Positions 1-31,171 of a DNA stretch of 31,171 bases are shown piece by piece. The notes under the pieces are model-generated. The model did not search any database. It was not told where the DNA came from and saw only the letters and a list, made by a program, of their open reading frames with translations. Positions within the stretch are counted from its first letter, which is position 1. Each line of letters opens with the position of its first letter. The DNA is from a virus, in the IMG/VR virus record IMGVR_UViG_3300029892_000012, positions 1 to 31,171 of that record; one strand, 5' to 3'. Position numbers and translations under genes: made by a program.

Positions 1-52
1 CTGTTTCTTCCTGCCGAACAAATATGTGCCTTAATCTGCGCCAAAACTGCAA
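1..52 (-). CDS. Partial gene downstream of the tail hub (5' end only)
   Basis: The window edge cuts this gene. A TTG codon at 52 follows a strong ribosome site (GAGGAGG) nine bases upstream and opens a frame without stops to base 1. Its first residues read MQFWRRLRHIFVRQEET, a basic amphipathic start. It lies 16 bases past the hub gene in the same direction, so it belongs to the tail operon or to the next module. Seventeen residues are too few to name a family. The start rests mainly on the ribosome site and the correct spacing. Confidence 0.55.
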   Translation of the reverse strand, partial: MQFWRRLRHIFVRQEET

Positions 53-68
53 GTTTTACCGCCTCCTC

Positions 69-2741
69 TTAGGCCGCGCACACCACGAAACCACATAGCG
101 GAGTCCGCACGTAATCCATAATCTCGTTATCGAAGTTGAGTTTGTATGTTGTATTTCCATCAACTGGCAACGGCTGCCCGCTTGCATACGCCGTCGCTAT
201 CTCAGCGTCCGTGCGGGCGGCACTGGAGATGCGGAGGTCGTCAATATAAGAATTAAGGTTAAAATTATCACCTGCGGCGTTCCACACTCCAATACCCATT
301 ACAGAGGCAAAAGAAGAAGGCAAATAACCACTACTTACTGAACCTTTCAGGATACCATTAAGATACGCATACCCACCAACACCCTGCTTCCACGTTACAG
401 CAATCGAATACCAGTCAGGGGAGGTAATCGAGCCCAGCGAGACCGTGCCTACCTGCCCTGAAGAATTTGAGAACCATACGCCCCAGCTGGTAGAAGAGGG
501 GCTTCGCCTAATTGAAATCTGGTTCAACTCGGCATACGATGGACTGAACTGTAGCGTCACAACAGAAAGAACAAAAGACCAGTTCGGATTGTTTGCCGAG
601 TGCACTCCGTTCGGGTCAACGTAAGCCCAAACTTCAATCGTCCCCTCCGTCGGCGACAGCACCCCCGCCGTGGGGATAGTCACAACTTCGCCAGCACGGG
701 TGGCCTGGGTCGTAGTGTCGTTGGCGAAGATGATGGATGTGGGGTAGGACTTCTGTTCAATCTGGGCGTCGTCGAAGTAAGCCGTCACGGTGTCACCTGC
801 TGCCTTGGCGCGAACACCCGACTCGAAACCAACGGTAGCAGTTCCCGTAGGCGCTGTAGCTGTTACACTAATCCTTTGCCAAGAAGCAGTTGGGGTTGCT
901 TCGGTTTGGTAAATACCTAAAGCTACTCCGACAGAATCCCGGAAGATTATCCTGACAAACACCACTCCTGTGCCTGTGGCACTCCCGGTAACATACCAAG
1001 AACCCGTCCAGACCTGACCCGCAGCCGCCGTAATCCCGAGTTGGTAGACAATTGCATCTCCCGCCCCCGTACTTGCCGTAATCGCTATCTTCTGTGACTT
1101 TGCACCGGAGGGGCGATGCGTAACAGTGTCAACGGCACAGGCTGGTGTCACAGTTGAATTATACGCATAGCCCCACCCATCAGCCACACCAGTCGTGCCC
1201 GTGTAAACCTCAAAACTGGCGTTCTTGAGCGGGTTCTGTGTCCCCTCCTCTATCATTACCGCACCAAGAGCATTACCGAATTTATCAAGTTCGAGACGGG
1301 CAGTATTACTGGCAACTTGGGAGCCATCTGACTTATATGCCACGCTATTTCTTTTAAACGAAGGTGCTGGCAAAACTAAAGCTGGGATGCGGTGGATTAT
1401 CGTCGGACCTATCTCATCCGTCACCTTCGCCGTCTCCGCCCCGTAGTGGAACGTGTGCAGTAAAGCCGTCTCGTTCAGCTTCTTTTTCTGTTGCGCCTTC
1501 CACAAAGCTTGTAACCAATCAGCTATGCCGAGCAACCGCCCGCCGTATTCCACTCGCCAAATCCACAAAGCATTGGTAGCCGGAGTTATCGTCACTTTCT
1601 GCACAAGGAAAGTGCCTGTAATTCCCCGGTCGGGCAGGTTTATCGTGACCAACTGTCCCGGTGCCCAGCCGCTTATCTCAGTTTCAAACGAACCCTTTAC
1701 TCTTGGGTTGGCGTGCTCTCTCAAGTCCGCCTGGCCAGCAGCTTCGGCGGCATCTATGGTGGTGAGGCTATCGTCTACAATGCTATGCTCGTATACTCCG
1801 TCTCCTCCCTGGACAGCGGCAATGGCCTGCTGACTAGCGATGTCCTCCACCACCGTTATTACGTCTATGTCGTATTTGTAGGTAAAACTAAGCGTGGTGC
1901 CCGCCGCAGGAGTGGGCGTTTGCGCTGAGCAACGGACGTATTTCTCTTCGAAGTTCATCAGGAAGTCCTTGGTGCTTTCGTCATCAACGTTCTCAATGCC
2001 GACGGTCTTCGCTACGCCACCCACGGTCAGGCTCAGGCTGTGCGGCTTGTGCGGAAGCCACCAGGAGCGGGCTGCGCCGTCGGCATTTACGGAATACGTC
2101 CACGGGTCGGAGAGCATAGAGCCGCCCCGGACGTAGACGCGGTTCCTCAGCCCCTGGGTGTCGACGTCGTGGCGAAGGCGGCGGAAAGAGCCGCCCGCTT
2201 CGAGCACCATCGGTGCAGGCTGGTTAAGCGTCTTCGGGTCGAAAAACCAGACGTCTTTATCGTAGTCCACGAACCAGTCCCAGCCCACGTAGTCGGCCAG
2301 TTCCTTCAGGCACTCACTGGGCCGTTTATAGTCGAAGATGATCTCCTCTACCACCGGAGCATTGGCCTGGACGTGGTTAACAGTAAACCCCGCGCCGTAT
2401 TTGGCGATGATGTCTTTAACGATCAGGTCGGCGGCCTGGTTGGAGTAGGTTTCCACCACCAGCTTCCTGTCAAGCTGGTAGGTGTAATCCTGGCAGGAGC
2501 ACTCGTAAATCTTTACCCCTGTCGGCTCGGCCTGGACGAGTTTCACCTGGTCGATAATGCCGGCGAATAGTTTGGTCGTGCCGTCGTAAACGATAACCTC
2601 CTGCCCCTCGGTCGGCTGCACGTCCTGGATGCGGAAGGTGCAGGTGTCCACGGCCTGGGTCAGGACCTGCTCGATAGAAAAGCCGTCCAGAAGGACGGCC
2701 GCCGTGCGGTCAACGCCTGCTATGAGAATTTGCCGCGCCAT
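69..2741 (-). CDS. Tail tip/baseplate hub protein with C-terminal carbohydrate-binding-like and LamG-like domains
   Basis: An 890-residue structural protein placed directly after the tape measure gene, where siphophages encode the distal tail and adsorption proteins. Residues 1-400 resemble the gp27/Tal-type hub fold: a mostly beta N-terminus, then a segment around 110-175 rich in aromatic residues (DYVGWDWFVDYDKDVWFF), and a second beta part that ends near 400. Residues about 500-665 look like a jelly-roll carbohydrate-binding module (NASFEVY near 507, YFDDAQIE near 655). Residues about 690-845 look like a concanavalin/LamG domain (EGTIEVWAYVD near 699, YIDDLRISSAART near 832). I infer that the C-terminal part binds a cell-surface glycan during adsorption. 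No peptidase motif was recognised. The ATG start abuts the tape-measure stop with no gap, so the two genes are translationally coupled. The hub assignment comes from position and general look; the lectin-like part is clearer. Confidence 0.75.
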   Translation of the reverse strand: MARQILIAGVDRTAAVLLDGFSIEQVLTQAVDTCTFRIQDVQPTEGQEVIVYDGTTKLFAGIIDQVKLVQAEPTGVKIYECSCQDYTYQLDRKLVVETYSNQAADLIVKDIIAKYGAGFTVNHVQANAPVVEEIIFDYKRPSECLKELADYVGWDWFVDYDKDVWFFDPKTLNQPAPMVLEAGGSFRRLRHDVDTQGLRNRVYVRGGSMLSDPWTYSVNADGAARSWWLPHKPHSLSLTVGGVAKTVGIENVDDESTKDFLMNFEEKYVRCSAQTPTPAAGTTLSFTYKYDIDVITVVEDIASQQAIAAVQGGDGVYEHSIVDDSLTTIDAAEAAGQADLREHANPRVKGSFETEISGWAPGQLVTINLPDRGITGTFLVQKVTITPATNALWIWRVEYGGRLLGIADWLQALWKAQQKKKLNETALLHTFHYGAETAKVTDEIGPTIIHRIPALVLPAPSFKRNSVAYKSDGSQVASNTARLELDKFGNALGAVMIEEGTQNPLKNASFEVYTGTTGVADGWGYAYNSTVTPACAVDTVTHRPSGAKSQKIAITASTGAGDAIVYQLGITAAAGQVWTGSWYVTGSATGTGVVFVRIIFRDSVGVALGIYQTEATPTASWQRISVTATAPTGTATVGFESGVRAKAAGDTVTAYFDDAQIEQKSYPTSIIFANDTTTQATRAGEVVTIPTAGVLSPTEGTIEVWAYVDPNGVHSANNPNWSFVLSVVTLQFSPSYAELNQISIRRSPSSTSWGVWFSNSSGQVGTVSLGSITSPDWYSIAVTWKQGVGGYAYLNGILKGSVSSGYLPSSFASVMGIGVWNAAGDNFNLNSYIDDLRISSAARTDAEIATAYASGQPLPVDGNTTYKLNFDNEIMDYVRTPLCGFVVCAA

Positions 2742-5700
2742 TTAGAGCCTCACCCCCCGGCGGGCCAGTTCCCGCAGGAGCTGGTCGGCCTGGTCGCTGG
2801 TGGAGCCGCCGGAAATGGTAATGTTGAACGTGTTTATGGTGGTCGTGGTGGTCGTGGCGTAAGATACCGCCCCGGCGGGGACAAGCCCGCCCGGAGCAAA
2901 GACGCCCGCCATCGCATCAGCAGCCCGCTCCAGTAGCGGCAGGCTGCCTCTTATCCCCTCGGCGAACGTGCGAACCAAAGCAGGGCCGTATTCCGCCAGC
3001 CTGCTCAGTGGCCCACGCCTGGCCGGAGAGTGCGGCATAAAAGCGTCTACTGCCTCGGCCATCGCCTCCAGGGTGGCGATCAGGTCATCAAACTTGCTCC
3101 ATATGCCGCCGATAAAATTGGTCATCAGGCTTACACCGTATCCGGTGGCCTTGTCAACAAGGTCCTGATATTGCTTGTGGATCCGCTTGACTTCTTCCTC
3201 GGTGTTCTTGCGGATCTCGGCGTTCTTCTTCTCCCACTCGGCCCGGTAGGCTTCGAGCTGCGCCGCCGCCTGCGCCCGCAGTTCGGCGATCTTGTTGATC
3301 GTCTCAACGCGCATCTGTTCAAGCTGGACCTGCGCCTCCGACCGGGCCATCTCGTTCTTTTGTCGCCACAATGCGACATACTCGTTGAGTTGCGCCGCCG
3401 TCAGGGTGTTCAGCGCCTTGATCTCCGGTAGGGCCTTCGGCCCCATCTCCCGCAGTTGCGCGATCAGGCCCTCGTCCACGCCTTTTGCGGCGAGCGCGCT
3501 TATCTCCGCCTGCCACTCGGCAAACACATCCACCTGCTTGCGGAGGTTTTCGAGCAACCCAACACCGCTGACCGTGCGGGTTTCCGGCGCTTCAAACAGA
3601 CCGACGAAACCGGCCAGGCTCCGGGCTTTCTCCGCGACGGCCCGGTTGTATTCGTCCCAAAGCCGCCGCTCGTCGGCAATGAGGCGTTCGTTTACCTCTC
3701 TGACTTTGCTCTCATAGTCCTCTCTGGCAGCGGCAAGGTCGTCGTAGTACTTTTGCCAGACTTCCTTAGCCCGCGCTACCAGGTCGCGCTCTTCCTCGAA
3801 AATCTCCTTCTTGCGCTCCGCCGCCTCCTGCTCCTGCCTGAGCGCGTCAAGGCGTTTCTTCGCGTTGGCAATCGCCTGGTTCGTCTCCAGCTCTTCCAGC
3901 GCGATCTTCTTCTCCGTCACCTGCCGCTTGATTTCGGCCAGGTTGTGCTCGGCAGCGGCTATTTGCCTCCGGACTGCCGAAGTGTCCTTGTGGTGTTTCT
4001 GGAGTGCGGCGAGGCGCTTGTTGAGTTCCGCGATGCGGGCCTCGGTCAGTTTTTTGCGTTCGGCCAGAGATGCCAGTTCGTTCCGCAGGGACAGCGCCCT
4101 TGCGGCGTCCTCCCGTCGCTGTTGCTCTTCCTGCATTGCCGCCAGGCGGTCCTCAGCCGCTTTTATCTCTGCCTCCACGGTGCGGATATTCGCTGCAGCC
4201 GCCTTCGCCCGGGCGACAGCTGCGTTGATCCCGCTCTCCAGCGCGGAGGCAAAGGCCCCGATTTTCTCCTGGACGCCTGCGGCCAGGCCTTCCGAAATGT
4301 TGCGCCCAACCTCGGCCATAATGCCGGACGGGGAGGATATTTTGAGCAGCGCCTTGATATGCGAAACGAGGCTGTGGATCCACCTGGTGACTTTATCTTT
4401 GAGCCAGCCAACGGCCCCGCTTATACCCTTCCAGATACCCTCGACAATGTTGCGGCCGTATTTCGTCATCAGCAGTACCGCCATCCCGAAAGGCCCGGTC
4501 AGCACTGCCAGAACCAGGGACCCCCACTTCTTCAGGAAGGCAACGACGGAGTTGGCCGCGTTCACTACCGCCTTCTTGATGCTCGTCCACAGGCCGGTGA
4601 ACCACGCCTTGATGCCGCCCCAGTGTTTGTAGATTTCATAGGCGGCCATCGCCACGAGCCCCACGGCGGCGGCAACCATCCCCAGGGGATTGGTCAGCGC
4701 CGACACTACTGACATTCCGAGCATCACGGTCTTAACGACGGTTAGCTGCACGGCAAGGGCCGCAAGGGCCGCGGTCAACCCTATGAGGGCCACCTTCACC
4801 ACGCCGGAATGTCTTTCGAGAAAGCCAAAGACGGCTTTCACGACCTCACCGAATTTAACGAGCGCATCGACCACGGGGGCCGGGATGATTGTTTTCAGCG
4901 CCGGCACCATCCCGGCTTTCTTGAGAGTGTCAGTGAATTTATTCGTCAGTTCTATCGCTTTCGGGAGAACATTCGCGGTCAGCCAGTCGAAAACCGGCTT
5001 CATCACCGCGCCGAAGGTCATATTCAGGTTATCCTTCAGCGTGGACATCAGCCCGGCAAAGCTCTGGCTCTGCTTCTGCATCATGTTGGGGAAGCGCTCT
5101 TCCATCCCCTTGATAAGTATCTGTATCGCTTTGTCTGCCGGGATAAGCCCTTTTTCGGAGAGCTTCATTACCTCGGCAGTAGATTTCCCCATAGCCTTGG
5201 CGAGAATGTCCCACGCCGGGACGCCGACCTCGGTTAGCTGGAGCATCTCGTCAGCGGACACCTTCGCCTTAGCCTTCATCTGACCCAAGGCGAGGCCGAT
5301 CCTGCCCAACCCTTCCGCCCCGCTTAGTCCCAGGCCGGCAGAGGCGTCACCGACGGCCTTCAACATCGGAATAATCTGCTCCGCCGAGAACCCAAAGGCC
5401 AGCATCCGCTTGGCGGCGTCCTGCAAGTCGGGAAACTCAAACGGCGTTTCGGCGGCCATTTTCTGGAGCTTGCCGAGCAGCACGTTCGCCTTTTCGGCGC
5501 TGCCGAGCATCGTTTCAAAGCTGATCTGCGCCTGCTGCATCTTGCTGTCGAAGTCCATACCGGCTTTGGCGGCCAGTCCAAGACCGGCAGCCACCGCCAC
5601 ACCGGCAATGCCAGCAGCCATCGTCAGCCCGGCAAAAGGCTTGGTGAGATCGCTTGCCTTCTTCTGGAAAGCAGCGATCTTGCCCTGCGCCTCCTGAAGG

Positions 5701-5762
5701 CCGCGCTGCAAACCGCCTATCTCTGCGCCAATTTTTACGACAAGCTCTGCTAATGTCGCCAT
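2742..5762 (-). CDS. Tail tape measure protein
   Basis: About 1006 residues, the longest structural gene here, placed after the frameshifted tail chaperone as is usual for tape measures. The N-terminus has a helical stretch and a glycine/alanine hydrophobic segment (about 45-70). A TP901-type tape measure core follows (about 75-250), with motifs such as TPFEFPDLQDAAKRMLAFG and SADEMLQLTEVGVPAWDIL. Hydrophobic, possibly membrane-spanning, segments lie between about 320 and 440. A long charged coiled coil follows (about 520-900), then a small C-terminal domain. The protein sets tail length and is injected with the DNA. The start chosen is the ATG of MATLAELV, behind GGTGAAGAG; an ATG 15 bases upstream has no ribosome site and overlaps the approach to the rightward promoter at 5782-5790. 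If length scales as in other siphophages the tail would be roughly 150 nm. Confidence 0.93.
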   Translation of the reverse strand: MATLAELVVKIGAEIGGLQRGLQEAQGKIAAFQKKASDLTKPFAGLTMAAGIAGVAVAAGLGLAAKAGMDFDSKMQQAQISFETMLGSAEKANVLLGKLQKMAAETPFEFPDLQDAAKRMLAFGFSAEQIIPMLKAVGDASAGLGLSGAEGLGRIGLALGQMKAKAKVSADEMLQLTEVGVPAWDILAKAMGKSTAEVMKLSEKGLIPADKAIQILIKGMEERFPNMMQKQSQSFAGLMSTLKDNLNMTFGAVMKPVFDWLTANVLPKAIELTNKFTDTLKKAGMVPALKTIIPAPVVDALVKFGEVVKAVFGFLERHSGVVKVALIGLTAALAALAVQLTVVKTVMLGMSVVSALTNPLGMVAAAVGLVAMAAYEIYKHWGGIKAWFTGLWTSIKKAVVNAANSVVAFLKKWGSLVLAVLTGPFGMAVLLMTKYGRNIVEGIWKGISGAVGWLKDKVTRWIHSLVSHIKALLKISSPSGIMAEVGRNISEGLAAGVQEKIGAFASALESGINAAVARAKAAAANIRTVEAEIKAAEDRLAAMQEEQQRREDAARALSLRNELASLAERKKLTEARIAELNKRLAALQKHHKDTSAVRRQIAAAEHNLAEIKRQVTEKKIALEELETNQAIANAKKRLDALRQEQEAAERKKEIFEEERDLVARAKEVWQKYYDDLAAAREDYESKVREVNERLIADERRLWDEYNRAVAEKARSLAGFVGLFEAPETRTVSGVGLLENLRKQVDVFAEWQAEISALAAKGVDEGLIAQLREMGPKALPEIKALNTLTAAQLNEYVALWRQKNEMARSEAQVQLEQMRVETINKIAELRAQAAAQLEAYRAEWEKKNAEIRKNTEEEVKRIHKQYQDLVDKATGYGVSLMTNFIGGIWSKFDDLIATLEAMAEAVDAFMPHSPARRGPLSRLAEYGPALVRTFAEGIRGSLPLLERAADAMAGVFAPGGLVPAGAVSYATTTTTTINTFNITISGGSTSDQADQLLRELARRGVRL

Positions 5763-5781
5763 TCTCTTCACCATCACAAGC

Positions 5782-5790
5782 TGGTATAAT
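5782..5790 (+). promoter_or_regulatory. Extended -10 promoter for the rightward gene at 5812
   Basis: The plus strand reads TGGTATAAT, a perfect -10 hexamer with the TGn extension. No good -35 is visible, which suits extended -10 promoters. Transcription would start near 5797, leaving a leader of about 15 bases that holds the ribosome site AAGGGGTGAT. It lies in the 5' flank of the oppositely transcribed tape measure gene, which supports an independently expressed cargo gene. Confidence 0.7.
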
Positions 5791-5811
5791 CAAGCAAAAA
5801 GGGGTGATATT

Positions 5812-6228
5812 ATGGGATTCATCAAAAACTTCGGCCAGGCACTCAAGCGTCAACTAAACCTGGAGCTTGAATACCTGGGCGGGCATCCTGACCTGAAAGG
5901 CCCGCAGAAAGTTACTGCGGACACGGACGGCGAACACCTGCTCATTTACAGCGTCAGCGCGTTCAAGTCTGACCCAATCCTCCGCATCCCGAAACAGAAC
6001 ATCGTAAACGTCACTCTTGAAAAGGCCAGTAAGCGCAGCGTCGGCGGCGCGGCGGCGGGCTTCCTTGTTGGCGGCGTTATCGGAGCCGCCATCGGTGGCC
6101 GCAGTAAGGACGCCAGCATCATCGTAATGTCCGTTAAATACGGTCCCGCCACCGTTGACGTGGTTTTCGGCGGGGCGGACGTGAGCAGTAAATACAGCAA
6201 GTTTGTCAGCCTGCTCAGCGCTTCTTAG
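5812..6228 (+). CDS. Rightward moron gene: small protein with glycine-zipper segment
   Basis: A 138-residue protein on the opposite strand to the whole tail operon, with its own extended -10 promoter and the ribosome site AAGGGGTGATATT. Residues 1-20 are amphipathic and basic (MGFIKNFGQALKRQ). Residues 32-70 look like a beta-rich lipid- or protein-binding module ending in LRIPKQNIVNVTLEKASKRS. Residues 78-96 are an alanine/glycine run with GxxxG spacing typical of a glycine zipper that inserts into or oligomerises at membranes. A beta-rich tail follows (105-135). I recall chromosomal and phage proteins with this layout in Firmicutes, but no function is assigned to them. A role in the lysogen, such as a surface change or superinfection exclusion, is inference. 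Its 3' end overlaps the end of the tail-chaperone frameshift product by 14 bases, tail to tail. Confidence 0.85.
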   Translation: MGFIKNFGQALKRQLNLELEYLGGHPDLKGPQKVTADTDGEHLLIYSVSAFKSDPILRIPKQNIVNVTLEKASKRSVGGAAAGFLVGGVIGAAIGGRSKDASIIVMSVKYGPATVDVVFGGADVSSKYSKFVSLLSAS

Positions 6229-6723
6229 CCGCCCGCTCCGCCTCCTCCGCCTTCAGCGCAAAATAAGCCGCCCATTCGGTGATCTCGGCGGAGGAGATAC
6301 GGTCAAGCAATTCCGAAACGGTGCACCCCAAGCGCTCAGCTAACTCGAAATACAGCCGGCGCTCGGGGTGCTTTTTTATTTTTTTTGCGCTTCTTTTACC
6401 GCCTCCGGAGTCAGGCCGGACAACCGCATCGCCACCTGCGCTATCCGCTCCAGAGCCGCGCCGGACTTGTCGGCCAGGGCGTCCCGGTCGGCGGGCTTGA
6501 ACACTTGCTCCCCGGTGTCCGGGTCGTAAACGCTATAGATCACCAGTTCGGGGTAAATACGCTCCAGATCCATCTTGCCGGAAGCGTCCACGGCGTTCTG
6601 GAGCAGCCGCGCCCGCTGGCGACCGGTGAGGCCCCGAACCAGGAGCTTGACGCCCCATTCCGGAACCTCGACCGTCTCTTCCTGGATGTCTTTTGCGGCC
6701 AGAATCTTATCACGCAGCGACAT
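6215..6723 (-). CDS. Tail assembly chaperone, long (GT-type) product made by -1 frameshift
   Basis: The stretch 6229-6375 looks empty but is coding. If ribosomes slip back one base on the A run just before the TAA at 6376, translation continues through IKKHPERRLYFELAERLG to a TGA at 6215. This adds about 55 residues, including the typical tail-chaperone extension motif ISSAEITEWAAYFAL. The joined product is about 168 residues. The extension has no start codon with a ribosome site of its own. Programmed -1 slippage to make gpG and gpGT is established for lambda and found in most siphophages; the site and extension here fit it directly. The extension normally links the chaperone to the tail-tube subunit. 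Confidence 0.85.
6376..6723 (-). CDS. Tail assembly chaperone, short (G-type) form
   Basis: A 115-residue acidic/helical protein directly upstream of the tape measure and downstream of the tail-tube gene, the standard place for a siphophage tail assembly chaperone (lambda gpG type). It starts MSLRDKILAAKD, contains EVPEWGVKLLVRGLTGRQRARL around 20-42, and ends at a TAA preceded by a run of eight A residues in the coding strand. The ATG overlaps the end of the tail-tube gene by 14 bases and has a GGGGAGG ribosome site. It should bind the tape measure protein during tail assembly and is normally absent from mature virions. Confidence 0.88.
   Translation of the reverse strand: MSLRDKILAAKDIQEETVEVPEWGVKLLVRGLTGRQRARLLQNAVDASGKMDLERIYPELVIYSVYDPDTGEQVFKPADRDALADKSGAALERIAQVAMRLSGLTPEAVKEAQKK
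6379..6386 (-). other. -1 ribosomal frameshift (slippery) site of the tail chaperone
   Basis: The coding strand reads CAAAAAAAATAA: the zero-frame codons are CAA AAA AAA TAA. Any A-AAA-AAA heptamer in this run allows both tRNAs to re-pair after moving back one base, and the zero-frame stop follows immediately, which favours slippage. A second run of six A residues lies just after the stop. Confidence 0.82.
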
Positions 6724-7558
6724 AATAAACCTCCCCGTCTATCTCAAGCGAGATATCTTCCTCCACCAGCGCGTCGGCAGCCGTCTTCACGCTGTCACTC
6801 TTCAACCGGGCGTAGCCTTCATACCGCGTCCCCGCCGTGCTGTCCACGTAAAGCACCACCACCAGGGGATTGGTAAGCTGGCCCAGGAAGAAGCCGTCAA
6901 TCCACCAGCGGCTCAGTTTCACGCTGGCGCTCTTTTGCCCCGCAACCTTGACCTCCCAGGCGTCGCCCAGTTTTGTCGCGTCCAGAATCTTAACGTCGGC
7001 GTCAAGAGTCCATTCCTTGGCCTCACCGAGCTGGGAGATCGGCAGGTAGGCGCCGTCCACGCGCACCGCCTTGTAATAGGTGTAATTGGCGGTAATCGCC
7101 GCGCCTGCTGCCGGTGCCGTGGCGAAGGTAATTGTCCCCGTCCAGTCGTCGAAGGTATAGTCCGTGCCTTCGGTCTTGGCAACACCCGCAACGTAGACGG
7201 TCTGGGAATTCGGGACAACCGGCGAGTGGGCAAGTTTAAACGTGGTCGTCAGACCATCGCCGGTGCCCACAGCCTCACCCGTGACGGCGGTCGTGGTCGC
7301 GGCAGCGAAGATAATCTTACCGCCGACGTGCTGCACGGAGAAGCCGCTTGTCTCCTGCGTCCAGGTCGGGGTAGCCGCGCCAACGTTGGTCGAGGATTCC
7401 ACCACCACGGCCACGGCCTTGTCCCAGTAGCGCTTCGCCGCGTCGGAGATGGTGTAAATCTTGTAATCCGCGTCCGGATTCGCGGCCACGTCGGTGAAAG
7501 CCACGGAAGGCAGAGAGGCAACGTAGATCGCCGCCCCAATGCCGGTTTTAACAGCCAT
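6710..7558 (-). CDS. Tail tube protein with inserted beta domain (second paralogue)
   Basis: A 282-residue protein. Residues 183-219 (TLDADVKILDATKLGDAWEV and after) closely match residues 23-60 of the smaller tail protein at 8085-8468, so both share the tail-tube core. The larger one differs by an N-terminal half (1-80) and an inserted beta-rich domain at about 97-163 (GDGLTTTFKLAHSPV, then EGTDYTFDDWTGTITFATAP). Such repeats are common as surface decorations on phage tube and head proteins. It is followed directly by the chaperone gene, which fits a major tail tube subunit. The ATG start has AGGTGAGAT upstream. Which of the two paralogues forms the main tube cannot be told from sequence. 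Confidence 0.78.
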   Translation of the reverse strand: MAVKTGIGAAIYVASLPSVAFTDVAANPDADYKIYTISDAAKRYWDKAVAVVVESSTNVGAATPTWTQETSGFSVQHVGGKIIFAAATTTAVTGEAVGTGDGLTTTFKLAHSPVVPNSQTVYVAGVAKTEGTDYTFDDWTGTITFATAPAAGAAITANYTYYKAVRVDGAYLPISQLGEAKEWTLDADVKILDATKLGDAWEVKVAGQKSASVKLSRWWIDGFFLGQLTNPLVVVLYVDSTAGTRYEGYARLKSDSVKTAADALVEEDISLEIDGEVYYVAA

Positions 7559-7567
7559 TTATCTCAC

Positions 7568-8071
7568 CTACTTGTCTACGGCGTAGCCGGTAATTTGAAT
7601 AGTTAGACTCTCGGCAGTCGTAGCACTGGCATTTGATCCGGAGATGACAATGCTCGTATCCACCGTGAGCAAATCGCCGAATACCGCCGCGCAGTCAAAG
7701 GTCGCCGTCTGGCCCGTCGCATTGCCGTCAAAGGTCAGGTTGGTCACGGTCACATCCGCGCCCTTGGTGATGTTCACCTGCTTGACGTAGTAACGCTTGC
7801 CGATAGGGACGCTAATGGTAGCCGAACCGGTACCGCTGATGGGAATGGACACCGTGGCAGAAGTGTTGACCGGGGTTTTATACACGGGCCGGGTGGCGAG
7901 TGAGCCGTCCGGGTTGACCGCCACGGCATCCACGCCGTCGGTCAGTTTGGTTTTAACCGCGCCGGCCGCGCTGTCGTAAATAGCCGCCAGAACATCGGCG
8001 CGGTTGATGATAGTATTGTCCTCTTTGATAAGCCTGCCGCTCGATGCGGCAAACTCTTTGATGTCAGCCAA
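7568..8071 (-). CDS. Beta-rich virion protein of unknown role between the two tail-tube genes
   Basis: A 167-residue protein that I do not recognise. It begins MADIKEFAASSGRLIKED and from about residue 60 onward is rich in Thr, Ser and Val in alternating beta pattern (SATVSIPISGTGSATISVPI, then VKQVNITKGADVTVTNLTF). That looks like a jelly-roll or Ig-like virion decoration or tail accessory protein. The start is a TTG with AAGGTGGTGG upstream; no ATG lies nearby in frame. It sits 13 bases after one tail-tube gene and 9 before the other, so it is part of the tail operon. Assignment as a structural protein is by context. Confidence 0.6.
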   Translation of the reverse strand: MADIKEFAASSGRLIKEDNTIINRADVLAAIYDSAAGAVKTKLTDGVDAVAVNPDGSLATRPVYKTPVNTSATVSIPISGTGSATISVPIGKRYYVKQVNITKGADVTVTNLTFDGNATGQTATFDCAAVFGDLLTVDTSIVISGSNASATTAESLTIQITGYAVDK

Positions 8072-8084
8072 CTAAACCACCACC

Positions 8085-8468
8085 TTACGCATAAGTCAAA
8101 GCGCCAGTGCCTTCAAAAGTGAAGTCAACCTCCACCAAACCGCCTACCGCCGCCTTGGTGCTGATCGCTTTCACCAGCGCCGTGCCGCTGTAGTAGTTTG
8201 TGGCGTTGGTGTAAAGCTTCAGGCTCACGGTAGTGCCGCCCAGGAGCGCGTCCTGGAGGGCCTTCTGGCCCGTGGTGTCAGACATATCCCACCTGCCAGA
8301 CGCTTTACCGGACCAGGACTTCAGCCCCGCAACCTTGACCTCCCAGGTGTCCAAAAACTTGGTTGTCTCCAGCAGCTTCGCATCTACGTCGAGGCTCCAG
8401 TTGTCGATCTCGGCCACGGTAGCGGTGCCGACCATAACCTTGCCATTGTAGCCAACGTTTACCGCCAT
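8085..8468 (-). CDS. Small tail tube protein (first paralogue)
   Basis: A 127-residue protein starting MAVNVGYNGKVMVGTATVAE behind AAAGGAGG. Residues 23-60 hold the tube motif SLDVDAKLL, WEVKVAGLKSW and SGRW shared with the larger protein at 6710-7558. The C-terminal part (GTALVKAISTKAAVGGLVEVDFTFEGTG) has the beta-hairpin ending with a G-rich tail that is typical of siphophage major tail proteins. Its position just after the tail completion gene supports the call. It is shorter than most major tail proteins, so it could be a minimal tube or a terminator subunit working with the larger paralogue. Confidence 0.8.
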   Translation of the reverse strand: MAVNVGYNGKVMVGTATVAEIDNWSLDVDAKLLETTKFLDTWEVKVAGLKSWSGKASGRWDMSDTTGQKALQDALLGGTTVSLKLYTNATNYYSGTALVKAISTKAAVGGLVEVDFTFEGTGALTYA

Positions 8469-8486
8469 CGGTCATACCTCCTTTAG

Positions 8487-8849
8487 TTAACTGCTTTTTA
8501 GAATCCGGTAACGCATAGTCTTGTGGTAAACACCAGTATCTACTTCATACAGATCACACGCAAACTCGCGCATAAACTGTAGCCCCTCCATCACCTTGTT
8601 CACCGCATCTGCAATAGCTGACGTACTCCCTTTGGCCCACACGTCAACTACCAGAATTATCTCCGCAGCCAGTGTCTGGCCAGCGCTGTAAAACGGGTAA
8701 AAGGGCCGGTTGTTGAGTTCGTAGTAACTGATGCAGGGATAAGCTGCTTCCACAGGCGGGTAGTGAAAGTAAATCCTGTTACCTACGAGCCCGGCCAACG
8801 TAGCATCCGCTTTCAGCGCAGCCACCACATCCGGTTTGACGTTGATCAT
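8487..8849 (-). CDS. Tail completion/terminator protein (DUF3168-like)
   Basis: 120 residues, starting MINVKPDVVAALKADATLAGLVGNRIYFHYPP. The pattern of a short helix, the segment around LVGNRIYFHYPP and the hydrophobic strand EIILVVDVWAKG matches the DUF3168/gp17 family that closes the head end of siphophage tails. The start codon overlaps the stop of the gp10-like gene (ATGA), and the tail-tube gene follows. The order connector, head closure, gp10-like, completion protein, tube is the canonical HK97/SPP1 order. Confidence 0.82.
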   Translation of the reverse strand: MINVKPDVVAALKADATLAGLVGNRIYFHYPPVEAAYPCISYYELNNRPFYPFYSAGQTLAAEIILVVDVWAKGSTSAIADAVNKVMEGLQFMREFACDLYEVDTGVYHKTMRYRILKSS

Positions 8850-9316
8850 TTCACGCCCAGCTCCTTGCGAATCGCCTCGGCAACAAGCTGCTTAACCTTG
8901 TCCTTGTTGGCATTGAAAGCCGGGAAGAGGAACGGCTTCGCCGGTGTCCCCCTGGCCGCTATCTTCCTTGCAATGGCAAACTCGGCACCGGGTTTCATCC
9001 CGTGAAGCTGCGCCCACCTCCTGAGAGCCCTCGGCGGTGGATAGTGCGGCCGCGTGCCGAACTCGACGTAAGGCGCGTACTCCACGTTTGTACCGACTTC
9101 GACCGCTGGGTTTTTAGTCCCGGCACCCGTCAGACGATGGGATATGCTCGTCCTCAAGCGTCCGGTATCGACCGGACAGAGTTTCTTCGCGTCACGCTCC
9201 ACCAGCAAGCCGGCTCTGACCAAGGCTTTTTCCGCTGCATTAGTAGCCATCTGCCCTATTTCGGCAAACTTCTTAGCAAGTTCTTTTCCGCCTTCGACCT
9301 CAATTTTGATTGTCAT
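8846..9316 (-). CDS. HK97 gp10-like head-tail protein
   Basis: 156 residues. The middle part reads CPVDTGRLRTSISHRL (about 47-62) followed by VGTNVEYAPYVEFGT (about 73-87), the hallmark of the HK97 gp10/DUF-type minor head-tail protein. The basic C-terminus contains PAKPFLFPAFN, also typical. The protein takes part in joining the tail to the head. Translation begins at ATG with only a weak GGGGGCTGA upstream. This gene is separated from the head-closure gene by the rightward insert at 9366-9530. Confidence 0.9.
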   Translation of the reverse strand: MTIKIEVEGGKELAKKFAEIGQMATNAAEKALVRAGLLVERDAKKLCPVDTGRLRTSISHRLTGAGTKNPAVEVGTNVEYAPYVEFGTRPHYPPPRALRRWAQLHGMKPGAEFAIARKIAARGTPAKPFLFPAFNANKDKVKQLVAEAIRKELGVK

Positions 9317-9344
9317 TGCTCAGCCCCCACTCAGCGGTTACAAT
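9316..9344 (+). promoter_or_regulatory. Rightward promoter for the small gene at 9366
   Basis: The plus strand has TTGCTC at 9316-9321, a 17-base spacer and TACAAT at 9339-9344. The start point would be near 9351, placing the ribosome site AGGAGG at the very 5' end of the message. The -35 is imperfect, but its placement in the short gap of a leftward operon, right before a rightward frame with a ribosome site, supports it. Confidence 0.55.
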
Positions 9345-9365
9345 ACTGTCCAGGAGGTGATTCCC

Positions 9366-9530
9366 CTGACCGTCAAGAAACTCACCTTCGAGACTAAAGA
9401 CAAACTCCCGCGCAAAGGCGGGATCGTCTTTAGAGCCACCCTGTCAACGGTCACCCCGAAAACACAGCGGGGCAAAGACTTCGACAAAGAACGTACCCTG
9501 CTCATCATCGAGGACAAGGACAAAAAGTAG
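9366..9530 (+). CDS. Rightward mini-gene, lysine-rich small protein
   Basis: An open frame on the opposite strand to the head-tail operon fills the gap between the gp10-like gene and the head-closure gene. From the CTG at 9366 it gives 54 residues: TVKKLTFETKDKLPRKGGIV, then a beta-like middle and a charged end IIEDKDKK. AGGAGG lies eight bases before the CTG. A GTG at 9357 is in frame but overlaps that ribosome site, so the start is uncertain. The frame has a candidate promoter and ends three bases before the convergent head-closure gene. I do not recognise the family. The short length, strand and own promoter suggest a moron-type cargo gene. Confidence 0.6.
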   Translation: MTVKKLTFETKDKLPRKGGIVFRATLSTVTPKTQRGKDFDKERTLLIIEDKDKK

Positions 9531-9533
9531 CGC

Positions 9534-9836
9534 TTACACCGGCTTGAGCAGCACCTCGTAATGGTTCCTGAAAGCCGCCACATACCGGATCTCATAAATC
9601 TCCGTGTCGTTAACTACCGCCCTTCGCCCCATTTGGACATTAGCATTCACCTCGCAAAACATCCGCTTGGTGATTCCGGCCTCGGTGATCCCGTACTGCT
9701 TATAAGCCAGTTCGCCGCCGAACGGCTGCACGTCCCCCTGGATGGTATCCACCGCTGACCACGTCTGAGAAGCCACCCCTTCGCTGTCGTAGCTGACGGT
9801 ATCGTCCTGAATTTCCACTTTATCCGGCAGGTTCAT
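9534..9836 (-). CDS. Head closure / head-tail joining protein
   Basis: About 100 residues starting MNLPDKVEIQDDTVSYDSEG. The protein continues with a beta-rich body ending IYEIRYVAAFRNHYEVLLKPV, the usual ending of the SPP1 gp16/HK97 head closure family. It seals the portal-connector channel and offers the tail docking surface. The start overlaps the stop of the connector gene (ATGA), with AGGAGGTCGGTGAT upstream, and beats a longer frame that would begin inside the connector. Confidence 0.82.
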   Translation of the reverse strand: MNLPDKVEIQDDTVSYDSEGVASQTWSAVDTIQGDVQPFGGELAYKQYGITEAGITKRMFCEVNANVQMGRRAVVNDTEIYEIRYVAAFRNHYEVLLKPV

Positions 9837-10480
9837 GCTATCACCGACCTCCTGTAACTTTCGCAAAGGGCCGCTACTTCAGGCGGTAAGGACAGCAACC
9901 CGGCGCCCAGAACCAGCTTTTCGTAATCCGTCCTGACAGCTCCCTGCTGCTCGCTCACCTTTCCGGCGCCCTCTTTACCGCCGTACAGATGAGCAACAAA
10001 GCTGATGCACGCTTGCTCCAGGTCATAAGGCAGCGTCCGGGGGTTATCCGCCGTCGCGTCTTTCGGCAGCACGTAGCCGGCGACGTAGACGACCTTGATG
10101 TTCCGGGTCGAAACGCCGGGCTCGCCGACCAGGCCGACGTTATAACCCTTCCATGGCCAACCGGTTTCCCGGAAAAGGATGCCCGCGTCGGCGTCCTCGA
10201 TCTCGTATTCGGTAGAAGCCAGAACCGAGCCGTTCAGTTCAACCGACGTGACCGAAACGATCGGATACTGGTTCAGCAACAGCCGCTGACGTTCATGCCC
10301 CCGGTGGTATTCTCGGTAGAAGCCAGAACCGAAGTGCCGGGAGCAATACTTTTCAATGCGTTCCGAAACAGCATTGACCAGAGATTCCAGCAGCGAATCC
10401 TTTGTGAGATCGCTGGCCGGAATCCCGATGAAACTTTTCACCGTTCCAACAGTCGTCAGCGCGTGAGCCGAAAGCGCCAT
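9833..10480 (-). CDS. Head-tail connector (gp6-like adaptor)
   Basis: 215 residues with the helical N-terminus LTTVGTVKSFIGIPASDLTKD, then LLESLVNAVSERIEKYCSRHF (about 28-48). Next come the YREYHRG segment and a beta region, and a C-terminal helical part with LPYDLEQACISFVAHLYGGK. This is the arrangement of the HK97 gp6/SPP1 gp15 adaptor (Phage_connect) family that forms a ring under the portal. It overlaps the head-closure gene by four bases. The ATG has AAGTGATG upstream. Confidence 0.85.
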   Translation of the reverse strand: MALSAHALTTVGTVKSFIGIPASDLTKDSLLESLVNAVSERIEKYCSRHFGSGFYREYHRGHERQRLLLNQYPIVSVTSVELNGSVLASTEYEIEDADAGILFRETGWPWKGYNVGLVGEPGVSTRNIKVVYVAGYVLPKDATADNPRTLPYDLEQACISFVAHLYGGKEGAGKVSEQQGAVRTDYEKLVLGAGLLSLPPEVAALCESYRRSVIA

Positions 10481-10486
10481 AATTCA

Positions 10487-10735
10487 TCACTTCTTTACAA
10501 TAGACTGCGGGCCTTTCTTGCCCGGGCGCACCATCTTGTCCGCAGGGGGCTTTTCCAGGTCCTTTTTCTCATCTTTCACCCCAACGTCCTCCTCTTCCGG
10601 CAGGACCTCCAGAGCCGCGATCTGTGGAGCCTCGCCCTCAAACTCCACGATTTCGCCCGGTCCGTAAATCCGCTGTTGAGAAGAGGCCGGGGGCCAGTAA
10701 ACCGACCACCCCGGCCTTACTCTCGCTTTACCCAT
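10487..10735 (-). CDS. Small acidic/basic head-module protein, function unknown
   Basis: 82 residues. A short folded-looking N-terminus (MGKARVRPGWSVYWPPASSQ and YGPGEIVEFEGEAP) is followed by a charged, probably disordered tail rich in Lys, Glu and Asp. Small proteins of this kind are common between the capsid and the connector genes of HK97-type phages, but their role is mostly unknown. The ATG overlaps the stop of the upstream gene by one base (TAATG), which points to coupled translation. Confidence 0.65.
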   Translation of the reverse strand: MGKARVRPGWSVYWPPASSQQRIYGPGEIVEFEGEAPQIAALEVLPEEEDVGVKDEKKDLEKPPADKMVRPGKKGPQSIVKK

Positions 10736-11142
10736 TAGCTGACCGGTGCCTCTTTAGCGGCTCCCAGGGCGATGGTGGCGGAAGCCTGAATGGTGGGCGA
10801 CGTGCCACCAGTGAACGCGGCGGTGGCCACAACCCGGATGTACCGCTTTAAGGGAAGCAGGTCGATGTCCAGCTGTCTGTCAGTATTGGCCGCGGTAATC
10901 TGGGTAATGACCAAACCGGAAACGTCGGCCATATCGGAACCGTCGGCAGCGTTTCCATGCTGAATCCTGGCATCCAGGGTCTGGGCAGTCGGGGCGCCAC
11001 TCACGACTCCGCTGGACACAATCAATACGGCATCTTCAAAACCCAGGCGGTCGATTACCGGTCCGTTTACGTTGCCGGCTGCCAATGCTTGGGGCCGTAG
11101 AGCGCATACCTGTTTGATGCTTTCTCCAAGTTTTTTAGGCAT
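10735..11142 (-). CDS. Putative capsid decoration/stabilisation protein
   Basis: 135 residues directly after the major capsid gene. The sequence has ALRPQALAAGNVNGPVID near the N-terminus and the segment IQHGNAADGSDMADVSG in the middle. It ends in a beta strand pattern (YIRVVATAAFTGGTSPTIQA). I recall this pattern from phage proteins annotated as head or structural proteins following the capsid gene; decoration is inferred from place. The start ATG has CAAGGAGG upstream. A hairpin between this gene and the capsid gene may lower its expression relative to capsid. Confidence 0.65.
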   Translation of the reverse strand: MPKKLGESIKQVCALRPQALAAGNVNGPVIDRLGFEDAVLIVSSGVVSGAPTAQTLDARIQHGNAADGSDMADVSGLVITQITAANTDRQLDIDLLPLKRYIRVVATAAFTGGTSPTIQASATIALGAAKEAPVS

Positions 11143-11172
11143 CAGTCATTCCTCCTTGTTTTTTAAGACAAG

Positions 11173-11192
11173 GGCGGGGCTAAACCCCCGCC
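11173..11192 (-). terminator. GC-rich hairpin between capsid and decoration genes
   Basis: A perfect seven-base stem GGCGGGG / CCCCGCC with a six-base loop lies just past the capsid stop. In the leftward direction it is followed by CTTGTCTT; in the rightward direction by GGTTTTAT. It looks like a weak intrinsic terminator or processing stem. In phages such partial terminators after the capsid gene keep capsid transcripts high and let some read through. Confidence 0.55.
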
Positions 11193-11196
11193 GGTT

Positions 11197-12363
11197 TTAT
11201 ACAGTATAAACGTTAGTCTGTACGTTGAAGGCCTCGGTGTGCCGGAGCCCAAAGTCGTGCTTAGCGATGACCCGAATTACGGTCTCGTCGCGCGAGAAAG
11301 TGGACTGTAACGCCGAGCCGTCCCACCAGGCCGCTTCCTTAGAAGCGTCGATCTCCAGGCCCATCTCCTCGCCGATGATGAACTCCGACCAGTCGCCGAG
11401 GAAGATGTCAACCGGCTTGCCGGTCGCCCCATCATTGTAGCTAATCTGGTTCGAGACCGCGAACGGCAGCCCAATGAACCTGCCCTGGTTCATCTCCTCA
11501 CGGTGGATGTAGTTGCCGCTGCCATCCTTGAGGTTGTACAGCACGCTCCACAGCGCACCGTGAATTGCCCAGCCCACGGAGGCCCAAAGCAGGTTTTTCG
11601 TCATCAGCGATCCGATCAGCGACGCGAGGTAGTCGGAATCCGGCAACGCATTTTTCGCGGCCTTCGTGATCCCCGGGGTGTTGATGATCCCCAGCGGGGT
11701 AAACTCCGTCCCGGCGCCGTACATCGCTGTATGGTCTTCCTTCAGCGCCACCGTCTGGATCATGTCGTCGCGGACCATCTGGTCGGCGCTGTAGGCGTTC
11801 GATCGGATCAGGTCGTTCGACATCGGCACCAGGCAGGCCAGTTTCTTGCCGGAGAGCCGCAGGTTGCCGGTCGCTAACTTACTTTTAGGAATATTCTGAG
11901 ACTCGCCGACGTAGTATGCTGTTGCACCGCCGGTGATCTTCGGAATGTTCAAGTTCCCGCCGTCAAGCGGAAGCGACCGAGCACCGAGCCGGCGCACAAC
12001 CGCCTTCGCCCGGAGCAGTGGGATAATCTCCTGGGCATACTGCTCGGGCACAAGGAACCCGCCATCGGACGGGGTGCCAGCGATCATCTGCTTCAGGGCA
12101 GCGTGTAAGACCTTGTCGTCGGGATACATGGTTTTCTCGGCAATGTACAGCGCCCGCTCGGGGTCGTTCTTGCCGAGCACCACCAGCTTGCACATCCGGG
12201 CCAGCCGGATGCCGGGCTCAAGCTGCTCGCCTTTAGCCGTCGGTTCCGGCCGAGCGGGCGAGTCGGTCATCGCGTCCACGTACTGGCGCCGCACGTTCTT
12301 CAGCGGCTCGATTTGCGCCTGGACGATCTCCTGGATCATCTTTCTCAGTTCTTCGAGAGTCAC
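11197..12363 (-). CDS. Major capsid protein (HK97 fold)
   Basis: 388 residues. Residues 1-90 are helical and charged, matching the delta/scaffold-like domain removed during maturation. The mature part begins around AGTPSDGGFLVPEQYAQEI (about 94-112). The typical HK97-fold motifs follow: NIPKITGGATAYYVGE, KKLACLVPMSNDLIR, and a C-terminal FSRDETVIRVIAKHDFGLRH. It follows the protease gene, the standard order. The start is a GTG behind GGAGGGATGA. There is no separate scaffold gene, consistent with the N-terminal delta domain. Confidence 0.96.
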   Translation of the reverse strand: MTLEELRKMIQEIVQAQIEPLKNVRRQYVDAMTDSPARPEPTAKGEQLEPGIRLARMCKLVVLGKNDPERALYIAEKTMYPDDKVLHAALKQMIAGTPSDGGFLVPEQYAQEIIPLLRAKAVVRRLGARSLPLDGGNLNIPKITGGATAYYVGESQNIPKSKLATGNLRLSGKKLACLVPMSNDLIRSNAYSADQMVRDDMIQTVALKEDHTAMYGAGTEFTPLGIINTPGITKAAKNALPDSDYLASLIGSLMTKNLLWASVGWAIHGALWSVLYNLKDGSGNYIHREEMNQGRFIGLPFAVSNQISYNDGATGKPVDIFLGDWSEFIIGEEMGLEIDASKEAAWWDGSALQSTFSRDETVIRVIAKHDFGLRHTEAFNVQTNVYTV

Positions 12364-12389
12364 TGTTCATCCCTCCAGTTTTGTTGTAA

Positions 12390-14018
12390 CTAACTGACTC
12401 TACCGCGTGCTCTGTCCAGTTGTTCTCTGACGGCCTCGGAGATGAGCGCTTTCAGCGTCTCGGGTTCGATGCTTAGTTCAGGGCCGCCGGCAGCGTCCGG
12501 TGGTTCTATGGCATCCAGGTCGATGTGTTTGGCCTGGCCGGCTGCAATGCCTTCCAGGTTGATTTCATCGGCCTGGGATACTCCTTTTTGGTTTCCTTGC
12601 GCAGCCTGTTTGATCTGTTCCAGGATATTTTTTAGTTCGTCGGTCAGCTTGGCTGTTACATCTATCGTCAGGGCACTTTTGCCGTCATTGCTTTCTTCCT
12701 CCTGAGGCTCCGCGCTGTCCAGCACCTCCTGGATCAACGCCTCCTTGTTCTTCCGGCTGAGCACGGCGCCCGCCTTGGCCTCCAGGAAGTTCTTGACCGA
12801 CGCAAAGGCGTCCACGTAACATACCGCCATCAAGCAACCCGGAGGAAGTTTCTCAAACCGCCCTTCGGCATACACCTTTTCAAGTTCCAGGCCATGCTCG
12901 GCAAACGCCACATCTCGCCTCTTGCGCCACGCAGCCAGGACAGTTTCCACAAACTCCCGCACATCCCCAGGTTCCGGCTCCGGAAACAGCTCTTTAAGCT
13001 CTTCCTCCGTGTACTCCCTGAATTCAGGTGGTTCCTTGCCAAAATCGGCATAGTGGCGCGAAAGATGTTCATAAACTGCTTTCCGGTCGCCGTCCGGGAT
13101 GTCCACCCCGCCCCGGGCACCAAGCAAAGCGCCCATTGCCGCCCTGACGCCGTTCCACACCACCTTGCCGTCGCTCGGCCTGTGGTGTGGGAGCTTCAGG
13201 TCGCCGAATTTCTCGGGCGGTATGGCGGCGGCCCAGGCGTAGTGGCCGGCGATTTTCTTCTTCTCGGCGTCCGTCAACTCGTCCCACGGCTTGTCGGTGA
13301 AGTCCGACAGCGTGGGTTTGCTCCACTCGGCATCCTCCGGCGCCGTGCTGCGGGAAACATCTTGGGGCACCACGCCCTTGATCTCTGCCTCGATCTCCGC
13401 CATCCATACTCCCTCGATAGCCTTGCACGCCTTGGTCGAGCAGCCGAGCTTGCCGTTCATAAACTCCGCCAAGGCCTCCGCTTGGTCGTCGGTGACGTAG
13501 CCCTTGCTCCGCGCCACCATCAAGGCGTTGGGATTCGAGGGCACCGGCACCGCCGAGAGTTCCAGGAGTTCCTGTTTCTTGTAGCGCCTGCCGCGTTGCC
13601 ACTCGGGCAGGTCCTTCACGTCGTCGTCGTCCCGGGTCTCGTATTTCTTCGGAATAAAGCCCACGGACACCGCCCGGAGGAATTTGTCCCTGTACAGGTC
13701 GTAAACGAGGTCCGCGAACGGGAAAACCCCTCTCGCCGGAAACTGGACGTCGAAAACGAGCCTGCCACCCTCTTTCGCAACGTTCACCGCCCGGCCCACC
13801 GGCGGAAACCGGTAGTCGTGCGCCCAGAGAAACACCGGGTTCTTGCGGTAGTTGCCGAGCTCCCACCCGGTAACCTCGATGATGTCGTTGTCCCGGTCCG
13901 GGTTTTCGTCGCTCCCGATGAACTGCAAAACTCGCTCTTCCGGGCTCACTTCCTTCACCTCGAATGGTGAAGCCGACACGTAAAGTTCGCTGTCGCCGCG
14001 CTTGATTACGTGAGCCAA
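12390..14018 (-). CDS. Prohead maturation protease (HK97 U35 type) with long C-terminal extension
   Basis: 542 residues, against roughly 200 for a bare protease. The protease domain spans 1-170. The likely catalytic histidine is H67 (LWAHDYRFPPVGR), the serine is S118 (FLRAVSVGFIP), and the conserved LELSAVPVPSNPNA follows at about 152-165. Residues about 220-330 hold a domain with HYAWAAAIPPEKFGDLKLPH and ARGGVDIPDGDRKAVYEHLSR that I recall from similar extended phage proteases. Residues about 430-542 are acidic and helical and could serve as scaffold. It cleaves the capsid delta domain inside the prohead. The start is a TTG behind AAGGAGGGATAAAT. Its C-terminal region has no assigned function. 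Confidence 0.9.
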   Translation of the reverse strand: MAHVIKRGDSELYVSASPFEVKEVSPEERVLQFIGSDENPDRDNDIIEVTGWELGNYRKNPVFLWAHDYRFPPVGRAVNVAKEGGRLVFDVQFPARGVFPFADLVYDLYRDKFLRAVSVGFIPKKYETRDDDDVKDLPEWQRGRRYKKQELLELSAVPVPSNPNALMVARSKGYVTDDQAEALAEFMNGKLGCSTKACKAIEGVWMAEIEAEIKGVVPQDVSRSTAPEDAEWSKPTLSDFTDKPWDELTDAEKKKIAGHYAWAAAIPPEKFGDLKLPHHRPSDGKVVWNGVRAAMGALLGARGGVDIPDGDRKAVYEHLSRHYADFGKEPPEFREYTEEELKELFPEPEPGDVREFVETVLAAWRKRRDVAFAEHGLELEKVYAEGRFEKLPPGCLMAVCYVDAFASVKNFLEAKAGAVLSRKNKEALIQEVLDSAEPQEEESNDGKSALTIDVTAKLTDELKNILEQIKQAAQGNQKGVSQADEINLEGIAAGQAKHIDLDAIEPPDAAGGPELSIEPETLKALISEAVREQLDRARGRVS

Positions 14019-14033
14019 ATTTATCCCTCCTTA

Positions 14034-16082
14034 TTACTCAACCACAGGCAGCAAAGCGCACCTGCAGTTTATGACCTCGCTTGCCGGACCCGGGGCGCCC
14101 GGGTACATCAGACCGTTGGAAAACGGCTGGTTGATCGGCTGCTGCTCGCCGTCAAGCGCCGCGTGGGACGGGCGCTCGCGGCCGTCGATCGTGGTGAGCC
14201 ATTCTTTCCTGCCCACGTCCGCCGCCCTATACGTTTCGAATGTTCCTGCACTCACGCTGTTGTGACTCTCCGTCCGGGCGATGGCTTCAGACCGCACCCC
14301 CTTTGCCTCGGCGAACACCGCAGACACGCGCTCGCGCAGCTGGGGAACAGACTCCCCGTTCTGCAGGCCCTCGTAAAGCTCCCGCCGCAGGGCCTGCTTG
14401 GTGGTGCCGTTGATCCCCTTGACCTGGTCGGCGCCGTAGGTGTCCACCCAGTCCAAAAAACGGGGGTTGAGCAGGTCCCAGCTTACCCCGAACTCCCAGA
14501 GACTTTCCGCCATCTGCCAGCCTTCCTTCCAGGACGCCAGCCAGACCGCGGTAAGCACGCCCTTCAGCTTGTCGTTCTGGGCATTCCAGTCGAGCAGGAG
14601 CTCGATGACGTTGATGACGTTCTCGAAGTCGCTGGGCGAGATCGCCTTCTCGCCGAACAGGTCCTCAAGCCGCTGGTTGACCTGGTTCTGCTGCTCCTGG
14701 AAAAACTTTTTAGCCGCCCTTCTGAAGGCGGCCTCGTGCTTTACGGCTCCTTTGTCAAACATTCGCCAGATGGCGGCATTCTGCTCTGGGGTTAAACCCT
14801 TCGCCTGCTTGCCTTCTTCCTCGTTTTCAGGCGGCTTTTTCCCGCCCAGATTTCTCTGCGGCATCGCTAATCTCGGCACGTAGTAGATATCCGCGCCCGG
14901 GTCAGGATCAAAGCCGTTTGCCTGCCGCCACTCGTTGACCTTCAGCGCCCCGCCCTTCAAGCCGTCGTTGGCAACTTTCAGCTTGAACTCCTTATCCTCC
15001 GGCACAGGGTCATCAAACCGGAAGACCAGGTTCGGGTCGAACTCCGGGCAGAGCTGCATCTGAATGTGGTCCTCGATCAAGTCCAGCACCCAGGAAAGCG
15101 TGCCCTTGCTATAGAGGTAGTAAGCCGCGTCGATGGTGCTGCGGTTCGAGTTTTCGTAGATCCCCAAAAGCTCCGGCGGCATGAACCAGTGCTGGTGCGC
15201 GATGTCCCGCAGAAACTTGCGGGACTCCACGAAGTCCATTTCCCGCTGGGGTTTGCCTAATTCCTGAATTTTCGCATCCCACGGCAGGACGGCCGGCTTG
15301 TGCGCGTTGTGGTACCCGGCGTACCGCTCCATCCACTCTTCTTTCAAACGCTCCGCCTGTTCCTTGGATATGCCCGGAGCCTGCAGGACAACCGGCGGCT
15401 TCGCGTCGTTGAAGAAAAACCGCTTGGCCCACTTCGCCATGTACTCGTCGGTCTCGACCTCGTCGCCGATGCCCTCGGCTGAGCCCAGCCCGCGCCCGTA
15501 GGGGTTGGCCGGGTCAGGCTCAAAGAACCAGACCATATCTTTTTCGTCAATCTTCAGGGAAATGCCCACTGTGTTTAACGGCACTACGGTAAAGTACGGC
15601 CGGCCGACGCTCGGCGTGTCCTGCACCCAGTGCGGCGGAATCGGCCAGAGCTCGGCTGGGACCCGCAGGCCATTTCGCTCAATCAGCCAGCCCCCCTCCC
15701 CCCGTAAAAGCAACCAGACTGCCGTCAGGTACCAGAGGGTGTGCCCCGTCCTGATCCGCGGATTGGGCCGCTTCAGCAGGTTGATCAGCGGATGCTCGAG
15801 TATTTGCTCCTCTTGTTTTCCCCGGTTGATGTAAAGTTTCCAGTCAGTTTTAGCAACGTCCTTGGCTATCCGGTAGATCGGCCGCAGCCGGGGAGACTTG
15901 CCGTAAAGCTCAATCCATTGCTGAGCGCTGCGCCTGGGCGGCTCCCCCCAGCGCGGCTGCAAAAGCTGACCCAGGTTGCTCAGCAAGCCCTGCCCGGGCG
16001 CCTTGAATATCCCCTCCCCGATGATAGAAAGCCCGAGCCGCATTGCTGTCATTCGCAGCCGCAAGTTCTCAAAAAACCTCAT
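14034..16082 (-). CDS. Portal protein fused to Mu-F-like minor head protein
   Basis: 682 residues from the ATG at 16082, which follows GAGGTGG. A GTG nine bases upstream is the alternative. Residues about 40-430 are a phage portal of the HK97/lambda-like type (IYRIAKDVAKTDWKLYINRG, HPLINLLKRPNP, GYHNAHKPAVLPWD, ENSNRSTIDAAYYLY). Residues about 470-680 are a second domain of the SPP1 gp7/Mu gpF family: helical ATEKQ-like start, then EAIARTESHNSVSAGTFE, DGRERPSHAALDG and a final SEVINCRCALLPV. In most phages these are two genes. The portal forms the DNA entry ring; the F-like protein is a few-copy head protein that in Mu-type phages helps in assembly or ejection. Confidence 0.92.
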   Translation of the reverse strand: MRFFENLRLRMTAMRLGLSIIGEGIFKAPGQGLLSNLGQLLQPRWGEPPRRSAQQWIELYGKSPRLRPIYRIAKDVAKTDWKLYINRGKQEEQILEHPLINLLKRPNPRIRTGHTLWYLTAVWLLLRGEGGWLIERNGLRVPAELWPIPPHWVQDTPSVGRPYFTVVPLNTVGISLKIDEKDMVWFFEPDPANPYGRGLGSAEGIGDEVETDEYMAKWAKRFFFNDAKPPVVLQAPGISKEQAERLKEEWMERYAGYHNAHKPAVLPWDAKIQELGKPQREMDFVESRKFLRDIAHQHWFMPPELLGIYENSNRSTIDAAYYLYSKGTLSWVLDLIEDHIQMQLCPEFDPNLVFRFDDPVPEDKEFKLKVANDGLKGGALKVNEWRQANGFDPDPGADIYYVPRLAMPQRNLGGKKPPENEEEGKQAKGLTPEQNAAIWRMFDKGAVKHEAAFRRAAKKFFQEQQNQVNQRLEDLFGEKAISPSDFENVINVIELLLDWNAQNDKLKGVLTAVWLASWKEGWQMAESLWEFGVSWDLLNPRFLDWVDTYGADQVKGINGTTKQALRRELYEGLQNGESVPQLRERVSAVFAEAKGVRSEAIARTESHNSVSAGTFETYRAADVGRKEWLTTIDGRERPSHAALDGEQQPINQPFSNGLMYPGAPGPASEVINCRCALLPVVE

Positions 16083-16092
16083 CCGCGCCACC

Positions 16093-17646
16093 TCAGTATA
16101 TTTCGTATCGCGATGCTTGGAATTTGTTCAGCGCCTGCGTCATCGCGTCCACCTGGTCCCTGTAGCAGCCGCGCGGGAACGCCGCGCACTCCTCGATGAA
16201 GTCCCAGACCCAGAGCGCAATCGCCGGGTGCGGCAGGAATACGTTGCCCGCTTCCACCAGGGGGCTGACCGCGTGAGCCCGAGCCTCCTTCGACCCCTCC
16301 GGCTGCACCGCGATGATTCCCGGGATCTCCCGCTGTAAAGTCGAGATGACCGCCGGACCGTTCGCTTTGTCCTCCACCAATTTCATCACAATTTGCGGCC
16401 ACTTCTGCGTGAAACCCCTGAACGCCCCAATCGTGGCGACAAAGTCCCATCTGTCCCGTACCTGGTCGAGCAGGTAGTAGTTCGCGCCGTTCTTGCCCCA
16501 CGCCTGGCCGGCCACGAACGCCGAGCCCTTGGTATCCTTGAACGCCATGTCCCAGGACTGCGCCGTTTGGTAAAAGGTCTCTGGCAGCGGCACGGCCTCG
16601 ATGTTAATGAGCTCCCCGTCCGGCTTCTTGACCGTAACCGGCGGGAGCTCCCGGTCTCCGTACCGCCAGAACCGCCACCACCAGCGCTTGAATATGCCAC
16701 CCTCGGCTGGGGAAGGCCGCTGCTGGTACTGACCCGCGTAACCGTAGCTGCCCAGGTCTTTCTTTGCCTGTTCGATCTCCGCGGGGCCCTCGCGCTCGGG
16801 CCAGAGCAGTTCTCCGTCCTCGCGGACTATCTCCCGGCCGCTTGGCAGGCTTATCACCGTCCGACCCTCGGCTTCCGCCGGTAGACAAAGGTGTTCCCAG
16901 CCGCCCTGCTCTAGAAGATATCCGGTGAGGTCCTGCTCGTGCAGGCGCTGCATGACAACGACGATGGCACCCCGTCTCTTATCGTCGAGCCGTGTGGACA
17001 GAGTATGCTTGAAAAAGTCAACCCCAGCCTGGCGCTGGATGTCAGACTGGGCCTCTTTCGGGTTGTGCGGGTCGTCGACCACGACTCGGTTCCCGCCCTT
17101 GCCGGTCAGGGTGCCGCCGACGGAGGTGGCAACCATCACGCCGCGGCGGTTGTTCATAAACTCGGTCTTGACATTCTGGTCGGTGGTTAATTTAAAACGG
17201 CTGCCCCAGTTCCGCAGGTACCAGTCTGACTGGATAATCGTGCGCCGGTCAACCGAGTGCTTAGTACTCAACGACTGGCTGTAACTCGCGAAGATCCAGC
17301 GCGTCTCCGGCTGGCGGATCCACTCCCAGGTAGGCCACATCACCGAGACCGCGATTGACTTCATGTACCGCGGCGGGATATTGATAATTAGCCGGCGGAT
17401 TTGCCCCGCGGTCACCGCCTCCAGACACTCCGCAATCGCATCTATATGCCAGTTGTGCAGATACTCGGCGCCCGGCTCGACGATCGGCCAGGCCTGCCGG
17501 ATATACTCCGACAGGCTGCGCTCAGCCCGGTCCGCCGCTTCGCGGTCAAAAACGGGTCCTTGATCAAGCCGCTCGTCAATTAACGTTAACAGCCGCTCGT
17601 AGAACTCGTCTTTCAGCAAGGCGCCGGCGGATCTCCTTGGCAGCAT
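16093..17646 (-). CDS. terL: Terminase large subunit
   Basis: About 517 residues. The ATPase half has a Walker A-like PPRYMKS near 91-97 (family form PPRHGKS) and Walker B VVVDDP near 188-193. The nuclease half carries the conserved acidic residues in SWDMAFKD, VEDKANGPAV and YRDQVDAMTQAL. It is the DNA-packaging motor and cuts concatemers. The chosen ATG at 17646 follows GAGGTGG; an earlier in-frame codon has no ribosome site. The gene overlaps the end of terS by about 70 bases. The His-to-Tyr and Gly-to-Met changes inside the P-loop are unusual, but the lysine and serine are kept. Confidence 0.95.
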   Translation of the reverse strand: MLPRRSAGALLKDEFYERLLTLIDERLDQGPVFDREAADRAERSLSEYIRQAWPIVEPGAEYLHNWHIDAIAECLEAVTAGQIRRLIINIPPRYMKSIAVSVMWPTWEWIRQPETRWIFASYSQSLSTKHSVDRRTIIQSDWYLRNWGSRFKLTTDQNVKTEFMNNRRGVMVATSVGGTLTGKGGNRVVVDDPHNPKEAQSDIQRQAGVDFFKHTLSTRLDDKRRGAIVVVMQRLHEQDLTGYLLEQGGWEHLCLPAEAEGRTVISLPSGREIVREDGELLWPEREGPAEIEQAKKDLGSYGYAGQYQQRPSPAEGGIFKRWWWRFWRYGDRELPPVTVKKPDGELINIEAVPLPETFYQTAQSWDMAFKDTKGSAFVAGQAWGKNGANYYLLDQVRDRWDFVATIGAFRGFTQKWPQIVMKLVEDKANGPAVISTLQREIPGIIAVQPEGSKEARAHAVSPLVEAGNVFLPHPAIALWVWDFIEECAAFPRGCYRDQVDAMTQALNKFQASRYEIY

Positions 17647-18145
17647 CCGGCTCCACCTCACTTATGACGGCCAGCACTTCTTCTTGAAATTCCTTTACGG
17701 TCTGCGCATCGTGCAGCATCTGTATTAATTTGGCCTGCAGGTCGAGTTGATTTCGCACCTCGGCCAAGCCTTTGAAAATGGTCTCTGCCCGGCCTTGGGA
17801 CATATCGATAAATCTGCCGTCCTCGTCGCGCTTGGGTTCCAAGGCGTCAATGATCTCCCAAACACGGTGGTTTGCCTCCTGTAGTTGGTCAATGACGTTG
17901 ATCTGCCGGCGGGCAACCCCCTCACGGGCTTGGGCCTGTTTGACCTGTACCTCTTTCGAGCGCGGGTTCCTTCGAGGATCCGGCCGAAAAGTCTCTGCAA
18001 TGGCCTGCCTGGTGGCCAGTTGCCGGATTTGTTTAAGATACCTACACCCCATCACCTTGGAGATCCCAAGGCGCCGACCAAGTTCGGCGCCGGTGATATC
18101 GGGATTTTCGATAACGAGCTTTTGTGCATCTTCGATTGTGGGCAC
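17576..18145 (-). CDS. terS: Putative terminase small subunit
   Basis: 189 residues. The N-terminal 45 residues form a helix-turn-helix (ENPDITGAELGRRLGISKVM) for DNA recognition. A basic linker follows, then helical oligomerisation segments (INVIDQLQEANHRVWEIIDAL, AETIFKGLAEVRNQLDLQAK) and a C-terminal helix ending RRLAERRVLRAAVNVN. Position directly before terL and this domain order support TerS, which recognises the packaging site. The GTG start has GAGAGGTGA upstream. The family differs from the better-known Terminase_2 type, so the call depends on place and architecture. Confidence 0.78.
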   Translation of the reverse strand: MPTIEDAQKLVIENPDITGAELGRRLGISKVMGCRYLKQIRQLATRQAIAETFRPDPRRNPRSKEVQVKQAQAREGVARRQINVIDQLQEANHRVWEIIDALEPKRDEDGRFIDMSQGRAETIFKGLAEVRNQLDLQAKLIQMLHDAQTVKEFQEEVLAVISEVEPDAAKEIRRRLAERRVLRAAVNVN

Positions 18146-18161
18146 TAAGGATCACCTCTCG

Positions 18162-18178
18162 ACATTGGTCGACAATGT
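18162..18178. promoter_or_regulatory. Inverted repeat upstream of terS, candidate operator
   Basis: ACATTG and CAATGT flank a five-base spacer, giving a 17-base dyad right before the ribosome site of terS and in the space between terS and the rightward gene at 18246. Its size is typical of an operator for a dimeric regulator. No partner is identified. Confidence 0.4.
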
Positions 18179-18245
18179 TAGATAAAGGGATAATCCGAAA
18201 AAAGTTGAAACCTGTCCCCAAGCAACGATGAAAGGAGGGATCGCA

Positions 18246-18413
18246 ATGGCTAGTCGCGTATACCGCCGTCGCAAAGGAACCGACGTATGGCACTTCTGCA
18301 GAAACTGCTCCAATTGGCCCACGAGCAACTATGAAGAATCCTACTCCAAGCCAACAACCGGAGAGTTATGTAACGAATGTCGGGCTAAGGAAAAAGCCAA
18401 TAATTGCAGCTAA
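18246..18413 (+). CDS. Rightward moron: small zinc-binding protein
   Basis: 55 residues starting MASRVYRRRKGTDVWHFCRN, with a strong AAAGGAGGGATCGCA ribosome site. The Cys pairs FCRNCSNWP (about 18-26) and GELCNECRAKEK (about 42-53) form a C-x2-C...C-x2-C zinc knuckle. I recall small conserved bacterial proteins with the same KGTDVWHFC..CSNWP pattern, mostly chromosomal and of unknown function, so this may be picked-up cargo. A longer frame from an upstream ATG at 18228 overlaps the ribosome site and is less likely. A weak promoter (TCGACA, 16 bases, TAATCC) lies upstream. It ends in CTAA at 18410-18413, which also contains the stop of the convergent gene. Confidence 0.82.
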   Translation: MASRVYRRRKGTDVWHFCRNCSNWPTSNYEESYSKPTTGELCNECRAKEKANNCS

Positions 18414-18739
18414 TCATCTACCCTACTTGCTTTTGAGACCTGAAACTCAAATACAACTCTATTGCCTGCGAAGTATAATGTCTTTAGACAGGTCGAGTAA
18501 TCGACCTGTCTCTCTTTAGCGAACTCATCAAAACAAGATAAGCAGATGACGCTGTTTCGGAATCTTTCTGGGACGACCAAACTCCATATTTGGTCCGTAA
18601 CTTTAAAGTCGAACTTATCCCTGCAGCCACAAACCCTGCACTTTTGCCGTCTCTCTCGCCAAGCATGACAGTGGACACGAAACCATCTAACCGGCAGCAC
18701 AACAAAATGGATAAAGCCTTGGGTAAGGATATCACGCAT
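18410..18739 (-). CDS. Small zinc-finger protein of unknown function
   Basis: About 109 residues from the ATG MRDILTQGFI, with a modest GAGGTG upstream. After a basic hydrophobic N-terminus comes KCRVCGCRDKFDFKVTDQIW, followed by NSVICLSCFDEFA, giving a four-Cys zinc site around a beta-rich module. I recall such proteins as scattered phage and genomic-island genes without a known role. The real start could be later, near the first Cys pair. The base composition here is visibly more AT-rich than in the head genes. It sits between the late promoter region and terS, convergent with the rightward gene at 18246. Confidence 0.65.
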   Translation of the reverse strand: MRDILTQGFIHFVVLPVRWFRVHCHAWRERRQKCRVCGCRDKFDFKVTDQIWSLVVPERFRNSVICLSCFDEFAKERQVDYSTCLKTLYFAGNRVVFEFQVSKASRVDD

Positions 18740-18804
18740 GAACAACACCTCGATATCTCTATGCCCAGCAAGGCATCGGGTATTCGCAGTTCAAGAACAA
18801 GAAA

Positions 18805-18822
18805 GCCGCCCTCCCGGACGGC
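18805..18822 (-). terminator. Hairpin with T-rich tail just downstream of the leftward promoter
   Basis: In the leftward direction GCCGTCC / GGGCGGC pairs around GGGA (one G-U pair) and is followed by TTTCTTGTTCTT. On the other strand the same stem has a C-A mismatch but is followed by CTTTT. It lies about 20-40 bases after the predicted leftward start point and before the gene at 18410-18739, so it may attenuate the late transcript or end early-operon readthrough. Confidence 0.6.
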
Positions 18823-18851
18823 CTTTTGGAGACACTTTTACTTCTACCTGG

Positions 18852-18860
18852 ATTATACCA
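18852..18860 (-). promoter_or_regulatory. Leftward extended -10 promoter, candidate late promoter
   Basis: The minus strand reads TGGTATAAT, a perfect -10 with the TGn extension. There is no recognisable -35 at 16-18 bases; instead four direct repeats occupy that place. It lies directly after the gene for a sigma-like late regulator and upstream of terminase and all head and tail genes. Confidence 0.65.
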
Positions 18861-18864
18861 CACC

Positions 18865-18908
18865 GGTCGGATTTTGGTCGGAATTTTGGTCGGATTTTGG
18901 TCGGATTT
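18865..18908. repeat. Four phased direct repeats upstream of the leftward promoter
   Basis: The plus strand has four units of GGTCGGATTTT starting at 18865, 18876, 18888 and 18899 (the second has one extra A, the last drifts into the stop codon of the upstream gene). The period of 11-12 bases puts each unit on the same helix face, and the block covers about -20 to -65 of the leftward promoter. This is the geometry of an activator-binding array. Confidence 0.75.
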
Positions 18909-19326
18909 AAGCGGAAATTTGGCGGAAAAATTCGTCGAGCGCCGAGCCCGGAAGTGCTTGTAAATACTGGGTCACAGCCTCCCGGATGTCGTGCACTTTG
19001 TTTTGCACGGTATCTTTGTGCATATACAATCGTTTCGCTATCCTCTCGTGCGTCAGCCCTACACGGTACTTCAGGCGGTAGACGTTCTTATGGTCCCTGG
19101 GCAGGTGTTCTATTGCTCGCCGCACCGCATCAAGCACCAACGACAGCGTTGCCCGCTTGATGGCCACCTGCTCCACCGGCCGACCCAAGCGCGGCTGGCG
19201 GTTGAAACAGACGATGACCACCGAGGTAGAAGATTTCGGAAGTGGGGCCTCGGCCTGGTCGCGCAATGCAGTATAATTGTACAACAGATAATCAACCAGC
19301 TTTGGCGTGATTTCAATCTCAGCCAA
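18907..19326 (-). CDS. Late transcription regulator, sigma-region-4-like HTH protein
   Basis: About 139 residues. The C-terminal half reads IEHLPRDHKNVYRLKYRVGL, then THERIAKRLYMHKDTVQNKV, which is the sigma-70 region 4-like helix-turn-helix of phage late regulators (ArpU/RinA-like class). The N-terminal half includes ITPKLVDYLLYNYTALRDQ. The TTG start at 19326 lies nine bases after AGGAGG; an upstream TTG gives a longer frame without proper spacing. It is the last gene of the leftward early operon, directly before the phased repeats and the late promoter, so it most likely activates the terminase-head-tail operon. That link is inference. Confidence 0.8.
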   Translation of the reverse strand: MAEIEITPKLVDYLLYNYTALRDQAEAPLPKSSTSVVIVCFNRQPRLGRPVEQVAIKRATLSLVLDAVRRAIEHLPRDHKNVYRLKYRVGLTHERIAKRLYMHKDTVQNKVHDIREAVTQYLQALPGSALDEFFRQISA

Positions 19327-19346
19327 CCGCTTTCGCCTCCTGACGA

Positions 19347-19508
19347 TCAAACTGCTCTACGCCACCTTCCGCGCCACAGCACCTTCAGCAGCCCCGTTGT
19401 CCCGTCTAAAAAGTCCGCCCTCCCGCACCGAGTACACAGCCGCACCCTCCGGCGCAGGAGTTTGCTGTGGCCCAGGACTAATTCCGATCCGCACTGTTTG
19501 CAGTACAT
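19347..19508 (-). CDS. Small zinc-ribbon protein
   Basis: 53 residues: MYCKQCGSELVLGHSKLL, then a basic stretch and LCTRCGRADF, giving a C-x2-C...C-x2-C zinc ribbon followed by a basic C-terminus (WRGRWRRAV). The ATG has GGAGGAGAGACGG upstream. It lies between a second Cys-rich mini-gene and the late regulator. The function is unknown; binding of nucleic acid or of host RNA polymerase is possible. Confidence 0.72.
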   Translation of the reverse strand: MYCKQCGSELVLGHSKLLRRRVRLCTRCGRADFLDGTTGLLKVLWRGRWRRAV

Positions 19509-19527
19509 CCGTCTCTCCTCCAGATAC

Positions 19528-19707
19528 TTACTCTCGTTTTCTCGCCGCCACTGTAGCCTCCTTTGCAGGTATGTAACCCCTGCAATCCGTGCAGCCAGCC
19601 CTCTCCCCGCACATCTCGCACGGCCCGAAACTCTTCAGTGCAAGCAGAAGTGGAACGCACTTGTCAAAATGCTCGCAATTCCTGCAACATTCCTCGCAAA
19701 TAAACAT
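19528..19707 (-). CDS. Cys-rich mini-protein
   Basis: 59 residues with ten cysteines: ICEECCRNCEHFDKC near the start, then CEMCGERAGCTDC in the middle and a basic tail (AARKRE). The ribosome site AAAAAGGAGG and the spacing to the ATG are strong. The Cys spacing suggests two zinc sites or an iron-sulfur-type fold. I do not know the family. Confidence 0.72.
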   Translation of the reverse strand: MFICEECCRNCEHFDKCVPLLLALKSFGPCEMCGERAGCTDCRGYIPAKEATVAARKRE

Positions 19708-19724
19708 TCTTCGGCCTCCTTTTT

Positions 19725-20078
19725 CTAGAGTTCAATCCCCATAATGGCATTGTACAAGTCTTCCGTCCGCTCTCCTGCGTTATAGCGGTCGCGCAGGGGA
19801 CGTATGACATACGTTAGTGCCCAGTACCCGGGACTTCCGATACTGGCATAGGCCGACTCGACTTGTTGTAGATACTTCTCCGCTTTTGTCCAGTCGAGGT
19901 TAGTCACCGCCTGCTGCGCAGGCTCGTATATATGCACAGTCCACCCCGCCTTTTCGTGGTATCCAGTCGGCTTAATGCTACACCAGGACCGCCAAGCCTT
20001 ACCCAACGCTTGCTTGGCATACTGCTCTGCCTCTTTCTTTGTCGGGAACCACCGCGTATCAGTTATGCGCCTAAACAT
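19725..20078 (-). CDS. Hypothetical early phage protein
   Basis: 117 residues from the ATG MFRRITDTRWFPTKKEAEQY. The first part resembles small phage proteins with a beta-hairpin plus helix (TKKEAEQYAKQALGKAW). The middle has WTVHIYEPAQQAV, and the C-terminal half is helical (LQQVESAYASIGSPGYWAL). The start overlaps the end of the preceding zinc gene by eight bases and has GAGGAGGCG upstream; longer frames to the right lie inside that gene and are not used. Function unknown. Confidence 0.7.
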   Translation of the reverse strand: MFRRITDTRWFPTKKEAEQYAKQALGKAWRSWCSIKPTGYHEKAGWTVHIYEPAQQAVTNLDWTKAEKYLQQVESAYASIGSPGYWALTYVIRPLRDRYNAGERTEDLYNAIMGIEL

Positions 20079-20292
20079 CCCGCGCCTCCTCGCTGTCGCT
20101 GTCGATCTCGACGCCCAGCCGGCCGTCCAGGAGCCGGGTGCCGCAGTCGCAAACCTCAGGTACATCCGCGGTGGAATACTGCGCCCCCAGCTGCACGAAG
20201 AGCACGTGGACGCGCCGGCCGTACATCGTTTTCTGGCCGTTCGGGCGCACCTCGGCGCCGCAGGAAGTGCAGTAAAGCCGAGCAATTCTCAT
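20071..20292 (-). CDS. Small zinc-finger protein
   Basis: 73 residues: MRIARLYCTSCGAEVRPNG, a hydrophobic strand, then VCDCGTRLLDGRLG and an acidic tail. The CxxC...CxC arrangement is a zinc-ribbon-like pair. It overlaps both neighbours by a few bases (ATGA at its start), so it is part of a coupled mini-gene chain. Confidence 0.75.
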   Translation of the reverse strand: MRIARLYCTSCGAEVRPNGQKTMYGRRVHVLFVQLGAQYSTADVPEVCDCGTRLLDGRLGVEIDSDSEEARDV

Positions 20293-20477
20293 CGCGCATC
20301 CCCCTCGGTCGGATCATCGAAATGCATTTCATCCTGCTGCCGAACGTACTCCGCGATCCCAGCGTTAACCAACCGAATCGCGGTCCGGGCATCAGCATAG
20401 CCGACCATCCCGGCTTGATACTCGCAGCCGTCGTAAATCACGTCTTTCGTGATCCTGATCTTGAATATCTCGCTCAT
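20289..20477 (-). CDS. Small early protein of unknown function
   Basis: 62 residues, MSEIFKIRITKDVIYDGCEY to an acidic end. The segment DGCEYQAGMVGYADARTAIR, then LVNAGIAEYV, looks like a small beta-barrel of the type seen in many phage accessory proteins. ATGA overlaps join it to both neighbours. No function is assigned. Confidence 0.72.
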   Translation of the reverse strand: MSEIFKIRITKDVIYDGCEYQAGMVGYADARTAIRLVNAGIAEYVRQQDEMHFDDPTEGDAR

Positions 20478-20800
20478 CTTTCCACTACCGCTCCGTCAAA
20501 AAGTCTCTGCATCGGATGCCTCACCGGCCCGTCGTCCGCCAGTTCCCCAAGCAGCTCTTCATCCTCGTCCGGTTTGGCCAACCAAATCACGGCACCCAGA
20601 GTGCCGATCCGCTCCACCTGAACCGGGCGCTCCAGCTCTTTCGACGCCTGACGGTACGGGCTACCGTGGCCTTTGAAACGCGGGACTCGGTTCCCGTCTT
20701 GTCGGACGCATTGCTTCCCCCAGTAGATAGTGCAAAACCGCATCACCGGGCAATCGGCCTCTTCGCACTCGCGGCGCCGGCGGGCTTCAGTACAGCTCAT
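20474..20800 (-). CDS. Cys-rich early protein
   Basis: 108 residues from the ATG of MSCTEARRRRECEEADCPVM. The first 35 residues hold five cysteines (SC, EC, DC, FC, QC), with RFCTIYWGKQC completing a probable zinc site; the acidic C-terminus has PDEDEELLGELADDGP. The ATG has GGGAGAGGTG upstream and lies inside the end of the small membrane gene at 20787-20900. Function unknown. Confidence 0.75.
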   Translation of the reverse strand: MSCTEARRRRECEEADCPVMRFCTIYWGKQCVRQDGNRVPRFKGHGSPYRQASKELERPVQVERIGTLGAVIWLAKPDEDEELLGELADDGPVRHPMQRLFDGAVVER

Positions 20801-20900
20801 CGCGATCACCTCTCCCGGCAGCCACACACAGACCCATAGCCAGCATTCCCATAAAACCGCCCGCGAACAGGCCGATCAGCAACCCTACCCAGAAGCTCAT
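20787..20900 (-). CDS. 37-residue single-pass membrane protein
   Basis: MSFWVGLLIGLFAGGFMGML then AMGLCVAAGRGDRDELY: a glycine-rich hydrophobic span of about 26 residues with a short charged tail. It begins three bases after the VRR-NUC stop and overlaps the next gene by 14 bases. Similar one-helix proteins occur at this position in Firmicute phage early operons. The role is unknown. Confidence 0.72.
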   Translation of the reverse strand: MSFWVGLLIGLFAGGFMGMLAMGLCVAAGRGDRDELY

Positions 20901-20903
20901 CAC

Positions 20904-21281
20904 TCACACCCCCGTCAACTTTAGGTATTCCTCCACGTCCTCCACCGACCTGGCCACCAGGTACTCGCCCTTACGGATTAAAATCTCGTCGCGAAACTTC
21001 TCCTGATGTTCCGAAAGCCGACCATTGGGCGTTTTGACCTCAATCCACAGCGTTCTTCCATCCGGGCTGACAGCCGTCAGATCCGCCAAGCCTTTATGGC
21101 TCAGCGCCGTCTGGTAGTTGATGATCACAAACCACTTGTGCCAGCGCAACCAATCGCGGATCGCGGCCCGGATCTCGCTCTCCTTCGGGGCCCGGCCCTT
21201 AGTCCGGACCTTCCGCGGCCGCTCCGGCTTGTCGGTTAGGATACCGAGCTGCTGGGCCTGGCGGACGGATAGGCGGGTCAC
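20904..21281 (-). CDS. VRR-NUC domain nuclease
   Basis: 125 residues from a GTG that overlaps the upstream stop. The PD-(D/E)XK VRR-NUC core shows E34/E36 (KESEIRAAIRDWL), D67 (GLADLTAV), E81 and K83 (LWIEVKTPNG), and SEHQEKF near 90-96. This is a complete single-domain VRR-NUC like many phage versions, which act on branched DNA (Holliday-junction or flap resolution) in replication and recombination. GAGGAGG lies before the start; the longer frame seen upstream is inside another gene. Confidence 0.9.
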   Translation of the reverse strand: MTRLSVRQAQQLGILTDKPERPRKVRTKGRAPKESEIRAAIRDWLRWHKWFVIINYQTALSHKGLADLTAVSPDGRTLWIEVKTPNGRLSEHQEKFRDEILIRKGEYLVARSVEDVEEYLKLTGV

Positions 21282-21631
21282 CGGTTCCGCCTCCTCGAGG
21301 CCTCGGCCATGTTCCGCTTGTGCCGACGCTTGCGGGCCGTCCGCTCTTTCCGCTGCTTGGCGGCCCACCGGCTGAGCTTCCCGCCGCTGGTCAGGCTGAC
21401 CATGGCCTCGTTCTGGCCGGCCAGCTTAAGCTCGGCGGCGCGTTGCAGTTCCGGCGGTACCGGGACATACTGACCCTGTTCATCTGGCTTCAAGGTAATG
21501 ATCTGCCGCCGCGCCTCACGCCTGCGCTTTGCCCGGTTGTTCGGGGCCTCGGCTTCGGCATCGAATGCCCGCTCCAAGGCGGCAGCTTGTTCCTCGGTCA
21601 TCCTCCGCAGGTGCCCGGTGTCGATGTTCAC
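21278..21631 (-). CDS. Basic early phage protein, function unknown
   Basis: 117 residues from a GTG (NIDTGHLRRMTEEQAAALER). The middle is basic and helical (NNRAKRRREARRQ) and the C-terminus is very basic (RKERTARKRRHKRN). It probably binds nucleic acid. The start overlaps the upstream stop (GTGA) and has GGAGGAGG before it. I recall close relatives in Firmicute phages, all hypothetical. It is coupled to the VRR-NUC gene by overlapping stop and start. Confidence 0.75.
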   Translation of the reverse strand: MNIDTGHLRRMTEEQAAALERAFDAEAEAPNNRAKRRREARRQIITLKPDEQGQYVPVPPELQRAAELKLAGQNEAMVSLTSGGKLSRWAAKQRKERTARKRRHKRNMAEASRRRNR

Positions 21632-21822
21632 TCGGTCCCCACCTCCTCCAGTTCCTGGTCGTAAGCCCAGTCGTCGAGGTTCTTCTGTGCCTCCTCGGCA
21701 GTCGGCGCCTCCGCTGGCCGGGCGCCCAGGACCAGGTAAACCATCACGCCGGCGAGCAGGACCAGGGCCAGCGTAAAGGTAGCTCGGCAGCTGAGTTCGA
21801 GAATGCGGCGCCATGTGGTCAT
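21628..21822 (-). CDS. Small membrane protein
   Basis: 64 residues: a basic amphipathic N-terminus (MTTWRRILELSCRA), one transmembrane helix at about 15-36 (TFTLALVLLAGVMVYLVLG) and an acidic tail (EAPTAEEAQKNLDDWAYDQE). The ATG at 21822 follows AAGGAGCGTG and is preferred to an upstream codon inside the palindromic region. It is the first gene of the leftward chain that starts after the palindrome block. Confidence 0.75.
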   Translation of the reverse strand: MTTWRRILELSCRATFTLALVLLAGVMVYLVLGARPAEAPTAEEAQKNLDDWAYDQELEEVGTE

Positions 21823-21846
21823 GGGATCACGCTCCTTCCCGTTCAA

Positions 21847-21887
21847 GGTTAACCGGTTAACCCTAGTCAACTAGGTTAACAGTTAAC
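21847..21887. promoter_or_regulatory. Palindrome cluster with four GTTAAC boxes, candidate origin or operator
   Basis: A perfect 16-base palindrome GGTTAACCGGTTAACC (21847-21862) overlaps a second dyad CCTAGT-CA-ACTAGG (21862-21875), followed by two more GTTAAC boxes (21875-21880, 21882-21887). GTTAAC occurs four times in 40 bases. The block lies in a non-coding gap of about 205 bases (21823-22027) right after the helicase-loader gene; the rest of that gap shows no gene. Confidence 0.6.
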
Positions 21888-22027
21888 GGTTACTCGTAGA
21901 GCTGGCGAATGAGTTCCCTGGGTGCCAAACCCCCTTGACGAATTTTGCGACCGCATGAACGAGCCTGGCCGCGCGGTCTCAGGGCGGCGCGTGCCAAGGA
22001 TTTACATCCCCCTCCCCCCTGGGCGGA

Positions 22028-22555
22028 TCAAATCCCGTTCCCGCTCCCCAGCCTCGGCATCCGCTCACTCGCAGCTAAGATCATCTCGCGTATCGGCGCC
22101 GGCAATACGGCCATCTCCCGCGCCTGGCTGGCGTTCGCCTCCCACGCCCGCCGGAACTGACCCCGGATCACGTCCGGTTCCTCGCAGGAGCATATCTCCT
22201 GCCACCCGAACCGCCTCACCACCGCCGCCACATCCGGCGGCAAACTGGCTAGTGCCTCCCGCTCCCGGTAATACCCGTAGTGCCTTATGGCTTCCGTGAC
22301 CAGGCCCCAGGCTTCGTCGGCGGTCATGGGGCGGCCTGTGGTCAGGTAGACCGCCGCCTCGCGGATGTCGGCCACTGTCGGGAAGTAACGGGACGTAGTA
22401 AGTACTTTGACTAGTGCGGCTTTGGCGAGCTCGAACGGTATGTCCGACAGCGCGGCGTTCCATAGCTCGGCTACCTGGCCGGAATCTTTTTCCTGCAGGT
22501 GCGGGTAATTAGCAAACGCGAACTGTACAAGCTTGCCGACCTCGCTAGGAGTCAA
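22028..22555 (-). CDS. Helicase loader/inhibitor (G39P-like)
   Basis: About 175 residues from a TTG, nine bases after AGGAGG and overlapping the initiator stop by 11 bases. Residues 1-70 (MTPSEVGKLVQFAFANYPHL, then VAELWNAALSDIPFELAKAA) match the N-terminal domain of the SPP1 G39P family, which loads the DnaB-type helicase G40P at the origin. It continues with YFPTVADIREAAVYL, then a helical C-terminus. Frames extending further right enter the initiator gene and lack a start signal. No DnaB-type helicase is in the window, so host DnaB is the likely partner. Confidence 0.85.
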   Translation of the reverse strand: MTPSEVGKLVQFAFANYPHLQEKDSGQVAELWNAALSDIPFELAKAALVKVLTTSRYFPTVADIREAAVYLTTGRPMTADEAWGLVTEAIRHYGYYREREALASLPPDVAAVVRRFGWQEICSCEEPDVIRGQFRRAWEANASQAREMAVLPAPIREMILAASERMPRLGSGNGI

Positions 22556-23381
22556 CGATACCAGCCTCCTGCTCTTTTTGTTTGACCCACTCTTCCAGGC
22601 TCGCGAGGGCGCGTGGGACGTGTTTCTGCGGCTGCTTCCGCTGCCTCGCTTCTTCTTCCTCAAGCCGGGTTATCACCCAGTTGAGGATAGCGCGGTAGTC
22701 GTTCTTGTACTTCTTCCCCGTCGCCCCTTTGTAGTTGTCAAGGATCTCGATGCACCTTCGCGCCCGTTCCTCGCTGCCGAGTCTCGCCACGAGTGCCTCA
22801 TATTCGGCATTGGTCAGGCTGACAAACTCGGCGTATTTCACTTTCGGCGCTTTCGGCGCTTTTTTTCCCGCGCATTGGTCGTCACGTGTTGAGTGCTCGT
22901 CTGAGCATTGGTCGTCGTGAGAGTGCGCGGCGCCGTCAGGCGCATCCCTCGGATTCGGATTCGGATTCGGATTCGGATTCGGATTCGGATTCGGATTACG
23001 GGGACATGTGCCATCATCTGATATCACATGATTGCAGACGCTATCAGATGATTGTGGTGCTGGGTATTTGCTTCTTTTTGCCCGCACTTGCTGGTGTTTC
23101 TCCCATGTCACTACTTGCAAGTACGGTTGTCCGCCCGTCTCGTAGACGAACACCAATCCAACTTCCTGTAGGCGGTATAAACGAGATGCTATTTCTTGTG
23201 GCGCGACGCTCCCGATTTTAAGCGGATAGCACCGCGCCAAGAGGATCGCTGGCCGTGCATCTGTTCTGCCGTAGTCGTCACAGTTAACCAGCAGACGGTA
23301 GAAGAAAACTTCTTCTTCTGCCGTCAGTTGGTTGATTGTCTCGCTGGTGCAAATTGATTCTTTGAGAATACGGTTTGGCAC
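22545..23381 (-). CDS. Phage replication initiator with winged-helix N-terminus and DnaD-like C-terminus
   Basis: 278 residues from a GTG behind GGGAGG. Residues 1-110 (MPNRILKESICTSETINQLT, VFFYRLLVNCDDYGR) are the N-terminal DNA-binding domain of Gram-positive phage replisome organisers. A linker of seven Asn-Pro pairs follows (near residues 130-145), then a charged stretch. Residues about 185-250 (EFVSLTNAEYEALVARLG, CIEILDNYKGATGKKYKNDY, RAILNWVITRLEE) form the typical C-terminal module. It should bind the origin and hand over to the G39P-like loader encoded next. The repeat linker is coded by seven GGATTC units. Confidence 0.85.
   Translation of the reverse strand: MPNRILKESICTSETINQLTAEEEVFFYRLLVNCDDYGRTDARPAILLARCYPLKIGSVAPQEIASRLYRLQEVGLVFVYETGGQPYLQVVTWEKHQQVRAKRSKYPAPQSSDSVCNHVISDDGTCPRNPNPNPNPNPNPNPNPRDAPDGAAHSHDDQCSDEHSTRDDQCAGKKAPKAPKVKYAEFVSLTNAEYEALVARLGSEERARRCIEILDNYKGATGKKYKNDYRAILNWVITRLEEEEARQRKQPQKHVPRALASLEEWVKQKEQEAGIVDS
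22951..22998. repeat. Hexanucleotide microsatellite (GGATTC)7 inside the initiator gene
   Basis: Seven perfect tandem GGATTC units, followed by GGATTA, encode the Asn-Pro linker on the minus strand. Hexamers keep the frame, so copy changes would only vary linker length. Confidence 0.95.
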
Positions 23382-23402
23382 TGTTGCGCCTCCCTGCCGG
23401 CT

Positions 23403-23906
23403 TTACTTAACCACCTTCAATTCTCCCGGCTTGAGGTCGTGGTGAATGATCTCGCCGTCTGGTCCGAGTGCTACCTGCGGAAATTGAGCCCAGACTTGCC
23501 CGTCAAGTTCTGGCATTTTAACCACTTGCCCGTCAACCTCCATCTGCTTAAGGAAAAACGGAACGCTGGCATTAGTGCATTGATTCCGCAGGCTCCTAAT
23601 CCATTCAATGTTAGCCGGACGGCGGTTAGGGCCAGTTTCGCCACCGCAGACAACCCAGTTAAGATATGCTGGACGTAATTCCTCAAGCCCATCCCAAAAG
23701 CTGTCATTTGCGGGTGTAAGCACATCGTTACCGTCAGCATCACACAGGTCAATCGGCCCTAATAACGGTTCACAACTTACCCAACGCACCGCTGCCGGGA
23801 TTTGGAACAGAATCGGAATGCGCTCATCGGCCCGATCCTGGTTTTCAACACTAACGCCGAGCCAGACGTTTGACAGGGGCCATTCTCCACCGCCAGCAAC
23901 CCACAA
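23403..23906 (-). pseudogene. DUF5131/Gp37-type gene lacking its N-terminal part
   Basis: The 167-residue frame begins in the middle of the family: WPLSNVWLGVSVENQDRADE, IPAAVRWVSCEPLLGPIDL, VVCGGETGPNRRP and FFLKQMEVDGQ are its normal central and C-terminal motifs. The usual N-terminus (about 100 residues with the Cys-containing WNPVTGC... segment) is missing. The frame remains open for about 150 bases further right with no plausible start and a reading that does not match the family, so a deletion or rearrangement has removed the front. A residual protein could be made from a codon near 23906 or a TTG just upstream, but no good ribosome site is visible. The family is common in phages, with an unproven radical-SAM-like role. 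Confidence 0.75.
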
Positions 23907-23945
23907 CCGGAAGGTGTGATCTCTTGATTTAGTCTTTGATTTAGT

Positions 23946-24071
23946 CCCCCGCGAGCCGCCTGGCGTGTGACGGCCCGCGGGGGTTTGGAGGAGGTTACCC
24001 GCTTGCCGAAGGCGGATACCCCGTAGCCGGCGGCCAGCCGGTGGGGCGGGAAAGCCCGGTGCCGGTCCGCC
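23946..24071. other. Structured GC-rich non-coding stretch
   Basis: Within the gene-free gap 23907-24141 I see two folded blocks. CCCCCGCG (23946-23953) pairs with CGCGGGGG (23976-23983). Further right, GGCGGA (24011-24016) pairs with TCCGCC (24066-24071) and encloses two hairpins: CCCC/GGGG plus CCGGC/GCCGG around 24019-24046, and CGGG-AAAG-CCCG at 24047-24058. A 12-base imperfect tandem repeat (ACTAAATCAA) lies at about 23922-23945. No coding frame with a start signal is present. Direction and function are unknown. Confidence 0.4.
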
Positions 24072-24141
24072 AACTCTTGCTTACTTGCTCTTTGCCTGGG
24101 CCTGCTGCAAACACGCGGCCGTACTTATCCCCGCGCTCGTG

Positions 24142-27100
24142 TTAAGCGATCAGTTTGACCCGCGAGCCCTCTTCGCCCAGATCCTCGACCTCGATGGTCT
24201 GCGGGAACCGGGCCTTCATCCGTGGGTCGTGGCTGATTGCGATCACGCGCATATGGCTGTATCGGCTGGCCATCAACTCCAGGGCATCACAGTAAGCCTC
24301 GGTTCCCTCGCCATCGAGGAAGGGCGGCTCGTCGACGAACATCATGCCCAGCTGGATGCCGGCCCGCCGGGCCTTCAGGTCGGCCAGGGCGAACGCAACC
24401 GACAGGGCCGCCTTCACCTTCTGGCCACCCGACCGGCTCTTGTACGGCAGACTTCCGCGCATGTAGTCCGTGATCCAGATCTCCAGAGCGTTGACCTCTT
24501 TCTTGTTGCTCTTCTGGATCCGCTCCGTGCGCATCTCGAGGCTCATCTTCCCACCGGTCATCTGGCCGAGGATCTCGTTGGCCAGGGCAGCCAACTCCGG
24601 CACCACCGCGCGGACCACCGCGAACGGGATCCCGTCCTGCCCAAACGCTCGGGCCAGGGTCTGGTACCGGGTCACGGTCTGGGCTAGCGGTTCCATCTCG
24701 CGAGCCACACGCCGGCGCTCATCGGCGTCCCGGTTCAGGGTTTGCAGTTGGGCTTCGAGGCCGCCCTTGCGGGCGTGGAGTCGGTTCTGGTGCTCCTGCA
24801 GGGTCTTGATTTGGCTGCGTAGGCTCTCCACGTTCGCCTGCCAATTTGCCAGATCCCCGACCTCGACCATCAGCCGGCCCAACTCCTCGCCCAGTTGTGC
24901 GTACTCTTGTTGTTTGGTCGCGATGTTTTTCCCCAGGGCCGAAATGGCCTCAGTTGCCGCCTGGTAAGCCTCTTTCGCAGCCGCCAGTTGCTCCTTGGCC
25001 TTCGCCCAAGATTTCAGCCTTGGCAGGCGGGCTTCGAGGTCCCGGAGTGGGGCCAGTTCCGCCCTCAGGGCCTCCGCCCTGTTGTGCAGATCCTTGAATC
25101 GTGCCGAGGCCTTTTCTCGGGCGTCCTGGGCCCGGGCAACCTGGGCACGAAGGTCTTCGAGCAATTCGGTCCAAGCGCCAAGTTCCGATGCCTCTTCCGC
25201 CTTCGGTCGCAACTCCTGAACTTGTTGCTGTAGTTCATAGTGCCGCCGCTGGTCGTAGTCCAGGGCCTTCATCTTTTCGTCTAGCTCCTGCACCTGCTGG
25301 CGCAGAGGTTCAATTTTGGCAAGCAGCCCAGAGATTTTCTCTTGTAACTCGGGGATCCGAATCTTGGCCTGTTGGGCGTCAACTAGGAACCGGCAAGCTG
25401 CCCGATCCGGATCGAGGCATCCGCTATCGGCCAGCATGGCGGCCTTCGATTCAAGCGTCTTGAGATCGTGCTCCAGGGCAGCCTTGTACTCGGCTTTCCG
25501 GTCCATCTCCCGTTCGATGACCATGACTTGGTCATTCAGTTCACGGTACTGTGCACCGAGTGCAGCCACCCGATCCAGCTCCGAAACCAGCTTCCGGTAC
25601 TCGGCCGCGGCCTGCTCCAGCTTCTCCCGGTTCGCCAGGGTCTCTTCAAGAGACCAAATCCGCGGCTCGGCTTTGCGGATAACCACGTCCGCGTCGCCCA
25701 TTTCGCCAAGCGCCCGGCTGACTTCCACATCCAGCTCGGCCAGCTGCGGTTGCTTTGCTTTCAGCGTTGCAACGCGTTCCTTAACCTCTTCGTATTGCGA
25801 GGCTCTCTCCAGGATCTCGGGCTCGCGGGCAAGCAGTTCGTTAGCGTTAGCCAGTCGTGTTTCGTGCTTATCGGCTTGTGCGTTAAGCTCGGAGATCTCA
25901 GCAGTCAGCCGGTTGCGCTGCTTCTGTAGTTCGCGGGCCCTGTCCCGCTTTGTCTCCAGGCAGCGTACCAGGTCCTCGGCGTCGCGCAACTCAATTTCCT
26001 TGGCCTCGATCTCGCCGGCGACTCTCTCAAGGTCACGCTTCGCGTCGGCTAGATCCTCCTCGACTCCGGGCTTCGCCTTCAGTTTCTCGTCAAGCTCGGC
26101 CAGCTGGGTCTTGGCTATGGCCAGCTGCCGGTTCGTTTCGGTGACCTTCTCCTTGGCCAGCTTTTCCAGTTGCTCGTACACGCCCAGGCCCAGGATATTG
26201 GACAGGACGTTCATGCGGTCTTCGCGGTCGGCTTCCAGGAAGATCCCGTAGGCGTCCTGCATAATCAGGCCGCAGCACCGGAATGTATGGCCGTCCATGC
26301 CCAGGAGGTCAATGATCTTCTGCTGGGTCTCCCGCGCGGTGGTGCCGGAGCGGTCGATCCAGTCGCCGTCCACCAACTCCTGCAGTGCCAGGGTTGTCTT
26401 CCCGCTCTTCGCCCGGGTCCGGACAACGCGCCAGATCGAATCACCCATCGCAAACTCAAAGGTGATACTTCCGGACTTGGCCGCCTGGTCGTTGCTGATC
26501 CAGCCGGTGAGATCGCCTTCCCGGGTTTCCTCGAATAGGCAGTCGCTGATCGCGTCCATGAACAAGGCACTCTTCCCCACCCCGTTGGGGCCGTTCACAG
26601 TGGCAAAGGAAACTTGAGAGAAGTCAAATTCGGCCTGGAGGTAGGACCGGTAGTTCCGGACCTCAAGGCGCCGCGGCACAAAAACCCCGGACAGCTTCCC
26701 AGTGGGCTGCCGGGCGCTCACAGTCTCAATAAGCGGCCGGGCCAGGTCGACCAGGGCCCGGGTCTCATCCGCGTCAAGGCCCTCGGCCAGCAACCAGGCA
26801 CTCAGGTTCTCCGCCGGACCCGCGGTCTCGGTCATCTCTTGTTTGCTGAGAGCAGCCGTGATCTGCACCGGCGTGATCTCCTGGACCCAAAACGCGCCGG
26901 CGTCATACAATGCCTTCTCGATAGCCTTGTGGTTCATCCGCTTGCGGATCTCTTCGTCGCAGCCGTAATGCAGGCGCACGATGGCGGCCCGGATCGGGGC
27001 TATTTCGGCGGAATACTTTTCGATGGCCGCGGCTGGATCGTCAGCGAACAGCTCCGGCCAGTTGTTGACGCCGTCGGTGAATACATGGACCGTCTGTAAT

Positions 27101-27936
27101 TCACGCGCCGGTGTCGTAAACCAGGCTGGCTCGTCGGGGTTATCCAGGTCGTGGATCCAGAAGCCCTTAGGGAAGTCCTCTTCGTTGAACGTAATCCGGT
27201 TGATGCTGCCGCTATAGTAGACCGGCTTGCTGCCGACACCGAGCACCCGCTGCATCCGATGGATATGCCCGAGGCAGGCCAAATCGAACGGTGCGGCCAT
27301 CAAAGCCTCGGCGGGCAGGGTGACTTCGGACTGGTGAAAGACGTGCGTCTGGCCGTTGTCGTACTCAACGCCAGCGACCGCATAGTGGGCCACCAGCACG
27401 GAAGGGGTGCCGGGATCCAGCTGGGCGCCCAGGCCCAGGACGATATCGCCCAGGAGCTTCGAGCATTGCACGTTCTCCTGTTCGGGATCCATCCCCGGGT
27501 ACCTGGCCCTGAAGTGCCCTTTGTCCAGCCCGGGCACACAGCCGACCTGTAGAGGCCCGGCCGCGGTGTCAATGGCAAACAGGCCCGGACTGGTGACCAC
27601 CCACACCCCGGGAATGGACATCCTGCTGATGGTGGCAAAGGCCGCAGGGTTGTCGTGGTTTTCGGTGCCGAGCAAGAGCAAGGTCGGCGCGACCTCGCCC
27701 AACTCACGGAGCCAGTCGGCCGCCAGGCGGATCTGCTCTAACATCGGATCGGCCCACATTTTCGACTTATGGAACAGATCGCCGGCGACCAGGATCGCGT
27801 CAGGCTTTTCCTCCCGCGCGATGTGCGCCACGAAGGCCATACATCTCAGGGTGTCGTCCATCCGGGCATTCCTGCCGCCCACAACTGGCCCGGGCAGTTC
27901 GCCTAGGTGTATGTCGCCCGTGTGTAGTATCCGCAC
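24142..27936 (-). CDS. Fused SbcD-SbcC (Mre11-Rad50) nuclease-ATPase
   Basis: 1264 residues. Residues 1-360 are an SbcD/Mre11 phosphoesterase: D8 and H10 (HTGDIHLG), D53 (GDLFH), N93-H94 (TENHD, normally GNHD), H184 (VAHYAV), and H224/H226 (LGHIH). A linker of about 50 residues follows. Residues 420-1264 are SbcC/Rad50: Walker A GPNGVGKS (449-456), Q-loop with FLEADREDR (566-574), coiled coil (about 580-835), a variant zinc hook with C840 and C848 instead of CxxC, return coil (855-1095), signature SGGQK (1169-1173), Walker B GMMFVDEPP (1197-1205) and ISHD (1234-1237). The two proteins are normally separate, adjacent genes. It should process DNA ends and hairpins in phage recombination. The GTG start lies three bases after the upstream stop, indicating coupled translation. 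Confidence 0.95.
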   Translation of the reverse strand: MRILHTGDIHLGELPGPVVGGRNARMDDTLRCMAFVAHIAREEKPDAILVAGDLFHKSKMWADPMLEQIRLAADWLRELGEVAPTLLLLGTENHDNPAAFATISRMSIPGVWVVTSPGLFAIDTAAGPLQVGCVPGLDKGHFRARYPGMDPEQENVQCSKLLGDIVLGLGAQLDPGTPSVLVAHYAVAGVEYDNGQTHVFHQSEVTLPAEALMAAPFDLACLGHIHRMQRVLGVGSKPVYYSGSINRITFNEEDFPKGFWIHDLDNPDEPAWFTTPARELQTVHVFTDGVNNWPELFADDPAAAIEKYSAEIAPIRAAIVRLHYGCDEEIRKRMNHKAIEKALYDAGAFWVQEITPVQITAALSKQEMTETAGPAENLSAWLLAEGLDADETRALVDLARPLIETVSARQPTGKLSGVFVPRRLEVRNYRSYLQAEFDFSQVSFATVNGPNGVGKSALFMDAISDCLFEETREGDLTGWISNDQAAKSGSITFEFAMGDSIWRVVRTRAKSGKTTLALQELVDGDWIDRSGTTARETQQKIIDLLGMDGHTFRCCGLIMQDAYGIFLEADREDRMNVLSNILGLGVYEQLEKLAKEKVTETNRQLAIAKTQLAELDEKLKAKPGVEEDLADAKRDLERVAGEIEAKEIELRDAEDLVRCLETKRDRARELQKQRNRLTAEISELNAQADKHETRLANANELLAREPEILERASQYEEVKERVATLKAKQPQLAELDVEVSRALGEMGDADVVIRKAEPRIWSLEETLANREKLEQAAAEYRKLVSELDRVAALGAQYRELNDQVMVIEREMDRKAEYKAALEHDLKTLESKAAMLADSGCLDPDRAACRFLVDAQQAKIRIPELQEKISGLLAKIEPLRQQVQELDEKMKALDYDQRRHYELQQQVQELRPKAEEASELGAWTELLEDLRAQVARAQDAREKASARFKDLHNRAEALRAELAPLRDLEARLPRLKSWAKAKEQLAAAKEAYQAATEAISALGKNIATKQQEYAQLGEELGRLMVEVGDLANWQANVESLRSQIKTLQEHQNRLHARKGGLEAQLQTLNRDADERRRVAREMEPLAQTVTRYQTLARAFGQDGIPFAVVRAVVPELAALANEILGQMTGGKMSLEMRTERIQKSNKKEVNALEIWITDYMRGSLPYKSRSGGQKVKAALSVAFALADLKARRAGIQLGMMFVDEPPFLDGEGTEAYCDALELMASRYSHMRVIAISHDPRMKARFPQTIEVEDLGEEGSRVKLIA

Positions 27937-27939
27937 GGC

Positions 27940-28986
27940 TTACGCCCCCCTTCGCTGAGCGGCGCTGGCAGCCTTTCTTGCGCAGGATTCGCAGAGCCGT
28001 CGGCCATAGCGCTTCATGGTCCACTCGGCGAACTCTTCCGGGGTTTTGCTGTTGCCCTGACGGTCGGTAACGGTGGTGATGATCCCGCCGCATTCATCGC
28101 CCTCGCAGCCGATCGGCTCGGGCTCATCGAAGTCGAAGCCCGGCGGCAGGTCGTCATCCGGATCCTGGTCGCGATCGACCTCTTGGGCGTCCTGAATGTC
28201 GCCGAGGACCTCGCCGGTCTCCTTATTCACAATGCGGCCGCCGGGCGTCTGTACGGTGTCGGGTTTCGCTTTGGTGTCGCCTGTCCCCAGGGCCAGGTTG
28301 GTGTTTCCACCGAAGAGATCTGAAACTCCCTGGGCCATCCGGGCAGCCACGGCCTTGCGCATTTCAGGGTCCGCCATGTTCGGCACCACCAGGGCCACGG
28401 CGAAGGGCTTTTTCAGCTCGTCGGCCGTGTAGGTGCTGGAGACCATCAGGCCCTCCCGTAGTGCGCGGTTCAGGGCTTTGGTTTCGCAGTGCTCTGTCCT
28501 GTACGGGAAGAACTTGCTGAACTGCTTTTCGGTCATGGTCTTGCGCTCGTCTTCCATCCGCAGTTCCTTGGTGCCCCGGACCATCCGCCAAGTACCGGAC
28601 GGCTCTGGCACGGCGATCGCGACCTGGTGAGCGACGTCGTCCCTCGACGGGCAGTCCCCGCACCGCGGTGCCAGCCGGGTTCGGGCGGCTGCCTCAATGC
28701 AGCGCTTGCAAGCCGACGGGGTGACAGCCTCCGAGCTGATGATCTGGATGTTGGCCGCAGCCATCAGCTTGGCAAGCCCCTTCTTCGTCAGGGCCAGCTC
28801 GCCGTTTTTTTCCCTGTAGACATCCTTCCCCTTATCGGGATCCGGATCGATCTGAACTTCGTTGATAATCACCTTGTGGATCGGGCTGATCTCCTGAATT
28901 GTCTTCACCGGGATCAGCACGTTGTACCTTTCCGGCGGGTACTCGTTGATCACCGCCAGGGCGGTGGTCTCTCCGTTGGTGGTCAC
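27940..28986 (-). CDS. Zinc-motif recombination-type protein, possible single-strand annealing factor
   Basis: 348 residues from a GTG behind AAAGGAGA; a longer frame to the right has no start signal. Residues about 5-75 form a compact N-terminal part (YPPERYNVLIPVKTIQEISP, ELALTKKGLAKLMAAANI). Cysteines form a four-Cys cluster (CKRC ... RCGDCP). CETKALNRALREGLMVSSTY resembles the segment of phage annealing proteins in which a Lys/Arg-rich helix precedes a Ser-Thr strand. The acidic linker is followed by a C-terminal zinc finger (GCEGDECGG ... RLCESCARK) similar to fingers appended to phage annealing and single-strand binding proteins. I do not recognise the family by name. The close coupling to the fused SbcD-SbcC gene supports a recombination role by inference. 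Confidence 0.6.
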   Translation of the reverse strand: MTTNGETTALAVINEYPPERYNVLIPVKTIQEISPIHKVIINEVQIDPDPDKGKDVYREKNGELALTKKGLAKLMAAANIQIISSEAVTPSACKRCIEAAARTRLAPRCGDCPSRDDVAHQVAIAVPEPSGTWRMVRGTKELRMEDERKTMTEKQFSKFFPYRTEHCETKALNRALREGLMVSSTYTADELKKPFAVALVVPNMADPEMRKAVAARMAQGVSDLFGGNTNLALGTGDTKAKPDTVQTPGGRIVNKETGEVLGDIQDAQEVDRDQDPDDDLPPGFDFDEPEPIGCEGDECGGIITTVTDRQGNSKTPEEFAEWTMKRYGRRLCESCARKAASAAQRRGA

Positions 28987-29099
28987 GGTATCTCTCCTTT
29001 CAAATGCTGTTTGTGGGCCGGGGCCGGATGATCCGGCAAGGTTTTGCTGCCCTCGCCGCATCTGCGTCCCTGATCCCAGCTTGCTCCCACCCGCCCGCG

Positions 29100-29192
29100 T
29101 CAACGGCCTGGGACATAGACAACATGCTTTTCCGCTGCCTCGATATCAACCGGAAGCGCCAGCAGGCGCTCGATTAATGCTTGTTTATCCAT
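29100..29192 (-). CDS. 30-residue mini-protein
   Basis: MDKQALIERLLALPVDIEAA then EKHVVYVPGR, with GGGAGGA upstream of the ATG. It overlaps the preceding small gene by 19 bases. The first half is an amphipathic helix. Too short for a family call; translation is supported mainly by the ribosome site. The remaining 113 bases down to the next start hold a small GCCGGA-TCA-TCCGGC dyad and nothing else recognisable. Confidence 0.5.
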   Translation of the reverse strand: MDKQALIERLLALPVDIEAAEKHVVYVPGR

Positions 29193-29335
29193 GTAACATC
29201 CTCCCTCGTTATTGGTTTACGGCCTTCTTGGTCGCCCCGGACCGCTCCCAAAAGATTGAGCCAGGTCCGCATGGCTAAGAGGTAAAGCCCGAAGTCTTTG
29301 TTCTTGCCCGCAAAGGCTGCGATCATGCGTTTCAT
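29174..29335 (-). CDS. 53-residue small protein
   Basis: MKRMIAAFAGKNKDFGLYLL then AMRTWLNLLGAVRGDQEGRK and a short end (DVTWINKH). GGAGGATG lies before the ATG. The aromatic/basic helical character resembles small phage proteins, but I recognise no family. It sits between the DUF6011-like gene and the 30-residue gene in a leftward chain. Confidence 0.6.
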   Translation of the reverse strand: MKRMIAAFAGKNKDFGLYLLAMRTWLNLLGAVRGDQEGRKPITREDVTWINKH

Positions 29336-29346
29336 GCATCATCCTC

Positions 29347-29823
29347 CTAACTCGCCCGTCGGGCGGTTCGTTTAGCAGCTCTAAAGGCCTGTTGCCTGGC
29401 CTGGTAGGCCTGTGCCGTTGCGGTCGGCCCCGCAGCGATGGCCTCTCGGTAGATAACCTTCAGGTCCTGCCCCCTGGCGAAAACCACTTCTTCCTGGTCC
29501 TTGCCGAGCTTCATTAAACATCCGTAGGCCTCAAAGGCCCCGTCCTTATATCTCACGCTGACGCGCATGTGGTAGCTCCTGATCATGTTCCCAGGGTCCG
29601 GGTAATCCCAGTTCACCCCCAGATCAATCTCTCCGCCGGCCTTTAGCAACTCCTCCCGGCGGGCCCACTCTTTGTCATCCGCCTGCAAATCGGCGTCGAA
29701 CACCCCGCCGCCGGCCTTCTTATAACATTTTGGTCCAAGGCACCGGGCAATGGAGTGGGGATTGCTCAAGGCCCGGCTGCACCTCATGCACCGGTCTGAT
29801 TTTTGAGCCTGTTCCATGGTCAT
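29347..29823 (-). CDS. DUF6011-like zinc protein
   Basis: 158 residues from the ATG at 29823 (MTMEQAQKSDRCMRCSRALS). The Cys motif RCMRCSRAL ... ARCLGPKCYKKA has the pattern of DUF6011, a small zinc domain found in phage and plasmid proteins that often sits beside other domains. The rest has beta segments (MRVSVRYKDGAFEAYGCLM) and a basic helical end (FRAAKRTARRAS). AAAGGAAA precedes the start. A longer frame from a GTG at 29934 joins it to a different, probably broken, small gene and is not used. Confidence 0.72.
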   Translation of the reverse strand: MTMEQAQKSDRCMRCSRALSNPHSIARCLGPKCYKKAGGGVFDADLQADDKEWARREELLKAGGEIDLGVNWDYPDPGNMIRSYHMRVSVRYKDGAFEAYGCLMKLGKDQEEVVFARGQDLKVIYREAIAAGPTATAQAYQARQQAFRAAKRTARRAS

Positions 29824-29934
29824 TTTCCTTTCCTGGATCGTAGTCCAGGAGGACCCGCAGGGCCCTGACCATCCTCTGGCCATGTCAGGCTCATATTCAG
29901 CTCGGTATTCAAGGTCTTTCGGTTGTCTGGCCAC
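29824..29934 (-). pseudogene. Small gene interrupted by a frameshift
   Basis: A GTG at 29934 behind AAAGGAGG starts ARQPKDLEYRAEYEPDMAR. Directly after DMAR the reading becomes poor (GWSGPCGSSW), but the other frame reads MVRALRVLLDYDPGKEN, which is the expected continuation of the common small phage protein of the form YxPDMxRMVxALRVLLDY. One deleted base, or two inserted, at about 29875-29880 would explain it. It is either a true mutation or a sequencing error. Confidence 0.55.
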
Positions 29935-29960
29935 TCTGCGGGCCTCCTTTCATTCCCCTC

Positions 29961-29989
29961 TTGTGTCAGCCGGGTAGGCGTGATACAAT
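29961..29989 (+). promoter_or_regulatory. Rightward promoter facing the 3' end of the XRE gene
   Basis: TTGTGT (29961-29966), a 17-base spacer and TACAAT (29984-29989) preceded by TGA (extended -10). The start point would be near 29997. It is antisense to the leftward operon and drives no visible open frame. Confidence 0.6.
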
Positions 29990-30010
29990 GGGGGTAGGGT
30001 AATTTCGGAT

Positions 30011-30038
30011 GGGCGCTTACGAAGCGCTCTTTCTTTTT
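30011..30038 (+). terminator. Rightward intrinsic terminator overlapping the XRE stop codon
   Basis: GGGCGCTT-ACG-AAGCGCTC is a perfect stem apart from one G-U pair, followed by TTTCTTTTT on the plus strand. In the leftward direction no T run follows. The stem includes the TAA stop of the XRE gene. With the promoter at 29961-29989 the transcript would be only about 40 bases. Confidence 0.65.
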
Positions 30039-30559
30039 GGCCGGGGCGATATATAGCCTCGGCTTTCTAATTTCCGGCGATGTTCCTGATAAACCGCCAG
30101 AATGCTGAAGCCATATTCCTCGCACATAACCGCCAGGTAGTGGTCGATGGCTACCCTGGCGTCGAGGATCTGGATCATGCTGTCGTGAACAGCCTGGCGG
30201 TGAGCCTCGTCGGCCCGGCTCGGGGCGTTCACCACGTCGGCCGCCGACACAACCTTGATGGCCTCCTGCAGTTCCTCGCAGGTTTTGGCCCAGACACTTG
30301 TCCGATGCAGATCCACGCTGTCGCCATCCAACCAGGGTGAGGCGTAAACTCCGCCTGTAACCTCGGCTGCCGCTTCCATATAGAGCCTGGGATAATCCAG
30401 GGTGGTCGCCAACCGCTCCAGGACATCCGGACCGGCTGCCCGCCGGCCACACTCGATGGCCGATACCATCTTGTTGCTTACGTAGCCGATCTGGCCAGCC
30501 GTTTCCTGCGTCATGCCCCGCCGCTCTCTGGCTTCCCGTAGAGCCTGCCCGATTGACAT
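30017..30559 (-). CDS. XRE-family transcriptional regulator
   Basis: 180 residues from the ATG MSIGQALREARERRGMTQET. Residues 3-58 form a Cro/CI-type helix-turn-helix (QALREARERRGMTQETAGQI, NKMVSAIECGRRAAGPDVLE). The remainder (about 60-165) is mainly helical, with ICxxC-free segments and a basic C-terminus (RPKRKSAS), without a Ser-Lys LexA-type peptidase pair that I can see, so it is not an obvious autocleaving repressor. A GTG nine bases upstream sits inside the AAGGAGGTGAT ribosome site and is rejected. It follows the gene at 30584 in the same direction and likely shares its promoter. Role: early or lysogeny control. Confidence 0.85.
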   Translation of the reverse strand: MSIGQALREARERRGMTQETAGQIGYVSNKMVSAIECGRRAAGPDVLERLATTLDYPRLYMEAAAEVTGGVYASPWLDGDSVDLHRTSVWAKTCEELQEAIKVVSAADVVNAPSRADEAHRQAVHDSMIQILDARVAIDHYLAVMCEEYGFSILAVYQEHRRKLESRGYISPRPKRKSAS

Positions 30560-30583
30560 CCCTATCACCTCCTTCCAGTAGAG

Positions 30584-30877
30584 TTAAGGCATGTCGTGCT
30601 GTCCCATCTGTAGAGCCATCCGGCTATTTATCACCGCCTTTCTCTGGTAGCATTGAGCTGGATCATCCGAGTGGCCTCCTTTCGCGGTCGCCAGGATCTC
30701 CTCGCGAGGTATCGCTTCGGCCAGGATCTTGGCAGCACGGTCCAGTAAGTCTTGGGGGTCCTCTTCCGTGATCTCCAGCAGCTCATATGTGGGTGGGCCA
30801 AGGCCCGTCTTTGCCCTGGGCCGCTTGACGGAGATCCGGGCGACTACCAGTTGGCCTACTGAGGCATTGGACACCAT
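30584..30877 (-). CDS. Small hypothetical protein upstream of the regulator
   Basis: 97 residues: MVSNASVGQLVVARISVKRP with a beta-like start, a helical middle (EEDPQDLLDRAAKILAEAIP) and a basic/polar end (CYQRKAVINSRMALQM). GAGGTG precedes the ATG at a fair distance. It shares the leftward promoter region with the regulator. I do not recognise a family; the even helical content and conserved operon position support it as real. Confidence 0.62.
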   Translation of the reverse strand: MVSNASVGQLVVARISVKRPRAKTGLGPPTYELLEITEEDPQDLLDRAAKILAEAIPREEILATAKGGHSDDPAQCYQRKAVINSRMALQMGQHDMP

Positions 30878-30980
30878 TCCTACACCTCGCTCCTTGACAA
30901 CTTGTAGGGATTAACCTCTCCCCTGTCGAAGTTTGGCAGTGCAAGCTACCTATTCCAACAAGGGGAGGAGGTGAAGTTCT
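30878..30980. promoter_or_regulatory. Divergent control region
   Basis: The 103 bases between the leftward gene at 30877 and the rightward gene at 30981 must hold two promoters. I see TTGACA at about 30893, a nine-base dyad ACAAcTTGT inside it, and TTGGCA at about 30936, but no clean -10 at the right distance. The XRE protein is the obvious candidate regulator of this region. Confidence 0.4.
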
Positions 30981-31151
30981 GTGTCTGTACGATCTCAAGT
31001 TGTGTGTCCTCTTCTCAGCCAAGCCAGTGATGTTCGTTTTTGTGACACCCGTTGTGGTTGGTACTTAGCTCGTTCCGCAACCCCCGGCTGTGCCGTCCTT
31101 CACATTGCACTTTTCATTGCCGGAATCGTTACCGAAATGCAGAACCGATAG
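30981..31151 (+). CDS. Rightward Cys-rich mini-protein
   Basis: 56 residues from a GTG (SVRSQVVCPLLSQASDVRF, then CDTRCGWYLARSATPGCAV, LHIALFIAGIVTEMQNR). The ribosome site GGGGAGGAGGTG seven bases upstream is very strong. The C...C-x3-C...C pattern is a small zinc site of a type I recall in phage early proteins, followed by a hydrophobic tail. It is transcribed away from the regulator pair and is the only visible gene of a rightward unit that leaves the window. Confidence 0.75.
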   Translation: MSVRSQVVCPLLSQASDVRFCDTRCGWYLARSATPGCAVLHIALFIAGIVTEMQNR

Positions 31152-31171
31152 TTTCAACTTGCCCACCAGAT

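Follow-up and report, generated by a model that had tools for sequence, protein, structure and literature searches.

A fused Mre11-Rad50 gene and its conserved upstream partner: probably a compact DNA-recombination kit of Clostridia phages

Mre11-Rad50 (SbcD-SbcC) enzymes carry out the ATP-regulated processing of DNA ends, and gp47 and gp46 of phage T4 are an unfused phage SbcD/SbcC pair. Rad52-type proteins anneal complementary strands, and the combination of a nuclease with an annealing protein is the layout of the lambda Red and RecE/RecT systems. T4 gp46/47 are described as supplying 3' ends for recombination-dependent replication (PMC3175470). In the same work, Yoshida, Claverie, and Ogata described in 2011 the fusion of Mre11 and Rad50 (SbcD and SbcC) into one protein, occurring sporadically in mobile elements, in Clostridia (a C. 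kluyveri plasmid, Ruminococcus, and Anaerostipes), and in a Bacillus phage, and they already made the argument from the distance between the Mre11 C-terminus and the Rad50 N-terminus (PMC3175470). The main text of that paper makes no mention of the hook, its cysteines, or zinc, and its notes on gene neighborhoods concern transposases in Deferribacter and, on scaffolds from the ocean, phage-like genes (PMC3175470). In streptococcal phages, sbcC lies beside sak4, and SMC-like genes lie beside recT (PMC8093625); the sbcC-sak4 neighbors are a precedent for the pairing considered below.

The window analyzed here is a virus contig of 31,171 bases, with nearly all genes on the minus strand, that encodes phage large terminase, portal, capsid, and tail proteins as well as a replication initiator and a VRR nuclease near the fusion gene. 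The fused SbcD-SbcC (Mre11-Rad50) gene (24142..27936, minus strand) has a GTG start preceded by a G-rich ribosome-binding site and encodes 1264 amino acids without an internal stop; the plus strand of the same interval has many stops. A sequence-only reading of this DNA had reported SbcD and SbcC in one open frame at these coordinates, and both frame and coordinates are correct, although the minus strand had been left unstated. Both enzymes are recognized above the Pfam cut-offs, with Metallophos (PF00149) at residues 2–227 (43.8 bits vs. a cut-off of 21.5) and AAA_23 at residues 423–620 (48.4 bits vs. 27). Directly downstream of the fusion, a DUF5131 (PF07505) gene (23403–23906, minus strand) covers just the model's C-terminal half; this gene looks like a remnant, because a 375-aa ORF at locus L002 (11041–12168) looks like the intact form. 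The portal gene of the window (14034–16091, minus strand) matches head-morphogenesis (minor head) families in its C-terminal part and is a portal-head morphogenesis fusion.

The Mre11/SbcD nuclease domain, supported by Pfam Metallophos and conservation, covers residues 1–300 (27037..27936, minus strand) and has the calcineurin-like phosphoesterase motifs I–V with their metal ligands (D8/H10, D53, N93-H94-D95, H184, and H224/H226), motif III being of the form GTxNHD. The next stretch (residues 301–420; 26677..27036, minus strand) comprises the Mre11 capping region, a linker, and helices predicted to bind Rad50; it can also be recognized at the C-terminal ends of unfused SbcD proteins (E 1e-4 to 8.5e-7). 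The Rad50/SbcC ATPase has Walker A, Q-loop, signature, and Walker B motifs, distributed over two lobes with a long coil between them: an N-terminal lobe (26077..26676, minus strand; Pfam AAA_23, PDB 3qf7) with Walker A at 449–456 and Q560, and a C-terminal lobe (residues 1086–1264; 24145..24681, minus strand) with SGG at 1169–1171, DE at 1202–1203, and H1236. In a PDB sequence search, residues 2–277 align with Thermotoga maritima Mre11 and residues 421–608 with its Rad50; the C-terminal signature/Walker B region is a second PDB-matched stretch that is individually weak. All Mre11 and Rad50 motifs named in the sequence-only reading are at the positions given there. The motif residues are 98–100% conserved over 90 non-redundant relatives, far beyond chance, and the few departures are mostly from one N-terminally truncated record; across these diverse members the catalytic residues are retained in both enzymatic halves, whereas the coil diverges freely. 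The closest PHROGs families are the SbcC-like phrog_77 (4e-108) and the SbcD-like phrog_100 (2.5e-19). A comparison with SbcD and SbcC models, which the sequence-only reading had proposed as a check, gave matches to both NCBIfam models, but below their cut-offs (sbcd, TIGR00619, 75.1 bits vs. 77.65; sbcc, TIGR00618, 131.5 bits vs. 478.5), which indicates a divergent phage type rather than the canonical cellular subfamilies.

Used alone as the query, the protein retrieved one close relative from virus contigs and none from genomes. A profile built from three sequences found 27 virus loci and at least 80 genome loci, nearly all of them in Bacillota/Clostridia; a search of a plasmid collection found no place covering 80% of the fused protein. 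The fusion, which the sequence-only reading had regarded as unusual, is therefore common in Clostridia phages and prophages and has been described since 2011 (PMC3175470), and its claim to novelty falls by the refutation criterion that the sequence-only reading itself had set. An assembly or sequencing artefact joining two genes has a practically negligible probability, because about 100 relatives, drawn from phage contigs and Clostridia genomes, show the same fusion: on about 100 separate contigs, one of them the complete chromosome of Faecalibacterium sp. I4-3-84 (L046), the frame is open in the same way and 210–240 residues separate GHIH from Walker A. Nearly all relatives are single open frames of about 1240–1340 aa. 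A stop or frameshift hidden near residues 365–415, which the sequence-only reading had singled out as a point to check, can be dismissed, since the frame is open there in the window and in every full-length relative.

The coil tip carries a hook of the form C840-x7-C848-x-F850-L851-x-D853-A854 (25375..25419, minus strand), defined by conservation in the 90 members, in which the two cysteines and F, L, and A are 100% conserved and the remaining coil is unconserved. The spacing is C-x7-C in 88 of the 90 non-redundant members and C-x6-C in the other two; the CxxC of the canonical Rad50 zinc hook is not found in the fused family. The position of the hook is fixed at 401 aa after Walker A and 338 aa before the signature (SD about 5). 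Motif III reads GTENHD in this protein and GTxNHD in 88 of the 90, with GTPSHD in one member and no match in another, as in the N-terminally truncated record. All sampled unfused SbcD relatives read GNHD, and CPVC or CPTC hooks occur in the SbcC of an unfused clostridial sister, in Staphylococcus phage K (CPVC), and in one host SbcC. The sequence-only reading had read C840-x7-C848 and GTENHD correctly and had called both sites altered; they do differ from CxxC and GNHD, but they are conserved marks of the whole fused family, not oddities of one protein. In the unfused Moorella phage MTATph1, SbcC (L111:5968–8118, with SbcD several genes upstream) also carries a C-x7-C hook (PCNDKLKPSCPLL). The altered hook is therefore not a product of fusion, and the suggestion that fusion could change how the coils dimerize is weakened. 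The coil tip probably dimerizes through a putative non-canonical four-cysteine zinc site contributed by two C-x7-C hooks.

Of 391 genomes sampled at class level, three carried the fused gene and seven had the distant unfused sister only. This sister pair (L122–L127 and L130) consists of an SbcD of about 407 aa and an SbcC of about 854 aa with a 4-nt overlap; it has a CPVC/CPTC hook and no phrog_13782 neighbor. A tree built from the ATPase lobes separates the fused proteins by a single branch (97/96) from the unfused sister and a canonical SbcC; the branches involved are long, so that a single origin is compatible with the tree but not proven by it. Listeria phage LMTA-57 (L112:3995–7024) has an ORF annotated as a single 1009-aa "recombination exonuclease", which spans SbcD together with a portion of SbcC and has a CPTC hook. 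It has no P-loop match and was not counted as a functional fusion; it is either a genuine fusion that has degenerated or a merge produced by a frameshift.

The sequence-only reading caught the fusion but missed the near-obligate neighbor that holds most of the functional information, so that the main value of the locus lies outside 24142–27936. This partner gene (27940..28986, minus strand) encodes a predicted Rad52-superfamily annealing protein of 348 aa; its PHROGs match is phrog_13782, which has no annotated function. Its GTG start at 28986 lies behind a strong ribosome-binding site, and a longer frame from TTG extends to 29103. In the window, 3 nt separate partner and fusion. In 102 of the 108 fetched loci, a set that includes some near-identical copies (86 partners remained after redundancy filtering), the partner immediately precedes the fusion on the same strand, and in 55 loci the two genes overlap or are spaced by at most 50 nt. 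Four of the six loci without the partner are contigs that end 38–553 nt upstream of the fusion; the fifth (L029) is, by eye, a decayed copy beside a recombinase gene, and at the sixth (L039), which has a full flank, another gene lies upstream. Small ORFs that do not form one conserved family sit between partner and fusion in a good part of the loci. Gaps of about 350–450 nt (e.g., L012, L075, and L049) correspond to an inserted extra small ORF of several unrelated types. The adjacency of nuclease and partner expected of a Red-like module is thus conserved, with the partner a putative SSAP by its predicted fold.

Sequence comparison did not identify the partner as a known SSAP: 74 family members had no match to the Pfam SSAP families (ERF, Rad52, Sak, and RecT) at E <= 0.01, PHROGs and a PDB sequence search gave no relevant named match, and hhalign against small ERF, Rad52, and Sak sets gave nothing. 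AlphaFold models were built from the 74 members, one for the 348-aa partner (pLDDT 84) and one for the core of another member (pLDDT 87). With Foldseek, the top 22 PDB matches of the first model are all Mgm101 or RAD52, beginning with Mgm101-ssDNA, and the top 26 of the second are all RAD52; named viral structure matches include ERF, Rad52, and RecT proteins. As the best E-values are modest (1.7e-3 and 2.5e-3) and the TM-scores of both models are below 0.5, the call of a RAD52-like fold rests on the consistency of the matches, and the two models are not fully independent because they share a family alignment. On this basis, the partner looks like a strand-annealing protein of the Rad52 superfamily, to which it has no significant sequence similarity. 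The C-terminus of the partner carries a zinc-finger-like element (27979..28107, minus strand) with four cysteines (C294, C299, C332, and C335) in invariant or nearly invariant alignment columns, which would bind zinc.

At L039, the gene upstream of the fused SbcDC in place of phrog_13782 (L039:4475–5392) encodes a protein with ENAETSALGRAL. This protein has no Pfam assignment and is 47% identical over 60 residues to a protein of another phage that was named "mgM101-like" by its depositor and whose gene adjoins exonuclease and SSB genes; here one annealing protein looks to have been replaced by another, a candidate Mgm101/ERF-like protein. RecT and ERF models had no match in the window or in 20 related virus records, which makes the phrog_13782 protein the likeliest annealing protein of these phages, although this absence is weak evidence because many of the records may be fragments.

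The partner also bears on two other explanations of the locus. The fused protein could be a plain phage SbcCD that cleaves palindromes/hairpins or repairs ends, with the partner co-transcribed but functionally separate, for example as a generic ssDNA-binding protein. The nearest PHROGs families of the fused protein are named as "palindrome specific endonuclease" subunits, and Pfam weakly matches a single partner-family member to a phage ssDNA-binding protein; nevertheless, the near-obligate adjacency of the partner across diverse Clostridia elements and its RAD52/Mgm101-like fold make this explanation unlikely, and the 50 PDB matches listed for each model include no ssDNA-binding OB-fold protein. 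We consider it more improbable still that the fused protein is an SMC-like nuclease for defense or counter-defense against foreign DNA (cf. Wadjet and Lamassu), borne by prophages against competitors. Rad50/SMC-like complexes are known in defense (PMC10586767) and many fused copies are on bacterial contigs, but the gene in the window lies among phage replication genes (replication initiator and VRR nuclease), the fusion at L003 is followed by ORFs that resemble, by eye, a replication initiator and a DnaC-like loader, and the partner looks like an annealing protein.

We consider it likely, from the sequence motifs and the modeled fold, that the two genes form a phage recombination module like lambda Red, composed of a single-chain Mre11-Rad50 nuclease and a Rad52-fold annealing protein. 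The Rad50 half would bind DNA ends and hydrolyze ATP, and the Mre11 half would trim or clip the ends, leaving 3' single strands; the partner would coat these strands and pair them with homologous ssDNA, presumably in physical contact with the fused protein. Such a module could serve phage DNA replication and recombination by repairing ends, forming concatemers, and recombining with the DNA of other phages, and tethering on one chain would give a fixed 1:1 ratio of nuclease and ATPase. In the open-licence papers searched we found neither a linkage of the fusion to a Rad52-fold partner nor the C-x7-C hook. The broader proposal, which we judge on balance probable, is that of a widespread, undescribed Clostridia phage recombination system in which a new Rad52-fold annealing family is the obligate companion of a one-chain Mre11-Rad50 with a non-canonical C-x7-C hook, the two genes forming a minimal MR-Rad52 resection-annealing machine.

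If this is correct, two genes would do the work of eukaryotic Mre11, Rad50, and Rad52, and the protein would be a convenient object for the study of how the ATP cycle of Rad50 drives Mre11, how a non-CxxC hook dimerizes, and how resection is handed over to an annealing protein. The module could also find use in the recombineering of Clostridia, and the unannotated phrog_13782 is offered a testable function.

By comparison with published descriptions, the fused protein has the same order as the fusions of Yoshida et al. (PMC3175470), with N-terminal Mre11 and C-terminal Rad50 in one frame. It comprises the same two enzymes as the unfused SbcD and SbcC of Staphylococcus phage K (ORF72/74) and Moorella phage MTATph1; these phages, in contrast, use two genes, and the phrog_13782 partner was not found in the fetched stretches of either. 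The predicted fold of the partner is that of the Rad52/Mgm101 superfamily (PMC11783212, PMC9870868), from which it differs in its additional C-terminal four-cysteine finger. The placement of a nuclease gene beside an annealing gene is shared with lambda Red (Exo and Beta), RecE/RecT, and the SSAP-exonuclease modules of Firmicutes phages (PMC8093625), although the nuclease of the present pair, with Mre11 and Rad50 in a single chain, also has an ATPase and a long coil, and the putative annealing protein falls in no Pfam SSAP family. The fusion itself has thus been known since 2011, and the upstream partner is the new element; together they are probably a compact phage DNA-recombination kit.
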